Shown here piece by piece: positions 1-64,000 of a stretch of 64,000 nt of DNA; positions within the stretch are counted from its first letter, which is position 1; every line of letters starts with the position of its first letter. The notes below the pieces were generated by a model, which was not told the origin of the DNA, ran no database searches, and worked only from the letters and a program-made list of their open reading frames with translations. A program made the translations under genes and the position numbers. Source of the stretch: Thermoanaerobaculales bacterium (GTDB lineage Bacteria > Acidobacteriota > Thermoanaerobaculia > Thermoanaerobaculales > Sulfomarinibacteraceae); the NCBI GenBank assembly GCA_025456145.1, contig JALOLD010000004.1:124001-188000 (forward strand), written 5' to 3'.

Positions 1-1296
1 GAGCGCCCGGACGTCCTCTCCGGCACGTTCCGCGCACCGCGCGGCCGCCTCGAGATCCCCGGCGAACTCCCAGAGATCGCTCGCCTCGGCCCACCGGCTG
101 AGATCCTCGAGCAGCGGCGCCGCCAGGGTCCAGCGCTGGGCGCTGCGGGCCAGATCGACCGCCGCCGCCGGCCGGCCCGAGGCGACCAGCATGTTGACCG
201 CCTTTTCGACCCGCCCGGACGAGGTCAGCACCTGGATGAGCTCGTCCTCCATCCTCAGGTCGGACAGCACCGGGACGAGGTCGTCGGTCTCGGTCTGGAG
301 GAGCTTGGTCAGCCGGTCGATCTCCGGGTCGGCGACCCGCCCCGGCTGACCGGCCTGCTGCAGCTGGTCGTAGAGCTTCTCGAGATGGCGGACCCGGATC
401 TTGGCCGACCGGTGAGGATGGCCCGCGTCGTCGGCCGAGCGGGCCGCCTCGACGAGGTTGCCCGCCTTGGTGAACGCGTTGGCGGCCTGGCCGTGGTCGC
501 CGGCGGCACGCCAGGCGTAGCCGACCGCGGTCCAGTCGCCGAGCACCTCGTTGAGCAGCGCCTCGGTGGCGTGGTCGCCGAGCTGCTTGGCGACCCGCAG
601 GACCGGACGAAAGGCGCTGTCGGCCGGGATCAGCCGTCCCTGCTTGAGCGCGACGTTGGCGATCCGGAGCGCCTGCTTGGGATCACCCGCCCGGATCCAT
701 GCGGTGACCGCCTCGCTCAGCCGGTCGTTGGCGACCAGCCACTCCGCGTGCTCGCGGTCGCACTGCTGCGCGGTGGCCGAGTCGTCCGCCTGTCGGTAGG
801 CCCGGGCGGCGTCGCCGAGGCTGCGGCCACCGGCGAGGCGATGGTACTCGCCGGCCTCCGCGTACCGCTTCATCCGGTCGGCGACCTCGGCCGCCTTGGC
901 CCATGAACCGCCCTTCTTGAAGTTGGCCAGGGCCGCCGCCAGATTGCCGTGCTGGAGGTAGATCTCGCCGGCGCCCTCGTAGTCTCCGCGGTGGCGCAGC
1001 GACCGCACGAGGCGGTCGATGTGGCTGCCGCCGAACAGGATGCCGAACATCCCCCACAGGATGAGGACCCCCGACCCGACGTTGGCCGCGACGGTGATCC
1101 ACGGCTGGCGCAGCCACTCGAGGATGGTCGCCGCCCCCGGGTCGACCGCGACCGACTGAGTCGCGAGGGGCGCGAGGTTGAAGACGGCGGCGATGAGCAG
1201 CCCGACGCCGAGGGGAGGGAGATAGCGGCGTTGGGAGAACGGCGCCCAGGCGAGCAGCGCGACCAGCGCCGTCAGGGTTGGCCCGTCCGATATCAT
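1..1296 (-). CDS. membrane-anchored alpha-solenoid (TPR-like) protein, C-terminus cut by window edge
   Basis: The minus-strand frame is open from an ATG at 1296 to base 1 (432 codons, no stop), so the C-terminus lies outside the window. The first ~90 residues hold two or three hydrophobic segments (about 6-18, 26-44 and 72-88). After them comes a long Ala/Leu-rich helical array whose units resemble TPR/coatomer-like repeats, for example GDYEGAGEIYLQHG, KRYAEAGEYHRLAGG and GDHGQAANAFTKAGN. Such arrays usually mediate protein-protein contacts, so an inner-membrane scaffold is a reasonable inference; no enzyme motif is visible. It is divergent from the DnaJ-like gene. The overlapping plus-strand frames here have no recognisable domain and are taken as shadows. 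The specific function is unknown. Confidence 0.7.
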   Translation of the reverse strand, partial: MISDGPTLTALVALLAWAPFSQRRYLPPLGVGLLIAAVFNLAPLATQSVAVDPGAATILEWLRQPWITVAANVGSGVLILWGMFGILFGGSHIDRLVRSLRHRGDYEGAGEIYLQHGNLAAALANFKKGGSWAKAAEVADRMKRYAEAGEYHRLAGGRSLGDAARAYRQADDSATAQQCDREHAEWLVANDRLSEAVTAWIRAGDPKQALRIANVALKQGRLIPADSAFRPVLRVAKQLGDHATEALLNEVLGDWTAVGYAWRAAGDHGQAANAFTKAGNLVEAARSADDAGHPHRSAKIRVRHLEKLYDQLQQAGQPGRVADPEIDRLTKLLQTETDDLVPVLSDLRMEDELIQVLTSSGRVEKAVNMLVASGRPAAAVDLARSAQRWTLAAPLLEDLSRWAEASDLWEFAGDLEAAARCAERAGEDVRAL

Positions 1297-1334
1297 GGAG
1301 GCATTCTACCTCGCCTCCTCCGACCTGCGGAGCA

Positions 1335-1363
1335 CTTGAAATTTTATAAGGATACGCTCATAT
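1335..1363 (+). promoter_or_regulatory. heat-shock (sigma-32-like) promoter candidate for the DnaJ-like gene
   Basis: An AT-rich island in very GC-rich DNA carries CTTGAAA (1335-1341), a 14-base spacer and GCTCATAT (1356-1363). This matches 6 of 8 positions of the sigma-32 -10 CCCCATnT and fits its usual spacing. A sigma-70 reading is also possible (TTGAAA at 1336, TATTTA at 1361, 19-base spacer). Downstream, in the leader, GGCGCCC (1379-1385) and GGGCGCC (1390-1396) can form a hairpin. The next gene encodes a J-domain co-chaperone, which supports a heat-shock reading. Confidence 0.5.
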
Positions 1364-1427
1364 TTATTGGCGTGCGGGGGCGCCCACCAGGGCGCCGGAC
1401 GAGCCCTCGCACCCGACGGAGGCGACG

Positions 1428-2453
1428 TTGGCGGGTGACTACTACCAGACCCTCGGCGTGTCCCGAACCGCGGACGCGGCGGAGATCAAGAAGGCCTACC
1501 GCAAGCTGGCGAGGAAGTTCCACCCGGACGTCAACCCGGGGAACGAGTCGGCCGAGCAGAAATTCAAGGAGATCCAGGAGGCGTACGCGGTGCTCTCCGA
1601 CGCCGACCGGCGCACCCAGTACGACACCTTCGGCACGGTCGAGGGCGATCCGACCGCGGGCTTCGACCCCTTCCGCCGGGCGCGCGGCCGTGCCGGCGGC
1701 GGCGCGGGGGCCGGCGGCTTCACGGTCGACTTCGACGGGGTCGGCGGGTTTCAGGATCTTGGCGACATCTTTGGTCAGTTCTTTGGCGGCGCGCGGCCCG
1801 GTCGGGCGCGTCGTGCCCCGAGACGCGGCGAGGACCACGAGCTGGCGGTCGAGGTGAGCTTCGAGGACGCGGTACGGGGCACCACGGTCAGCCTGCCGGT
1901 CCAGCGTCAGATGCAGTGCGCGGCCTGCGGCGGCGCCGGTCAACAGTCGCGCTCGTCGTGCGCGAGCTGCCACGGCGCCGGGGTGGTCATCTCCACCGAG
2001 CGGATGCGGGTCAAGATCCCCGAGGGCGTGACCGACGGGACCCGGGTCAGGGTTGGCGGCAAGGGCGCCGAAGGGGTGCTCGGCGGCTCGCCCGGCGATC
2101 TCTTCGTCCGGGTCAAGGTCCGGCCGCACCCGTTCTTCGAGCGCGAGGGCGACGACATCCGGACCACCGTTCCGGTCACCTTTCCCGAGGCCTACCTCGG
2201 CGGAGAGATCGAGGTCGGCACGGTCCACGGACCGGTTCGGGCCAAGGTACCGGCCGGAACCAGCTCGGGCCGGACCTTCCGCCTGCGCGGCAAGGGGGTG
2301 CGCAACACCCGGACGAGAGCCTACGGCGACCACCTCTACACCGTCGAGATCGTGGTGCCGAGGGTGGTCTCGCCGGTCGGCGAGGAGAGCGCCCGGCGGG
2401 TCGCCGACCTCTACCAGGGCAACCCGCGAGACGGCCTGCCGCGGTCGCTGTAG
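1428..2453 (+). CDS. DnaJ-type co-chaperone with a reduced zinc finger
   Basis: J-domain protein of 341 aa that should stimulate Hsp70 (DnaK) ATPase and deliver unfolded substrates. The J domain covers residues ~4-70 with HPD at 32-34. A Gly/Phe-rich linker (~80-125) follows, then a short cysteine module and the typical C-terminal substrate-binding beta domains ([21 protein letters not shown]-like region). Classical DnaJ has four CxxCxGxG repeats binding two zinc ions. Here only two are present (Cys164/167 and Cys178/181), enough for one zinc site, so the protein is intermediate between DnaJ and CbpA. The start is TTG at 1428 with GGAGG at 1418-1422. No dnaK or grpE is in the window. Confidence 0.9.
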
Positions 2454-2459
2454 GCGCTC

Positions 2460-2978
2460 TCACACCGCCCAGGCGCCGCTCCGTCGCATCTTGTCCACCC
2501 GTCGCAGGAACATCTTCTTCTTGATCCCCCGCAGGTGGTGGACGAGCAGCCGTCCGTCGAGGTGGTCGACCTCGTGGCAGACGGCCTGGGCGAGCAGACC
2601 CGAGGCCGCGAGCTCGAACCACTCGCCGGTCAGCCCCTGGGCGCGGACGACCACCTCGCGCGGCCGGGGGAGGGTCGTGAAGAGACCGGGGAACGACAGG
2701 CAGCCCTCCTCGACCGAGGCCCGGCCGGTGGTCTCGATGATCCCGGGGTTGGCGAGGACGATTCGTTGCTCGGGGTCCTTGCCGACCGAGAGGTCGACCG
2801 TCGCGAGCCGCAGGTTGACCCCGATCTGCGGGGCCGCGAGGCCCAGGCCGGGCGCTCTCCAGCCGGTCTCGAAGAGATCCTCGACGATCCTCGCGAGCTC
2901 CCCGTCGAAGAGCTCGACCGGCGCGTTGGGCGCCTCGAGGCGAGGGTCGCCGTAGACCAGGATCGGTCGAACGGTCAC
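2460..2978 (-). CDS. def: peptide deformylase
   Basis: Removes the N-formyl group from nascent proteins (EC 3.5.1.88). The 172-aa product has all three family motifs: GLGLAAPQIG (~44-53), EEGCLSFP (~91-98, whose Cys is a metal ligand) and HEVDHLDG (~134-142, two His ligands and the catalytic Glu). The GTG start at 2978 overlaps the stop of the upstream amidohydrolase as GTGA, so the two are translationally coupled. The C-terminal tail is basic (IKKKMFLRRVDKMRR), as in many deformylases. No fmt gene is adjacent within the window, although def-fmt pairs are common. Confidence 0.95.
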   Translation of the reverse strand: MTVRPILVYGDPRLEAPNAPVELFDGELARIVEDLFETGWRAPGLGLAAPQIGVNLRLATVDLSVGKDPEQRIVLANPGIIETTGRASVEEGCLSFPGLFTTLPRPREVVVRAQGLTGEWFELAASGLLAQAVCHEVDHLDGRLLVHHLRGIKKKMFLRRVDKMRRSGAWAV

Positions 2979-4315
2979 CGCTCGGCCATCCTCGACCGGG
3001 TCGCCCGCCAGGCCTCGTCGACGCGCCGTCGCAGCGTCTCGGCGTCGATCGTGAGCAGGCGTGAGTCGACGACGACCGGCCGTCCGTCGACCAGGACGTG
3101 CCGGATGTCGCCGGCGCCCGCGCCGTGGACGATCCTGGCCGCGGGGTCGTCCCCGGGGATGGTCGACCAGCCGCCGAGGTCGACCACCGCGATGTCCGCC
3201 GCCTTGCCCGGGGTCAGGGTCCCGACCCGGTGCTCGAGGTGGAGGGCCCGCGCGCCGTCGACGGTGGCGAGAGCCAGGGCCTGCCAGGCGTCGACGGCGG
3301 CCGGGCCGGAGCGCAGCCCGTGGATCGTCGCGGCGAGGGACATCTCGGCGATCGCCGACAACCGGTTGTTGCACGGCGGGCCGTCGGCGCCGAGACCCAC
3401 CGCGACCCCGCGGGAGAGCAGGAGGGGAAGATCGGCGATCCCGGAGCCGAGCTTGAGGTTGGCGCCCGGGCAGTGGCAGATCCGTGTCCCGGTGGCGGCG
3501 AGGAGCTCGACCTCCGCGGGCTCGAGATGAACGCCGTGGGCCAGCACGACATCGGCGCCGGTCAGACCGACCGAGTGGAGGTACTCGATGTTCCCCATCC
3601 CGGTGGCCTCGCGCACCGCCGCGACCTCGTCGACGTTCTCCGAGGCGTGCGAGTGGAGCAGCCAGCCCCGCCGACGGGCAAGCGACACACAGCCCCCGAG
3701 CAGCTGCCGGCTGCACGACAGGGCGAAGCGTGGAGCCACCGCGTAGCCGAGCCGACCGCCGGCGGCACCGTGCCAGCGGGCGCCGATCGCCTCGGCGTCG
3801 GCGAGCGAGGCGGCGGCGTCCTCGAGCAACGAGGGCGGGGCCTGCTCGCCGATATCCATGTGGGTGCGCCCCGAGATCATCCGGATGCCCAGCCGCTCGG
3901 CGGCGCCGAAGACCCGGTCGTGGTCGTGGGTGGTGCCGAAGTCGAGCACCGTCGTCGTCCCCCCGGAGAGCAGCTCGGCGATGCCGAGCTCGGCGGCGGT
4001 CTCGACCCCGTCGGCGTCGAGGGCCGCCTCGTAGGGCAGGGTCCGGAGGTTGAGCCAGTCGAGCAGGGAGAGGCCGTCGGCCTGGTGACGCAGCAGCGAC
4101 TGGACGACGTGGACGTGGCATTGGACGAACCCGGGGACGACCGCGGCGCCCCCGGCGTCGAGCACCGCACCGCCGACCCCGTCGGGTACGCCCCCCTCGA
4201 CCACCGAGTCGATGAGGCCGTCGCGGATCACGACGTCTCCCCTGAACCACCGGCGAGGCTCGTCCATCGGCACGACGGTACCGCCGCGAATCACGAGGTG
4301 GCGGGGGCGATCCAT
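2975..4315 (-). CDS. amidohydrolase, 5'-deoxyadenosine/S-adenosylhomocysteine deaminase-like
   Basis: Metal-dependent amidohydrolase of 446 aa (TrzA/MtaD/SsnA type). The metal site is visible: HVH in VVPGFVQCHVHVVQSL (~60-75), HSHASE (~220), HGVHL (~255) and GADGPPCNNRL (~305-315), where the Asp is the last ligand. The GADGxPCNN block is typical of enzymes deaminating 5'-deoxyadenosine, methylthioadenosine or S-adenosylhomocysteine, so a role in nucleoside or radical-SAM by-product salvage is likely. The substrate cannot be fixed from sequence; guanine or 8-oxoguanine deaminase are alternatives. The start is ATG 4315 preceded by GGAAG. It is co-transcribed with def, overlapping by 4 bases. 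Confidence 0.8.
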   Translation of the reverse strand: MDRPRHLVIRGGTVVPMDEPRRWFRGDVVIRDGLIDSVVEGGVPDGVGGAVLDAGGAAVVPGFVQCHVHVVQSLLRHQADGLSLLDWLNLRTLPYEAALDADGVETAAELGIAELLSGGTTTVLDFGTTHDHDRVFGAAERLGIRMISGRTHMDIGEQAPPSLLEDAAASLADAEAIGARWHGAAGGRLGYAVAPRFALSCSRQLLGGCVSLARRRGWLLHSHASENVDEVAAVREATGMGNIEYLHSVGLTGADVVLAHGVHLEPAEVELLAATGTRICHCPGANLKLGSGIADLPLLLSRGVAVGLGADGPPCNNRLSAIAEMSLAATIHGLRSGPAAVDAWQALALATVDGARALHLEHRVGTLTPGKAADIAVVDLGGWSTIPGDDPAARIVHGAGAGDIRHVLVDGRPVVVDSRLLTIDAETLRRRVDEAWRATRSRMAER

Positions 4316-4349
4316 GATCTTCCGATGCTCGCACCCGGGCGGGCGGGTG

Positions 4350-4907
4350 TCAAACCTCGGGGAAGAGGGGCAGGGTGGGCTCGAGCCGGGGCAGCAGCAG
4401 CTCCTCGATCTGACTGCCCCAGTCGTCGCGCGCGTCGGGGTCGAGCCGGACCGGTCGCAGACCGCGGGCGGTGATCATCCCGTCGAGCAGCAGCTCGATC
4501 TGCTCCTGGAAGCCGGCGTCGACCGCGCGGACACCGTCGTAGCTCGGCCGGACCCAGAGCGGGACGTGGATGAGCACGTCGTAGGTCTTGAGCCACTCGT
4601 CGAGGAAGCGTTCCCAGATCTTGCGGGTTCCGGCGGCCTGGACGAGATAGCAGTAGTTGTCGAGCACCGAGCGATCGCAGAGCACCGCCTCGTGGCTCGC
4701 CGCGGCCTCGATCTCGGCGCGGATCTGGCTGTGGAGGATCCACTCCTGCGCCTCGACGGTGGTCTCCTGGTTGATTGGCAAGGGGCAGGTACGGGCGACC
4801 TCCCTGACGATCTCGACATCGACGTTGCGGCGCTTGAGACGGGCTGCGAGCTCGAAGCAGAGGGTCGTCTTGCCGACGCCGTGGCTGCCGATCAGGGCGA
4901 TCTTCAT
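4350..4907 (-). CDS. P-loop ATPase/kinase of the AAA_28 (NadR C-terminal-like) type
   Basis: 185-aa soluble protein with an N-terminal Walker A, GSHGVGKTT (residues 7-15), and a mid-domain CDRSVLDNY segment. This arrangement resembles NadR ribosylnicotinamide kinase and other small nucleoside-kinase-like AAA_28 proteins. A conserved HVPLWVRPSYDGVRAVD region follows where these kinases have the lid. No second domain is fused. The gene follows the amidohydrolase in the same direction 34 bases away (upstream in transcription), so it may head the kinase-deaminase-def operon. The substrate is not determinable. Confidence 0.65.
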   Translation of the reverse strand: MKIALIGSHGVGKTTLCFELAARLKRRNVDVEIVREVARTCPLPINQETTVEAQEWILHSQIRAEIEAAASHEAVLCDRSVLDNYCYLVQAAGTRKIWERFLDEWLKTYDVLIHVPLWVRPSYDGVRAVDAGFQEQIELLLDGMITARGLRPVRLDPDARDDWGSQIEELLLPRLEPTLPLFPEV

Positions 4908-4943
4908 GAGGACTGCATTGTAGACCGGTTCGGGGGAGGGGCG

Positions 4944-5030
4944 CTCAGCTGTCAGCCCGGGCGCGACTCCCGGCGAGATGCCGATGTGAGGTGGGACGAG
5001 CTGGATGCTGACCGCTGAGAGCTGACGGCT
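4944..5030. repeat. AGCTGA-type interspersed stem-loop repeat, copy 1
   Basis: The intergenic stretch starts with CTCAGCTGTCAGC and ends with CTGAGAGCTGACGGCT, in opposite orientations, so it can fold on itself. The same word family recurs at 26986-27065. It lies between the P-loop kinase-like gene and the HTH-EIIA gene. It has no coding capacity. Confidence 0.6.
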
Positions 5031-5744
5031 CTACCGCTGGGTCGGCCGGCCGGTCGGCCTGAGCGACGCCGGGAGGTTGTTCGCCGCGTCGAGGAGGGTG
5101 GCGTGCATCTCGCCGGGGTTCTTCGCGTCGAGCAGCCGCGCCAGCCGACCGGGGTTGCGGACGATCCAGGCCAGCCGCGACAGCCAGCGCAGGTGGAGGG
5201 CGTCGTTGCGCAGCGCGAGCAGGAAGAAGACGTGGGTCGCGCCCATGTCCGGCGAGCCGAAGACCAGCCCGTCCTTCGAGCGGGCGACGGCGATGAACTG
5301 CCTGGGGAACTTGTCGGCGGCCCGGTGCCGGGCGTGGAGGAAGGCGACGCCTTCGGGGACGGCGGTCGGCACCAACCGCTCGCGGGCGGCGAGCGCCGCC
5401 TCGAGCCATGCCTGGTCCTGGACCAGGCCGAGCTTGGTGACGTGGGCGACCATCGCATGGATGACGTCGTTGCGGTCCTTGGCCTTGAGGTCGGGAATGA
5501 TCTGGTCGACGGTGACGATCTCGTCGAAGGGGGCGTCGATGACCTGGGCCGGCGCGGCGCCGCCCGAGCCGACCGACTCGGCCGCCAGGGTGTCGAGATA
5601 CTCGTCGAGCAGCGCCCGCCGGAAGCGCCACTGGCCGCCGATCTTGACGCCGGGGATCTTCCCCTCGTGGGACAGCCGGACGAGGGTCCGCTCGGCGAGC
5701 TTGAGGTAGTCGGCGGCTTCCTTGGCCGTCATGTACGCTTCCAT
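5031..5744 (-). CDS. excisionase-type HTH protein fused to a PTS EIIA (fructose/nitrogen type) domain
   Basis: 237 aa. Residues ~1-55 form a MerR/excisionase DNA-binding domain (MTAKEAADYLKLAERTLVRL, KIPGVKIGGQWRFRR). Residues ~90-225 form a PTS_EIIA_2 domain with the phosphorylatable His in GVAFLHARHR and the FFLLALRND segment. No EIIB, EIIC, HPr or EI gene is near, so a regulatory role (PTS-Ntr-like phosphorylation controlling DNA binding) is more likely than sugar uptake. The start at ATG 5744 is preferred over an upstream in-frame start because GGGGAGG sits 5-6 bases before it. A good -35 (TTGACA) lies upstream in the divergent gap with acpP. Confidence 0.8.
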   Translation of the reverse strand: MEAYMTAKEAADYLKLAERTLVRLSHEGKIPGVKIGGQWRFRRALLDEYLDTLAAESVGSGGAAPAQVIDAPFDEIVTVDQIIPDLKAKDRNDVIHAMVAHVTKLGLVQDQAWLEAALAARERLVPTAVPEGVAFLHARHRAADKFPRQFIAVARSKDGLVFGSPDMGATHVFFLLALRNDALHLRWLSRLAWIVRNPGRLARLLDAKNPGEMHATLLDAANNLPASLRPTGRPTQR

Positions 5745-5784
5745 GGTGCCTCCCCGCCGCAGGCCGATTGCGGCTTCAATTGGC

Positions 5785-5813
5785 TGACTACTCCTTTCAT
5801 TGGCGGATGTCAA
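5785..5813 (-). promoter_or_regulatory. sigma-70-type promoter candidate for the HTH-EIIA gene
   Basis: On the minus strand a perfect -35 TTGACA (5813-5808) is followed after 17 bases by a weak -10 TAGTCA (5790-5785). It is correctly oriented about 40 bases upstream of the start at 5744. The weak -10 keeps this tentative. Confidence 0.4.
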
Positions 5814-5996
5814 GGTCATTCGGGCGCTTGCGTGGCCCGCTTCCCTGTGCTATCACGTACACTCCGGCCGGAAACGACGCCCCGCCACGCTGGGAATCGA
5901 GAGGCTCGATACGCGGTTTGGCGGGGCAGCGGGTTCCCGCCGGGCGGATCGCACGCCCCAAGGTACGACTTCGAGACGATCTGAGGAGGAGCGCAG

Positions 5997-6233
5997 ATGA
6001 GCATTGAAGCCAAGGTTAAGGAGATCATCGTCCAGCAGCTCGGCGTCGACGCCGAGAAGGTGACCGCCGAGGCGTCGTTCGTCGACGACCTGGGCGCCGA
6101 CTCGCTCGATGTCGTCGAGCTGGTGATGGCCTTCGAAGAGGAGTTCGGCGTCGAGATTCCCGACGAGGCCGCCGAGAAGATCGCGACCGTCAAGGACGCC
6201 ATCGAGTTTCTCAAGAGCAACGCGAGCAGTTGA
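5997..6233 (+). CDS. acpP: acyl carrier protein
   Basis: 78-aa acidic four-helix protein that carries growing acyl chains on a 4'-phosphopantetheine arm. The attachment serine is Ser36 in the invariant DSLD context ([13 protein letters not shown]). It is followed by [10 protein letters not shown], the helix II-III recognition region for fatty acid enzymes. A strong GGAGGAG lies 7 bases before the ATG. The stop codon overlaps the fabF start by one base (TGATG), so the two are translationally coupled, as in many acpP-fabF operons. Confidence 0.97.
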
Positions 6234-7471
6234 TGTCCCGTAGGGTCGTGGTCACCGGCATCGGGCTGGTCTCGCCGCTGGGGATCGGGACCGACGCGAC
6301 CTGGGAGGGCCTCGTCGCGGGTCGCAGCGGCGCCGGCCCGATCACCCGGTTCGACACCGAGGGCTACTCGGTGAGGATCGCCGCCGAGGTCAAGGGCTTC
6401 GACCCGGGCGCGTGGTTCGAGCACAAGGAGATCAAGAAGTTCGACACCTTCGTCCACTACGCGGTCGCCGCCGCCGAGATGGCGATCGCGCAGTCGGGTC
6501 TCGAGATCCGTGAGGACAACGCGGATCGAGTGGGGACCGTCATCGGGTCCGGGATCGGCGGCTTTCCGATGATCGAGAACAACCACCAGACCCTGCTCGA
6601 GCGAGGTCCGCGGCGGGTGTCGCCGTTCTTCATCCCCGGCTCGATCATCAACATGTGCTCGGGTCTGGTCAGCATCAGGACCGGTGCCAAGGGCCCGAAC
6701 ATGGCCACCTGCACCGCCTGCTCGACGTCGGCGCATGCGATCAGCGACGCCCTGCTCTATATCCGGCACGGATACGCCGACGCGATCATCGCCGGCGGCT
6801 CCGAGGCGGTGATCACGCCGATGCCGCTGGCCGGCTTCGCCTCGATGCGCGCGCTGTCGACCCGCAACGACGAGCCCGAGCGGGCGTCCCGGCCCTGGGA
6901 CCGGGACCGCGACGGCTTCGTGATGGGCGAGGGCGCCGGGATCGTCGTGATCGAGGAGCTCGAGCACGCCCGCCGTCGCGGGGCGCCGATCCTCGCCGAG
7001 GTGCTCGGCTTCGGCATGTCGTCCGACGCCTTCCACATCTCGGCGCCGTCGGAGGACGGCGACGGCGCGATCCGCTGCATGCGCGCCGCCCTGGCCGACG
7101 CGCGCCTCAACCCCGAGGACGTCGACTACATCAACGCCCACGGAACCTCGACCCCGTCGGGCGACATCGCCGAGACCATCGCCATCAAGGGCGTGTTCGG
7201 CGATCACGCCCGCAAGCTCATGATCTCCTCGACCAAGAGCATGTCCGGGCACCTGCTCGGCGCGGCCGGAGGCTTCGAGTTCGGGGTGTCGGTGCTGGCC
7301 GTCAACCGCGGGGTCGTACCGCCGACCATCAACCTCGACAGCCCCGATCCCGAGAACGACCTGGACTACGTCGCGCACCAGGCGCGCGAGGCCCCGATCA
7401 GGGTCGCCCTGTCCAACTCCTTCGGCTTCGGCGGCACCAACGGTTGCCTCCTGGTCGGCGCGACGGTCTGA
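6233..7471 (+). CDS. fabF: 3-oxoacyl-[acyl-carrier-protein] synthase II
   Basis: Condenses malonyl-ACP with acyl-ACP in fatty acid elongation (EC 2.3.1.179). The product is 412 aa, the normal length. The catalytic triad is intact at the positions of the E. coli enzyme: Cys163 in CTACSTSAH, His303 in NAHGTSTPSGD and His340 in SMSGHLLGAAGG. The C-terminal SNSFGFGGTN loop is present. The start is the ATG at 6233, which shares its A with the acpP stop. A perfect hairpin follows the gene (7507-7526), probably ending the acpP-fabF transcript. Confidence 0.96.
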   Translation: MSRRVVVTGIGLVSPLGIGTDATWEGLVAGRSGAGPITRFDTEGYSVRIAAEVKGFDPGAWFEHKEIKKFDTFVHYAVAAAEMAIAQSGLEIREDNADRVGTVIGSGIGGFPMIENNHQTLLERGPRRVSPFFIPGSIINMCSGLVSIRTGAKGPNMATCTACSTSAHAISDALLYIRHGYADAIIAGGSEAVITPMPLAGFASMRALSTRNDEPERASRPWDRDRDGFVMGEGAGIVVIEELEHARRRGAPILAEVLGFGMSSDAFHISAPSEDGDGAIRCMRAALADARLNPEDVDYINAHGTSTPSGDIAETIAIKGVFGDHARKLMISSTKSMSGHLLGAAGGFEFGVSVLAVNRGVVPPTINLDSPDPENDLDYVAHQAREAPIRVALSNSFGFGGTNGCLLVGATV

Positions 7472-7506
7472 CGGGATGACCGAGCGGCCGGACCCGCCGT
7501 CGACGA

Positions 7507-7526
7507 CCCCGGCCTGAAGGCCGGGG
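7507..7526 (+). terminator. hairpin downstream of fabF
   Basis: CCCCGGCC, loop TGAA, GGCCGGGG: an 8-bp perfect G/C stem with a tetraloop, 36 bases after the fabF stop and 13 bases before the CLC start. No U-tract follows, so it may be a pause or processing structure rather than a full intrinsic terminator. Confidence 0.5.
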
Positions 7527-7538
7527 CGGAGATCGGGC

Positions 7539-9371
7539 GTGGCGCTGAACCAGACGACGATCGGGGCTCGTCTGAGCCGGCTCGCCGGTCGGCTCGATCT
7601 GTACAACTTCGGCCGATGGCTGGTCCTCGCCCTGGTCATCGGCGTCGTCGCCGGGCTCGGCGCGGCCACCCTGACCTGGAGCGTCGACGGGGTCGCATCG
7701 CTGCTCCAGCACCGGGTCGTCGGCTTCGACGCGCCGGGGCACGGCATGACCGGATCCGAGACCTGGCATCCGGCGGCGCGCCCCTGGCTGCTGCTGCTCG
7801 TGCTGCCCGCCGCCGGTCTGCTGGTCGGCCTGATCGTCACCACCTTCGCGCCGGAGGCCGAGGGGCACGGCACCGATGCGGTGATCAACGCCTACCACCG
7901 CAAGGGCGCGCTGCTGCGGCCCCGGATCATCCCGATCAAGCTCGTCGCCTCGGCGCTGACCATCGGCTCGGGCGGGTCGGCGGGCCGCGAGGGACCGGTG
8001 GCCCACATCAGCGCCGGCTTCGCCTCCTACCTCTCCCAGCTGCTCCGGCTGCCGACCCTCGACCGGCGGATTCTCGTCATCTGCGGAATGGCCGCCGGTG
8101 TCGGCGGGATGTTCCGGGCGCCGCTCGGCGCCGCCCTGTTCGCCATCGAGGTGCTGTACTCGGAGAACGACTACGAGTCCGAGGCGCTGATCCCGGCGAT
8201 CATGTCGTCGATCGTCGCATATGTGGTCAACGCCTCGCTGACCGGCTGGCACCCGATCTTCAGGACCGACATCGAGCAGTTCACGACGCCTCGCGAGCTC
8301 GTCTCGTACCTCGTGCTCGGGATCGTCCTCGCGGTCGTCGGGCAGGTCTACGTCAAGGTGTTCTACGGGATGCGCGACGAGGTCTTCGCCCGGCTGCCGG
8401 TGCCCAGGCTCGTCAAGCCGGCGATCGGCGGCCTCCTCGTCGCCCTGCTCGCCCTCGTCGTGCCGCAGGTGATGTCGGGGGGCTACGGATGGCTCCAGCT
8501 CACCCTCGACGGCGCGCTGCCCTTCAAGGTCCTGCTGCTCCTGCTGCCGGCCAAGATCCTCGCGACCTCGTTCACCATCTCCTCCGGCGGCTCCGGCGGG
8601 GTCTTCGCCCCGTCCCTGGTGATCGGCGGGGTGACCGGAGCGGTCTTCGCGGCCGCCGCCGAGCGGCTCGCGCCGGGCTTCGCCCCGGCGACCTCGGCGT
8701 GCGTCCTGGTCGGGATGGGCGGCTTTTTCGCCGGCGTCGCCAAGGTCCCGATCGCGTCGCTCATCATGGTCGCCGAGATGAGCGGCTCCTACCTGCTGCT
8801 GGTGCCGCTCATGCTCGTCTGCTCGGTGACCTTCCTGCTGATGCGCGGGGTGTCGATCTACGAGGCCCAGGTGCCGACCAGGATCGACTCGCCGGCTCAT
8901 ATCGGCGAGCTCCAGCTCGATGTCCTCGAGCGGCTCAAGGTGAGCGACGTCCTCGACACCGGGGCCGAGCTCGTCACCGTGGCTCCGGGGACGCCCTTCC
9001 AGCGGGTCCTCGAGATCGTCGCCGAGACCGACCAGCACGCCTTCCCGGTGACCGACGAGGCCGGCCTCGTGGTCGGTCTGTTCAGCGTGACCGATGTCCG
9101 GCGGATGATGGCGAGCCCGGATGTGTGGTCGGTCCTGGTCGCCTGGGACCTGTCGGTGGCCGCCAGCTCGATGGCCTATCTCGAGCTCGACGACGACCTC
9201 CACACGGCGGTGCGCCGCTTCACCGCCTTCCGCCACGAGAACCTCCCGGTGCTCACCTCGCCGCCACCTTCGGCGCCGGTCGGCATGCTGTCGTACCAGC
9301 GGGTGCTCGAGGCCTACGACGACGAGATCCACCGGCTCCAGACCGAGCACCTCGGGGACCTCGCCGGCTGA
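7539..9371 (+). CDS. CLC-family chloride channel/transporter with C-terminal CBS pair
   Basis: 610-aa integral membrane protein. The CLC core occupies ~20-440 with signature motifs GSGGSAGREGP (gating Glu151), the FRAPLGAALFAIE helix (Glu204) and GGSGGVFAPSL. Two CBS domains (~475-600) follow and may bind nucleotides. The position that aligns with the proton glutamate of ClC-ec1 (second Glu of IIEE) reads Val205 here (AIEV), as in eukaryotic CLC channels, hinting at passive anion conduction rather than H+/Cl- exchange. The selectivity-filter GSGIP region is altered to GHGTD. The start is GTG 7539 with a weak purine stretch. It is convergent with the next gene, 2 bases apart. Confidence 0.9.
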   Translation: MALNQTTIGARLSRLAGRLDLYNFGRWLVLALVIGVVAGLGAATLTWSVDGVASLLQHRVVGFDAPGHGMTGSETWHPAARPWLLLLVLPAAGLLVGLIVTTFAPEAEGHGTDAVINAYHRKGALLRPRIIPIKLVASALTIGSGGSAGREGPVAHISAGFASYLSQLLRLPTLDRRILVICGMAAGVGGMFRAPLGAALFAIEVLYSENDYESEALIPAIMSSIVAYVVNASLTGWHPIFRTDIEQFTTPRELVSYLVLGIVLAVVGQVYVKVFYGMRDEVFARLPVPRLVKPAIGGLLVALLALVVPQVMSGGYGWLQLTLDGALPFKVLLLLLPAKILATSFTISSGGSGGVFAPSLVIGGVTGAVFAAAAERLAPGFAPATSACVLVGMGGFFAGVAKVPIASLIMVAEMSGSYLLLVPLMLVCSVTFLLMRGVSIYEAQVPTRIDSPAHIGELQLDVLERLKVSDVLDTGAELVTVAPGTPFQRVLEIVAETDQHAFPVTDEAGLVVGLFSVTDVRRMMASPDVWSVLVAWDLSVAASSMAYLELDDDLHTAVRRFTAFRHENLPVLTSPPPSAPVGMLSYQRVLEAYDDEIHRLQTEHLGDLAG

Positions 9372-9373
9372 CG

Positions 9374-9850
9374 CTACGACCTCGAGGACGCCGTCAGATC
9401 CGTGTGCAGCATCATCAGCGCGCAGATGGCGAGCTCGCCCCAGCCGTGGATCCAGCCGAGCTGCCAGTGCGACACCGCGTCGTAGGGGCGTCCCTCGTCG
9501 AGCAGCTCGAGGCCGCGGAGGAGCTCGGACCGGACCTCGGCCAGACAGCCCGGGAGCCCTCCGGTGCGCTCCCGGTGACCGCAGATGGCGGCCCAGTCGG
9601 GTCGGCAGCCGACCGGGAGGTCGACGCCTGACGGAGGGTCGACCCTCGCTCGGGTCGCGGCCGGGTCGGCGCCGTGCGGCCGGCCGACGATCCGGACCCG
9701 CATGAGCTTGGCGGCCGACGCGATCAGACCGGACACCACGTGGGTGGCGCGGATGGCGTCATGGTGGCCCGTCTGGAGGGTCGTGTCGAGCCAGGCGCAG
9801 TACTTCCTGGCCTTGAACGCGAAGTAGTCGATCAGGGGCTCGTCGGTCAC
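9374..9850 (-). CDS. DUF5063-like protein
   Basis: 158-aa soluble, Trp-rich helical protein. The N-terminus (DYFAFKARKYCAWLD) and the C-terminal block (SHWQLGWIHGWGELAICALMMLH) resemble the DUF5063 pattern of an early aromatic/Arg helix and a late HW(G)xxxxxxAL helix. The assignment is by eye only. Function is unknown. It starts at GTG 9850, divergent from trpE with about 80 bases between them. Confidence 0.55.
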   Translation of the reverse strand: MTDEPLIDYFAFKARKYCAWLDTTLQTGHHDAIRATHVVSGLIASAAKLMRVRIVGRPHGADPAATRARVDPPSGVDLPVGCRPDWAAICGHRERTGGLPGCLAEVRSELLRGLELLDEGRPYDAVSHWQLGWIHGWGELAICALMMLHTDLTASSRS

Positions 9851-9894
9851 CGGACCATCATCGCACGGGATGGGGGGCGGACCGGCGACCGAGC

Positions 9895-9900
9895 TACAAT
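9895..9900 (+). promoter_or_regulatory. -10 element of the trp operon promoter
   Basis: TACAAT (5 of 6 to TATAAT) lies 30 bases before the trpE GTG. No good -35 is visible at the usual distance (a G-run at ~9872). The leader is too short (about 25 bases) for a leader-peptide attenuator or T-box. Confidence 0.45.
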
Positions 9901-9929
9901 GTCCCCTTCAGCCCCGCCCGGGAGGTCTT

Positions 9930-11426
9930 GTGGACGTCCGGCCGACACACGACGAGTTCCTCGCCCTGGCCCGCGACCATGAAGTGGTGCCGCTGGTCCG
10001 CGAGCTGACCTCGGACACGGTGACCCCGTTCACCGTCTACTCGCGGCTCGCCCGCGGCGGACGGAACCCCTTCCTGCTCGAGAGCGTCTCGGGCGGCGAG
10101 CGGGTGGCGCGCTACTCCTTCGCCGGGGTCGATCCGTACCGCATCGTCGAGATCCGCGAAGGACGAGCCCAGGTCGATGGGGCGCCCGAGGACGGCGACC
10201 CGGTCGAGGTGCTGCGCCGGGTCACCGACCCGGGGCGCGTCGCGATCCTCGACGACCTGCCGCCCTTCGCCGGCGGCGCGATGGGCTACCTCGGCTATGA
10301 CGCCGTCCGCCTCGTCGAGACGATCCCCGCGACCGGTCGCGACGAGACCGGGCTGCCCGACGCCTGGTTCGGCCTGTATGACTCGGTGGTCGCCCTCGAC
10401 CGCGCCCGGCAGCGGCTCCAGCTCGTCGTCCTGGCGAGGACCGGCGGCGACGCCGACGCCGCCTGGGCCGCGGCGTGCGCCCGCCTCGACCGGCTCCACC
10501 AGGCGGTGGCGGGAGGAGGCGACGGGCCGAGCCCGCACGCGCTGCCGCCGCGGCCTCCCGACCCCTGGGCGGAGTGGACTGCGACGCCGGCCGCCGAGGA
10601 CTACCTCGCCGCGGTGGCGACGGCTCGCGAGCACATCCTGGCCGGCGACATCTTCCAGGTCGTGCTGTCGCGACGCTGGCGACGGGTTCCCCGCTGCACC
10701 GCGGCCGAGATCTACCGGATGCTCCGGGTGACCAACCCGTCGCCCTACATGTTCCTGCTCGACACCGGCAGCGCGCGGGTCCTCGGCTCGAGCCCGGAGA
10801 TGCTGGTCCGGGTCGAGGGCCGGAGGGTGAGCACCTGTCCGATCGCCGGCACCCGCCGGCGCGGGGTCGATCGCGAGGACGACCGCGAGCTCGAGGCCGA
10901 GCTGCGGGCCGATCCCAAGGAGCTCGCCGAGCACACGATGCTCGTCGACCTCGGGCGCAACGACATCGGCCGGGTCGCGGCGCCGGGCACGGTCAAGGTC
11001 GTCCGCGAGGCCGAGGTCGAGCGCTACAGCCACGTCATGCACCTGGTGAGCGAGGTCCAGGGCGAGCTCGCGGGCGGCCGCGACGCGTGGGACGCGCTGT
11101 TCGCCTGCTTCCCGGCCGGTACCCTGAGCGGCGCGCCGAAGGTTCGGGCGATGGAGATCATCGACTCGCTCGAAGAGGTCCGCCGCGGGGTATACGGGGG
11201 CGCGGTGGGCTATCGCAACGTCACCGGCGACCTCGACTCGTGCATCGCCATCCGCACCCTGGTCGAGCGGGGCGGGGTGGCCCACATCCAGGCCGGCGCC
11301 GGGATCGTCTACGACTCGGTGCCCCTCAGCGAGCTCGAGGAGTGCCGGAGCAAGGCCGGCGCCCTGGTCGAGGCGGTGGCGATGGCCGAGTCGGTTTCGG
11401 CGGCCGGACGGGAGTGGCGGCCGTGA
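9930..11426 (+). CDS. trpE: anthranilate synthase component I
   Basis: Makes anthranilate from chorismate and ammonia or glutamine, the first step of tryptophan synthesis. The product is 498 aa. The feedback-binding LLES motif is near the N-terminus (FLLESVSGGERVARYSF). The chorismate-binding core holds GDIFQVVLSRRW, NPSPYMFLLD, CPIAGTRRRG, EHTMLVDLGRNDIGRV and FPAGTLSGAPKVRAMEII. The GTG start at 9930 follows GGGAGG by 4-5 bases; the upstream in-frame residues lack a ribosome-binding site. LLES suggests ordinary tryptophan feedback inhibition. The stop overlaps trpG (GTGA). Confidence 0.97.
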   Translation: MDVRPTHDEFLALARDHEVVPLVRELTSDTVTPFTVYSRLARGGRNPFLLESVSGGERVARYSFAGVDPYRIVEIREGRAQVDGAPEDGDPVEVLRRVTDPGRVAILDDLPPFAGGAMGYLGYDAVRLVETIPATGRDETGLPDAWFGLYDSVVALDRARQRLQLVVLARTGGDADAAWAAACARLDRLHQAVAGGGDGPSPHALPPRPPDPWAEWTATPAAEDYLAAVATAREHILAGDIFQVVLSRRWRRVPRCTAAEIYRMLRVTNPSPYMFLLDTGSARVLGSSPEMLVRVEGRRVSTCPIAGTRRRGVDREDDRELEAELRADPKELAEHTMLVDLGRNDIGRVAAPGTVKVVREAEVERYSHVMHLVSEVQGELAGGRDAWDALFACFPAGTLSGAPKVRAMEIIDSLEEVRRGVYGGAVGYRNVTGDLDSCIAIRTLVERGGVAHIQAGAGIVYDSVPLSELEECRSKAGALVEAVAMAESVSAAGREWRP

Positions 11427-12012
11427 TCCTGATGGTCGACAACTACGACAGCTTCACCTACAACCTGGTGCAGGAGCTCGCCGAGATCTCGGGGGCGCCG
11501 ATCGAGGTCGTGCGCAACGACGCGGCGTCGGCAGCCGAGCTGCTCGACCGGCGGCCGCGGGCGATCGTCATCTCGCCGGGGCCGGGGACGCCGGACGACG
11601 CCGGGGTCAGCCTCGAGCTCATCCGCACCGCTTCGACCGTCCCCCTGCTCGGCATCTGCCTCGGCCTGCAGTCGCTGGCGGCGGTGCACGGCGGCGTGAT
11701 CGTCCGCGCACCGGCGCCGGTGCACGGCAAGACCTCCGAGATCCACCACCGCGGCGCCTCGGTCATGGCCGGGCTGCCGAGCCCGTTCACCGCCACCCGG
11801 TACCACTCGCTGGTGGTCGACCGCGCGACGGTTCCCGACGAGCTCGAGGTCACCGCCTGGACCGACGACGGCCTGGTCATGGGGCTCGCCCACCGATCGC
11901 GTCCGCACCACGCGGTCCAGTTCCACCCGGAGTCCTATCTGACGGGCGACGGGATGCGCCTGCTCGCCAACTTCCTCGGCCTGGCCGGGCTCGAGGTGAA
12001 GGCGGGTTGGAG

Positions 12013-12016
<4 letters not shown>
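11423..12016 (+). CDS. trpG: anthranilate synthase component II (glutamine amidotransferase)
   Basis: Supplies ammonia to TrpE by hydrolysing glutamine. The 197-aa class I amidotransferase has an N-terminal VDNYDSFTYNLVQ, oxyanion/nucleophile loop GICLGLQ (catalytic Cys), and C-terminal HPES with the catalytic His-Glu. It is not fused to TrpD or TrpE. It starts at the GTG whose last two bases lie in the trpE stop. It could also serve as PabA for folate, since no second copy is seen in the window. Confidence 0.96.
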
Positions 12017-13041
<1,025 letters not shown>

Positions 13042-13042
13042 G

Positions 13043-13870
13043 ATGGCCGGCTCGGTGCTCGACCGGATCGTCGACTCGGTTCGCGCCCGGCTCGCGGCCG
13101 AGCCCGAGCCGCCGGAGCTCGCCGGCCGGGCGGCCGCCGCCCGGGAGCGCGGTCCCCGCCGGTCGCTGCGAGCCGCCCTCGCCGCCCCCGGCCCGTCGAT
13201 CATCGCCGAGTGCAAGAAGGCCTCGCCCTCGGCCGGGCTGCTGCGCGCCGACCTCGACCCGGCGGCGCTCGCGGCGTCGTACCAAATGGCCGGTGCGGCG
13301 GCGATCTCGGTGGTCACCGAGCCCGACTTCTTCGCCGGCCGGCTCGAGTGGCTGGCGGCGGTCCGCGGGGCCGTCGACCTGCCGGTGCTGAGGAAGGACT
13401 TCATCGTCGACGAGCGGCAGCTCCGCGAGGCGGCGGCGCTCGGCGCCGACGCGGTGCTCCTGATCCAGCGGATCCTTCCCGGCGCCCGGCTCGCCGAGCT
13501 CGTCGAGGCCGCCGGCCGCCTCGGGCTCGAGACGCTGGTCGAGGTCTTCGTCGGCGAGGACCCAGGCCCGGCGATCGCCTCGGGGGCCGGGATCATCGGT
13601 GTCAACGCCCGCGACCTCGCGAGCTTCACGACCCGCCTCGACCTCGTCGAGGAGACGGTGCGGCGGCTGCCGGACGACCGGGTGCGGGTCGCCGAGAGCG
13701 GGATCACCGGCCCGGAGGACATCGCCCGGCTGCAGGCCGCCGGCTGCGACGCCTTCCTGATCGGCGAGCACCTGGTGCGCGCCGGCGACCCGGGGCGGGC
13801 GCTGCGCCGGCTGCTACGCACCGACGCCGGGTCGTCGCCGACCGACCGCCCGCCGGCCGCCGGGAGCTGA
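13043..13870 (+). CDS. trpC: indole-3-glycerol phosphate synthase
   Basis: Closes the indole ring (EC 4.1.1.48). The product is 275 aa, a TIM barrel with IIAECKKASPSAG (catalytic Lys region), VVTEPDFFAGRLEWL, VLRKDFIVDE, ETLVEVFV, GVNARDL and VAESGI in the usual order. The ATG is one base after the trpD stop. It is separate from trpF, unlike the fused TrpCF of enteric bacteria. Confidence 0.97.
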   Translation: MAGSVLDRIVDSVRARLAAEPEPPELAGRAAAARERGPRRSLRAALAAPGPSIIAECKKASPSAGLLRADLDPAALAASYQMAGAAAISVVTEPDFFAGRLEWLAAVRGAVDLPVLRKDFIVDERQLREAAALGADAVLLIQRILPGARLAELVEAAGRLGLETLVEVFVGEDPGPAIASGAGIIGVNARDLASFTTRLDLVEETVRRLPDDRVRVAESGITGPEDIARLQAAGCDAFLIGEHLVRAGDPGRALRRLLRTDAGSSPTDRPPAAGS

Positions 13871-13874
13871 CGCC

Positions 13875-14491
13875 GTGCTGGTCAAGATCTGCGGTCTCAC
13901 CCGGCGCGAGGACGCCGAGGCGGCGGTCGAGGCGGGCGCCGACCTGCTCGGCTTCGTCTTCGTGCCGGGCACGCCTCGCTTCGTCGACCCGGCAACCGCG
14001 CTCTGGGTCCGCGATCTGGACGACGCCGAGCGGGTGGGGGTCTTCCGCGACCAGCCGCTCGCGCACATCCTCGCCGTCCGCGACCGGCTCGGCCTCGACC
14101 GGGTCCAGCTGCACGGCGGCGAGCCCGACGGATGGCTCGACATCCTCGGCCCGGCGACCATTCGCCGGGTGCGACCGGAGGGTGACGACCCGTGGCGTCG
14201 GGCCGCGATGCTCGCCGGCCGGGCGCTGCCGCTGCTCGACCCCGGCGCGGGGGACGGTGCGCCCTTCGACTGGTCGTCGCTCGGACCGCCGCCCGCCGGG
14301 CTCGGGTTCGCGATCGCCGGCGGTCTGACCGCGGAGGGCGTCGCCGCCGCGATTCGCACTCTCCGGCCCCTGGTCGTCGATGTCTCGAGCGGCGTCGAGT
14401 CGGCCCCCGGGGTCAAGGACCCTCGCCGGGTCGCGGCGTTCGTCGCGGCCGCCACCCGGGCCGCGGTAGACTTCACGGCGGTGGACGAGCC

Positions 14492-14495
<4 letters not shown>
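13875..14495 (+). CDS. trpF: phosphoribosylanthranilate isomerase
   Basis: Amadori isomerase between TrpD and TrpC (EC 5.3.1.24). The product is 206 aa. [21 protein letters not shown] opens the barrel with the catalytic Cys; VQLHGGE, the AIAGGLT region and DVSSGVES (phosphate grip and catalytic Asp) follow. It starts at GTG 13875, 4 bases after trpC. The stop overlaps trpB (GTGA). Confidence 0.95.
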
Positions 14496-15684
<1,189 letters not shown>

Positions 15685-15688
<4 letters not shown>

Positions 15689-16488
15689 GCCGGCTCCGCG
15701 GGGCCTTCAGGTCCGCCGCGCGACAGGATCGCGCCGCGTTCGTCCCCTACATCACGGCGGGCGACCCGACCCTCGAGGCGACGCTCGGGCTCGCCCTCGC
15801 CCTCGAGCGCGCCGGGGCGGACGTCCTCGAGCTCGGCGTGCCCTTCTCCGACCCGATCGCCGACGGGCCGACCAACCAGCGCGCCGCCGAGCGGGCGTTG
15901 GCCGCCGGCGCTACCCTGGCGGGGGTGCTCGAGATCGCCGCCGAAATCCGGCGCCGGACCTCCCTGGCGCTGGTGCTGTTCACCTACGCCAACCCGGTCG
16001 TCCGCCTCGGGATCGAGAGCTTCGCCGAGCGTGCCGCCTCCGCGGGGGTCGACGGGGTGCTCTTCACCGATGTGCCGGCCGAGGAGATGCCGCGCTTCAG
16101 GCCGGCGCTCAGACGGGCGGGTCTCGACCCGGTGATGCTGGTGACCCCGACCTCGTCGGCCGAGCGGATGCGGGCTGCGGCCCGGATCGGCGGCGGCTTT
16201 CTCTACCTGGTGTCGCGCACCGGGGTCACCGGCGCGGCGCGGGAGCTCGACCGCGAGCTCGCGGCCAACGTCGAGACCGCCCGGCGGGCCTCGAAGCTCC
16301 CGGTCGCGGTGGGTTTCGGGATCTCGACGCCGGACCAGGTGGCGGCGGTGGCCGCCCTGGCCGATGGCGTCGTCGTCGGCTCGGCCATCGTCAACGTCAT
16401 CGCTGGAGAAGGCGACACCGACGAGCTGCCTGGCGTGGTGGAACGGTTCGCCGCACCGCTGGCTCAGGCGTGCCGTCGACGGCCGTGA
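15685..16488 (+). CDS. trpA: tryptophan synthase alpha subunit
   Basis: Cleaves indole-3-glycerol phosphate and channels indole to TrpB. The product is 267 aa. The catalytic Glu is in [15 protein letters not shown] with the Asp of the same segment; [10 protein letters not shown] and [11 protein letters not shown] are present. The GTG start is in the trpB stop. It ends the seven-gene operon; a 17-bp hairpin begins 20 bases later. Confidence 0.96.
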
Positions 16489-16507
16489 CACACGTTCCAC
16501 CATGTCC

Positions 16508-16547
16508 TTTCTCGACCTCGGAATCCGCGAATTCCGAGGTCGAGAAA
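16508..16547 (+). promoter_or_regulatory. perfect 17-bp inverted repeat covering the rsmA ribosome-binding site
   Basis: Left arm 16508-16524 and right arm 16531-16547 are exact reverse complements around a 6-base loop (CCGCGA). The right arm contains GAGGT (16536-16540), the only Shine-Dalgarno-like sequence before the rsmA ATG, and ends on the A of that ATG. Folded in mRNA it would hide the ribosome-binding site; it could also end trp transcription or be a protein-binding or REP-type palindrome. Confidence 0.7.
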
Positions 16548-17362
16548 TGAGCTTGGTTCCAACCGTGGGCCGTCCCAAACACCGCCGCCTGGGCCAGAAC
16601 TTCCTGACCGACGGCAACGTCGCACGACGGATCGTCGCCCTGCTCGGCGACGAGCCGCGGCGGGTCGTCGAGATCGGTCCCGGTCGCGGCGCTCTCACCG
16701 AGCCCCTGCTCGAGCGTTACCCGATCGTCCGGGCCCTCGAGCTCGACGAGCGCCTGATCGCCCCGCTCGAGGCGCGGCTCGGCGGTCGGGGTCTCGAGGT
16801 GGTCCACGCCGACGCCCTCACCGCCGACCTCGACGAGCTCCTCGGCGTCGACGGACGTTGGCAGCTCGCCGCCAACCTGCCCTACTCGGTGGGCTCGGCG
16901 ATCCTGCGCCGGCTGCTCCCGCGCCACGATCTGTTCGACCGGCTGGTCGTGATGCTCCAGCGCGAGGTCGCCCGCCGGGTGGTCGCCGAGCCGGGGGGCG
17001 GCGATCACGGGCTGCTCGCCCTCGAACGGGCCGCCTGGGCCGAGGCGAGGATCGCGTTCGAGGTCTCCCCGCGGGCCTTCCGCCCCGCGCCCAAGGTGGT
17101 TTCGGCAGTGCTCGTCCTCGCCCCGCGGCGACCGCCGGCGCCCAGGGACGAGCTCGGCCGGGCCCTCGCCCTCGCCGCGCGGGCGCTGACCCGACCGCGC
17201 AAGATGCTGCCCAACGCGCTCGGTGGGGGGGTGACCGGTGATCTCGTCGGGGCCGCGGGCATCGACCCGACGATCCGCCCCGGGGAGCTCTCCCTCGCGG
17301 ACTGGCTGCGCCTGAGCGCCGCCCTCGGGCGCGAGTCGCACCGACGGGGCGAATCGGGGTGA
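16547..17362 (+). CDS. rsmA: 16S rRNA (adenine1518-N6/adenine1519-N6)-dimethyltransferase
   Basis: Dimethylates two adjacent adenines in the 3' hairpin of 16S rRNA, a late step in 30S assembly (KsgA). The product is 271 aa. LGQNFLTDGNVARRIV, the SAM-binding VVEIGPGRGALTEPLL and the catalytic NLPYSV motif are all present. The ATG at 16547 is preferred because its only usable GAGGT lies 6 bases upstream, inside a perfect hairpin; TTG or GTG starts a few codons later are possible. A short strong hairpin follows (17371-17391). Confidence 0.95.
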   Translation: MSLVPTVGRPKHRRLGQNFLTDGNVARRIVALLGDEPRRVVEIGPGRGALTEPLLERYPIVRALELDERLIAPLEARLGGRGLEVVHADALTADLDELLGVDGRWQLAANLPYSVGSAILRRLLPRHDLFDRLVVMLQREVARRVVAEPGGGDHGLLALERAAWAEARIAFEVSPRAFRPAPKVVSAVLVLAPRRPPAPRDELGRALALAARALTRPRKMLPNALGGGVTGDLVGAAGIDPTIRPGELSLADWLRLSAALGRESHRRGESG

Positions 17363-17370
17363 CGGACGCC

Positions 17371-17391
17371 GGGACCCGCCAGGCGGGTCCC
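17371..17391 (+). terminator. hairpin downstream of rsmA
   Basis: GGGACCCGC, loop CAG, GCGGGTCCC: a 9-bp perfect stem starting 8 bases after the rsmA stop. A C-run rather than a T-run follows, so termination efficiency is uncertain. Confidence 0.55.
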
Positions 17392-17486
17392 CGCCCCCCC
17401 CGCAGCGATCGCCGTCGGCTTGCGGCGGGAGCCGACGACGTCGCGGCGACATCGCCGCTTCTCGATCCGTCGGGCCTCGACCGAGG

Positions 17487-17495
17487 TGCTAGAAT
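17487..17495 (+). promoter_or_regulatory. extended -10 promoter candidate for uppP-ftsK
   Basis: TGCTAGAAT gives an extended -10 (TGn + TAGAAT, 5 of 6). No clear -35 is seen. It lies about 57 bases before the uppP start in a gap that follows the rsmA hairpin. Confidence 0.45.
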
Positions 17496-17551
17496 TCGCT
17501 GGAAATGAAGAGGTTTTCGACGATTCCTCCGGTCCGCGGGTCGGGTGAGGC

Positions 17552-18340
17552 ATGAGCTTCGGGGTGGCCGTCCTGCTCGGGCTGATCCAGGGCCTGACCG
17601 AGTTCCTGCCGGTCTCGTCGTCGGGCCACCTCGCCCTGGCTCAGGCTTTGATCCCCGGCTTCTCGCAGCCAGGGGTGGTGTTCGACGCGATGCTCCACGT
17701 CGGCACCGCCGGGGCGGTGGTCTGGTCGGAGCGGCGCGAGATCCGCCGCTGGCTCGGCTCGCCGAGCGGCCGGCGCCTGCTCGGTCTGCTGGTCGCGGGC
17801 ACCGCAGCCACCGCGGTCGTCGCTTTTCCGGTCAGGAGCCTCGCCGAGGCCGCCTTCACCCGGCCCGGGCTGGTCGGTGCGGCCCTCGTCGTGACCGGCA
17901 TGGTGGTCGGGCTCGCGCGCTGGCTGCCGGGCGGCTCCCGGGGCGAGGCCGGCACCGGCTGGCGCCAGGCGGCGCTGGTCGGTCTGGCTCAGGGGGTGGC
18001 GGTCTTTCCCGGCCTGTCGCGCTCGGGCGTCACGATCGTCACCGGTCTCGGCGCCGGGCTCGATCGCACCTGGGCGGCCCGGTTCTCCTTCCTCCTCGGG
18101 GTGCCGGCGATCGCCGGGGTGGCGGTGCTCGAGGTGATCGGCGAGCGGCACGCCCTCGCTGCCGCGGGCCTCGACTACTGGGCGGCGTGCCTGGTCGGCG
18201 CCGTCGCCGCCTTCGTGGCCGGCGCGGTGGCCCTGAGGATCGTCGTGAGCACGCTCTCGAGCCGGGTCTTCCACCGCTTCTCCTGGTACTGCCTGCCCCT
18301 CGGCATCCTGGTCATCGTCCTCGTCTGGGTCGTTCCATGA
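17552..18340 (+). CDS. uppP: undecaprenyl-diphosphatase
   Basis: Recycles the lipid carrier for peptidoglycan by removing one phosphate from undecaprenyl pyrophosphate (BacA/UppP, EC 3.6.1.27). The product is 262 aa and almost entirely hydrophobic, with about eight membrane segments. The active-site motifs are QGLTEFLPVSSSGHL (~14-28) and PGLSRSGVT (~150-158). The start is ATG 17552 after GTGAGG. The stop overlaps the ftsK start (ATGA). Confidence 0.95.
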   Translation: MSFGVAVLLGLIQGLTEFLPVSSSGHLALAQALIPGFSQPGVVFDAMLHVGTAGAVVWSERREIRRWLGSPSGRRLLGLLVAGTAATAVVAFPVRSLAEAAFTRPGLVGAALVVTGMVVGLARWLPGGSRGEAGTGWRQAALVGLAQGVAVFPGLSRSGVTIVTGLGAGLDRTWAARFSFLLGVPAIAGVAVLEVIGERHALAAAGLDYWAACLVGAVAAFVAGAVALRIVVSTLSSRVFHRFSWYCLPLGILVIVLVWVVP

Positions 18341-20754
18341 GCCGCGAGCGGCTGGTCTCCGAGATGATCGCGGTCGGGCTGATCTTCGGCTCGGTGCTTG
18401 CGGCGACCGCGCTGCTGTCCCACTCGCCGCTCGACCCGAGCCCGCTCCACGCCTCGACGCTGCGCGGCGATCCGGTCAACCTGGCCGGCGCGCTCGGTGC
18501 GGCGCTGTCGGCTCTGCTGTTCGGGCTGCTCGGGGTCGTCGCGCTGGTGCTGCCGGTGGTCGGTCTGGCGGTCGGCTGGCGGATGCTCCGCGATCGCCCG
18601 GTCGAGCACCCCAAGGCGGCGGCTCTCGGCTGGGGGCTGATCGTCGTCGCCCTGCCCGGGGTCGCGTCGCTGCTCTGCTCGGGTCTGCCGTGGCGGGACG
18701 GCGCGATCTCCTGCGGCGGGCTGCTCGGGCGGGCCGAGGCCGAGCTGCTGGGCGGCGTCGTCGGTCCGGTCGGCCGGGTCGTCGTGCTCGGCTTCCTCAT
18801 CGTCTTCGGGGTCGTCCTGGTGTCCGGTCTGTCGGTCGGGAGTGCGGCCGGCGGCGTCGCCGACGGGTTGGAGCAGCGCTGGCTGCGACGGCGCGACGAG
18901 CGCGCCCGCCGGAAGCTCGAGGCCGAGGAGGCGCGCAACCGCCGGCGGGTCCTCGAGCGCCAGGTCAAGCGGCTCGAGGGCGAGGAGGGCTACCGGGGCT
19001 CGCTGACCGTCAAGGAGGTCGAGGGCAAGGGGAGGTTCAGGATCCAGCGCCGGGTGACCGGCGCCGACGAGCCCGAGGTCGAGCCCGATGGAGCGCCGGA
19101 GGCCGAGCCCTTACCGGAGGCCGCGAAGAAGCGGCGGCCGGCGCCGCGCGCCGCCGCCAAGGAGCCGGCGGCGAAGAAGCCGGTCGTCCAGGAGGAGTTC
19201 GAGTTCATCGAGGACCTCGAGAAGTACGATCTGCCGAGGACGAGCTTTCTCGACGAGTCCGAGGGGGCGCCGGAGCGCGACTCGGCGGCGCTCGTCGAGA
19301 TGTCCAAGCTGATCACCAGCAAGTGCCAGGAGTTCCGGGTGCGCGGCGAGGTCTCCAACATCCGGACCGGGCCGGTGATCACGACCTACGAGTTCCGGCT
19401 CGACTCCGGCGTCAAGATCTCGGCGGTGCAGAACCTCGCCGAGGACCTCGCCCTGGCGCTGCGGACCGAGTCGGTGCGGATCGAGCGCGTCCCGGGCCGG
19501 GCGACCGTCGGCATCGAGGTGCCGAGCCCCGACCCCGAGGTCATCCGGCTGCGCCAGATCATCGAGTCGAACGAGTTCCAGCGGGCCGGGTCGTTGCTCG
19601 CCCTCGCCCTCGGGGTCGACATCCGCGGCAAGCCGTTCGTCTCGGACCTGGCCCGGATGCCGCACCTGCTGATCGGCGGCTTCACCGGCTCGGGCAAGTC
19701 GGTCGGCATCAACGCGATGATCATGTCGATCCTGTACAAGGCCAAGCCCGACGAGGTCAAGTTCATCCTGGTCGACCCCAAGATGGTCGAGCTCGGCGTC
19801 TACTCCGACATCCCGCACCTCCTGACGCCGATCATCTCCGATCCCAAGAAGGCGGCGAGCGCGCTCGGCTGGGCGGTCGCCGAGATGGACAACCGATACC
19901 GGCGCCTCGCCTCCCTCGGGGTGCGCAACCTCGAGCAGCACAACCAGCTGGTGACCGACCCGGTGCAGCTCAGGCGGGCCCAGCAGAAGCTAGGCGCCGC
20001 CGACGACGACGAGCCCGCCCGCCTCGAGCCGCTGCCCTACATCGTGATCATCATCGACGAGCTCGCCGATCTCATGATGACCTCGTCGCGGGCGGTCGAG
20101 GAGTCGATCACCCGGCTGGCGCAGAAGGCGAGGGCGGTCGGCGTCCACCTCATCTGCGCCACCCAGCGGCCCTCGGTCGACGTGCTGACCGGGATCATCA
20201 AGGCCAACTTCCCGTGCCGGGTGGCCTACAAGGTGCGCTCCAAGTTCGACTCGAGGACGATCCTCGACAGCATGGGCGCCGAGCACCTGATCGGCCGCGG
20301 CGACATGCTCTACCTGCCGCCCGGGACGTCGACGCTGCTCCGGCTGCACGGGCCGCTGGTCACCGAGAAGGAGATCGCGACCGTCGTCCGCTACATCAAA
20401 CGCTTCGGCAAGCCCGAGTACCAGCGCAACGTGCTGACCCACCAGGCGCTCGGCGGCGACGGCAAGAGCGCCCGCCCGGCCGCCGCCAACGAGCTCGACG
20501 AGCTCAGCGACCCGATGTACGACGCCGCCGCGCGTCTCGTGGTCGAGACGAGAAAGGCCTCCGCGTCGTACATCCAGCGTCGTCTGCACCTCGGCTACAC
20601 CCGCTCGGCGCGGCTCTTGGATATGATGGAGAAAGAAGGTATCGTGGGTCCGTTGGCGGGCTCGAAGGGGCGTGAGGTCCTGGTTCCGAAAAACCACTTT
20701 GCCGAGGTTGACGCCACCCACGCCCTCAACGACGACGAGCCGGACCCATCGTGA
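18337..20754 (+). CDS. ftsK: DNA translocase FtsK/SpoIIIE
   Basis: Septal motor that clears chromosome termini and promotes dif recombination. The product is 805 aa. About four N-terminal membrane segments (to ~residue 180) are followed by a short charged linker (~180-300) rich in Glu, Lys and Arg. The RecA-like motor has Walker A GGFTGSGKSVGINAMI (~450) and Walker B IVIIIDELADLMM (~570). The C-terminal gamma winged helix is present (ASYIQRRLHLGYTRSARLLDMMEKEGI). The linker is short compared with E. coli FtsK, closer to SpoIIIE or SftA size. Coupled to uppP by an ATGA overlap. Confidence 0.95.
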   Translation: MSRERLVSEMIAVGLIFGSVLAATALLSHSPLDPSPLHASTLRGDPVNLAGALGAALSALLFGLLGVVALVLPVVGLAVGWRMLRDRPVEHPKAAALGWGLIVVALPGVASLLCSGLPWRDGAISCGGLLGRAEAELLGGVVGPVGRVVVLGFLIVFGVVLVSGLSVGSAAGGVADGLEQRWLRRRDERARRKLEAEEARNRRRVLERQVKRLEGEEGYRGSLTVKEVEGKGRFRIQRRVTGADEPEVEPDGAPEAEPLPEAAKKRRPAPRAAAKEPAAKKPVVQEEFEFIEDLEKYDLPRTSFLDESEGAPERDSAALVEMSKLITSKCQEFRVRGEVSNIRTGPVITTYEFRLDSGVKISAVQNLAEDLALALRTESVRIERVPGRATVGIEVPSPDPEVIRLRQIIESNEFQRAGSLLALALGVDIRGKPFVSDLARMPHLLIGGFTGSGKSVGINAMIMSILYKAKPDEVKFILVDPKMVELGVYSDIPHLLTPIISDPKKAASALGWAVAEMDNRYRRLASLGVRNLEQHNQLVTDPVQLRRAQQKLGAADDDEPARLEPLPYIVIIIDELADLMMTSSRAVEESITRLAQKARAVGVHLICATQRPSVDVLTGIIKANFPCRVAYKVRSKFDSRTILDSMGAEHLIGRGDMLYLPPGTSTLLRLHGPLVTEKEIATVVRYIKRFGKPEYQRNVLTHQALGGDGKSARPAAANELDELSDPMYDAAARLVVETRKASASYIQRRLHLGYTRSARLLDMMEKEGIVGPLAGSKGREVLVPKNHFAEVDATHALNDDEPDPS

Positions 20755-20763
20755 GGGGGGAAC

Positions 20764-21084
20764 ATGGGCTCCTTAGACCTCAACGCTGACGCCACCTATA
20801 CGTTGATCGCCGTCGTCGGCATGGCCCTTCTCGGGATGATCCTGGTGGCGAGCTTCGTGTCGCGGTCCCGGGTGTTCTGCCAGTACCTCAAGCACATGAC
20901 CGGCATCGAGCTCAAACCGAGCGCGGTGCGCCGGGTCTATCGCTCGAACGGCAAGGGCGGGGTCCGCGACCTGCTGATGGACCTCCTCATCCAGGAGGAC
21001 CTCGCCGACGACGCGCGGAGGGTCACCCCCGACTCGAAGCCCGACACCTCGGTCTTCGACATCAGCGAGATCGCGAAGAAGTAG
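20764..21084 (+). CDS. small single-span membrane protein of unknown function
   Basis: 106 aa. One N-terminal membrane segment (~13-36, LIAVVGMALLGMILVASFV) is followed by a cytoplasmic-looking basic helix region (VFCQYLKHMTGIELKPSAVRRVYRSNGKGGVRDLLMDLLIQEDLADD). I do not recognise a family. It starts 9 bases after ftsK with GAGGGGGG before the ATG, so it is probably co-expressed with the division motor. No enzymatic motif is seen. Confidence 0.7.
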   Translation: MGSLDLNADATYTLIAVVGMALLGMILVASFVSRSRVFCQYLKHMTGIELKPSAVRRVYRSNGKGGVRDLLMDLLIQEDLADDARRVTPDSKPDTSVFDISEIAKK

Positions 21085-21122
21085 AGCGCTGGACCTCCGG
21101 GGTCCCTCCCGGAGGATCCCGG

Positions 21123-21128
21123 TATAGT
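21123..21128 (+). promoter_or_regulatory. -10 element placed for leaderless transcription of mutL
   Basis: TATAGT (5 of 6) ends 6 bases before the mutL GTG at 21135, so the expected start of transcription is at or next to the start codon. No Shine-Dalgarno sequence precedes the GTG. An imperfect hairpin (CTCCGGGG with CCCGGAG, ~21095-21117) just upstream may end the ftsK transcript. Confidence 0.45.
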
Positions 21129-21134
21129 GTCCCG

Positions 21135-22916
<1,782 letters not shown>

Positions 22917-23798
22917 ATGCGATCTGACTCGTGGCGTCTGACCGAGGCCCTGATCTTCGTCCACTTCGCGGTCTTCATCCTGAGCTGGGCGAACCGAGAG
23001 GGTCTGGTCGGGCTCGCGCTGATGCCCGGCGGGATCGCCGCGCGACCCTGGACCCTGGTGACCTACCAGTTCGTCCACGGCCCGTCGATCTTCTGGTTCT
23101 TCATCTCGATGCTGGTGCTGTGGATCATGGCCAAGCCTCTCGAGGAGAGCTGGGGCTCGCCGCGGTTTCTCGCCTTCTGGCTGGTCGCGACCTTCGGCGC
23201 CTCGCTGACCGCCGCGGTGCTCAAGCTGCCGCTGGTCGGCGACGCCGGGGTCGGCACCTCGATCCTGCTGACCTTCGCGACGCTCTACCCGGAGGTCGAG
23301 TTCCGGCTGTTCTTCATCATCCCGGTCAAGGTCAAGTACCTGGCGGTCGTCGCGGTCGCCTGGCTCGCCTTCTCGAGCCTCCAGATCGGCCTCCTGGCGG
23401 GGCTCGCCAACGTCGCCGGGATGTGCTCCGGCTATCTGTTCTTCCTCGCGACGCGGCGCCTCCCGACTCGGCGCAAGATCATGTTCGAGGTCCGCAAGCG
23501 ACGGGCCAGCTCGGCGGTCAGGGCCGAAGCGACCGCGGCCGAGCAGCGTAACCTGGTCTGGGACCCGAAGGTCCGCGGCGCGGTCGGCCGGGCGGCCGAG
23601 AGGGGTGCGGTCGCCTCCGAGGACGAGGCCCTGCTCGCCGAGCTCGACGCCGCCCGCGATCCCTCGGTCACGGTCTGCGCTCCGTCGGAGTTCGGCCTGG
23701 TCGACGACCCGATCTGCCGGACCTGCCCCGGCTTCGCCGAGTGCGGGGCGCGGGCCATCCGGCTCGCCGCCGAGGCGAAGAGCACCGCCGAGGACTGA
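22917..23798 (+). CDS. rhomboid-like membrane protein, catalytic residues apparently absent
   Basis: 293 aa with about six membrane segments in the first ~180 residues, arranged like a rhomboid fold (TYQFVHGPSIFWFFISMLVLWIM, then LEESWGSPRFLAFWLVATFGASL). Where rhomboid proteases have GxSG there is GDAGVGTS, and the catalytic His of the last helix (HxxG) is replaced in LANVAGMCSG. It therefore looks like a pseudoprotease of the derlin/TMEM115-like sort. A soluble tail ends with a cysteine cluster, CRTCPGFAECG (~270). The ATG directly abuts the mutL stop. Confidence 0.65.
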   Translation: MRSDSWRLTEALIFVHFAVFILSWANREGLVGLALMPGGIAARPWTLVTYQFVHGPSIFWFFISMLVLWIMAKPLEESWGSPRFLAFWLVATFGASLTAAVLKLPLVGDAGVGTSILLTFATLYPEVEFRLFFIIPVKVKYLAVVAVAWLAFSSLQIGLLAGLANVAGMCSGYLFFLATRRLPTRRKIMFEVRKRRASSAVRAEATAAEQRNLVWDPKVRGAVGRAAERGAVASEDEALLAELDAARDPSVTVCAPSEFGLVDDPICRTCPGFAECGARAIRLAAEAKSTAED

Positions 23799-23819
23799 AG
23801 GGAAAGGGGCCGCTGCCCT

Positions 23820-24000
23820 TTCCCGCGTCCGCGTCCGCGTCCGCGTCCGATGTCAGCGTGAGCACCCGCGTCCGCGCCCCCATCCGCGTCCGATGTCAGC
23901 GTGAGCACCCGCGTCCGCGTCCGCGTCCGCATCCGATGTCGGCGTGAGCACCCGCGTCCGCGTCCGCGTCCGCATCCGATGTCAGCGGCAGCGGCGAGGA
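23820..24000. repeat. CGTCCG hexamer arrays in a higher-order tandem repeat
   Basis: Runs of CGTCCG/CGTCCGCG alternate with a linker resembling ATGTCAGCGTGAGCACC, giving about four imperfect units of ~35-50 bases. The last unit ends in ATGTCAGCGGCAGCGGC, which reappears inverted near 24525. The length and lack of unique spacers rule out CRISPR. It lies right after the rhomboid-like gene. Confidence 0.8.
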
Positions 24001-24597
24001 TGCCGGCACCGTGTACGGGTCAAGGATGGAGCAACCGCCAGGTGATGGCGCGAACCTCGTCGAGGACGTCGAGGGCCCGCCGCGTAGCGGCGGTCTCAAG
24101 GACTCCGGCTGCGAGAAGCAGCCGAAGGTGGGCGTCAGCCTCCTTTGCGGAGCCGTCGGCGAGGCGTGCGGGTTCTCAGGAGCACCGGCCTTCCGGGCCG
24201 TCCGGCCTGGACGGCCGGGCGGCCCGGCGTCGCGCCGCCGGCACGGTCGCTCGAGGGGAACGAGGAGGGCTGCGACCGTGCCGGCGACGCGGGCGGCGGC
24301 CTGCATCGTTGCTTCGGCACCTGCTCAGGATCGCGCCTCCCGGGGGTGCCCGGCTGGACATTGTGCGTGAGGCGTGGCGGACGTGAGCGCGTTTCTGAGC
24401 ACAATGTCGAGCCCGGCACGCCCGGTGAGCAGCGGTGCTCAGGGGGCGTGCGGGTGGCGCTCCGGGGAGGTCGGCGCGTCCGACGCGCCGCCGCAATTCG
24501 TTCGACGAATTGCTGCCGCTGCCGCAGCCGCTGACATCGGACGCGGACTCGGACGCGGACGCGGACGCGGGCGCTGATGGGGTTGGGGAGGCTGCGG
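24001..24597. repeat. palindrome-rich gene-free island closed by an inverted GGACGC array
   Basis: About 600 bases without a credible intact gene. Nested inverted repeats are visible: 14-bp perfect arms at 24237-24250 and 24272-24285; long imperfect arms ~24337-24366 and 24399-24428; and 9-bp perfect arms GCAATTCGT/ACGAATTGC at 24492-24512. At 24525-24577 the sequence GCCGCTGACATCGGACGCGG and further GGACGC units mirror the array at 23820-24000, so the island has inverted ends. It contains a decayed four-helix-bundle gene (24020-24175). Confidence 0.7.
24020..24175 (-). pseudogene. remnant of a four-helix-bundle (S23/IVS-type) protein gene
   Basis: The minus-strand frame reads EPARLADGSAKEADAHLRLL ... 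LDVLDEVRAITWRLLHP and then a stop. This is the C-terminal half typical of four-helix-bundle proteins (GSxxExxxxLxxA, late VxxxxWxL). The frame is closed by an in-frame stop just upstream (24176-24178), and the N-terminal half cannot be found, the DNA there being palindromic repeat. Only 51 codons remain. The call rests on pattern resemblance. Confidence 0.5.
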
Positions 24598-25821
24598 CTA
24601 GAGCCGGATGACCGAGCTCGGGTCGGTGGGAACGAGCCACTCGACATTGGTGTCGTGCTTGAGCCGGGCGACCGCCTCGGCGACGGTGTCGCGCAGATAG
24701 CGGCCCCAGATCTTGATCGGCAGCGAGTCGACCCGGACGGTCGGCGAGATCGCCAGCTGGAGCATGTACTCGATGATCGAGGAGGCGTTCTGGGCGATCC
24801 GGCCGGAGTAGGCGGCGCGGTCGCGCTGGTCGAGGATCCGGACCTCGTGGATGCAACGGCCGAACTCGGACTCGACGAGATCCTCGATGTTGGTCAGGAT
24901 GAGCTCGAGGCGGAAGGTCGGGCTCGCCGACTCGAGGTAGTCGATCAGGCTCTCCTCGAGGTGGAACGACGACAGCCCGCGGCCTTCGGCGAATCGCCAG
25001 TCGACCCCGTTGAAGCCGGCGAGGATGCGCTCGAGGGGCGGCAGCTCGAGATCGACGAGGTAGTGGGTGCCGGCGTAGCTCCCCTCGTGGACCTCGCTCT
25101 CGCAGGCGAAGGTGCCGTCGCGGCCATCGAGCGCCGCCTCGATGCGGGCGAGCTCGTCGGCGGTGCCGAGGATCTTGACGCCGATGACGTCATCGACCCG
25201 GACCCGGTCGGGGTCGAAGGCGAGCTCGCCGGTCCGGATCCGGTCGGCGACGATCCGCTCGGCGGCGGCGAAGTCCTCGTCCATCTGCTGGCGGCTCGAG
25301 ATCATCACGTCGAGGGGCAGACCCGCGGTCCCGGCGCGGGCCGCGGCGAGCGACCTCGCGGCGGCGTCGATCTCGTCGGCGAGCTGGTCGGCGACGCGGC
25401 GCGAGACCTTGTCGGCAATCCGCCGGATCCGCTTGCGGCGGACCATCCCGACGAGGGATCCGTCGCTCCGGGTGACCAGGCTCATGTGCACCGGGGTCCG
25501 CGGGAAGAACTCCTCCGGGAATGCGCCGTACCTGGCGAGCAGCTGCTCGACCCGCGGCGACGGCCCAGCGCTCCGGGCCGCGGCGACGATCGCGCGACGG
25601 ACGTCGTCCTTGCTCGAGACCCGGGTCAGGCGGAGTTCCCCGGGTCGCATCGTCCGGGCCAGGTCGCCGACCAGCGATCGGACGACCGGCGAGGTGATCG
25701 CCCGCTCGAAGGCGAAGATCTCGGTGAGAATGCGGCCGTCGTCCCGCTGGGTCCGGTCGGCGAGCCAGCGGCTCGCCAGGTCGAACAGCCGGTCGCGGTG
25801 GATGAGGCCAGAGAGGTACAT
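24598..25821 (-). CDS. unrecognised 407-aa protein, possibly a divergent RelA/SpoT-like fold
   Basis: I do not recognise a family with confidence. The protein is soluble, with a Lys/Arg patch GMVRRKRIRRIADKVSRRVA (~125-145) and a central stretch RVRVDDVIGVKILGTADELARIE ... HEGSYAGTHYLVDLELP (~220-280). That spacing (DxxGVKI, then YxGxHYxVxL) recalls the RelA/SpoT synthetase domain (DxIGxRI, then GYxSxH), but the catalytic residues are not clearly conserved. It diverges from the electron-transfer operon across a gap with an 18-bp palindrome. Starts are ATG 25821 or ATG 25830; TATAGT at 25837-25832 is so close that the message may be nearly leaderless. Confidence 0.6.
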   Translation of the reverse strand: MYLSGLIHRDRLFDLASRWLADRTQRDDGRILTEIFAFERAITSPVVRSLVGDLARTMRPGELRLTRVSSKDDVRRAIVAAARSAGPSPRVEQLLARYGAFPEEFFPRTPVHMSLVTRSDGSLVGMVRRKRIRRIADKVSRRVADQLADEIDAAARSLAAARAGTAGLPLDVMISSRQQMDEDFAAAERIVADRIRTGELAFDPDRVRVDDVIGVKILGTADELARIEAALDGRDGTFACESEVHEGSYAGTHYLVDLELPPLERILAGFNGVDWRFAEGRGLSSFHLEESLIDYLESASPTFRLELILTNIEDLVESEFGRCIHEVRILDQRDRAAYSGRIAQNASSIIEYMLQLAISPTVRVDSLPIKIWGRYLRDTVAEAVARLKHDTNVEWLVPTDPSSVIRL

Positions 25822-25831
25822 TCCCGGCATC

Positions 25832-25837
25832 ACTATA
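25832..25837 (-). promoter_or_regulatory. -10 element next to the start of the 407-aa protein
   Basis: TATAGT on the minus strand (25837-25832) leaves at most ~10 bases to ATG 25821, so the transcript would have little or no leader. The -35 region is G/C-rich and unconvincing. Confidence 0.4.
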
Positions 25838-25907
25838 CAGGCCCCTCGACGGCCCGGGTGACCGGCCGCGGCCGACCTGCAAATGTGTCTCACTTGGAGA
25901 CTTGCGG

Positions 25908-25925
25908 GTGTGAAAACTTTCACAC
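25908..25925. promoter_or_regulatory. 18-bp palindromic operator candidate
   Basis: GTGTGAAAACTTTCACAC has perfect 8-bp arms around AC. It sits 3 bases upstream of the -35 of the electron-transfer operon promoter and between two divergent genes, the expected position for a dimeric regulator acting on one or both. The regulator is not identifiable here. Confidence 0.6.
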
Positions 25926-25928
25926 GCC

Positions 25929-25957
25929 TTGTGAGGTCGGGACGGCCGCGATATGCT
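25929..25957 (+). promoter_or_regulatory. promoter candidate of the P-loop ATPase-kor-nuo-like operon
   Basis: TTGTGA (25929-25934), a 17-base spacer and TATGCT (25952-25957) form a sigma-70-type pair, about 45 bases before the GTG at 26003 and immediately next to the palindrome. Confidence 0.45.
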
Positions 25958-26002
25958 GGTCGTCCGGATCGAGAGCGGCGCTCGGCCGCGGGGAGGGCGG
26001 GT

Positions 26003-26713
26003 GTGACACGGTCGCGGGTGACGGTTCTGGTCGGCCACTTCGGAAGCGGCAAGACCGAGATCGCCCTCAATCTGGCGCTCGACCTGGCGGCGTCCGGCAC
26101 GCCGGTGACGATGGCCGATCTCGACGTCGTCAAGCCCTACTTCCGGACCCGGTCGGCGCGTCAGCTGCTCGCCGACGCCGGGGTCGAGCTGCTCGCCCCC
26201 GAGGGCGAGCACATCCACGCCGATCTGCCGATCATCGTGCCCCAGATCCGGTCCCGCCTGCGCCAGTCGGATCGTCGCCTGGTCATCGACGTGGGCGGCG
26301 ACGATGTCGGGGCCAGGGTGCTCGGATCGCTGGCCGACGTCGTCCCGGTCGCCGAGACCGAGTGCCTGCTGGTGCTCAACTTCCGCCGGCCGTCGACCCC
26401 CGACGCCGACCGCGCCGTCGCCATGGTCCGCGAGATCGAGGCGGTCGGGCGGCTTCCGGTGACCGGTCTGGTCGCCAACACCCATCTGATGGACGAGACC
26501 ACCGTCGAGGTGATCCTCGACGGTCTCCGGTCGGCCCTCGAGTGCGGCCGGCGGCTCGGCGTGCCGGTGGTCGCGGTCGCCGCCGACGAAGCGATCGCCG
26601 ACCAGGTGCGCCGCTCGACCGACCGGACGGTCCTCGAGCTGAGGAGGATCGTCGCCCCAGCCTTCGCGCTGCCGCGGCGGCGGTCCACCGGCCCGCTCTT
26701 CGTGGTCAACTGA
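26003..26713 (+). CDS. P-loop ATP-binding protein heading the oxidoreductase operon
   Basis: 236 aa. The N-terminal Walker A is VGHFGSGKTEIALNLALDLA (~8-27), followed by MADLDVVKPYFRTR, and a hydrophobic strand LVIDVGGDDVGARVL (~95) in the Walker B/switch position. The layout resembles ParA/MinD/CobQ-type deviant P-loop NTPases without a known partner domain. It starts at GTG 26003 with GGGAGG 6 bases earlier and lies 12 bases before korD, so a role in maturation, assembly or energy sensing for the oxidoreductase is inferred from context only. Confidence 0.7.
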   Translation: MTRSRVTVLVGHFGSGKTEIALNLALDLAASGTPVTMADLDVVKPYFRTRSARQLLADAGVELLAPEGEHIHADLPIIVPQIRSRLRQSDRRLVIDVGGDDVGARVLGSLADVVPVAETECLLVLNFRRPSTPDADRAVAMVREIEAVGRLPVTGLVANTHLMDETTVEVILDGLRSALECGRRLGVPVVAVAADEAIADQVRRSTDRTVLELRRIVAPAFALPRRRSTGPLFVVN

Positions 26714-26725
26714 AAGGAGACCCGC

Positions 26726-26959
26726 GTGCCGCAGATCGTCATCAGCCCCGACCGCTGCAAGGGGTGCGAGCTGTGCGTCCAGGCGTGCCCGCAGCAGATC
26801 CTCGGCATGGGCCGGCGGATCAACAGCAAGGGCTACTTCTTCGCCGAGGTCGTCGAGCCGCCGCGGTGCATCGGCTGCCGGCTGTGCTGCATCGCCTGCC
26901 CCGACGTGGCCATCGAGATGAGGGTGCACGGGACGATGTACCACTACTTCGCGTACTGA
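26726..26959 (+). CDS. korD: 2-oxoacid:ferredoxin oxidoreductase delta subunit (2[4Fe-4S] ferredoxin)
   Basis: 77-aa polyferredoxin subunit. Two cluster motifs are present: CKGCELCVQACP (residues ~11-22) and CIGCRLCCIACP (~49-60). It passes electrons from the TPP site of the catalytic subunits to external ferredoxin. GTG start with AAGGAG 7 bases upstream. It precedes the alpha, beta and gamma subunits, with a repeat element inserted in the gap after it. Confidence 0.9.
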   Translation: MPQIVISPDRCKGCELCVQACPQQILGMGRRINSKGYFFAEVVEPPRCIGCRLCCIACPDVAIEMRVHGTMYHYFAY

Positions 26960-26985
26960 GGGCGACGAGGATGACCGACTGGGCG

Positions 26986-27065
26986 ATCAGCTCTCAGCTT
27001 TCAGCTCTCAGCCGTTCCCGTGCGAGGGCGGCGGAGCTGACAGCCGACAGCTGATGGCTGACGGC
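26986..27065. repeat. AGCTGA-type interspersed stem-loop repeat, copy 2 (inside the operon)
   Basis: TCAGCTCTCAGCTTTCAGC followed by more of the same (26987-27014) faces GAGCTGACAGCCGACAGCTG and TGGCTGACGGC (27034-27065) in inverted orientation. It separates korD from korA and would form a stem-loop in the operon mRNA. Related to 4944-5030. Confidence 0.7.
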
Positions 27066-27085
27066 CGTTACGGATGGAGCTCGCG

Positions 27086-28174
27086 ATGGCGAAAAAACTC
27101 ATGAAGGGCTCGGAGGCGATCGGCGAGGCGGCGGTCCAGGCCGGTTGCCACCTCTTCTTCGGCTACCCGATCACGCCGCAGAACGAGATCCCCGAGTACA
27201 TGTCGATGCGCCTGCCGCAGGTCGGCGGGACCTTTGTCCAGGCCGAGTCGGAGGTCGCGGCGTCGAACATGCTCTACGGCGCCGCCGGCAGCGGGGAGCG
27301 GGTGATGACCTCGTCGTCGTCCCCCGGCGTGTCGCTCATGGCCGAGGCGATCTCCTACCTGGCCGGCGCCGAGCTGCCGGTGGTCATCGTCAACATCATG
27401 CGCGCCGGGCCCGGGCTCGGCGGGATCCTGCCGTCGCAGGGCGACTACTTCCAGGCGACCAAGGGGATGGCCCACGGCGACTTCCGGCTGCTCGTCCTCG
27501 CCCCGTGGTCGGTGCAGGAAGCGGCCGACCTGGTGCAGGACGCCTTCGACCTCGCCGACTACTACCGCAACCCGGTGCTCGTGCTCGGTGACGGGCTGAT
27601 CGGCCAGATGATGGAGCCGGTGGAGTTCCGCGAGGGCCGGCTACCGATCAAGCCGCTCGAGGCCAAGACCTGGGCGGCGACCGGCAATGACGGCTCGAAG
27701 CCGCGCTCGGTGATCAACTCGCTGTTTCTCGACCCCGAGGCCCTCGAGCGGCACAACGTCCACCTCAAGGAGAAGTACGACCGGATGGTCCGCGACGAGG
27801 TCCGCTTCCAATCCTACGGCCTCGACCGCGACTACGACGTGCTCATCGTCGCCTACGGGACGGTCGCCCGGGTCTGCTCGACCGCCATCGACGAGCTCGC
27901 CGCGTCGGGCGTCCACGTCGGGATGGTCCGCCCCGTGACCCTCTTCCCCTTTCCCTACCAGGCGGTCCGGGAGGCCGCGGCCCGGGCCTCGTCGGTGCTC
28001 GTCGTCGAGCTGTCGACGGGGCAGATGATCGAGGACGTTCGGCTCGCCCTGGCCAACTCCAAGCCGATCCACTTCCTCAACCGGATGGGCGGCATGCTGG
28101 TGTCGCCGGACGCGGTGGTCGACAAGATCCGAGCCATGGCCGACGGCCGGTCGACGGAGGTGGTCCATGCCTGA
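27086..28174 (+). CDS. korA: 2-oxoacid:ferredoxin oxidoreductase alpha subunit (KorA/VorB-like)
   Basis: 362 aa. Pyrimidine-binding and transketolase C-terminal-like half of a CoA-acylating oxoacid oxidoreductase. MKGSEAIGEAAVQAGC and FFGYPITPQNEIPEYM open the chain; QAESEVAASNMLYGAAGSG, TSSSSPGVSLMAEAISY and the GLGGILPSQGDYFQATKG stretch are typical of the KorA/VorB group. Whether the substrate is 2-oxoglutarate or a branched-chain 2-oxoacid cannot be told. Start at ATG 27086 (GGAGC 5 bases upstream) rather than 27074. Overlaps korB by 8 bases. Confidence 0.9.
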   Translation: MAKKLMKGSEAIGEAAVQAGCHLFFGYPITPQNEIPEYMSMRLPQVGGTFVQAESEVAASNMLYGAAGSGERVMTSSSSPGVSLMAEAISYLAGAELPVVIVNIMRAGPGLGGILPSQGDYFQATKGMAHGDFRLLVLAPWSVQEAADLVQDAFDLADYYRNPVLVLGDGLIGQMMEPVEFREGRLPIKPLEAKTWAATGNDGSKPRSVINSLFLDPEALERHNVHLKEKYDRMVRDEVRFQSYGLDRDYDVLIVAYGTVARVCSTAIDELAASGVHVGMVRPVTLFPFPYQAVREAAARASSVLVVELSTGQMIEDVRLALANSKPIHFLNRMGGMLVSPDAVVDKIRAMADGRSTEVVHA

Positions 28175-28949
28175 GACGGTGTTCTCGAGGCCCGAGGCGC
28201 TCCGCGATGTGACGACCCACTACTGCCCGGGCTGCACCCACGGGACGATCCACCGGCTCATCGCCGAGGTCATCGACGAGCTCGGGGTGCGCGAGCGGAC
28301 CGTCGGCGTCGCCCCGGTCGGCTGCTCGGTGCTCGCCTACAACTACTTCGAGACCGACTTCCACGAGGCGTCGCACGGCCGCGCCCCGGCGGTGGCGACC
28401 GGGATCAAGCGGGCCCGGCCGGATCTCGTCGTCTTCTCCTACCAGGGCGACGGCGACCTCGCCTCGATCGGGATGGCCGAGATCATCCACTGCGCCAACC
28501 GCGGCGAGAAGGTGACGGTGGTGTTCGTCAACAACGCGATCTACGGAATGACCGGCGGTCAGATGGCTCCGACCACGATGCCCGGCCAGGTCGCGACAAC
28601 CTGCCCGCTCGGTCGCGACGTCGACCACGCCGGCCACCCGATCCGGATCGCCGAGCTGCTGTCGACCCTGCGCACGCCGGCCTTCGTGGCGCGCGCCTCG
28701 GTGCACACGCCACTGCTCGCGGTCAACGCCAAGGAGATGCTCCGGCGGGCCTTCTCGCTGCAGATCGAGGGGCGCTGCTTCTCGCTCGTCGAGGTGCTCT
28801 CCACCTGTCCGACCAACTGGGGGATCCCGCCCGCCGAGGCGACCCGGTGGTTGGAGAAGACGATGCTGCCGTACTACCCGCTCGGCGTGTTCAAGACCCC
28901 CGAGAGCGGCAGCCGCGAGCCTCGGCCGCTCGACCGGGGGGTGCGCTGA
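28167..28949 (+). CDS. korB: 2-oxoacid:ferredoxin oxidoreductase beta subunit (TPP-binding)
   Basis: 260 aa. THYCPGCTHG near the N-terminus and VGCS provide cluster and TPP-domain signatures. The TPP-Mg motif is GDGDLASIG ... NNAIYGMTGGQ (~92-130). It decarboxylates the oxoacid and feeds electrons into the bound clusters. One-base overlap with korC. Confidence 0.92.
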   Translation: MPETVFSRPEALRDVTTHYCPGCTHGTIHRLIAEVIDELGVRERTVGVAPVGCSVLAYNYFETDFHEASHGRAPAVATGIKRARPDLVVFSYQGDGDLASIGMAEIIHCANRGEKVTVVFVNNAIYGMTGGQMAPTTMPGQVATTCPLGRDVDHAGHPIRIAELLSTLRTPAFVARASVHTPLLAVNAKEMLRRAFSLQIEGRCFSLVEVLSTCPTNWGIPPAEATRWLEKTMLPYYPLGVFKTPESGSREPRPLDRGVR

Positions 28950-29509
28950 TGCAGAACGACGTCATCATGGCCGGCTTCGGCGGGCAGGGGATCCTGCTGA
29001 TCGGCAAGATGCTGGCCTATGCCGGGATGCGCGAGGGCAAGGAGGTGTCGTGGCTGCCCTCGTACGGGCCCGAGATGCGCGGCGGTACCGCCAACTGCAC
29101 GGTGGTGATCTCCGACCGGCCGGTCGGCTCGCCGGTGATCAGGTCGCCGAGGGCGGTGGTGGCGATGAACCTCCCGTCGCTCGACAAGTTCGAGCCCGAC
29201 GTCCGGCCCGGCGGGCTGCTGCTCTACAACTCGTCGCTCATCGACCGCCGGCCCGCCCGCCAGGACGTCACCGTCATCGAGGTGCCGGCCAACGAGATCG
29301 CCAACTCGCTCGGTAACCCGCGCGGCGCCAACATGGTCGCCCTCGGCGCCTACCTCGGCGCGACCGAGGCGGTGTCGATCGACGGCGTCGTCGAGGTGGT
29401 CCGCGAGACCTTCGCCGCCAAGCCGGGGGTCATCGAGGTCAACATCACCGCCCTGCGCCGCGGCCACGAGATCGGCGCGGCGCACACCGTAGGGGCGGGG
29501 GAGGCGTGA
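28949..29509 (+). CDS. korC: 2-oxoacid:ferredoxin oxidoreductase gamma subunit
   Basis: 186 aa. N-terminal [20 protein letters not shown] is the hallmark of the gamma domain that binds Co[19 protein letters not shown] and [12 protein letters not shown] follow. It shares one base with both the korB stop and the next gene start, so KorDABC and the Nuo-like genes are one translational unit. Confidence 0.92.
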
Positions 29510-29991
29510 TGTCCGATCAGACGTGCGTCGAGCTCGCAAAGGCGGAGGAGATCCTCGACCGCTACCCGCACGAGGAGCCGTCGCTCATCCAGGTGCTGCA
29601 GGACGTCCACCGCGCCTACAACTACCTGCCGTGCGACGTGCTCGTCCGGGTCGCCGAGGCGCTCGGGGTGCCGCTCGCCAAGGTCTTCTCGGTGGCGACC
29701 TTTTACAAGGCCTTCTCGCTCGAGCCCCAGGGCGACACCATCATCAAGGTCTGCATGGGCACCGCGTGCCACATCCGCGGCGCCGGACAGCTCGTCGAGG
29801 AGCTCGAGCGCAAGCTCGGGATCGGCCCCGACCAGACCACCGAGGACCTCGCCTTCACCGTCAAGACGGTCAACTGTGTCGGCGCCTGCGCGATGGCCCC
29901 GGTGATGATCGTCGGCGAAAAGTACTGGGGAGGCGCCAAGCCGGCGCGGATGGAGACCTACCTGGCCGGAGGGACCGACGATGAGAATTGA
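29509..29991 (+). CDS. NuoE/HydC-like [2Fe-2S] subunit
   Basis: 160 aa. Thioredoxin-like [2Fe-2S] protein with ligand pairs in VCMGTACHIRG (~83-88) and NCVGACAMAP (~124-128). The N-terminal helical region (SLIQVLQDVHRAYNYLP) is typical of NuoE, HoxE and HydC. It should accept or donate electrons next to the flavin subunit encoded after it. ATG at 29509 (the GTG three bases earlier is less likely), strong GGGGGAGG upstream; overlaps the next gene by 11 bases. Confidence 0.9.
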   Translation: MSDQTCVELAKAEEILDRYPHEEPSLIQVLQDVHRAYNYLPCDVLVRVAEALGVPLAKVFSVATFYKAFSLEPQGDTIIKVCMGTACHIRGAGQLVEELERKLGIGPDQTTEDLAFTVKTVNCVGACAMAPVMIVGEKYWGGAKPARMETYLAGGTDDEN

Positions 29992-31870
29992 CTCGGCCGA
30001 GAGATTCGCCGCCCTCCGCGCCGAGGCCCGCCAGCGCGACGAGAGCCAGCCCAGGAAGGTCCTCGTGTGCTGTGGCACGGGATGTCTCGCGACCGGCGCG
30101 AGAGGGGTGGCCGAGGCCTTCGCCGCCGAGGTCGCGGCGCGCGGGCTCGACGTCGAGGTCAACCTCGGGGTCAAGACCACCGGCTGTCACGGCTTCTGCG
30201 AGCGCGGTCCGCTGGTCGTCATCCAGCCCGAGGGCCTGCTCTACACCAAGGTCAAGGCCAAGCGGGTGCCCGAGATCGTCGACCGGACGATCGTCGGCGG
30301 CGAGCCGATCCCCGGGCTGCTCTACAAGAACCCGGCCAACGGCGAGCGCGTCTCGGCCTACCACGAGGTCCCGTTCTACAAGCACCAGGTCCGGGTGGCG
30401 ATGCGCAACATCGGCCGCATCGACCCGACCGATTTGATGGACGCGATCGCCCACGACGCCTACGCGGGCCTCGCAAAGGCGCTCTTCGAGATGACCCCGG
30501 AGCAGGTCCTCGACGAGGTCGAGCGATCCGGCCAGCGCGGCCGCGGCGGCGCCGGCTTCTCGACCGCCCGCAAGTGGCGCTCGTGCCGGGCGGCGCCGGG
30601 CGAGCGGCGGTTCATGCTGTGCAACGGCGACGAGGGCGACCCCGGTGCCTTCAAGGACCGCTCGATCATGGAGGGCGACCCGCACTCGGTGCTCGAGGGG
30701 ATGATCATCGGCGCCTACGCGATCGGCGCCCACGAGGGTTTCATCTACGTCCGCGACGAGTACCCGCTGGCGGTGGTCAACCTCGAGCTCGCGATCGCCG
30801 AGGCGCGGCGCCACGGGCTGCTCGGCGAGAGCATCATGGGCTCGGCGTTCGACTTCGACATCCGGATCTCACGCGGCGGCGGCGCCTTCGTCTGCGGCGA
30901 GTCGTCGGCGCTGATGCGCTCGCTCGAGGGCAAGACCGGCGAGCCGCGGGCGAAGTACGTCCACTCGACCGCCAAGGGGCTGTTCGACCAGCCGACCGTG
31001 CTCAACAACGTCGAGACCCTGGCCGGGATCGGCGCGATCATCCACCACGGCGGCGCCTGGTTCGCCGCCATGGGCACCGAGAGATCGAAGGGGACCAAGG
31101 CCTTCTCGCTGGTCGGCAAGGTCAAGAACACCGGGCTCGTCGAGCTGCCGATGGGCACGACCCTGCGCCACATCATCTTCGATATCGGTGGCGGCATCCT
31201 CAACGACCGGCCGTTCAAGGCGGTGCAGACCGGAGGCCCGTCGGGGGGCTGCGTCCCCGAGGCGCTGCTCGACCTACCGGTCGACTACGAAAAGCTCACC
31301 GAGGCGGGGTCGATGATGGGATCGGGCGGGATGATCGTCATGGACGACCGGACCTGCATGGTCGACGTGGCCCGCTACTTCCTCGCCTTCCTCACCGAGG
31401 AGTCGTGCGGCAAGTGCGTGCCCTGCCGCGAGGGTCTCAAGCAGATGCTGGCGATCTACGACGCGCTCGTCGATGGACGCGGCTCGGATGGCGACATCGC
31501 CCGGATCGAGCGGCTCGCCGCCGGGATGCAGCTCGGCAGCCTGTGCGAGCTCGGCAAGTCGGCGCCCAACCCGGTCCTGTCGACCCTGAGGTACTTCCGC
31601 TCCGAGTACGAGGCGCACATCGCCGACCGGGCCTGCCCGGCCGGAATCTGCCGCGCCCTGACCGCGTACGAGATCGTCCCCGAGGCCTGCGACGGCTGCC
31701 ACGCCTGCTTCAAGGCCTGCCCGACCGACGCGATCGAGGGCACGATCAAGGAGCTCCACGTCATCCACCAGGATGCCTGCATCTCGTGCGGCGCGTGCTT
31801 TGACGTCTGCCCCACCCAGGCGATCAGGACCCTGCCCAAGGTGGAGCTCGCCAGCCGGGAGGTGGTGTGA
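29981..31870 (+). CDS. NuoF/HydB-like flavoprotein with extra iron-sulfur domains
   Basis: 629 aa, the size of HydB of bifurcating hydrogenases. Domains in order: N-terminal [2Fe-2S] thioredoxin-like (~25-110; CCGTGC, TTGCHGFC), NADH/FMN-binding core (~130-440; GRGGAGFSTARKW, CNGDEGDPGAF, GAFVCGESSAL), NuoF-type [4Fe-4S] (~470-525; SCGKCVPC and a later LCELG), and a C-terminal two-cluster ferredoxin (CDGCHACFKACP, CISCGACFDVCP). NuoF of complex I lacks the first and last domains. This architecture suits NAD(H)-ferredoxin chemistry and possibly bifurcation. Confidence 0.9.
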   Translation: MRIDSAERFAALRAEARQRDESQPRKVLVCCGTGCLATGARGVAEAFAAEVAARGLDVEVNLGVKTTGCHGFCERGPLVVIQPEGLLYTKVKAKRVPEIVDRTIVGGEPIPGLLYKNPANGERVSAYHEVPFYKHQVRVAMRNIGRIDPTDLMDAIAHDAYAGLAKALFEMTPEQVLDEVERSGQRGRGGAGFSTARKWRSCRAAPGERRFMLCNGDEGDPGAFKDRSIMEGDPHSVLEGMIIGAYAIGAHEGFIYVRDEYPLAVVNLELAIAEARRHGLLGESIMGSAFDFDIRISRGGGAFVCGESSALMRSLEGKTGEPRAKYVHSTAKGLFDQPTVLNNVETLAGIGAIIHHGGAWFAAMGTERSKGTKAFSLVGKVKNTGLVELPMGTTLRHIIFDIGGGILNDRPFKAVQTGGPSGGCVPEALLDLPVDYEKLTEAGSMMGSGGMIVMDDRTCMVDVARYFLAFLTEESCGKCVPCREGLKQMLAIYDALVDGRGSDGDIARIERLAAGMQLGSLCELGKSAPNPVLSTLRYFRSEYEAHIADRACPAGICRALTAYEIVPEACDGCHACFKACPTDAIEGTIKELHVIHQDACISCGACFDVCPTQAIRTLPKVELASREVV

Positions 31871-32634
31871 TGCCGACTCTCACCGTCAACCGACGTTCGG
31901 TCACCGTCGGCGACGACGCCACGATCCTCGAGGCGTGCCGCGTCGCCGGAGTCGAGGTGCCGACGCTGTGCAACTTCGACGGCCTCGAGCCCTGGGGGGG
32001 CTGCCGGCTGTGCGTCGTCGACATGTCGCTGAGGACCTGGGACGACGACTGGTTCAAGATGGTCACCGCCTGCAACCACCCGGTCGAGGAGGGGATGACC
32101 GTCGTCACCAACTCGGACCGGGTGGTGGCGACCAGGGGGGTGGTGCTCGACCTGCTGCTCGCCCGCTGTCCCGAGACCCCGCTCATCCAGCGCCTCGCCC
32201 GCGAGCACGGGATCGAGGAGACGACCTATCAGCGCAACCCCGAGCCGACCGACTGCATCCTGTGCGGGCTGTGCACCAGGGTCTGCGACCACATCGGGGT
32301 GTCGGCGATCGCCAGCGTCAACCGCGGCTGGGGCCGCGAGATCGCGCCGCCCTTCAACGAGCCGCCGCCCGACTGCGTCGGCTGTCTGGCGTGCGCCGAG
32401 ATCTGCCCGACCGACCACATCAAGTTCTCGACGTCGAGCACGGTCAGGACGATCTGGGGTCGCGAGTTCGAGATGCTCCGGGACCCGGCGACCGGCGAGG
32501 CGGTGATCACGAAGGCGCAGGCCGAGCACTTCGCGAAAAGGTCGGGCGTGCCGATGAGCTACTTCGAGATGTCCGACAGGAGTAAACGGTTGAAGACCGC
32601 GAAGACGTTCGAAGAACTCCAGGTCGTGAAATGA
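31870..32634 (+). CDS. HoxU/NuoG-N-terminal-like iron-sulfur subunit, no hydrogenase domain
   Basis: 254 aa. N-terminal plant-type [2Fe-2S] domain (LCNFDGLEPWGGCRLCVV, ligands ~35-50), a NuoG-type segment, then two [4Fe-4S] motifs CILCGLCTRVCD (~128) and CVGCLACAEICP (~168). It equals the N-terminal third of HydA or NuoG but stops where the H-cluster or molybdopterin-like domain would begin; no L1/L2/L3 hydrogenase motif is present. With the two preceding genes it makes a HydABC-like core lacking the hydrogenase site. One-base overlap upstream; a repeat follows. Confidence 0.88.
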   Translation: MPTLTVNRRSVTVGDDATILEACRVAGVEVPTLCNFDGLEPWGGCRLCVVDMSLRTWDDDWFKMVTACNHPVEEGMTVVTNSDRVVATRGVVLDLLLARCPETPLIQRLAREHGIEETTYQRNPEPTDCILCGLCTRVCDHIGVSAIASVNRGWGREIAPPFNEPPPDCVGCLACAEICPTDHIKFSTSSTVRTIWGREFEMLRDPATGEAVITKAQAEHFAKRSGVPMSYFEMSDRSKRLKTAKTFEELQVVK

Positions 32635-32663
32635 TGGCGGCCGCAACCATCCTGGACATCGCC

Positions 32664-32756
32664 CGTCGCAACCACAAAGGCACAAAGGCACAAAGAAAAA
32701 CACCAAGAAAGTCCTTTGTGATCTCCTTCGTGTCTTGGTGTCTTCGTGGTTGTGGT
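32664..32756. repeat. AACCACAAAGGCAC-type palindromic repeat, copy 1
   Basis: Left part CGTCGCAACCACAAAGGCAC and right part TGTCTTCGTGGTTGTGG are imperfect inverted copies over ~93 bases. AT-richer than its surroundings, it lies inside the operon between the HoxU-like and CooF-like genes. A close relative lies at 48101-48190 and a half copy at 33941-33978. Confidence 0.8.
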
Positions 32757-32788
32757 GATGTGCCAATTTTTGATTGCGAGTGTGAAAA

Positions 32789-33253
32789 ATGAGGATGATC
32801 TACAAGGTCTCGGTGGAGCGCTGCATCGCCTGCGGCAAGTGCGAGCTCGCCTGCGCCTTCGCCCACGGCAGCGAGGGAAGACCGTCGAAGACGCGGATCA
32901 ACATCCACCGCCGCGGCCCCGAGCTCGGGACGCCGGTGGTGTGCTTCCAGTGCGACGCCGCGGCCTGTGTCACGGTTTGTCCGACCCAGGCACTGGTCCG
33001 TAACGAGACGACCGGCGCCATCGACATGGTGCGTTCGCGCTGCATCAGCTGTCGGATGTGCGTCGCCGCGTGCCCGTTCGGCAACATGCTGTGGGACGAG
33101 ACCTACCACTGCGTCCAGAAGTGCGACCTGTGCGGGGGCGAGCCGCGCTGCGTGCCGTTCTGCCCGACCGGGGCCATCGCCTGGGTGCCCGCCGCCGAGG
33201 CGGCGGTCCGGCCGGAACCGCTGGATCGGGAAGCGTTGGAGGTGGCGCGTTGA
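32789..33253 (+). CDS. CooF/HycB-like polyferredoxin (four [4Fe-4S] motifs)
   Basis: 154 aa. Four cysteine groups: CIACGKCELAC (~13), CFQCDAAACVTVCP (~53), CISCRMCVAACP (~84) and CDLCGGEPRCVPFCP (~112). This is the electron-wiring subunit seen with CO dehydrogenase (CooF), formate-hydrogen lyase (HycB) or DMSO-reductase-type enzymes, but no such catalytic subunit is near. It could link the Kor/Nuo-like complex to another donor or to the rubrerythrin. ATG 32789 or the second ATG 32795; the ribosome-binding site is weak. Confidence 0.85.
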   Translation: MRMIYKVSVERCIACGKCELACAFAHGSEGRPSKTRINIHRRGPELGTPVVCFQCDAAACVTVCPTQALVRNETTGAIDMVRSRCISCRMCVAACPFGNMLWDETYHCVQKCDLCGGEPRCVPFCPTGAIAWVPAAEAAVRPEPLDREALEVAR

Positions 33254-33255
33254 TG

Positions 33256-33292
33256 CCCGGGCACGGACGCGGACGCGGACTCGGACGCGGGA
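33256..33292. repeat. GGACGC hexamer array at the rubrerythrin ribosome-binding site
   Basis: The run CGGGCACGGACGCGGACG continues with further GGACGC/GGACTC units and ends in GGGAGG, which is the Shine-Dalgarno sequence of the following gene. The first 20 bases or so recur near 60008. Confidence 0.7.
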
Positions 33293-33297
33293 GGCGA

Positions 33298-33803
33298 TGA
33301 TGCACGACAAGATCAGAGAGGTCCTGAAAAAGGCGTACCAGATCGAGGTCGACGGCTACACCTTCTACTCGATGGTGGCGGACCGGGCGGAGAAGGCCGC
33401 GGTGCGCGAGCTTTTCGAGAAGCTGGCGCGCGACGAGGTCCAGCACAAGGCGTTCATCACCGGCGTCATGGGCTCGTACGAGGACCGGGGCGTCGAGGCG
33501 TTCAACATCCAGCGCCGGGACCCGGCTCTCAAGGCCTTCAGCGACACGATCTACACCGAGGCCTTCCGGGCGCAGGCGCGCGACGCCGAGTTCGAGATGG
33601 GCGTCCTGTCGATCGGCATGACCCTCGAGACGCGGGCCATCCAGTACTTCTCGGGCGCCGCCAGGTCGGCCACCGAGGCCGAGGTCCGCGACTTCTACCA
33701 GTTTCTCGCCGACTGGGAGAAGGGCCACCTCGAGGCCCTGCAGAGGCTGTACGGCGGCGTGCGCGAGACCGCCTGGGCCGAGGGCGGGTTCTCGCCCTTC
33801 TGA
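33298..33803 (+). CDS. rubrerythrin-like diiron protein
   Basis: 168-aa ferritin-like four-helix protein. Diiron ligand pattern: Glu in YQIEVDGYTFY (~16), ExxH in DEVQHKAFI (~48-53), Glu in MTLETRAIQYF (~108) and ExxH in WEKGHLEAL (~142). It lacks the C-terminal rubredoxin domain of classic rubrerythrin. Such proteins reduce peroxide, protecting oxygen-sensitive iron-sulfur enzymes like those encoded upstream. GGGAGG lies before ATG 33298. Confidence 0.85.
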
Positions 33804-33807
33804 GTCA

Positions 33808-34058
33808 GCCCGGACCATGCCTATCCCCTCGAGTCAGGTTGGGGGTGCTTTCGTTCCCGATCCCGACTCACCCGCGCCCCGGCCGTCGGCATCTCGATCG
33901 AGTCGATGGCCGAGCTGCGGGCGGGAGGCCCGCGTCACCAGCTCCTTCGTGTCTTGGTGTCTTCGTGGTTGCGACGGATAACCGGACGTCGCATCGGGAT
34001 CGGGAACGGGATCGGGATCGATCAGAACCCGAGCCATCCGGATAGGTATGGTCCGGGC
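33808..34058. mobile_element. 251-bp MITE-like element with 19-bp inverted ends
   Basis: GCCCGGACCATGCCTATCC (33808-33826) and GGATAGGTATGGTCCGGGC (34040-34058) are inverted copies with one mismatch. The element fills the gap between two convergent genes and contains a half copy of the CTTCGTGTCTTGGTGTCTTCG repeat family (33941-33978) and GGGATC/GGGAAC hexamer arms in inverted orientation (~33858 and ~33993-34016). There is no coding capacity and no obvious target duplication. Confidence 0.65.
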
Positions 34059-37000
34059 TAGCCGACCGTCATCGGTCCGCGCTCGATGACGGCGGTGGCC
34101 TCCTGCGCCGGCATCGGTCGCGCGAGCCAGAACCCCTGACCATAGGTACAGCCGAGCTCGCGGACCAACGCGAGCTGCTCGGGGCTCTCGATCCCCTCGG
34201 CCAGGGCCTCCATCCCGAGGTTGCGCGCGAGGGTGACGATGGTGCGGACGATCTCGACGCCGCCTCCGTTGGTACCGAGCCGCTGGATGAAGCCGCGGTC
34301 GATCTTCATGGTGTCGATGGCGAAGCGCTGGAGATAGGCGAGGGACGAGTAGCCGGTCCCGAAGTCGTCGAGGTAGAGCTTGACGCCGAGGTTGCGCAGC
34401 CGTTGCATGACGCCGATCGCGAGCTCGGGCACCTCGATGACCGCGCTCTCGGTGATCTCGAGCTGGAGGCGGTCCGCCGGCAGCTGGAACTCGGCGAGCA
34501 CCTGCTCGACGAAGACCGCGATCTCGGGCTGGGAGAACTGGTGGCTGAAGAGGTTGAGGCTGACCGCCGGCGAGCCCTCGCCATACGCTTCGAACCACGC
34601 CGCCGCCTGGCGGACGCCGGTGCGGACGACCCACTGGCCGATCGGGTTGGTGAGCCCGGTGTCCACGGCGAGCGACAGGAACTCGCCGGGGGGCAGCAGA
34701 CCGCGCTCGGGGTGGCGCCAGCGCAGGAGCGCCTCGCAGGCGACGATCCGGCCCGTCGTGGTGTCGACGATCGGCTGGTAGTGGAGCACGAGCTCGTCCC
34801 GTTCGAGGGCCCGGCGGAGATCGTTCTCGAGGTGGAGCTGGGTCAGGACCTGGGGGTGCATCGACTCGTCGTACAGGTGGTGGCGGGCCCGGCCTTCGCC
34901 CTTCGCCTGGTACATCGCGATGTCGGCGTCGCGCAGGATCTCGTCCGGGCTGTCGTAGCGCGGAGAGCTGATGGCGATGCCGGTGCTCGCCGAGGTGAAG
35001 ACCTCCTGGTCGCCGATCCGGAACGGCTTGGCCAGCGCGGCGTGGATCCGCTGCGCGACCGACACCGCCTCGTCCGGGCCGCGGACATCGGGGATGAGCA
35101 CCGTGAACTCGTCGCCGCCGAGCCGGGCGACCGTGTCGCCCGGACGGACCGCCCGGCGCAGTCGGTGGGCGATCTCGACCAGCAGACGGTCGCCGGTCTG
35201 GTGGCCGTAGCCGTCGTTGATCAGCTTGAAGCGGTCGAGATCGAGGAAGAGGACGGCAAACGGGGCTTCCGCCCGGCCGCGCGACCGCTCGAGGGCGAGC
35301 TCGACCCGGTCGTGGAACGAGGCGCGGTTCGGCAACCCGGTCAACGAGTCGTGCAGCGCCGACTGGAGCAGCTGCTCCTCGGCGTGCTTCCGCTTGGTGA
35401 TGTCGACGAGCACCCCCTCGACGCCGAGCTCGCCGTCGAAGCGCACGGTGCGGGTCTGCTGGAGGACCCACTTGACGGCGCCGGGCTTGGTGATCAGCCG
35501 GTACTCGGTCTGCGGCCCGACCCGACCGTCGCCGAGCTCGAACCGGTTGGCAGCGGCGATCGCGAAGCTCCGATCGGCCGGGTGGATGATGCTCTCGAAG
35601 GCAGTCTGGCTGAAGCCGAGAAGCTCGTTGAGCGGGTAGCCGGTGATCTCGGCCATCATCCGGTTGGCGTAGGCGATCCGCCCGCTCTTCACGACAAAGA
35701 TCCCCTGGAGCGACTGCTCGGCGAGGGACCGGAACTTCTCCTCGCTCTCGCGCAGCGCCGCCTCGGCGCGCAGCCGGTCGGTCTGGTCGACGTAGATGCC
35801 GTAGACCAGCGCCACCGAGCTGTCCTGGATGACCGGGACTCCGAAGACCTGGACCGGGACCGGCGTCCCGTCCCTGCGACGGCGGACGGTCGCCTGACCG
35901 ACCGTCTCGCCGGAGAAGGTCCGCCGCGACAGCCAGGTCGCCTCGTCGGCCCGCTCGGGAGGCGTGATGAGCTCGTTGATCTGCTGGCCGATGACATCCG
36001 TCCGGGCAAAGCCGAACAGCCTCTCGAAGGCCGGGTTGACCGAGACCACGTTGTCGTCGGCGTCCGACATCAGGATCGCGAGGGGCGTGTTCTCGAAGAG
36101 CTGCTCGAACCGCCTTTTCTCGAGCCGGAGAGCCCGCTCGACCCGGCGCCTCTGGATGGCGGCGGCGATGATGCCGGCGGCCGAGCGCAAAGCCTCGATC
36201 TCGGCGGTCAGCCACTGGCGCTCGGTCGTGCAGTCGTCGAACTCGATAAAGCCCCACAGCCGGTCGTCCACCGTCAGCGGAGCGGTCACCACCGAGAGCA
36301 CCCTCTGGTCCTCGAGGATCCGTCGCTCGGATCCGCCGAGCTCGCGCACCCGGACGTGGACGCAGCGCCCCGCGACGAGCTCGTCGAGGAGCCGGGCGAG
36401 GCCGACCTTGCGCATCGGGACGTTCTGCAGCTCGGGTCGTTCGCGACGCGGCTCGAAGCCCTCGGCAACCCACTCGAAGCGGTGCCGCAGCAGGTGGTCG
36501 TCGATCCCCCCGTGGATCGAGAAGAGCGTGACGCGGCTGACCTCGACCGCCCTGCCCAGCGCCTCGAGGACCCGCTCGATGCTGTCCGTCCACTCGCCCC
36601 GTTCGACCATCGAACGCGCCGCGAAGCTCATGGCGCGGAAGATCTCGGCGCCCTGGGAAAGGAGCTTGGCCGACTCGACCCGCGTCGTGACGTCCGAGTA
36701 GACGCCGAGCAGCCCCGCCACCCGGCCCGTGGCGTCATAGTAGGGGACCTTGGAGGTGTCGATCCAGACCCGTCGGCCGTCGGCCTGGAGCTGCGACTCG
36801 ATGATGTGGTACTCGGGTGCGTCGTTGGCCATCACCCGGTGGTCGACCTCGCGGTAGAAGTCGGCCTCGCCGTTGGTCCAGGCGAGGTCGAAGTCGGTCT
36901 TGCCGACGATCTCGGCGGGCGAGGCGAGCCCGGCCGCCTCGGCGAAGCGCTGGTTGCAGCCGCGATAAACCGAGTCGACGTCCTTCCAGAAGATGTAGTC

Positions 37001-37174
37001 GGGCTCTTCGTCGAGCAGCTGCCGCAGCCGGTCGAGCGCGGCCTCGACGCCCGCCGACGAGATCCGGTCGCGTGGCCCGGAGCCGGGCGCCGCCCCGGCC
37101 GTGGTCGACGACCCGGCGACACCCTCGACAGGGGGCGACAGCTGGTGATCGGTTGTTGTCCTCAATCGCAGCAC
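34058..37174 (-). CDS. multi-sensor cyclic-di-GMP enzyme (PAS-GAF-PAS-PAS-GGDEF-EAL)
   Basis: 1038-aa soluble protein. Order: PAS (~55-150; FWKDVDSVYRGCNQRF), GAF (~165-330), PAS (~340-450; ENTPLAILMSDADDNVVSVN), PAS (~460-585), GGDEF (~590-755 with intact RLGGDEF) and EAL (~770-1030 with CEALLRW, ITESAVIE, DDFGTGYSSL, KIDRGFI, EGIES). Both c-di-GMP synthesis and hydrolysis residues look intact, so the sensory domains may set the balance. No membrane segment. GTG 37174 is chosen because the predicted -10 (37205-37200) lies inside any longer frame from 37234. No other c-di-GMP gene is near. Confidence 0.92.
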   Translation of the reverse strand: MLRLRTTTDHQLSPPVEGVAGSSTTAGAAPGSGPRDRISSAGVEAALDRLRQLLDEEPDYIFWKDVDSVYRGCNQRFAEAAGLASPAEIVGKTDFDLAWTNGEADFYREVDHRVMANDAPEYHIIESQLQADGRRVWIDTSKVPYYDATGRVAGLLGVYSDVTTRVESAKLLSQGAEIFRAMSFAARSMVERGEWTDSIERVLEALGRAVEVSRVTLFSIHGGIDDHLLRHRFEWVAEGFEPRRERPELQNVPMRKVGLARLLDELVAGRCVHVRVRELGGSERRILEDQRVLSVVTAPLTVDDRLWGFIEFDDCTTERQWLTAEIEALRSAAGIIAAAIQRRRVERALRLEKRRFEQLFENTPLAILMSDADDNVVSVNPAFERLFGFARTDVIGQQINELITPPERADEATWLSRRTFSGETVGQATVRRRRDGTPVPVQVFGVPVIQDSSVALVYGIYVDQTDRLRAEAALRESEEKFRSLAEQSLQGIFVVKSGRIAYANRMMAEITGYPLNELLGFSQTAFESIIHPADRSFAIAAANRFELGDGRVGPQTEYRLITKPGAVKWVLQQTRTVRFDGELGVEGVLVDITKRKHAEEQLLQSALHDSLTGLPNRASFHDRVELALERSRGRAEAPFAVLFLDLDRFKLINDGYGHQTGDRLLVEIAHRLRRAVRPGDTVARLGGDEFTVLIPDVRGPDEAVSVAQRIHAALAKPFRIGDQEVFTSASTGIAISSPRYDSPDEILRDADIAMYQAKGEGRARHHLYDESMHPQVLTQLHLENDLRRALERDELVLHYQPIVDTTTGRIVACEALLRWRHPERGLLPPGEFLSLAVDTGLTNPIGQWVVRTGVRQAAAWFEAYGEGSPAVSLNLFSHQFSQPEIAVFVEQVLAEFQLPADRLQLEITESAVIEVPELAIGVMQRLRNLGVKLYLDDFGTGYSSLAYLQRFAIDTMKIDRGFIQRLGTNGGGVEIVRTIVTLARNLGMEALAEGIESPEQLALVRELGCTYGQGFWLARPMPAQEATAVIERGPMTVG

Positions 37175-37199
37175 TCCGGTCCGACGACCGACCCTCTCG

Positions 37200-37228
37200 A
37201 TCCTATCATCGCCTGCCTTCGCTACAAT
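37200..37228. promoter_or_regulatory. overlapping divergent promoter elements
   Basis: On the minus strand TTGTAG and, after 16 bases, an extended -10 TGATAGGAT face the GGDEF/EAL gene. On the plus strand TACAAT (37223-37228) faces the acyl-CoA-binding protein gene. The elements share the same ~30 bases, so the two genes may compete for polymerase. Confidence 0.4.
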
Positions 37229-37285
37229 TGACAAGCGTCACAGGGTCAGAGGTTTCGGGCCGGTGACCGGCAAGGGGGAGCGATC

Positions 37286-37543
37286 ATGGAGATCGACGAT
37301 CGGTTCGCGGCCGCGATCGAGCGGGCGAAGGGCCTGCCGCGACAGCCCAACGAGCGGCTCCTCGAGCTGTATGCGCTGTACAAGCAGGCCACGGTGGGGG
37401 ATGTCGCCGGCGACCGGCCGGGCGGCTTCGACTTCGTGGGCGCCGCCAAGTACGACGCCTGGGAGCGGCGCCGCGGGATGACGACGGACCAGGCGAAGCA
37501 GGCCTATGTCGAGCTGGTCGACCGGCTGGCGACCGGAGGCTGA
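37286..37543 (+). CDS. acyl-CoA-binding protein
   Basis: 85 aa, the normal size for ACBP. The diagnostic stretch LLELYALYKQATVGD (~31-45), then PGGFDFVGAAKYDAW and KQAYVELVDRL, contains the Tyr/Lys residues that grip the CoA phosphate. ACBP buffers and transports long-chain acyl-CoA; it is near-universal in eukaryotes and scattered in bacteria. GGGGGAG before the ATG. It stands alone between the c-di-GMP gene and hutH. Confidence 0.92.
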   Translation: MEIDDRFAAAIERAKGLPRQPNERLLELYALYKQATVGDVAGDRPGGFDFVGAAKYDAWERRRGMTTDQAKQAYVELVDRLATGG

Positions 37544-37681
37544 CGACCGCCGAAGGGTCGAGGGGCGCAGCCGGCCGGGGCCGGCCCGCGATGACCAGGA
37601 CCGGCGCCGTCGAACCCCGCCCGGGTCGGCGAGCGGCGGACCGCTGGGCGCGGTACACTGCGACCTCGCGGAGGATGCCCC

Positions 37682-39178
37682 ATGAACGAGCTGCAGGCGG
37701 TGGTCGTCGACGGGAGGACCCTCACCATCGAGGCGGTGGAGGCCGTCGCCCGGCGCGACGCACCGGTCGTTCTCGACGAGCGGGCGAGAGAGCGGGTCGC
37801 GGCATCGCGCCGGGTGATCGACGAGATCCTCGCCTCGGGTCAGGTCGCCTACGGCATCAACACCGGCTTCGGCCGGCTCGCCGAGGTCCGGATCGCTCCG
37901 GACCAGCTCGAGGCGCTCCAGCTCAACCTCCTACGGTCCCACGCCTGCGGCGTCGGCGACCGGTTCGCCGACGAGGTCGTCCGCGCCATGCTCCTGCTGC
38001 GGGCCAATGTGCTCGCGACCGGCCATGCGGGCTGCCGGCCGGTCCTCGTCGAGAGGGTCCTCGATCTGCTCGCGTCCCGGGTTCACCCGGTCGTCCCGAG
38101 CCTCGGCTCGGTCGGCGCCTCGGGCGATCTCGCCCCCCTCGCCCACCTCGCGCTGCCGCTGGTCGGCGAGGGCGAGGCGGCGGTCGGCGGCGAAATCCTC
38201 CCCGGGGCCGAGGCCCTGCGGCGGGCGGGCCTCGAGCCGGTCCGCCTCGCCGCCAAGGAAGGCCTCGCCCTGATCAACGGGACCCAGGCGTCGGCCGCGG
38301 TCGGCGCCCTGGCCCTCGCCGACGCCCGCCGGCTGCTCGACGCCGCCGACGTGGTCTGCGCGCTGACCCTCGACGCCCTGGCCGGGACCGACGCCGCCTT
38401 CGACCCGGCGGTCCATGCCGCGCGGCCCCATCCCGGCCAGGTCGAGAGCGCCCGCCGGCTGCGCGGGCTGCTCGCCGGGTCGGCGATCCGCGCCTCGCAC
38501 CGGGACTGCGGACGGGTTCAGGACGCCTACTCGCTGCGCTGCTCGCCGCAGGTCCACGGCGCCGCGCGCGACGCCTTCGCCCAGGCCTTCCGGGTGCTCG
38601 AGATCGAGCTCAACTCCGCCACCGACAACCCGATGGTCTTCGCCGACGGCCGGGTCATCTCGGGCGGCAACTTCCACGGCGCGCCGATCGCCGTCGTCTT
38701 CGACTATCTCGCGGCGGCGATGACCGACCTCGCCTCGATCTCTGAGCGCCGGCTCGCCCGGATGGTCGACGCCTCGCTGTCGGGTCTTCCCGGCTTCCTG
38801 GTCGACGACGCCGGTCTCAACTCGGGCTTTATGATGGTCCAGGTCGCGGCGGCCGCGCTGGTCAGCGAGGCGAAGACCCTCTCCCACCCCGCCTCGGTCG
38901 ACTCGATCCCGACCTCGGCCGGTCAGGAGGACCACGTGTCGATGTCGACCTGGGCGGCGCGCAAGCTCGCGCGGGTCGTCGAGCTGGGTTGCCGGGTGCT
39001 CGGGATGGAGTACCTGGCGGCCGCGCAGGCGGTCGAGTTCCACCGGCCCCTGACCTCCTCGCCGGACCTCGAGCGCGCCGTCGAGCGGCTGCGCCGCCGG
39101 GTGCCGAGGCTGACCGGCGACCGCTTCATGGCCGGCGACATGGCGGTCGCCGCCGAGCTCGTGCCCGAGCTCGGCTGA
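37682..39178 (+). CDS. hutH: histidine ammonia-lyase
   Basis: Deaminates histidine to urocanate (EC 4.3.1.3). 498 aa. The self-forming MIO cofactor triad is Ala146-Ser147-Gly148 in GSVGASGDLAPL. YGINTGFG, the NSATDNPMVF segment, FHGAP and EDHVSM match HutH rather than Phe/Tyr ammonia-lyases. GGAGG is 7 bases before the ATG; a TACACT -10 lies at 37654. No hutU, hutI or hutG follows, so the pathway must be completed elsewhere. Confidence 0.93.
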   Translation: MNELQAVVVDGRTLTIEAVEAVARRDAPVVLDERARERVAASRRVIDEILASGQVAYGINTGFGRLAEVRIAPDQLEALQLNLLRSHACGVGDRFADEVVRAMLLLRANVLATGHAGCRPVLVERVLDLLASRVHPVVPSLGSVGASGDLAPLAHLALPLVGEGEAAVGGEILPGAEALRRAGLEPVRLAAKEGLALINGTQASAAVGALALADARRLLDAADVVCALTLDALAGTDAAFDPAVHAARPHPGQVESARRLRGLLAGSAIRASHRDCGRVQDAYSLRCSPQVHGAARDAFAQAFRVLEIELNSATDNPMVFADGRVISGGNFHGAPIAVVFDYLAAAMTDLASISERRLARMVDASLSGLPGFLVDDAGLNSGFMMVQVAAAALVSEAKTLSHPASVDSIPTSAGQEDHVSMSTWAARKLARVVELGCRVLGMEYLAAAQAVEFHRPLTSSPDLERAVERLRRRVPRLTGDRFMAGDMAVAAELVPELG

Positions 39179-39195
39179 GCGGCCGGAGCCGCGAG

Positions 39196-40590
39196 GTGCC
39201 GGCCGGGATCGGCGTCCGCGCGGTCGAGTGGGTGCGGCGGTGGCTGCCGGACCCGTTCGTCTTCGCGTTGCTGCTGACCCTGGCGACCGCCGCGACCGCC
39301 GCCGTCTGGGTCGGAGCGACCCCGCTCGAGATCGCCGAGGGCTGGTACGACGGTTTCTGGATGCTGCTCTCCTTCGGGATGCAGATGGTGCTCATCCTGG
39401 TCACCGGCTACGCCATCGCCCTCGCCGCACCGGTGACCCGGCTCGTCGACCGGCTCGCCGGAGCGCTGACCAGCCCGGGCCAGGTCTACCTCTTCGTCCT
39501 GGTCGCCGGTACGCTGCTGGTCTGGGTCAGCTGGGGCTGGGTCGTGCTGACCGCGGTGCTCGCACGCGAGCTCGCCTCTCGGGTCCGCGGCGTCGACTAC
39601 CCCTACCTCGTCGCGGCGACCTACCTGTCGAGCAACGCCTGGGTGGTCGGGCTGTCGAGCACGATCCCGCTGCTGCTCAACACCCCGGGCAACTTCCTGA
39701 TCGAGGCCGGTCTGCTGGGCGGCACCATCCCGGTCGGCCGGACGCTGGGCAGCCCGCTCAACCTGGCGGTGGCGGCGGTCTATCTGGTCGTCATGCCGGC
39801 GGTGATGTGGCTGGTCCGCCCGAGATCGGGGATCGTCGAGCTCGGCGACCTCGTCGAGAGCCCCGATCCGCAGCCCCCCACGACGGCCGATCCCGGCCGC
39901 GGTCCGGATGTCGCCGGGCGGACGCCGGCCGACCGCATGGACCACAGTGTCGTCCTCCAGGCGGCGGTCGCCCTGATCGGTCTCGGCACGGTGCTCCACC
40001 GCCTCCTCAGCCGCGGCTTCAACCCCGACCTCAACCTCATGATCTTCACCTTCCTGATGCTCGGTCTGCTGCTCCACCGGACCCCCGCCCGGGCCGTCGC
40101 GGCGATGGCGAAGGCCTGCTCGAACATCTCGGGGATCGTCTTCCAGTACCCGTTCTACGCCGGGATCATGGGGATCATGATGGCGACCGGGCTGGGCGCC
40201 GCCATCGCGGCCTGGGTGGCGTCGGTGGCGACCCCGGCGAGCCTGCCGGTCGCCGCCTTCGTCCTCGGCGGTGCGGTCAACTTCGCGATCCCGTCGGCGG
40301 GCGGCGAGTGGGCGGTGCTCGGACCGCCGCTCGTCGAGGCGGTCCGGTCGCTCGCGGGGGCGGTAGGGCCGGCCGAGCTCGAGGCCCGGCTCGCCCGGGT
40401 GGCGATGGCGGTCGCCTATGGCGAGACCCTGACCAACCTCCTCCAGCCCTTCTTCCTGCTCGCCGTCCTGCCGGTCATGGGCGCCGGGGTGCGGCTGCGC
40501 GCCCGCGACCTCGTCGGCTACCTGCTGCTGCCGTTCGCGGTGCTCTTGGTGATCGTCGGCGCCCTCGTCGCGCTCGTTCCGATCGGCTGA
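39196..40590 (+). CDS. atoE: AtoE-type short-chain fatty acid transporter
   Basis: 464 aa with about ten to twelve membrane segments. The N-terminus VEWVRRWLPDPFVFALLLTL, the WYDGFWMLLSFGMQM block, NTPGNFLIEAGLL and IPSAGGEWAVLGPPLVEA are typical of the AtoE family, which imports acetoacetate, butyrate and similar acids. GTG 39196 with GGAG 8 bases upstream, 17 bases after hutH. The family can also hold other carboxylate carriers, and the coupling to histidine breakdown (glutamate or formate products) is unexplained. Confidence 0.85.
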   Translation: MPAGIGVRAVEWVRRWLPDPFVFALLLTLATAATAAVWVGATPLEIAEGWYDGFWMLLSFGMQMVLILVTGYAIALAAPVTRLVDRLAGALTSPGQVYLFVLVAGTLLVWVSWGWVVLTAVLARELASRVRGVDYPYLVAATYLSSNAWVVGLSSTIPLLLNTPGNFLIEAGLLGGTIPVGRTLGSPLNLAVAAVYLVVMPAVMWLVRPRSGIVELGDLVESPDPQPPTTADPGRGPDVAGRTPADRMDHSVVLQAAVALIGLGTVLHRLLSRGFNPDLNLMIFTFLMLGLLLHRTPARAVAAMAKACSNISGIVFQYPFYAGIMGIMMATGLGAAIAAWVASVATPASLPVAAFVLGGAVNFAIPSAGGEWAVLGPPLVEAVRSLAGAVGPAELEARLARVAMAVAYGETLTNLLQPFFLLAVLPVMGAGVRLRARDLVGYLLLPFAVLLVIVGALVALVPIG

Positions 40591-40690
40591 GGCGGCGGGC
40601 GCCGATCGAACGACGCCCCCGCAGTGGCGCGTTGTCGGGAACATCCGACGTGGCGTCGACGACGTCAGCTGCGCGCGTACCGATGGCCGG

Positions 40691-43600
40691 TTACGAGCAG
40701 CCGGTCGTCGCGCCGCAGGACTCGCACTTGAGGCAGGTGCCGTTGCGCACCAGGGTCAGCGAGCCGCACTCCGGGCAGGGGTCGCCCTCGTAGCCCATCC
40801 ACCGCGCCTGCTGGACGGCGGTAACGGTGGGCGAGCCCGAGCCGCGGCCCATCGGGGACACCGCCGCGGTCGGGCCGGCGCTCAGGGTCGCCTGGGTCCG
40901 GTTCTCGCCGACCGCGATCGGACGGACGTTGGCGTCGTCCCTCGGGTCGGACTTCTTCTTGTGCTGGTCCTTGCCGGCGCCGACCGCATCGTGCCGGATG
41001 TCCTCGGTCGAGACCTGGGCGAGATCGTCGCGCCCGAGGTAGGTGATGGCGAGCTCGCGGAAGACGTAGTCGATCACCGAGGTCGCCATCTTGATCCGGT
41101 CGTGGCCGCCGACGATGCCCGACGGCTCGAACCGGGTGAAGACGAAGGCGTCGACGAACTCCTCGAGAGGGACGCCGTACTGCAGGCCGAGCGACACCGC
41201 GATCGCGAAGCAGTTCATCAGCGAGCGGAAGGCCGCGCCCTCGCGGTGCATGTCGAGGAAGATCTCGCCGACCGAGCCGTCCTCGTACTCGCCGGTCCGG
41301 ATGTAGACCTTGTGACCGCCGACCGCCGCCTTCTGGGTGAAGCCGGTGCGCCGCTGGGGCAGCCGGCGCCGCCGCGCCTGGTAGCGGATGACCACCCGCT
41401 CGGCGATCGCCTCGGCGACGTGCTGGACATCGCCGGTCGCCACCGCGTCGGCGAGCTCCTCCTCCTCCTCGGCGGTGATCGCGATCGACAGCGGCTGGCT
41501 GAGCTTGGAGCCGTCGCGGTAGAGCGCGACCGCCTTGAGCATCTTCTGCCAGGCCAGGGTGTAGGCGCGCTTGATGTCGGCCAGGGTGGCGTCGGCGGGC
41601 ATGTTGATGGTCTTGGAGATCGCGCCCGAGATGAAGGGCTGGGCGGCGGCCATCATCAGGATGTGGCCGTCATAGTCGATCGACCGGGTGCCGCGGCGGC
41701 CGCACCGGTTGGCGCAGTCGAACACCGCGAAGTGCTCCTCGCGGAGGTGGGGCGCGCCCTCGACGGTCATCGTGCCGCACGCCCAGATGTTGGCGGTGTC
41801 GATCTCGTCGGCCGAGAAGCCGAGCCGGTCGAGGACATCGAGCGACCAGTCGGCGAGCTCCTCGTCGGACAGCCCGAGCTGGCGCAGGAAGCCCTCGCCG
41901 AGCACGTGCGGCGCGAAGGCCGCGCCGATGTCGAACGAGATCGGCAGCGCCTTTTCGACCCGGGCGATCGCCTCGGCGGTGAAGCCGCGCGCCTCGAGGG
42001 CGGTGTGGTCGATGGTCGGGCAGCCGGCGAGGGTGCCGCGGCCGACCGCGTAGTGGACGATCGCCTCGATCTGATCGGTCGGGTAACCGAGCGCGGTGAG
42101 GGCCGCCGGGATGCTCTGGTTGATGATCTTGAAGAAGCCGCCGCCGGCGAGCTTTTTGAACTTGACCAGCGCGAAGTCGGGCTCGATCCCGGTGGTGTCG
42201 CAGTCCATCACCAGGCCGATCGTCCCGGTCGGGGCGATGACGCTCGCCTGGGCGTTGCGGTAACCGTGCCGGCTCCCCAGCTCGAGGGCCCGGTCCCAGG
42301 CGTCGCGAGCCGCGGCGAGCAGGTCGGGGGGCGTCAGCCCGGCGTCGAGCCCGATCGGCCGGATCGTCAGCCCGTCGTACATCTCGGCCGGCGCGTCGTA
42401 GGCGGCCCGGCGGTGGTTGGCGATCACCCGCAGCATGGCGTCGCGGTTGTCGGCGAAGCCCGGGAACGGCCCGAGCTCGGCGGCCATCTCGGCGGAGGTC
42501 GCATAGGCCTCGCCGGTCAGGATCGCGGTGATCGCGCCGCAGATCGCGCGCCCCCGGTCGGAGTCGTAGGGGATGCCGAGCCGCATGAGCAACGAGCCGA
42601 TGTTGGCGTAGCCGAGCCCGAGGGTGCGGTAGCGATAGCTGAGCTCGGCGATCCGGCGGCTCGGGAACGAGGCCATGAGCACCGAGATCTCGAGCACCAT
42701 CGTCCACAGCCTGACGGTGTGCCGGAAGGCCGCGATGTCGAAGCTGCCGTCGTCGCGGAGGAACTTGACGAGGTTGATCGACGCCAGGTTGCACGCCGTG
42801 TCGTCGAGGAACATGTACTCGGAGCACGGGTTCGAGGCGTTGATCCGGCCCGAGCCCGGGCAGGTGTGCCACTCGTTGATCGTGTCGTCGTACTGCAGGC
42901 CCGGATCCGCGCACTCCCAGGCCGCGAGCGTGATGTCCTGCCACAGCTTCCCGGCGGGCACCCGTTTGGCGACCCCGCCGTCGATCCGCCGGATGAGCTC
43001 CCACTCGCCGCCCGCCTCGAGGGTCTCGAAGAACGAGTTCGGCACGCGGACGCTGTTGTTGGCGTTCTGGCCCGAGACGGTGAAGTAGGCGGCGGAGTCC
43101 CAGTCGGTGTCGTACTGCTCGACCGGGTAGTCGCGGATGCCCTGCGCGGCGAGCTGGAGTACGCGCTGGATCGCGCCGTCGGGCACGCCGCGCCGGCGAG
43201 CGGTGCGGATCATCCGGGCCAGCCGGTGGTTCTCCTTGGGGTCGACGTGGGGATCGCCCTCCTCGTCGAAGCAGGCGTCGAGGATCTTCGCGAGCTGCCG
43301 CCGGTTGGTCCTCGATCCGGCGACCAGCGCCGCGACCTTGCGCTCCTCGACCGCTTTCCACGAGACAAAGGCCTCGATATCGGGGTGGTCGAGGTCGAGG
43401 CAGACCATCTTGGCGGCCCGCCGGGTCGTACCGCCCGACTTGATCGCCCCGGCGGCGCGGTCGCCGATCTTGAGAAAGGACATCAGCCCCGAGCTCTTGC
43501 CGCCGCCCGACAGCGGCTCGCCCTCGCCGCGCAGCCGCGAGAAGTTGCTGCCGGTGCCCGAGCCGTACTTGAAGAGTCGCGCCTCGCGGACCCAGAGGTC

Positions 43601-44197
43601 CATGATGCCGCCCTCGTTGACCAGGTCGTCGGCGACCGACTGGATGAAGCAGGCGTGGGGCTGCGGGCGCTCGTAGGCGCTGGTCGAGCGCTCGACCTCG
43701 CCGGTCGAAGGGTCGCAGTAGTAGTGGCCCTGGGCGGGACCGGTGATGCCGTAGGCCCAGTGCAGGCCGGTGTTGAACCACTGCGGCGAGTTGGGCGCGG
43801 TCATCTGGGCGGCGAGCATGTAGCTGAGCTCGTCGTGGAAGGCCAGGGCGTCGTCGTCGCTCGCGAAGTAGCCGTGCTCGCGACCCCAGTGCGTCCAGCA
43901 GCCGGCGAGCCGGTGGAAGACCTGGCGGGCGTCGCGCTCGGGACCGGTGACCGGCGTGCCATCGCCGTCGAGGACCGGTCGCCCGTCGGCGTCGATCTGC
44001 GGGACGCCGGCCTTGCGGAAGTACTTCTGCACGAGCACGTCGACCGCGACCTGCGACCAGGTCGCCGGGACCAGAACGTCGTCCATCGCGAAGACGAGGC
44101 TGCCGTCGGTGTTGCGGATCTCCGTCGAGCGCGTGACGAAGCTGATGTCGGTGTACGGGTCGGCGCCCGCGACGGTGAAACGGCGCTCTACCTTCAT
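40691..44197 (-). CDS. nrdJ: adenosylcobalamin-dependent (class II) ribonucleoside-diphosphate reductase
   Basis: 1168 aa, the length of the long NrdJ form. Reduces ribonucleotides using a radical from coenzyme B12, working with or without oxygen. [31 protein letters not shown], the [21 protein letters not shown] region (active-site Cys and barrel motif), [20 protein letters not shown] and a C-terminal zinc-ribbon tail ([18 protein letters not shown]) are present. Start at ATG 44197 behind GAGGGGG; the frame continues upstream but through the promoter. Two NrdR-box-like sites overlap the promoter. Confidence 0.96.
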
Positions 44198-44302
44198 CTG
44201 ACCCCCTCGACCTCCCGGATGGCTGCGACTCCGAGCGACAAAACCCCCCCGACATACACCACCAACGTCCCGCCGATCGGGGTGATTTTTGCTGACTTCG
44301 AC

Positions 44303-44348
44303 CACTATATATGGGGCTTTCCTCGCTTGTCAACAACTAGATGTTGGG
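44303..44348 (-). promoter_or_regulatory. nrdJ promoter with two NrdR-box-like operators
   Basis: Minus strand: -35 TTGACA (44333-44328), 18-base spacer, -10 TATAGT (44309-44304). On the plus strand CACTATATATGGGG (44303-44316) matches the NrdR-box core CACTATATATAGTG at 12 of 14 positions; AACTAGATGTTGGG (44335-44348) is a weaker match (9 of 14). The two starts are 32 bases apart, about three helical turns, as in known NrdR pairs, and they cover the -10 and -35. This indicates dNTP-responsive repression. The ~100-base leader shows no B12 riboswitch. Confidence 0.75.
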
Positions 44349-44487
44349 GTTTTGCACTTTTTCTAAGTGATTGAGCGGCCACCGGTTCCGGGGCCGTTCC
44401 CGAACCCTCGCACGGGGGCAGCGAGGCATCTCAGGACGCTGGAATTTCCGGAGAAGCCGAGCCGAGATGTGTCGCTCAACTGAACGC

Positions 44488-44512
44488 CGAGCCGGGGTCG
44501 CGACCCGGCTCG
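44488..44512 (-). terminator. hairpin after the threonine dehydrogenase gene
   Basis: CGAGCCGGG and CCCGGCTCG form a 9-bp perfect stem with a 7-base loop, 9 bases beyond the stop of the minus-strand gene. No clear T-run follows. The rest of the gap 44349-44487 shows only G/C-rich DNA with no gene. Confidence 0.55.
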
Positions 44513-44520
44513 CTCGAGCC

Positions 44521-45534
44521 TCAGTAACGCTGCCTGATCCGAGGAATCAGGTAGTCCGAAAAGGCTCGGGCGAGGTCGTAGCGCGGCGCCAGACCCCAGT
44601 CGGCGCGGGCCGTCGAGTCGTCGACGTCCTCCGGCCAGCTGTCGACGATCGCCTGTCGCTTGAGGTCGGGTGCGAAGCTGATCTCGGCGGTCGGGAACCC
44701 GTGCCGGACGAGGTCGGCGATCTCTCCGGCCGAGGGGTTGAAGGCGGCGATGTTGTAGACCGGCTTGGTCAGCGCGGTCCGGTCGGCCGCGGCGAGCCCG
44801 AGCAGCGCGTCGACCGCATCGGGCATCGCCATGAACGGGATCCGGGTGTCGGGCCGGACGAAGCACGCGTAGGGCCGCCCCTGGGCGGCGGCGTGGATCA
44901 TCTCCGGCGCGTAGTCCGAGGTCCCGCCCGAGGGCACGGTGTCGGCCGAGATCAGGCCGGGGAAACGGATCGACCGGAAGTCGACCTTGCCCGACAGGGT
45001 CTCGGCGGCGAGCTGCTTGTAGTGCGCGTCGTAGTACCGCCCGAGGTGCTCGCAGTAGAGCTTGTTGCAGCCGTACATCGTGGTCGGCTGGTTCCACTCG
45101 TGCTCGCGCAACCGGCCGGCGGCGCGTTTGGTCTCGAGGTCCGGCAGTCCGTAGGCGGCGATCGAGCTCGGGTAGAGAAAGACCACCGGCCGGCCATGCG
45201 ACTCGCCCTGCGACTGGGCGAAGTCGAGCAGCTTGAGGGTGCCCTCGACGTTGACCTGGTGGCCGGCGAGGGGGGTGAACTCGGCGCGGGTCGAGAGCAG
45301 TGCCGCGAGGTGGAAGATCGTGCGCACCTCGAACTCGGAAAGGATCCGCTCGAGCAGGTGGATCTCGAGGATCGAGCCGAGGTACTCGCGGTCGACCATG
45401 TCGCGGTGGTCGCGGGGCAGCGGCTGGAGATCGACGGTGATGATCGGCATCTCGCCGGCGGCGGCCAGCCTCTCGATCAGGCCGTGGCCGATCTCGCCGC
45501 TGGCGCCGGTGATGAGGGTGACGGGCTTGCGCAT
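44521..45534 (-). CDS. SDR-type L-threonine 3-dehydrogenase
   Basis: 337-aa extended short-chain dehydrogenase. NAD-binding GASGEIGHGL (~8-17), YPSSIAAYG and the catalytic YGCNK (Tyr-x3-Lys, ~160). The block RSIRFPGLISADTVPSGG, then TSDYAPEMIHAAAQG and RIPFMAMPDAV is characteristic of the epimerase-like threonine dehydrogenases that make 2-amino-3-ketobutyrate (EC 1.1.1.103), rather than sugar epimerases. No kbl (ligase) gene is adjacent. It diverges from the exporter operon. Confidence 0.82.
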   Translation of the reverse strand: MRKPVTLITGASGEIGHGLIERLAAAGEMPIITVDLQPLPRDHRDMVDREYLGSILEIHLLERILSEFEVRTIFHLAALLSTRAEFTPLAGHQVNVEGTLKLLDFAQSQGESHGRPVVFLYPSSIAAYGLPDLETKRAAGRLREHEWNQPTTMYGCNKLYCEHLGRYYDAHYKQLAAETLSGKVDFRSIRFPGLISADTVPSGGTSDYAPEMIHAAAQGRPYACFVRPDTRIPFMAMPDAVDALLGLAAADRTALTKPVYNIAAFNPSAGEIADLVRHGFPTAEISFAPDLKRQAIVDSWPEDVDDSTARADWGLAPRYDLARAFSDYLIPRIRQRY

Positions 45535-45711
45535 CGGGTCCTCCGCCGCCGCGACCGCCGACCCGGCGGTCGCTGAGCGATCCAGGGTCGCCAAGACCGG
45601 GCCGGCTGTCAAGCGGTTCAAACCCCGGCGCCCCGCCCGACATCCAAGAGGTGTCGGCGTCGCCGAACCGAAAGCCAGGGATTTCGTAGAGCACTCCGGG
45701 AGGTCCTCGTC

Positions 45712-46818
45712 ATGGGCAAGCTGGTGCGGTTGTTGCTGCTGCTGATCGTGGTCGGCGTCGCCGGCGGCGCGATCTACGGGTTCGTCGGGAGCCGGGAGGC
45801 GAAGGAGACCGGGCTGACCACGGTCGAGGCCGAGCTCGGCGACATCACCGAGAAGGCCCTCGCGGTCGGCCAGATCGAGCCGCGCGAGCGCTTCCAGGTC
45901 AAGTCCAAGATCTCGGGGATCGTCGCGCGCTGCTTTGTCGAGGTCGGCGACACGGTGCGGGCCGGCGACCCGCTCTTCGAGATCGCGCCCGACCCGACGC
46001 CCCAGGAGCTGCTCGACGTCGACCACCGGGTCCGCTCGGCCGAGGCGAGCTTCGGCAAGGCCCGGGCCGACTACGAGCGCGGCCTCGAGCTCCACCGGGA
46101 CGGCCTGCTCTCCAAGGGCGACCTCGACGCCCTCAAGGAGTCCTACGAGCTCGCCCAGGTCTCGGTCGAGCAGGCCCGCGACAACCGCGAGCTCACCCGG
46201 AGAGGCATCGTGTCGGGCGGCATCACCGAGGTCGAGCGGGTCATCCGCTCGACCGCCAGCGGGACCGTGCTCAGCCGGGCGGTCGACGTCGGCGACCCGG
46301 TCGTTCCCCTGACCTCCTACCAGCCGGGCACCGAGCTCGCCTCGATCGCCGACATGAGCGACCTCATCTTCAAGGGGACGGTCGACGAGATCGACGTCGG
46401 CAAGATCGCGGTCGGCCTGCCGGCGCGGATCAAGGTCGGCGCGCTGCCCGACGAGGTGGTCACCGGCCGGCTGGCGCGGATCGCGCCGCAGGCCCAGCGC
46501 TCCGAGGGGGCGACCCTGTTCGACGTCGAGGTCGAGCTCGACCCCGGGCAGGAGATCACCCTGCGCGCCGGCTACTCGGCGAACGCCGACGTGGTGATCC
46601 GCGAGAAGACCGGGATCGTGCTCATCCCGGAGCGGTTGGTGATCTTCTCCGACGACGGCGCCGAGACCTTCGTCGAGGTTCCGGGCGCCGGCCCCGAGGC
46701 CGAGCCCGAGAAGGTCGCGGTGACGCTCGGGCTGTCCGACGGCCTCAACGTCGAGGTGGTCGAGGGCGTGTCGGCCGGCGAGAAGATCGTCCAGCGGCCG
46801 CCCAAGGAAATTTCGTAA
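45712..46818 (+). CDS. MacA/HlyD-type periplasmic adaptor subunit
   Basis: 368 aa. N-terminal membrane anchor (~5-25, LLLLLIVVGVAGGAIYGFV). A lipoyl/barrel-sandwich half at ~45-95 (KSKISGIVARCFVEVGDTVRAGDPLFEI), a coiled-coil hairpin (~100-170), the second half-motif RSTASGTVLSRAVDVGDPV, then beta-barrel and membrane-proximal domains. It connects an inner-membrane ABC exporter to the outer membrane. First gene of a MacAB-like cluster; no TolC is beside it. Confidence 0.88.
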   Translation: MGKLVRLLLLLIVVGVAGGAIYGFVGSREAKETGLTTVEAELGDITEKALAVGQIEPRERFQVKSKISGIVARCFVEVGDTVRAGDPLFEIAPDPTPQELLDVDHRVRSAEASFGKARADYERGLELHRDGLLSKGDLDALKESYELAQVSVEQARDNRELTRRGIVSGGITEVERVIRSTASGTVLSRAVDVGDPVVPLTSYQPGTELASIADMSDLIFKGTVDEIDVGKIAVGLPARIKVGALPDEVVTGRLARIAPQAQRSEGATLFDVEVELDPGQEITLRAGYSANADVVIREKTGIVLIPERLVIFSDDGAETFVEVPGAGPEAEPEKVAVTLGLSDGLNVEVVEGVSAGEKIVQRPPKEIS

Positions 46819-46847
46819 CGAATGATGAATGATCGGCAGGTGGCTGG

Positions 46848-48080
46848 GTGACGTCGTTCGGCTCCTTCCTGCGGCAGCTGGCGCGCGACCTCTGGTCGCA
46901 GAAGCTGCGGACCTTCCTCACCGTCTTCGGGATCATCTGGGGGACGGTGGCGGTGGCCCTGCTGCTCGCGGTCGGCGAGGGCGTCCACCAGCGCCAGACC
47001 CGGAGCTTTGCCGGCCTCGGCGACCGGATCGTCATCGCCTGGCCGTCGCGGACCTCGTTGCCCTTCGAGGGGCTCGGCAAGGGCCGGCGGGTCCGGGTCG
47101 ACGAGTCCGACATCGAGTTTCTCGAGCGGCGGGTCGAGGGTCTCGCGGCGATCTCGAGCGAGTACAACGACAACCTCCGTGCCCGGTACGGAGGCCGGAC
47201 CCGGCTGGTCGACGTCTCCGGGGTGTCGCCGGTGTTCGGGGTGATGCGCAACATGATCCCCGCCGAGGGCGGGCGCTTCATCAACCCGACCGACATGGCC
47301 GAGCGGCGGCGGGTGGTCTTCGTCGGCAACGAGCTCGCCGACGACCTGTTCGGCGACGTCGACCCGGTCGGCGAGGAGGTCATGCTCCACGGCTCGCCCT
47401 TCCTGGTCGTCGGCGTGCTCAAGGCCAAGGACCAGGACTCGTCCTACTCGGGGCGCGACCACTCGAAGATGATCATCCCCTCGACCACCTTCATGGCGCT
47501 GACCGGCCAGCGCTGGGTCGACCTCTTCATCTACAAGGCGCCGACCCCCGACGGCAACGAGGCCCTGACCAAGCGGGTCCTCGCCGCACTCGGCGAGCGT
47601 AAGCGCTTCGACCCCACCGACACCCAGGCGCTCGGGATCTGGGACACCACCGAGATGTTCGTCTGGTTCGACACCTTCATGCTCGCCTTCAAGCTCTTCC
47701 TGGGCTTCATGGGGGTGCTGACGCTGACCGTCGGCGGGATCGGGGTGTCGAACATCATGAACGTCGTCGTCGAGGAGAGGACCCGCGAGATCGGGATCAA
47801 GATGGCCCTCGGCGCTCGGGGCCGGACGGTGCTCGGCCAGTTCCTCCTCGAGACGATGGTCCTGACCGCGATCGGCGGTCTGATCGGCCTCGCCCTCACC
47901 TGGGCCTTCTGCGCCGCGGTTGCCGGCTCGCCGGTCGAGAACGCGATCGGCACCCCGGTGCTGTCGCCCGGGATCGCCCTGCTCACCGCCTCGGTGCTCG
48001 GGCTGGTCGGGTTCCTCGCCGGTTTCTTCCCGGCCCGCAACGCCGCTCGCCTCGACCCGGTCGTCGCGATGAAGCTGTGA
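46848..48080 (+). CDS. MacB-type ABC transporter permease 1
   Basis: 410 aa. One N-terminal membrane helix (LRTFLTVFGIIWGTVAVALLLAVGEG), a large periplasmic MacB_PCD domain (~50-270), and three C-terminal helices of the FtsX type (VGGIGVSNIMNVVVEERTREIGIKMALGAR). No ATPase domain is fused, unlike E. coli MacB. GTG start 29 bases after the adaptor. A palindromic repeat separates it from the second permease. Confidence 0.9.
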   Translation: MTSFGSFLRQLARDLWSQKLRTFLTVFGIIWGTVAVALLLAVGEGVHQRQTRSFAGLGDRIVIAWPSRTSLPFEGLGKGRRVRVDESDIEFLERRVEGLAAISSEYNDNLRARYGGRTRLVDVSGVSPVFGVMRNMIPAEGGRFINPTDMAERRRVVFVGNELADDLFGDVDPVGEEVMLHGSPFLVVGVLKAKDQDSSYSGRDHSKMIIPSTTFMALTGQRWVDLFIYKAPTPDGNEALTKRVLAALGERKRFDPTDTQALGIWDTTEMFVWFDTFMLAFKLFLGFMGVLTLTVGGIGVSNIMNVVVEERTREIGIKMALGARGRTVLGQFLLETMVLTAIGGLIGLALTWAFCAAVAGSPVENAIGTPVLSPGIALLTASVLGLVGFLAGFFPARNAARLDPVVAMKL

Positions 48081-48100
48081 TCGGAGAACAGATGCACATC

Positions 48101-48190
48101 CGTCGCAACCACAAAGACACGAAGACACGAAGAAGGGCACAAGGGACCGTTCTTTGTGATCCTCTAGGTGCCTTGGTGTCTTCGTGGTTG
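48101..48190. repeat. AACCACAAAGACAC-type palindromic repeat, copy 2
   Basis: CGTCGCAACCACAAAGACAC and later GAAGACACGAAG units face CTTGGTGTCTTCGTGGTTG in inverted orientation. It lies between two permease genes of one operon. Same family as 32664-32756. Confidence 0.8.
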
Positions 48191-48228
48191 GGGTGGTCAC
48201 GGGGGCGGGCGGGCGTGGCAGGTGGACG

Positions 48229-49485
48229 ATGAGTAGGACCTTTTCGGTGATCGCGACGTTGTTTCTGAAAGCGTCGTCCCTTCAGAGGAAAAGGGCGGTG
48301 CTGACGGTCGCGGCAATCGCCTGGGGCACCGTCGCGATCCTCATGCTGCTTGCCTTCGGCGAGGGGCTGCGCAACCAGATGGCAAAGGCCCAGCGCGGGA
48401 TGGGCGAGAACATCGCGGTCTGGTGGTCGGGCGAGACCTCGAAGGTCTGGCAGGGGCTGCCCGAGGGGCGGCCGATCCGCGCCCGGCTCGACGACCTCGA
48501 CTACCTCCGGGGGAGGATGCCGTCGGCGAGCGGGGTGCTCGGCGAGATGACCTCGTGGCAGACCACCCTGACCTGGGGGACGACGACGATCACCGGTCGG
48601 GTGACCGGCGCCAACTGGCTCTACGGCGAGATGCGCCACCACTACGCCCGGCCCGGCGGCCGCTTCTTCAACGCCCACGACGAGCGCGACAAGCGGCGGG
48701 TGATTTTCCTCGGCAACCAGCTCGCCGAGGACATCTTCGGCGAGGTCGAGCCGGTCGGCGAGATCCTCCAGGTCGCGGGGGTGCCCTACCTGGTGATCGG
48801 GGTGCTCAACCCGAAGCTCCAGATGGGGACCTACAAGGGCCCCGACGAGGGCGGGGCGGTCATCCCGATCACCACCTTCTCCGCCCAGTGGAGCCGCCAC
48901 CGCCTCGACAACGTGGTCTTCAAGGTGGCCGAGGCCGAGGACATGCCCGCGGCGCGCGAGCAGTTCGCGCAGGCGCTGTCCGCGAGGTACCGCTTCGACC
49001 CGACCGACGAGCAGGTCACCGGGCTGTGGGACACCGCCGAAAGCGGCAAGACCCTGTCGACCGAGATGCGGCGCTTCCAGGTCTTCCTCGGGGTCATCGG
49101 CGCCCTGACCCTGCTGGTCGGCGGGATCGGCGTCGCCAACATCATGTACGCGGTGGTCAAGGAGAAGACTCGGGAGATCGGGGTCCAGATGGCCCTCGGC
49201 GCCCACCGCGGCTGGATCACCGGTCCCTTCATCCTGCAGGGGATGACCTATACGCTGCTCGGCGGCGCCTTCGGGCTGCTCGTCGCGATCGCTTTGGTGA
49301 TGCTGCTCCAGCTCGTCCCGGTCGAGGGCAACGACGCCATCGCCTTTTTGGGCAAGCCGACGCTGTCGGGCGAGATCGCGGCGGCGACCGCGGCGCTGCT
49401 CGGCCTCATCGGGATCCTCGCCGGCTACTTCCCCGCGCGCCGAGCGGCGAGCGTCGACCCGGCGGAGACGTTGCGATATGAGTGA
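48229..49485 (+). CDS. MacB-type ABC transporter permease 2
   Basis: 418 aa with the same layout as permease 1: N-terminal helix (LTVAAIAWGTVAILMLLAFGEG), periplasmic MacB_PCD domain and C-terminal FtsX helices (VGGIGVANIMYAVVKEKTREIGVQMALGAH). The pair probably forms a heterodimer, each contributing one half of the pore. ATG 48229 is chosen over an upstream in-frame start because the repeat ends there and GGTGG precedes it. Confidence 0.88.
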   Translation: MSRTFSVIATLFLKASSLQRKRAVLTVAAIAWGTVAILMLLAFGEGLRNQMAKAQRGMGENIAVWWSGETSKVWQGLPEGRPIRARLDDLDYLRGRMPSASGVLGEMTSWQTTLTWGTTTITGRVTGANWLYGEMRHHYARPGGRFFNAHDERDKRRVIFLGNQLAEDIFGEVEPVGEILQVAGVPYLVIGVLNPKLQMGTYKGPDEGGAVIPITTFSAQWSRHRLDNVVFKVAEAEDMPAAREQFAQALSARYRFDPTDEQVTGLWDTAESGKTLSTEMRRFQVFLGVIGALTLLVGGIGVANIMYAVVKEKTREIGVQMALGAHRGWITGPFILQGMTYTLLGGAFGLLVAIALVMLLQLVPVEGNDAIAFLGKPTLSGEIAAATAALLGLIGILAGYFPARRAASVDPAETLRYE

Positions 49486-49486
49486 C

Positions 49487-49582
49487 GGTGCCAGGAGAAA
49501 CAAAGTTAACAAAGTGTTCTCAGGGCCGGTGCATACCGGATGCCGTCACCTCCACTTTGTTAACTTTGTTTCTCCTGGCACC
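49487..49582. repeat. 96-bp element with perfect 30-bp AT-rich inverted arms
   Basis: Arms 49487-49516 and 49553-49582 are exact reverse complements (they begin GGTGCCAGGAGAAACAAAG). The 36-base centre contains a smaller hairpin, CCGGT-GCAT-ACCGG. The low GC of the arms contrasts with the flanks and suggests an acquired mobile palindrome. It lies 2 bases after the permease 2 stop and before the ATPase gene of the same operon. Confidence 0.85.
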
Positions 49583-49599
49583 CCCAGGGAGGCGACATC

Positions 49600-50334
49600 A
49601 TGAACTGGCCACTGACGAAGAAGCACAACGGCGAAGCCGGAGGCAACGGCCACATCATCGAGATGGTCGGGATCACCAAGGTCTACGACACCGGCAAGAT
49701 CAAGGTCGAGGCGCTGCGAGGCATCGACCTGGTGGTCGACCCCGGCGAGTTCGTCGCCATCGTCGGGCCCTCGGGCTCGGGCAAGTCGACCCTGCTCAAC
49801 CTGGTCGGCTGCCTCGACACGCCCACCGACGGGAGCTATCACCTCGGCGGCGAGGCGGTCGCCGGGCTCGACCGCGACGCCCTCGCCGATGTCAGGAACC
49901 GCCGGGTCGGCTTCGTCTTCCAGAACTTCAACCTGCTCCCCCAGCTGACCGCGCTGGAGAACGTCGAGATGCCGTTGCTGTTCGGCGGCGTCGGCCGGCG
50001 CGAGCGCCGCCGGCGCGCCCTCGACCAGCTCGCCCGGGTCGGCCTGGCCGACCGCGTCGAGCACCGGCCGACCGAGCTCTCGGGCGGTCAGATGCAGCGG
50101 GTCGCGATCGCCCGCGCCCTGGCGATGGAGCCCGACATCGTGCTCGCCGACGAGCCCACCGGCAACCTCGACACCGGCTCGGGCTCGGATGTCATGAGCC
50201 TGCTCACCGAGCTCTGGGGCCAGGGCCGGACCCTGGTCGTCGTCACCCACGACAAGGGCCTGGCGCGGCGTGCCGGCCGCGTCGTCGAGATCCGCGATGG
50301 CCTCGTCGTCACCGACGAGCTCGCCGTCGCCTGA
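49600..50334 (+). CDS. ABC transporter ATP-binding protein (MacB/LolD family)
   Basis: 244 aa. Walker A GPSGSGKSTLLN (~54-65), Q-loop FQNFNLLPQLTALENVEMP, signature LSGGQMQRVAIARAL (~163), Walker B VLADEPTGNLD and the H-loop in VVVTHD. The N-terminal Asn/His-rich extension is short. It should power the two separate permeases upstream. GGGAGG lies before ATG 49600, just after the inverted-repeat element. Confidence 0.93.
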   Translation: MNWPLTKKHNGEAGGNGHIIEMVGITKVYDTGKIKVEALRGIDLVVDPGEFVAIVGPSGSGKSTLLNLVGCLDTPTDGSYHLGGEAVAGLDRDALADVRNRRVGFVFQNFNLLPQLTALENVEMPLLFGGVGRRERRRRALDQLARVGLADRVEHRPTELSGGQMQRVAIARALAMEPDIVLADEPTGNLDTGSGSDVMSLLTELWGQGRTLVVVTHDKGLARRAGRVVEIRDGLVVTDELAVA

Positions 50335-50377
50335 CCGCCCGGCGAGCGGGGCGCCCCTCGGACAAGGAGGGGCGACC

Positions 50378-50947
50378 ATGATCCCGCGACGGGCGAAGGG
50401 CCTGGGGATCATCGCGGCGTTGACCGTCGCGTTTTTCGGGTGCGCGAGCGCGCCCGACCTCGACGAGACCGAGCCGCCTGCGTCCTCCCGGCGAGGGCTG
50501 GTCTCGTACGAGCAGGTCGTCGACCCGGCGGCGGTACGCCCGGTGGCGGAGGTCGGCCACGAGTACCTGAGACCTCGCCTCGAGGCGGGTTTCACGCTGC
50601 CGGCCTACCCCGAGCCGGCGCGCGCCGGCGACGCGCCCCTCACCGAGGTCGTCGTCCGGGTCGTGATCGCTGCCGACGGCTCGGTCGAGGGGGTCCGGCC
50701 GAGCCCGCTCGCCGCCGAGCCGCCGAACGACTGGTCGCCGATCTTCTTCGAGGCGGTCCGTGCAGCGGTCAGCGACTGGCGCTACGACCCCTGCCAGCTC
50801 CGCCGGCTCGAGAACGGCCCGGACCGGGACGGCGACGGTCGCCCGGACTACACCGTCGTGGTCGACTCGACTCCGGTGTCGGTGTACCTCGATCTGCGCT
50901 TCCGCTTCGAGATCGTCGACGGCGTCGGCGAGGTGTCGATGGACTGA
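50378..50947 (+). CDS. lipoprotein with a TonB C-terminal-like domain
   Basis: 189 aa. Signal peptide with a lipobox ending in FFGC (~Cys22). The region TLPAYPEPARAGDAPLTEVVVRVVIAADGSVEGV ... AVRAAVSDWRYDPC follows the TonB C-terminal pattern (P-x-YP, dG-x-V, WxxxP). A membrane-anchored periplasmic binding or coupling role is likely, but without the usual TonB N-terminal helix. AAGGAGGGG precedes ATG 50378; it sits 43 bases after the ATPase gene. Confidence 0.75.
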   Translation: MIPRRAKGLGIIAALTVAFFGCASAPDLDETEPPASSRRGLVSYEQVVDPAAVRPVAEVGHEYLRPRLEAGFTLPAYPEPARAGDAPLTEVVVRVVIAADGSVEGVRPSPLAAEPPNDWSPIFFEAVRAAVSDWRYDPCQLRRLENGPDRDGDGRPDYTVVVDSTPVSVYLDLRFRFEIVDGVGEVSMD

Positions 50948-50967
50948 CCGGGGGTGCCCGGTCGGCG

Positions 50968-51384
50968 TCAGCCTCGACCGATCACGTGCGGGCGGACCGC
51001 CGCCACCACCCAGCGGGCGCCGTCGCGCGCCCGCTCGGCGTCGGGTCGGGTGTAGAAGCCCGACGGGGTGAGGTCCTCGGCCCCGTAGAAGGCGAGCTCG
51101 CGGTCGCGGCGCAGCTCGCGCGAGACACCGGCCAGGGCCTCGAGCTCGGGTTGGAGCGCTTCGGGCAGCCGGTCCCGCTCGGCGAGCAGCACCTCCGAGA
51201 CGTCGTGGATTCTCGGCGGCTCGATTCCGTGGGCCCGGAGCAGGCCGTTGAGCGCCAGCTCGACCAGCTCCTGCGCCTCGCGGACGACGTCGGCCCAGCC
51301 GGCGTGGTCGAAGAGCACATCGAGGGCCTCGAGGCGGATCGCGGCGCGGTTGACGTAGTCGCCGGCGAGATCGCGGTTCCTCAT
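50968..51384 (-). CDS. HEPN-domain protein (partner of a nucleotidyltransferase)
   Basis: 138-aa helical protein. REAQELVELALNGLLRAHGIEPPRIHDVSEVL (~37-68) is the HEPN signature of the EL-x-LK(x)LL-x-ARG, HD-x-x-LL type. The consensus RNase RxxxxH is not obvious. It is encoded 2 bases after the nucleotidyltransferase, the usual HEPN/MNT arrangement of toxin-antitoxin-like modules. Toxicity is not implied by sequence alone. Confidence 0.82.
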   Translation of the reverse strand: MRNRDLAGDYVNRAAIRLEALDVLFDHAGWADVVREAQELVELALNGLLRAHGIEPPRIHDVSEVLLAERDRLPEALQPELEALAGVSRELRRDRELAFYGAEDLTPSGFYTRPDAERARDGARWVVAAVRPHVIGRG

Positions 51385-51386
51385 GC

Positions 51387-51980
51387 TCAGCCCTCCATCA
51401 CCCAGTACGGCTGGCCGTGGGCGGTCTTTCTTCGGACCCGGCCCTCGGCGATCCGCCGGCGTACCGCGGCGAGCACCGACGCGAGCTCGAGATCGCGGGC
51501 GAACAGGACGACGCCGTCGATGGCCGCCTCGGCCCACAGGCCGGACCCTTCGGGGACCGTCGACGGCAGGTGGACGAAGTGGGGCTCGAGCCGGTGGCGG
51601 TCGGCGACCAGCGGTTCCTCGTCCCATCGGGCGTAGAGGTCGCGAGCCAGGGCGAGGGAGGGGTCGACGACCACCAGGAGGTCGATGTCCGAACCGTCGT
51701 GGAGCTCGTGGCGGGCCCAGGAGCCGAAGGCCACGACGCCGACCAAGGACGGCCCGGCAACCGCGGCGGCACGGCGGACCGCCGCGGCCCCGAGGTCGAA
51801 GGCCATGAGCTCGCCGATCGGCGCCGCGAGCTTGCGGGCGCAGTACTCGTTGAGCGAGACCCCGGCCGCCGTCGCGGCGCGACGCAGCGCCTCGTGAAGG
51901 CCCGGGTCGATACGGAGCAGGAACCGGCCCGAGCAGCCGGATCGTCGCCCCGAGATCAGGGTGGTATCACTCATCGTCAT
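51387..51980 (-). CDS. nucleotidyltransferase (MNT) with an N-terminal ribbon-helix-helix/HicB-like domain
   Basis: 197 aa. Residues ~18-52 (FLLRIDPGLHEALRRAATAA, then GVSLNEYCARKLA) look like the DNA-binding RHH domain of HicB-type antitoxins. Residues ~80-195 are a minimal nucleotidyltransferase with GSWARHELHDGSDIDLLVVVD (GS and DxD catalytic residues). In MntA/HepT-type systems the MNT adenylylates and neutralises the HEPN toxin; here the RHH part would add autoregulation. An inverted repeat overlaps its start. Confidence 0.82.
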   Translation of the reverse strand: MTMSDTTLISGRRSGCSGRFLLRIDPGLHEALRRAATAAGVSLNEYCARKLAAPIGELMAFDLGAAAVRRAAAVAGPSLVGVVAFGSWARHELHDGSDIDLLVVVDPSLALARDLYARWDEEPLVADRHRLEPHFVHLPSTVPEGSGLWAEAAIDGVVLFARDLELASVLAAVRRRIAEGRVRRKTAHGQPYWVMEG

Positions 51981-51991
51981 TATGATACTAC
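51961..51991. promoter_or_regulatory. inverted repeat at the RHH-nucleotidyltransferase start
   Basis: GTGGTATCA (51961-51969) and TGATACTAC (51983-51991) are inverted with one mismatch, 13 bases apart, and straddle the ATG codons. The position suits an operator for the RHH domain encoded by the gene itself. Confidence 0.55.
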
Positions 51992-52061
51992 ATCCATTGC
52001 CAGTCGGGAATCACTCGCGGCGGTGCACCGCCGGTCCCGCCCGCCCCCGGGGCCAGTCGGC

Positions 52062-52829
52062 TCAACCTGACAGGGGGTCGCGCCGCCACCCCGGCCAGGG
52101 CCGGGGCAGGAGCATCGGGACCGCCCGCTGGTAGGCGCGGTAGTCGTCTCCGAACGCGGCGACCAGATCGCGCTCCTCGAGGACTGTCGCGACGACCATC
52201 CAGAGCGACCAGAAGACGTTGAAGAGCAGCCGGTCGGCGGTCAGATCGGGGTTCGTCCAGATCATCAGGAGAACCGCGGTGTAGAGGGGGTGGCGGCACC
52301 ACCGGTAGGGCCCGCGGATCGCGAGCCGCGGCTCGCCGAGGGCCCGGCCCGCGAGGTGGGCCCGGATGGGCCGCTCGCCGAGCCCGTCGAAGGAGCCGAG
52401 GGCCCGGATGCCCCAGACGAAGACGCCGGCCGCGACCACGACGAGCCCGCGCAGCAGCCAGCGCCAGGGTGGTCCGATCCCGAGCACCACCACCCCGGTG
52501 GGCTGCCAGAGACCGATTACGGCGAAGAGGGCGATACCGGAGGCGATGGCGTAGACCGCACCGTGGTAGGGCCCCGGCACGAGCCGCTCGAGACGGCGCT
52601 GGAAGGGCCGCCGGACCATCCCGCTGTGCTGGACGAAGAAGGCCGCGGACAGCGCGGCGTCGACGACCAGGGCGCCGGTCGGGCCGGCGCCGAGATCGAC
52701 GAGCCGCACCGGCCCGAGCGCCAGGAAGGCCGCGAAGGCGAGCAGCGACCCGCCGCCGACCACCCGCGCGGTGAAAATCGTCGCCCTGCCGATCGCGGCG
52801 GAGGAGAGGTCCCCAAGCACCGGTCCCAT
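52062..52829 (-). CDS. ICMT/NnrU-like integral membrane methyltransferase family protein
   Basis: 255 aa with about five or six membrane segments. The C-terminal block RGPYRWCRHPLYTAVLLMIW ... EERDLVAAFGDDYRAYQRAVPML is the SAM-binding signature of isoprenylcysteine carboxyl methyltransferase-like (PEMT/ICMT/NnrU) proteins. The bacterial substrates are mostly unknown. Start ATG 52829. The gap to the next gene (52830-53086) contains a G/C-rich hairpin at 52850-52884 and a TATAGT -10 at 52993. Confidence 0.8.
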   Translation of the reverse strand: MGPVLGDLSSAAIGRATIFTARVVGGGSLLAFAAFLALGPVRLVDLGAGPTGALVVDAALSAAFFVQHSGMVRRPFQRRLERLVPGPYHGAVYAIASGIALFAVIGLWQPTGVVVLGIGPPWRWLLRGLVVVAAGVFVWGIRALGSFDGLGERPIRAHLAGRALGEPRLAIRGPYRWCRHPLYTAVLLMIWTNPDLTADRLLFNVFWSLWMVVATVLEERDLVAAFGDDYRAYQRAVPMLLPRPWPGWRRDPLSG

Positions 52830-52849
52830 TCTGGCATCGACCGTGGAAT

Positions 52850-52884
52850 GGCGGGGAACGCCCCGTCACCGGGGATGCCCCGCC
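52850..52884. repeat. G/C-rich hairpin in the divergent gap
   Basis: GGCGGGG and CCCCGCC enclose CCCCG-TCAC-CGGGG, giving a nested stem. It lies between the ICMT-like gene and the cytochrome gene; a TATAGT at 52993-52998 downstream is a likely -10 for the cytochrome gene. Confidence 0.45.
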
Positions 52885-53086
52885 GAGCGCTGCTCGCGGC
52901 GAGCTCGGCCGACCTCATTCGGCGTCATCGCGGGGCGACCGTCCGGGCCGATGAGAGAGCTCGGCGGGCTCGCGCCGAGCCGACTCGAGGGGTATAGTGG
53001 CGCGGCGAACCCCTCGACAATGCTCCGAGAACCGACCGGCCCCGTCCTGCGTAATCTTGTGACGATTGAGCAAAGGAGGATGTTCC

Positions 53087-53956
53087 ATGCGACGCTCGAG
53101 CCTCATCAACCTGACCGCGATGGCCGCGCTGGCGGTGGCCGGCGCCGGAGCCACGGCCGCGACCGGCGGGGCGGCCGATGCCCCGATCCTGGCGGCCTCC
53201 CACGGCCTCCCGGCCTCCCTCGACGCGCTCTACCCGCCGCTCGCCGAGCAGCCCGAGTACCTGGTGCGGATGCTCGGTCTCAACGGCCACTTCGTCGGGA
53301 TCGGTATCGACCTCGCGCAGGGTGAGGTCGAGCACGCGACGGCGGGTTTCCAGGCCTTCAGGAACGCCTACCTCGAGCTCGCCGGGCTGGTCCCGGAGTG
53401 GCGCGACCGCTTCCCCGCCGACCCGGTCGACGCCCTGGGCGAGGCCCTCGCGAGCGGCGATCCGGCCCGCGTGGGAGCCGCCTTCGGAGCCGTCGGCGCG
53501 GTCTGCGCCGGCTGCCACCACCAGAGCATGACGGCGGTCGCCCATCGCTACCACTGGCCCGATGCCAACGCCGTCACCGTCGTCGATCCGGTGAGCGGCT
53601 CGACGGTCGGCCACGCCGAGTTCATGCACCAGCTCGACTTCAGCATGACCGGAATCACCCACGACGTCGCCCAGGGGCAGCCGGAGGCGGCACGGGCGCA
53701 CTACCGGGATTTCCGCAGCCGTTTCGAGGCGCTCGCGGGGACCTGCGAGGACTGCCACGGGACCGAGGAGCGATTCTACTTCACCGACCAGGGGTCGATG
53801 GCGCGGGTCGAGGCGATCGGCGCCGCGCTCGCCGCCGAGCCGCCCGACCCGGCGGCGGTGGGCGCGGCGGTCATGGAGGTCGGGGTCTCGACCTGCCACC
53901 GATGCCATCTGGTGCACGTGCCGGCGGCCTTCACGAAGATCGCGGCGCAGCACTGA
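53087..53956 (+). CDS. periplasmic triheme c-type cytochrome
   Basis: 289 aa. Sec signal peptide (~1-30, LINLTAMAALAVAGAGATAA). Three CxxCH heme sites: CAGCH (~146), CEDCH (~222) and CHRCH (~273). The helical spacing and HxxxH residues between sites suggest His/His or His/Met ligation. It is exported and presumably acts as an electron carrier or sensor; no reductase gene is adjacent. AAGGAGG lies 7 bases before ATG 53087. Confidence 0.85.
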   Translation: MRRSSLINLTAMAALAVAGAGATAATGGAADAPILAASHGLPASLDALYPPLAEQPEYLVRMLGLNGHFVGIGIDLAQGEVEHATAGFQAFRNAYLELAGLVPEWRDRFPADPVDALGEALASGDPARVGAAFGAVGAVCAGCHHQSMTAVAHRYHWPDANAVTVVDPVSGSTVGHAEFMHQLDFSMTGITHDVAQGQPEAARAHYRDFRSRFEALAGTCEDCHGTEERFYFTDQGSMARVEAIGAALAAEPPDPAAVGAAVMEVGVSTCHRCHLVHVPAAFTKIAAQH

Positions 53957-53982
53957 GCGGGCCGAGCCCCGCCCCGGGCGCC

Positions 53983-54786
53983 TCAGTGGCCGTAGCGGGC
54001 GAAGAGCTCGGCGAGCTCGCGGTCGTCGAGACCCCGCCAGGGCTCGCCCGAGGCGAGGCACAGCAGGACCATCCGCGCCGCCTTGTCGAGGACGTGGATC
54101 CGGTCGAGGGCGGTGGAGGCGTCGGGGGCGTGGGCGAGGCAGCCGTGGTAGCGCCAGAGCACGGTGTCGGCGCCGTCGCGGACCGCGCGGGTGGTGGCGG
54201 CGCCGAGCTCGTTGGAGCCCGGGACGAGGTGGGGCAGCATCGTCGCGCCGCGCGGCGCGAGCAGCTTGACCTCGGGGTGGATCGACCAGAGCAGGCGGTT
54301 GAGCTCCGCCGAGCCCGAGCAGCGCTCGAGGTGAGTGAGGGTCGCGAGATGGGTCGGATGGGCGTGGAGGATCGCCCGGTGGTCGGAGCGCTGCTCGCGC
54401 AGTACGGCGTGGATCCCGAGGTGGCTGATCAGCTCGGAGGAGGGGCGGATGTCGCCGGCGTTCCAGACGATGCCGCGCCACGACACGTGGTCGCCGGCGG
54501 GCGAGACCTCGACGAGGCAGACCTTGTCCTCGGGGGCGCGGCGCAGGTCGCGGAAGCGCGAGCCGGTCGCGGTGACCAGGAAGGACCGCCCGGCGAGGGC
54601 GGGCAGCGGCGTCGGCAGGGCGGTCCCGGCGCGGCCCTTCGACGGCGGGACCTTGAGCAGCTCGCTGACGTCGGCCGAGATGTTGCCGGCGCTCGCCTCG
54701 GCCCAGCCGAGGTCCCACAGGCAGCCCGCGACCTCGGCGAACTCGCGGAGGACCGGCTCGAGGGGTCGCGGGACGGTGGGTGGCAT
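53983..54786 (-). CDS. rhaD: L-rhamnulose-1-phosphate aldolase-like class II aldolase
   Basis: 267 aa. Zinc-site histidines are in ILHAHPTHLATLTHLE (~140-155) and RYHGCLAHAPD (~212). N-terminal WAEASAGNISAD and LLVTATGSRFRD-like segments bind phosphate. The stretch LLWSIHPEVKLLAPRG, MLPHLVPGSNELGAATTRAV follows E. coli RhaD more closely than fuculose or ribulose enzymes. No rhaA or rhaB is nearby, so the substrate assignment is provisional. Convergent with the cytochrome gene. Confidence 0.78.
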   Translation of the reverse strand: MPPTVPRPLEPVLREFAEVAGCLWDLGWAEASAGNISADVSELLKVPPSKGRAGTALPTPLPALAGRSFLVTATGSRFRDLRRAPEDKVCLVEVSPAGDHVSWRGIVWNAGDIRPSSELISHLGIHAVLREQRSDHRAILHAHPTHLATLTHLERCSGSAELNRLLWSIHPEVKLLAPRGATMLPHLVPGSNELGAATTRAVRDGADTVLWRYHGCLAHAPDASTALDRIHVLDKAARMVLLCLASGEPWRGLDDRELAELFARYGH

Positions 54787-54883
54787 CGGCCGATCATCGC
54801 ACGGGCCGGATCATCCTGAAAGCCGGTCGTGCGACGCCGCGGTCGGGGGTAGAGTGGTCGGCGACGGGAAGGAGGCAGCGACC

Positions 54884-55939
54884 ATGAGGACCCGGTTCAC
54901 CGAGGCGTTTGGCGTCCGCCACCCCATCGTGCTCTCCGGGATGAGCTGGATCAGCACCCCGGAGATGGTCGCGGCGGTCGCCCGGGCCGGCGGGCTCGGC
55001 ATCCTCGCCACCGGGGTGCTGACCGGCGAGCAGACCCGGGCGGCGATCGCCCGGACCCGCGAGCTGGTCGGCGAGCTGCCCTTCGCGGGCAACGCGACGC
55101 TCTACTTTCCGGGGGCCGAGCGCAACGCGAGGATCCTCATCGAGGAGAAGGTCCCGGTGGTCAACTTCTCGCTCGGCAAGGGCGACTGGATCTGCGAGGC
55201 GGTCCACGCCTACGGCGGCAAGGTCATCGCCACGGTGACCACCCACAAGCACGCCCTGGCGGCCCAGCGCGACGGCGCCGACGCCCTGATCGTCACCGGG
55301 CACGAGGCCGCGGCGCACGGCGGCGACGTCACCTCGCTGGTCCTGGTGCCGGCGATCGCCGATGCGGTGGACATCCCGGTGATCGCCGCCGGCGGCTTCG
55401 CCGACGGCCGCGGGCTCGCCGCCGCATTGGCCCTCGGCGCCGACGGCATCGCCATGGGGACGCGTTTCATGAACACCGTCGAAAGCCCGGTCCACGAGAG
55501 GATGAAGCGGCTCAGCACGACCAGCACCGCCTACGACACGGTGCGCACCGACCGGGTCGACGGGATGGCGATGCGCGCCGCGCGGGCCCCCGGCGTGCGC
55601 TATGTCGGACGGCAGAACCTCAACCCGGTCAACGCGCTCGTCAACTCGCGCGAGATCGCCCGGATGACCGGCTTCCCCTGGGCCAGGCTGGCGATGGGGA
55701 TCCTCGCCTCGGGTCCGAGGACCTCGCGTCTGATGTCGAAGATGGCCAACGGCTTCACCGCCTTCCGGCGGGGCACGGTCGAGGGCGACGTCGAGCGCGG
55801 CGTGCTGCCCCTCGGTCAGGTGACCGGGTTGGTCGACGACACGCCGAGCGTCGCCGAGCTCATCGATCGGGTGGTCGGCGGGGCCGAGACGGTCGCGCGG
55901 GCCCTGGCCGGCGCCTCGGCGCCCTCGGCGGGTCAGTAG
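54884..55939 (+). CDS. nitronate monooxygenase (2-nitropropane dioxygenase family)
   Basis: 351-aa FMN-dependent TIM barrel. GVRHPIVLSGMSWIS at the N-terminus, catalytic His in VTGHEAAAHGGD (~145), and FMN phosphate-binding IPVIAAGGFADGRG, ALGADGIAMGTRF. It oxidises alkyl nitronates or acts as an enoyl-reductase-like flavoprotein (FabK relatives share the fold). GGAAGGAGG before ATG 54884; TAGAGT at 54850 is a candidate -10. The 3' end overlaps the next gene by 7 bases. Confidence 0.85.
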   Translation: MRTRFTEAFGVRHPIVLSGMSWISTPEMVAAVARAGGLGILATGVLTGEQTRAAIARTRELVGELPFAGNATLYFPGAERNARILIEEKVPVVNFSLGKGDWICEAVHAYGGKVIATVTTHKHALAAQRDGADALIVTGHEAAAHGGDVTSLVLVPAIADAVDIPVIAAGGFADGRGLAAALALGADGIAMGTRFMNTVESPVHERMKRLSTTSTAYDTVRTDRVDGMAMRAARAPGVRYVGRQNLNPVNALVNSREIARMTGFPWARLAMGILASGPRTSRLMSKMANGFTAFRRGTVEGDVERGVLPLGQVTGLVDDTPSVAELIDRVVGGAETVARALAGASAPSAGQ

Positions 55940-56391
55940 TCGAGGGTCAGGATCCGGCCCTTCGTGAAGTCGAAGAAGGCGTCCTTGTCGGCCACCCGGA
56001 TGCCGGGGGCGAGATCCTCCGGGGTCTTGCCCGCGGCGGCCAGGCAGCCCGGGCAGGCGTAGAGCGGGACGCCGAGCTCGCCGAGCCTCGCGAGCTGGGT
56101 CCTCGATGACGGAAACTCGGCGAAGGTCAGGTCGACGGCGTCGGCGAGCACGACCCCGATCCCCTGGATGTCGAAGTAAACCAGGACGTCGCGGTCGGCG
56201 GCCATGAGCTCGGCCATCCGGAGCGCCATCAGCACCCGGTGCGGGTCGTCGGGCCCGCTCGAGACGTGGAGCAACACGCCGTCGCGGGGTGGCGGCGCCG
56301 GCTCGGCGGGGGCCTCGTGGGTTTGCGGGGCGCAGCCGAGGAGTGCGAGCCCGGCGGTGACGATCAGCGGGAGGAGCGGACGCATGGTCAT
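55933..56391 (-). CDS. DsrE-like lipoprotein
   Basis: 152 aa. Signal peptide with lipobox LALLGC (Cys20), a Pro/Glu-rich linker, then a DsrE/DsrF-type domain: LHVSSGPDDPHRVLMALRMAELM, VLVYFDIQGIGVVL, and LYACPGCLAAAGK with two cysteines (~112-115). DsrE folds handle sulfur transfer or redox; a periplasmic anchored version near peroxide and electron-transfer genes is unusual. ATG 56391 or 56385. Confidence 0.72.
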   Translation of the reverse strand: MTMRPLLPLIVTAGLALLGCAPQTHEAPAEPAPPPRDGVLLHVSSGPDDPHRVLMALRMAELMAADRDVLVYFDIQGIGVVLADAVDLTFAEFPSSRTQLARLGELGVPLYACPGCLAAAGKTPEDLAPGIRVADKDAFFDFTKGRILTLDY

Positions 56392-56476
56392 CGTTGTCTC
56401 CTTTGGTCAAGAGTGCAAACAGCTGACCCGGTGGAATTTACCGCGAGTCAGCCGAGCCTAGCACGGCGCCGTGGGA

Positions 56477-56665
56477 TCATGCCTCCTCATCGTCGGGCTC
56501 GACCGGAGGCCGGTCGCGGTGGAGGCGCGGGTCCTCGGCGGGGGTGAAGCCGCAGCACGGGCAGGGGTCGGGGCCGAGGCTCTCGAGCCCCACCCCGAGC
56601 CAGGTCGCGTAGTCTGAGCCGCACTTCGGGCAGGTCACACCGATGCACTCAAGCTCGCCGGCCAT
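56477..56665 (-). CDS. small zinc-ribbon protein
   Basis: 62 aa with two cysteine pairs, CPKCG (~12-15) and CPCCG (~35-38), giving one zinc knuckle, and a Glu/Asp-rich tail. The GGGAGG Shine-Dalgarno 5 bases before the ATG supports translation. Rubredoxin-like iron binding is possible but the spacing favours a zinc ribbon. Function unknown. Confidence 0.65.
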   Translation of the reverse strand: MAGELECIGVTCPKCGSDYATWLGVGLESLGPDPCPCCGFTPAEDPRLHRDRPPVEPDDEEA

Positions 56666-56765
56666 GGTCGCCTCCCTTCGCCCGCAGGACGCAGGCCCGT
56701 GCGGGCTCGCTGTCGGGTCCTCAACCCAATGTGGGTCCGAGGAGGCGAAGATGCAAAGCCGGCGG

Positions 56766-59700
56766 TTAGAAGGCCTCGGGCCCCTCCGCCGCGGCGGCGT
56801 CCTCGACGGTCTCCTGCCTCGACCGCGACTCGTGACCGCGCAGCGCGGTCGCGAGCCGGTCCAGGTAGGCGTAGACCACCGGCACCAGGAAGAGGGTCAG
56901 CGCGGTCGAGGTGATCATCCCGCCGGCGGTCGCTACCGCCATCGGCGCCCGCGCCTCGCCGCCCTCGCCGAGGGCGAGCGCGACCGGGAGGACGCCGAAG
57001 ATCATCGAGATCGCGGTCATCAGGATCGGCCGCAGCCGGATCGGGCAGGCCTCGCGCAGCGCCGCCTCCCGGTCGAGCCCCGCCTCCTGGCGCTGGATCG
57101 TCAGATCGACGAGGAGGATCGAGTTCTTGGTCACCAGCCCGAAGAGCAGGATGATGCCGATGACCGACATGATGTTGATGGTGTAGCCGGTGACGAGCAG
57201 CGCGAGCAGCGCGCCGACCAGGGCCGGTGGCAAAGCGAGCATGATCGTGAACGGGTGGATCAGCGAGTTGAACTGGCTGGCCAGCAGCATGTAGACGATG
57301 AGCACCGCGAGGCCGAGGGCGAAGAGCAACGAGCTCATCGACTCGGCGAACTCCTCGGCGGTGCCGGTCGGCTTCGCGTGGTAGCCGGGCGGGAGGAGCT
57401 CGGCGAGGACCTCCTCGACCTGCTCGAGGGCGCGGTTGAGCGGCAGTCCCTCGAGGTTGGCGGTGAGCAGCAGGCTGCGCTCGCGGTCGGTGCGGTTGAT
57501 GTTGATCGGGCCGACGCCGTGGCTGATCTCGACCACCGAGTCGAGCCGCACCATGTCGCCCGACGGGGTGCGCACCTGGAGGGCGCCGATGTCCTGGGGA
57601 CTGAGCGCCTGGTCGGGCCGGACCTTGATCCGGACGTCGTAGCGCTTGCCCTGGGTGGTGTAGGAGCCAACCTCGCGGCCGGCGATCAGCGAGTAGACGG
57701 TCTGGTAGACCGCGGCGGCGTCGAGCCCGAGATCGTGGGCACGCTCGCGGTCGACCCTGACGAAGAGCTGCGGCTGCTCGAGGTCGAGGTTGTGGTCGAG
57801 GTCGACGAAGCCGGGGATCGTCGCGAGCCGCTCGATCGCGGCGTCGCCGATCCGCTGGAGCTCGTCGAGCTCGGGGCCGCGGATCGAGTATGCGAGGGCC
57901 TTCTCGCCGCCCTCGCCGGCGACGTTGTAGAAGCTGAACTCGATGACGAAGGCCTGGATGCCCTCGATCCCGGCGAGATCGCGGCGCAGCCGCTGGACGA
58001 CCTCGGCCTGGGTGGTCGTGCGCTCGTCGGGCTTGAGCATCCGCAGGAAGAGGATGCCGGTGTTGACCTGGCCGCGCTCCTCGAGGTCGATGGCCATGAA
58101 GCCCGAGCGGATCTCGGGCTGGGACAGGACGACCCGCTCGACCTGCTGCATCATCCGGTCCATCGCTTCGAGCGAGGTCCCGACCGGCGCCTTGGTGGTG
58201 ATCATGAAGGACGACATGTCCTCGGCCGGGGCGAACTCGGCGCCGATCAGCGGGGTCAGGGCGAGGCTCGCGAGGAGCACCGCGGTCGACCCGACGAGGG
58301 TCAGGATCTTGTGGCGCAGCACCCAGTCGAGACCGCGGGAGTAGCCGCTTTCGAGCCCCTCGAAGGCACGCTCGAGGGCCTCGTAGAGGCGGCCGTGCTT
58401 GGGCTTCACCCTGAGGATCCGCGAGCACAGCATCGGCGTCAGGGTCAGGGCGACGAAGAGCGAGATCAGGATGGCGACCGCCACCGAGATCCCGAACTCG
58501 AAGAGGAACTGGCCGATCATCCCCTCCATGTAGGCGACCGGGACGAACACCGCGGCGATCGAGAAGGTCGCGGCCATCGCCGCCAGGGCGATCTCGTGGG
58601 TGCCCGAGTGCGCGGCCTGGAACGGGCTCTCGCCCTCCTCCTGGTGGCGGTAGATGTTCTCGAGCACGACGATCGCGTCGTCGATCACCACGCCCACCGA
58701 CAGCGCCAGGGCGAGAGTCGTCAGGTTGTTGAGCGAGAAGCCGAACATCCGCATGAAGCCGAAGGTGGCGATCAGCGAGGTCGGGATGGCGAGCGAGACG
58801 ATGAAGGTCGAGCGCCAGGATCGGAGGAAGACGAAGACCACGACGATCGCCAGGATCGCGCCGTAGAGGATGTCGACCTGGACGTTCGCGATCGACCTCT
58901 CGACGTACTCGGCGCCGTCAAAGGCGACGTCGTAGAACAGCCCGGGCGGGAAGTCGGCCTTGAGCTCCTCCATCCGCTGGCGTACGGCGCGGTTGACGTC
59001 GACCAGGTTGGCGCCGGATCGCGGCGCCACCCCGAGGCCCAGCGTCGGGGTCAGGTTGTAGCGGGCGCCGCCGCGCTCGTCGGCGATCCCGAGCTGGGTG
59101 AAGCCGACATCGGCGAGGCGGATGGGCCGGCCCTCGACGGTGGCGAGGATCATCGCGTTGAAGTCGTCGACCGTCTCAAAGAGCCCGAGGTTGCGCACCG
59201 CGAGCTCGGTGAGCGGCCCCTCGATGTAGCCGCCGGGCAGCTCGAGGTTCTCGCGGCCGAGCGCCACGATGACGTCGTCGACGGTCAAGCGGTGGGCGGC
59301 GAGCCGGTCGCGGTCGACCCAGATCCGCATCATCGGCTCGCGGAAGCCGGGCATCAGCACGTTGCCCACCCCGGGCACCGCCTGGAGCTGCGGCTTGACC
59401 ACCTGGTCGGCGTAGTCCGAGAGCTCGCGCGCATCGAGCCCGGCGAGGGCCATCCACAGCATCGGCTGCGAGTTGACGTCGAACTTCTGGACGATCGGCG
59501 GCTCGGCGTCGAGGGGCAGCTGGCCGACCGCCCCCGAGACCTTGTCGCGGACGTCCTGGGCGGCGATGTCGATGTCGCGCTCGAGGGTGAAGGTGACGGT
59601 CACCTGGGACACGCCCTGGCCCGAGTACGAGGTCAGCTGCTTGATGCCCTCGATGGTGTTGACCGCCGCCTCGATGACATCGGTGACGTCGGACTCCATG

Positions 59701-59873
59701 ACCTCGGGCGAGGCGCCGGGGAGGAGCGTGATCACCGTGACGACCGGGATGTCGAGCGACGGCAGCAGGTTGATCGGCAGGGTCTGGTAGCCGAGGACGC
59801 CGAAGACGACCAGCGCGATCATCAGCATCGCGGTGAAGACCGGGCGGCGGATGGCGATGTCGTAGAGATTCAT
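56766..59873 (-). CDS. RND multidrug efflux inner-membrane pump (AcrB/MexB superfamily)
   Basis: 1035 aa with twelve membrane helices. The start MNLYDIAIRRPVFTAMLMIAL, porter-domain segments, and helix 4 with the proton-relay Asp pair in LSVGVVIDDAIVVLEN (~405) place it in the HAE1 group, followed by the RxxxEAL(x)A-like HEIALAAMAATFSIAAVFVPVAYM. Driven by proton influx, it expels hydrophobic compounds through the adaptor and TolC-like protein encoded upstream in the same operon. ATG 59873 is preferred (GAGGAAA before it). Confidence 0.93.
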   Translation of the reverse strand: MNLYDIAIRRPVFTAMLMIALVVFGVLGYQTLPINLLPSLDIPVVTVITLLPGASPEVMESDVTDVIEAAVNTIEGIKQLTSYSGQGVSQVTVTFTLERDIDIAAQDVRDKVSGAVGQLPLDAEPPIVQKFDVNSQPMLWMALAGLDARELSDYADQVVKPQLQAVPGVGNVLMPGFREPMMRIWVDRDRLAAHRLTVDDVIVALGRENLELPGGYIEGPLTELAVRNLGLFETVDDFNAMILATVEGRPIRLADVGFTQLGIADERGGARYNLTPTLGLGVAPRSGANLVDVNRAVRQRMEELKADFPPGLFYDVAFDGAEYVERSIANVQVDILYGAILAIVVVFVFLRSWRSTFIVSLAIPTSLIATFGFMRMFGFSLNNLTTLALALSVGVVIDDAIVVLENIYRHQEEGESPFQAAHSGTHEIALAAMAATFSIAAVFVPVAYMEGMIGQFLFEFGISVAVAILISLFVALTLTPMLCSRILRVKPKHGRLYEALERAFEGLESGYSRGLDWVLRHKILTLVGSTAVLLASLALTPLIGAEFAPAEDMSSFMITTKAPVGTSLEAMDRMMQQVERVVLSQPEIRSGFMAIDLEERGQVNTGILFLRMLKPDERTTTQAEVVQRLRRDLAGIEGIQAFVIEFSFYNVAGEGGEKALAYSIRGPELDELQRIGDAAIERLATIPGFVDLDHNLDLEQPQLFVRVDRERAHDLGLDAAAVYQTVYSLIAGREVGSYTTQGKRYDVRIKVRPDQALSPQDIGALQVRTPSGDMVRLDSVVEISHGVGPININRTDRERSLLLTANLEGLPLNRALEQVEEVLAELLPPGYHAKPTGTAEEFAESMSSLLFALGLAVLIVYMLLASQFNSLIHPFTIMLALPPALVGALLALLVTGYTINIMSVIGIILLFGLVTKNSILLVDLTIQRQEAGLDREAALREACPIRLRPILMTAISMIFGVLPVALALGEGGEARAPMAVATAGGMITSTALTLFLVPVVYAYLDRLATALRGHESRSRQETVEDAAAAEGPEAF

Positions 59874-59884
59874 GGTTTCCTCAC

Positions 59885-60035
59885 TCAATCCCGCGTCCGA
59901 GTCCGTGTCCGCGTCCGCGTCCGAAACGCGGGCGTTGCACGGCCGTCGAAGGTTCAGCGGAGTCTGCGCTTCGAATGATCATGTCGTCAGCCTGCCCGAG
60001 ATCCAGCCGGGCACGGACGCGGACGCGGTCGCGGG
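59885..60035. repeat. stem-loop with CGTCCG/GGACGC hexamer arms
   Basis: CCCGCGTCCGAGTCCGTGTC and further CGTCCG units (59887-59921) face CGGGCACGGACGCGGACGCG (60009-60028) in inverted orientation, with ~85 bases between. It fills the gap between adaptor and RND pump genes of one operon, so it could lower pump expression relative to the adaptor. Confidence 0.75.
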
Positions 60036-60038
60036 TGA

Positions 60039-61142
60039 TCACTCGATGACCTTGACCGGCAGCCCGCGGGACAGCCCGGCGACGTCGGCGACGACCCGCT
60101 CGCCCTCGGCGAGCCCGTCGACGATCTCGACCAGGCCGTTGTCCCGACGGCCGATGCGGACCTTGCGGTAGACGATCGCGTCGTCCTCGACCATCAGCAC
60201 CTGGGGCAGGTCCGAGGTCGCGACTGCGGTGGCGGGCAGCCACAGCGAGCGCTCCTCATCGGGCGAGGTCAGGGTCACGGTGGCGAACATCCCGGGCTTG
60301 AGGCTGCCGTCGTTGGCGCTGGTGCCGACGATCTCGTACGACCGGCTCGCCTCGCGGACCACCGGCTGGAGGCTGTAGATCTGGGCGGTGCGGACCTCGC
60401 GGTCGGCGCCCACCGAAAAGGAGAAGCTCTCGAGCCGGGTGAAGCGCCCGGCCCATCCCTCGGGGACCCGCGCCGCGACCTTGACCTTGCCGCCGACCGC
60501 GAGCTCGAGGAGGCCGGCGCCGACCTCGGCCCACTGACCGGCCACCACCATGCGCTCGGTGATCGCGCCGGCGGCGGGGGCCCGGATGACGCTGCGCTCG
60601 TGGTTGCGGCGGGCGAGGCGGAGCGCGGCCTCGGCGGCGGCGGCCTGGGCAGCGGCGAGGTCGTAGGACGCCTGCGCTTGGTCGAGGGTGGCCTGGGGAA
60701 TCGTCTCGTCGGTGCGTAGATCGCGCTTGCGCTCGAGGTCCTTGCGGGCGAGCTCGAGGGTTGCCCCGGCCGCCCCGGCGTTGGCCTCGGCCTGGGCGAG
60801 GAGGATGGCGAAGGTCTCACGATCGACCTCGACCAGGGGCGCCCCCTCGGCGACCCGGTCGCCGACCTCGACGTGGACCCGGTCGACCCGGCCGGCGACC
60901 TCCGACGAGATGACCACGGTGTCGAAGGCACGGACCTCGCCGACCAGCTCGAGGGTCGGCTGCTCGACCCGCGGCTCGGTGGCGACCAGCCGGACCTCGC
61001 GCGGTGCGAGCGCCCGCTCGAGAGCCTCGGCGGCGTTGTCGAGGCCCTCGGCCTTGCCGTCGTCGGAGGGGTGGCAGCCGCCCGCGGCGAGGGCGAGGGG
61101 CAGGATGAAGGTGGCGAGAGCGCGCTGGCGAGTGCGGGTCAT
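60039..61142 (-). CDS. RND periplasmic adaptor lipoprotein
   Basis: 367 aa. Lipobox LAAGGC (Cys23). Barrel-sandwich halves DTVVISSEVAGRVDRVHVEV (~65) and RSVIRAPAAGAITERMVV (~170) flank a coiled-coil hairpin (~100-165); beta-barrel and membrane-proximal domains end with ADVAGLSRGLPVKVIE. It bridges the RND pump and the TolC-like channel. GGAGTG lies before ATG 61142; it follows the TolC gene by 5 bases. Confidence 0.92.
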   Translation of the reverse strand: MTRTRQRALATFILPLALAAGGCHPSDDGKAEGLDNAAEALERALAPREVRLVATEPRVEQPTLELVGEVRAFDTVVISSEVAGRVDRVHVEVGDRVAEGAPLVEVDRETFAILLAQAEANAGAAGATLELARKDLERKRDLRTDETIPQATLDQAQASYDLAAAQAAAAEAALRLARRNHERSVIRAPAAGAITERMVVAGQWAEVGAGLLELAVGGKVKVAARVPEGWAGRFTRLESFSFSVGADREVRTAQIYSLQPVVREASRSYEIVGTSANDGSLKPGMFATVTLTSPDEERSLWLPATAVATSDLPQVLMVEDDAIVYRKVRIGRRDNGLVEIVDGLAEGERVVADVAGLSRGLPVKVIE

Positions 61143-61147
61143 GGTGG

Positions 61148-62485
61148 TCACTCCTGAGGAGCTTCGAGCTCTGAGTAGTCGAGATCGGGAAGCGGCGGCA
61201 GGCCGACCGCGTGGCGCAGCGAGATCGCCTGGAACTCGCGCTGGGCGCGGGCGATGATGTGCGTCGTCTCGGCGTCGGTCGCCTCGGTGGTGGCGTCGAG
61301 CAGCTCGACCGACGAGGCCTCGCCGACCCGGAAGGCGGCCTCGACCTGGCGGTAGGCCTCGCGCGCCGCGAGCGAGCGCTCGCGGGCCGCGTCGAGGGCG
61401 GCGTCGGCGGCCGCGAAGCTGATCCGCGCGGTGTCGACCTGGTCGGTGATGGTGCGCTGCAGCGTCTGGCCGAGCAGCTCGACCTGGCGGAGGTCCTCGC
61501 GCGCCTTGGCGACGTTGGCCGCGGTCACCCCGCCGTCGTAGATCGGCACCCTCAGCCCGAGGGTCAGCGACGCCCAGTCGCTCGAGGGGAAGGCGGCCTT
61601 CTGCTGGAAGTACTGGCCGGTCGCCTCGAGCTCGGGAAGCCAGGCGCCCTTCTCGAGCTTGACCCACAGACCGGCGGCCTCGAGCTGGTGGGCCAGGGCC
61701 TGCATCTCGAGCCGCTGCTCGAAGGCGAGGCCGGCGAGGGCGGCGCCGTCGCCGTCGGGGATCGGCACCGGCCCGAGGCGGGCGAGCTCGCCCAGGTCGT
61801 CGACCCCGGTCAGCCGGGCGAGCCGGTGGCGGAAGAGCTCGGCCTCGCCCTCGGCGACGACCAACGCCTGGCGGGCGCCGGCGACCTCGGCCCGCCACCG
61901 GGCGACGTCGGCGACGGTCGACTCGCCGACCTCGTAGCGCCGCTCGGCGACGTGGAGCTGCTTGGCGATCTGCTCGGCGGCGGTCGCCTGGACCGCGACC
62001 CGCTCGCCGGCGGCGGTCGCCGTGAGAAAGGCCGCGGCGACCTCGAGGGTCAGGTCGTTGACCGTCGTCCGCCGGTCGAGCCGGGCGATGTCGAGGTTGA
62101 GCCGGGCGATGCTTCTCGCCCGCCACGGCCGCAGCCCGTAGAACAGCGTCTGGCGGAGGTCGGCGCTCCAGCTCCAGTCCTCGGCGGGACGGATGACGAA
62201 GCTCTCGCCGGGCGACAGCTCGATGGCCTGCTCCTCGGCGTAGAAGGTGTAGGCGCCGTTGAGCTCGAGCCGCGGCATGAGAGCCGAGCGGGCGAGCGTG
62301 GTGTCGGCCTGGGCGCGGCGGATCTGGCTTTCGGCGATCTCGACGCTCTCGTGGGTCGCGAGGGCCGAGAGGACGAGCTCGGCGAGGGTGGTCGGGCCGT
62401 CGGCGGCGGCCGAGGCGGCGGTTTGGCCGGCGAGCACGGCGGCAAGAGCGATCGCGAGCGCGGCTCGCGGAGCGGGTCGTGGCAT
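61148..62485 (-). CDS. TolC-family outer-membrane efflux protein
   Basis: 445 aa. Signal peptide (~1-30, AALAIALAAVLAGQTAASAAA). Two homologous OEP repeats with long helices (QIRRAQADTTLARSALMPRLELNGAYTF; LGLRVPIYDGGVTAANVAKAREDLRQVEL) and the closing RVGEASSVELLDATTEATDAETTHI motif. It forms the trimeric exit duct. AGGAGGG is 7 bases before ATG 62485; earlier in-frame starts would lack a signal peptide. Confidence 0.92.
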   Translation of the reverse strand: MPRPAPRAALAIALAAVLAGQTAASAAADGPTTLAELVLSALATHESVEIAESQIRRAQADTTLARSALMPRLELNGAYTFYAEEQAIELSPGESFVIRPAEDWSWSADLRQTLFYGLRPWRARSIARLNLDIARLDRRTTVNDLTLEVAAAFLTATAAGERVAVQATAAEQIAKQLHVAERRYEVGESTVADVARWRAEVAGARQALVVAEGEAELFRHRLARLTGVDDLGELARLGPVPIPDGDGAALAGLAFEQRLEMQALAHQLEAAGLWVKLEKGAWLPELEATGQYFQQKAAFPSSDWASLTLGLRVPIYDGGVTAANVAKAREDLRQVELLGQTLQRTITDQVDTARISFAAADAALDAARERSLAAREAYRQVEAAFRVGEASSVELLDATTEATDAETTHIIARAQREFQAISLRHAVGLPPLPDLDYSELEAPQE

Positions 62486-62544
62486 GGGCGCCCTCCTGTC
62501 TGCGCTTCCTACGGAGTGCGGATCGATCGGGTTCTGCCGGATCG

Positions 62545-63165
62545 TCATCGGCGCACCTCGAGCCCGGCCAGCACGACCTCGCCGAAAGCGGCGACGGTCG
62601 TCCGGGGGTCGATCTCGCGGTCGAAGAAGATCTGGACGCCGAGACCGTCCATCGCGGCGAGCAGCATGATCGCCACCGCCTCGGCGTCGACCTCGGCCCG
62701 CAGCTCGCCGGCGCGCTGGCCGTCGCGGACGACCTCGGCGAGGACCCCCCGGTAGCCGCGGAAGGTCACGAGGCAGGACCGGTTGTAGCGCTCCTCGGAG
62801 CGGGTGCCCCGCGAGGCGGCCCAGAAGTCGAGCACCACCGCCTGCATGTCGATCTGCTCGGCGGTGAACTCGGCGCCCAGTTCGAGCAGCCGGCGCAGAC
62901 GGTCGCGGGCCGTTCCGCCCTCGTCGAGCAGGCCGCGGATCCGCTCGAAGATCGCCTCGTTCATCCACTCGAAGACCGCGAAGAGCAACTCCTCCTTGGA
63001 CGAGAAGTACTCGTAGACGGTCCCCTTGCCGATCCCCGCCCGCTCGGCGATCTCGGCCACGGTGACCGCCGCGAAGCCCTGCTCGGCGAAGACCTCGGTG
63101 GCCGCCTGCAGGATGAGCGGGCGTTTCTCCCCCCGGGCCGTCGTGGGTGGTGCTGGTGAGCTCAT
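62545..63165 (-). CDS. TetR-family transcriptional repressor of the efflux operon
   Basis: 206 aa. HTH at ~20-65 ([43 protein letters not shown]), then a ligand-binding helical domain. It is the first gene of the operon tetR-tolC-adaptor-pump, and the palindrome at 63180-63199 lies 15 bases before its start, so autoregulation and drug-inducible expression are likely. ATG 63165 chosen (GGAACGGGAC upstream); a longer frame would run through the operator. Confidence 0.93.
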
Positions 63166-63179
63166 GTCCCGTTCCTGTT

Positions 63180-63199
63180 CCGACCGACCGGTCGGTCGG
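63180..63199. promoter_or_regulatory. perfect 20-bp TetR-type operator
   Basis: CCGACCGACCGGTCGGTCGG is fully palindromic and contains the GACCGACCGGTCGGTC core common to TetR operators of RND systems. It would occupy about +8 to +27 of the predicted transcript and block elongation or open-complex formation. Confidence 0.85.
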
Positions 63200-63213
63200 T
63201 TTTTCGGAGAGGG

Positions 63214-63242
63214 AGGGTATGCAGTCGCCATGGACGTGTCAA
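63214..63242 (-). promoter_or_regulatory. promoter of the tetR-tolC-adaptor-pump operon
   Basis: Minus strand: TTGACA (63242-63237), 17-base spacer, TACCCT (63219-63214). The perfect -35 and correct spacing compensate for a weak -10. The start of transcription would be near 63207, just upstream of the operator. Confidence 0.55.
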
Positions 63243-63342
63243 GGGGGTGGTCGAGCGGTTGCCGTGCCCGAGTTCATCGACTGTCACACCTCGCGGCGCG
63301 TCGAGCCCGGAATCGGTCGCATGGCGCCGGGAGATCCGCCGA

Positions 63343-63561
63343 TCAGCCCGGCCAGCTCATCTCGAGCTTTCGTCCGTGGGCCGCACAGTCGCGGAGGTAG
63401 AGATTGATGAGCGTTTGATAGGGGATCCCGGTGTCGTCCGCCATGAGCTTGAAGTACGCGACCGTGTCCCGGTCGAGCCGGATGGTGACCGGCTGCTTGA
63501 GGAGCTTGGTGTAGGGGTTCCTTCGCCCCTTCATGGTGTCGAAGTCATAGTGGTCTCTCAT
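63343..63561 (-). CDS. brnA: BrnA-type antitoxin
   Basis: 72 aa. N-terminal DHYDFDTMKGRRNPYTKLLK binds the toxin; VTIRLDRDTVAYFKLMADDT, GIPYQTLINLYLRDC is the ribbon-helix-helix DNA-binding domain. It neutralises BrnT and represses the operon. Its start overlaps the toxin stop by 4 bases (ATGA). Confidence 0.9.
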   Translation of the reverse strand: MRDHYDFDTMKGRRNPYTKLLKQPVTIRLDRDTVAYFKLMADDTGIPYQTLINLYLRDCAAHGRKLEMSWPG

Positions 63562-63851
63562 CGTCTCAACCCCCAGTAGACGGCCTCCTCGGCCCGGTTC
63601 GCCCGTCTCGCCGAGATGATCCGGATCGACGTCTCGGCCTGCCGGAAGCAGTGGCAGACGACCACCGCCCGGAGCTTGACGCTCAACCCCAGCAGGATGA
63701 AGTGATCCTCGTCCTCGGAGTGGTCAGGGTCGAAGTACCGCATGGCATGCTCGTCGTTGAACGCGGTCCGGGCCTCCTCGAACGTGACCCCGTGCCGGCG
63801 CCGGTTCGCCTCGGCCTTCGCCTCGTCCCACTCGAATCCCAGGTCCTCCAT
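63558..63851 (-). CDS. brnT: BrnT-type ribonuclease toxin
   Basis: 97 aa. FEWDEAKAEANRRRHGVTFEEA at the N-terminus and the C-terminal ISARRANRAEE are the BrnT signatures (RelE-like RNase fold with the catalytic Arg/His set). ATG 63851 is preferred over the longer frame since TACATT (63863-63858) would be its -10. The toxin-first order is standard for brnTA. Confidence 0.92.
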   Translation of the reverse strand: MEDLGFEWDEAKAEANRRRHGVTFEEARTAFNDEHAMRYFDPDHSEDEDHFILLGLSVKLRAVVVCHCFRQAETSIRIISARRANRAEEAVYWGLRR

Positions 63852-63857
63852 ATTGAC

Positions 63858-63863
63858 AATGTA
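63858..63863 (-). promoter_or_regulatory. -10 element placed for leaderless transcription of brnT
   Basis: TACATT on the minus strand is followed by GTCAAT and then ATG 63851, so transcription would begin at about the start codon. ATTGTCAAT across the gap is a small palindrome that might be part of a BrnA operator. Confidence 0.4.
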
Positions 63864-63980
63864 TGTACCGCCGGGTGAGCCGTCAAGCCGATGACCGTCG
63901 CGGCGCTTTGAGCGACCGCGTCGGAGGATGAGGACCCCGATCACCGCAACAATGCCGTCGAGCCCGGTCGGTAGGAGGCC

Positions 63981-64000
63981 ATGATGAAGAGCGCAGCCCT
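63981..64000 (+). CDS. start of a gene cut by the window end
   Basis: GTAGGAGGCC lies directly before ATGATGAAGAGC, reading MMKSAA to the last base. The strong Shine-Dalgarno and the Met-Lys start suggest a real gene, perhaps with a signal peptide, but only six codons are visible. Confidence 0.3.

Follow-up and report, generated by a model that had tools for sequence, protein, structure and literature searches.

A perfect 17-bp hairpin between trpA and rsmA in a Thermoanaerobaculales genome, upstream of the likelier rsmA start codon

The trpA–rsmA spacer of the window, the 64-kb stretch of DNA that was analysed, contained a perfect hairpin that is a real structure, beyond chance. In the reading preferred here, which has about an even chance of being correct, the hairpin does not gate rsmA: it is an element between the two cistrons of a trp–rsmA transcript, lies upstream of the true rsmA start and belongs to a sparse group of long tail-less palindromes. 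The anatomy of the hairpin, its conservation at the genus level and the class of long palindromes were all directly observed. The window belongs to genome G000, a 4.56-Mb draft in 142 contigs. The features of the junction were as follows.

15685–16488, + strand: trpA, the final trp-cluster gene, which we take to encode tryptophan synthase alpha; it ends with TGA at 16486–16488; tblastn matches in 14 relatives with 56–75% identity
16489–16564, + strand: trpA–rsmA spacer of 76 nt; fold z -6.45, reached by 0 of 200 shuffles
16508–16524, + strand: 5' arm of the hairpin, TTTCTCGACCTCGGAAT, from the letters, the local fold and a window-wide stem search
16525–16530, + strand: hairpin loop CCGCGA, from the letters and the local fold
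16531–16547, + strand: 3' arm of the hairpin, ATTCCGAGGTCGAGAAA, containing GAGGT at 16536–16540
16547–16549, + strand: in-frame ATG proposed earlier as the rsmA start, unconserved as a start and followed by the rare codons TTG, GTT and CCA
16565–17362, + strand: rsmA, a KsgA-type 16S rRNA dimethyladenosine transferase; conserved start GTG at 16565, also picked by a codon-usage caller

The two arms were paired at 17 of 17 positions by Watson–Crick pairs around the 6-nt loop, and GAGGT was located within the 3' arm, both as described by the first-pass annotation. That annotation had also placed the end of the stem on the A of the rsmA ATG; A16547 did open an in-frame ATG, but the conserved rsmA start was GTG 16565. 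The hairpin alone was predicted to have a free energy of -28.0 kcal/mol at 37 °C, and the local fold of 131 nt reached -56.8 kcal/mol (z -4.42), with none of 200 shuffles equally good. Among perfect stems with loops of 3–12 nt, the rsmA stem was the longest in the window, followed by one of 10 bp, and when the window was shuffled 40 times under a second-order Markov model, the longest such stem was 9–14 bp. Within the first set of stretches sampled from the own genome, a fold z below -5 was found in 4 of 43 co-directional spacers of 50–160 nt, the trpA–rsmA spacer included, and in none of 10 divergent and 6 convergent spacers. No second copy of the hairpin was found on either strand of the own genome, and the pattern TTTCTCG..CGAGAAA occurred at two sites only, the rsmA hairpin and a site upstream of dnaB.

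The candidate starts of the rsmA frame included ATG 16502, ATG 16547 and GTG 16565. In an ungapped comparison, anchored on the LGQNFL motif, of the 18 of 20 family genomes with rsmA, all 18 had ATG, GTG or TTG where the window has GTG 16565, whereas the position of ATG 16547 held a start-type codon in four (ATG in G000, TTG in G002, GTG in G014 and G005), the one in G005 having an in-frame stop behind it. GTG 16565 was located 18 nt past ATG 16547 and was separated from the stem base by 17 nt; in the five other genomes with long spacers, the start codon was likewise read by eye beyond a hairpin or inverted repeat. The codons between 16547 and 16565 were rare in the own genome (TTG 0.27%, GTT 0.31%, CCA 0.29%), and 16565 was the start chosen by the home-made codon-usage gene caller. 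Judged from these comparisons, GTG 16565 is the likelier rsmA start. Since the conserved start codon was at 16565 and the codon at 16547 was unconserved, the earlier claim that the hairpin buries the rsmA ribosome-binding site was unsupported, and the rsmA start is probably not hidden by the hairpin. A true start further downstream, with a ribosome-binding site of its own, had been named earlier as something that would refute the gate; GTG 16565 supplied the conserved start, but no SD match accompanied it.

In the family, trpA was located directly upstream of rsmA in 15 of the 18 genomes; one further locus was cut by a contig end and two were without trpA. Nine genomes of other genera had spacers of -1 to 49 nt (G003, 23; G009, 1; G007, 49; G010, 38; G013, -1; G016, 1; G008, -1; G014, 37; G005, 41); the four spacers of at least 37 nt were folded and showed no hairpin, with z values of -0.06 to +2.07. 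The six genomes of genera g1 and g5 had spacers of 72–118 nt: 76 nt in G000, 72 nt in G001 (z -6.23), 76 nt in G002 (z -1.16), 118 nt in G019 (z -1.95), 105 nt in G006 (z -6.24) and 73 nt in G012 (z -7.42). Long spacers with hairpins were thus confined to these two genera and the hairpins were strong in four of the six genomes. The hairpin thus arrived together with a longer spacer in part of the family. At the order level, 12 loci were examined and no trpA was found within the stretch covered. The nearest named record, locus L033 of an uncultured Acidobacteria MAG, had an rsmA 69% identical to that of the window and a spacer identical to that of G001.

In order to compare the hairpin among relatives, a plain MAFFT alignment of four species was scored on the stem of G000 (17 pairs, 68 cells). 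In total, 80.9% of the cells were paired and 10 of the 17 pairs showed a double change, neither of which was reached by any of 500 shuffles; when the stem was slid along the alignment, at most 55.9% of the cells were paired, with 6 double-changed pairs. Fifteen other palindromes, centred on the stem in two registers as controls, gave 4–17 paired positions of 17 and up to 13 double changes. Because unrelated palindromes scored this high and the structure was taken from G000, the pair counts are no proof of homology. By letter identity to the G000 hairpin, G002 matched at 35 of 64 positions, G001 at 28 and G012 at 24–25, against 13–29 for the controls, among which the RND palindrome (29 of 64) exceeded G001; identical pairs numbered 8, 8 and 4 of 17, respectively, against 0–6 in the controls. 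Letter identity therefore indicates homology for G002 and, moderately, for G001, while G012 was within the range of the controls and homology is unproven beyond the genus. On these alignments the rsmA hairpin is homologous within the genus of the window, in two sister species.

The compensating changes in relatives for which the first-pass annotation had proposed to look were seen in these two sister species, but not beyond the genus. In G001, 16 of the 17 pairs were kept, with 7 double changes, whereas in G002 the hairpin was decayed, with 13 of 17 pairs, and the spacer preferred another fold. Among the 68 cells, G-U and A-C combinations were almost equally frequent (7 and 6), which is no RNA strand preference. 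In the second genus, the spacer sequence was either unrelated or a dispersed heptamer-repeat element. The spacers of G006 and G019 each held a member of such a dispersed inverted repeat, with at least 74 and at least 47 match rows, respectively, counting self-matches and both strands (lower bounds, with 40 candidates scored in each genome), and no second copy was found of the 23-bp perfect stem in G012. For g5, identity with the rsmA hairpin of the window is not demonstrable, and a hairpin at the shared position may have been created anew.

Perfect hairpins outside called genes were collected from 1.69 Mb of six genomes. This census was not a random sample; the G006 part included 20 stretches chosen around a heptamer element, some of them overlapping, and a few loci were chosen for rsmA, msrA, dnaB and the reductase described below. 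Genes were called by the home-made codon-usage caller, with some starts wrong, and the msrA and aldo/keto reductase starts were set by eye. A loose helix scan of the leaders was uninformative in this GC-rich genome. Two populations were found. Hairpins of 11–14 bp (n = 44) had a 4-nt loop in 20 cases and a T-rich tail, defined as at least four T in the next eight bases, in 13 of 24 co-directional cases; with these loops and tails, the set is classed as terminators. Palindromes of at least 16 bp (n = 16; 16–25 bp), which include the rsmA hairpin and that of the G012 rsmA locus, more often had 3-nt loops (9 of 16 versus 9 of 44, p 0.012), had a T-rich tail in none of nine co-directional cases (p 0.005) and were AT-rich in the outer arms (0.61 versus 0.27). 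No stem longer than 13 bp arose when each census sample was shuffled three times. Stems of at least 12 bp within called genes were limited to one in G000 (13 bp), two in G002 (13 and 23 bp) and one in G001 (12 bp), with none in the other three genomes. The long palindromes were co-directional in nine cases, convergent in four, divergent in two and at a contig edge in one, approximately in proportion to the share of bases by our own arithmetic, and this spread across all spacer types means that no single role fits. No long palindrome was found in 76 kb of G009, the sole genome sampled from the genera without the rsmA hairpin. By stem length and missing tail the rsmA hairpin looks like a member of the long set; its own loop has 6 nt, not 3.

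Three further long palindromes of G000 were located upstream of genes that we take to be dnaB, msrA and an aldo/keto reductase gene, and each followed the U-tailed terminator of the preceding gene or, at the reductase, a terminator-like hairpin. The msrA leader palindrome had 22 bp in G000 and 23 bp in G002, was near-perfect in G001, and extended from about -80 to -32; 7 of its 23 pairs were double-changed, with two one-sided G-U changes and one broken cell. It stayed about 32 nt before msrA, while the conserved upstream gene ended at -137 in G000, -523 in G001 and -915 in G002, where a further open frame lay between that gene and msrA. Because the distance to the upstream gene varied and the position of the palindrome was fixed, the palindrome goes with msrA. 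It was not found in G006, G012 or G009. Upstream of dnaB, a similar stem was common to G006 and G012, in which, counted by eye, about three of 15 pairs were double-changed and one was broken; the G000 stem was unlike it, and G001 and G002 had none. At L203 4253–4303, a 24-bp perfect palindrome containing GGGGAG ended 1 base before the aldo/keto reductase ATG, and was absent from the start of the gene in the five relatives (one of six genomes); it is a better candidate than the rsmA hairpin for burying a start. Other long palindromes, in which the 5' arm was rich in pyrimidines, were observed at L263 17315–17363 and L266 17571–17617 (G002) and at L232 3358–3403 (G012), 20–27 nt before called starts of what are presumably genes for an RND transporter, a SufC-like ATPase and an aroB-like product.

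Dispersed inverted repeats formed a separate group of observations. In G006 (L174–L193), an inverted repeat of the heptamer GAGTTTT with a C-rich/G-rich core overlapped a gene end or was no more than 25 nt away from one in 17 of 20 places; its contexts were convergent in nine, co-directional in nine, divergent in one and a contig edge in one (convergent excess, p 0.006), and it looks like a 3'-end element. In the window, positions 49487–49582 carried a 30-bp perfect inverted repeat with a 36-nt middle between two ABC transporter genes, presumably permease and ATPase; related pieces in the own genome (18 match rows with self and both strands, e.g. L203 6095–6162) identify it as a dispersed palindromic element. 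Long inverted repeats of CACAAAG/CACGAAG heptamers occurred between co-directional genes at 32635–32794 and 48118–48186; for the former, scoring 40 candidates in the own genome gave at least 65 match rows, self-matches and both strands counted. An AGCTCTC-like heptamer inverted repeat at 26966–27072 was located ahead of a co-directional gene. The inverted repeat CGCCGGCACGGTCGC was repeated with differing middles at 24236–24286, L129 684–734 and L116 5784–5834, three copies in the first sample.

A translational gate would require that rsmA starts at ATG 16547 and that the stem masks the GAGGT SD until a ribosome, a protein or heat opens it. The 5-nt SD match at ATG 16547 and the lack of one at GTG 16565 favour such a gate, as SD matches of at least 4 nt preceded 264 of 441 sampled genes versus 118 of 441 random stretches. 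GTG 16565 was itself predicted to be mostly paired (0.04 unpaired), and the reductase palindrome, its start and gene name read by eye, shows a comparable arrangement in the same genome. However, this palindrome is missing at the reductase start of the other genomes examined, and a gate that sequesters an SD has the used start and the SD in or at a conserved stem, while the conserved start is downstream of the stem and rare codons fill the interval. RNA thermometers, whose SD is held in a stem with imperfect pairing and marginal stability that melts over the range of growth temperatures, resemble the rsmA hairpin, as do other SD-sequestering leaders, in having an SD-like sequence within a stem; the rsmA stem differs in being perfect and in leaving the conserved start outside. 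Bases 16535–16539 were predicted to be 0.00 unpaired from 20 to 80 °C, and with a stem of this stability a thermometer, and the temperature-dependent gate suggested earlier, were rejected. No Rfam family matched the window at gathering score, and up to an E value of 5 the only match (9.5 bits) was on the other strand and outside the hairpin; a known riboswitch, leader or sRNA family was thus rejected, in agreement with the first-pass view that known riboswitch and thermometer classes do not fit. A mimic of the rRNA helix methylated by RsmA, related to the idea of ksgA autoregulation, was also rejected, since the four hairpin apices read by eye, CCGCGA, UUCG, CUCG and GGA, are not the GGAA loop that we take that helix to carry. 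A gate is the least probable of the readings weighed here.

That the hairpin closes the trp operon as a transcription terminator or attenuator is only slightly more credible, and we consider it improbable. The hairpin began 19 nt past the trpA stop, and the same spacer in G006 carried the dispersed inverted repeat found at gene 3' ends. However, a U-tract was absent on both strands, the stem being followed by TGAGCTTG with T at 3 of 8 positions; therefore an intrinsic terminator with a GC-rich stem and U-tract was rejected, and the trp-operon terminator, also as one half of the terminator and translation gate proposed earlier, is unsupported, as is the gate. A simple terminator scan gave no site at the hairpin, the own genome has ordinary U-tailed terminators, the three similar long palindromes follow a terminator or terminator-like hairpin on the side of the next gene, and among the 15 genomes with an adjacent trpA, the two genes overlapped or touched in 4. 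It is unlikely, though less so than a terminator, that the palindromes play no part in expression and are by-products of template switching, which would both create them and keep their arms perfect. The stems are perfect and mutually unrelated, frequently with 3-nt loops, and double Watson–Crick changes occur with no preference for strand or context. Template switching is described for RNA genes in PMC8794818. The double changes in the msrA and rsmA arms come from distant species, and unrelated palindromes reach equal pair counts. Against a by-product, three species retain the msrA leader hairpin although the spacer upstream of it has been rebuilt. Template switching would be recognised by reverse-complement copying from one arm to the other in a close pair of sequences, and no such direct footprints were seen among these species, which are too distant for this comparison. 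Overall, the real hairpin, the compensating changes in sister species, the lack of an Rfam class and the SD-like GAGGT in the stem stood, whereas the buried ribosome-binding site, the thermometer and the terminator did not.

In the preferred reading of an intercistronic element, the spacer between the trpA stop and GTG 16565 would be transcribed within a trp–rsmA RNA, and the hairpin would separate the cistrons, uncoupling rsmA from trpA translation and/or providing a site for processing or end protection. RNase III cleaves within duplexes of about 20 bp or longer. In some other genera of the family, trpA and rsmA overlap or nearly touch. Template switching at replication may be what keeps the arms complementary, whether or not the RNA is also under selection; the lack of strand and context preference favours a mutational part and argues against a purely RNA-selected element.

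REP/BIME elements are intercistronic or extragenic palindromes that can stabilise or separate cistrons and are high-copy and alike in sequence. They share the placement of the rsmA hairpin, which unlike them is single-copy; a dispersed repeat of this type was rejected for it, as the search of the own genome returned only the hairpin itself, although the elements found at this junction in G006 and G019 are dispersed repeats of that kind. In PMC8794818 (Monttinen and Loytynoja 2022), the patterns described are compatible with hairpins being created and maintained by template switching, and its part in maintaining short stems is called less clear. Those hairpins resemble the long palindromes in their perfect long stems that could come from single events, co-changing arms and multi-base compensatory changes; they belong to RNA genes, whereas the present ones are intergenic palindromes of an uncultured bacterium, in which no such event was seen. 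According to PMC13155455, perfect inverted repeats surveyed in 118,019 genomes are enriched in bacteria downstream of gene ends. As here, their arms are perfect, of at least 10 bp, with short spacers; the 4-nt spacer given there as commonest in bacteria is that of the 11–14-bp hairpins, whereas the long class has mostly 3 nt and no T-rich tails. Intergenic heptamer direct repeats in Beggiatoaceae, as described in PMC4679880, are a distant parallel to the heptamer elements. A literature search of limited scope returned no description of the rsmA hairpin or of the long-palindrome class.

We tentatively propose, as an idea that is itself unlikely, an intergenic class defined by shape: palindromes of 45–53 nt with a perfect or near-perfect stem of 20–25 bp and usually a 3-nt loop, fixed before msrA and partly before rsmA and dnaB, whose letters turn over by concerted change of the arms, and which may act as sequence-independent cistron separators or duplex-processing sites in this Acidobacteriota lineage. 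For rsmA, the result is mainly corrective, as the start is more likely at 16565 and the thermometer reading is to be dropped. If the class is real, it would comprise natural hairpins that keep their shape while their letters change, and these could separate selection on RNA structure from the self-repair of palindromes by mutation.
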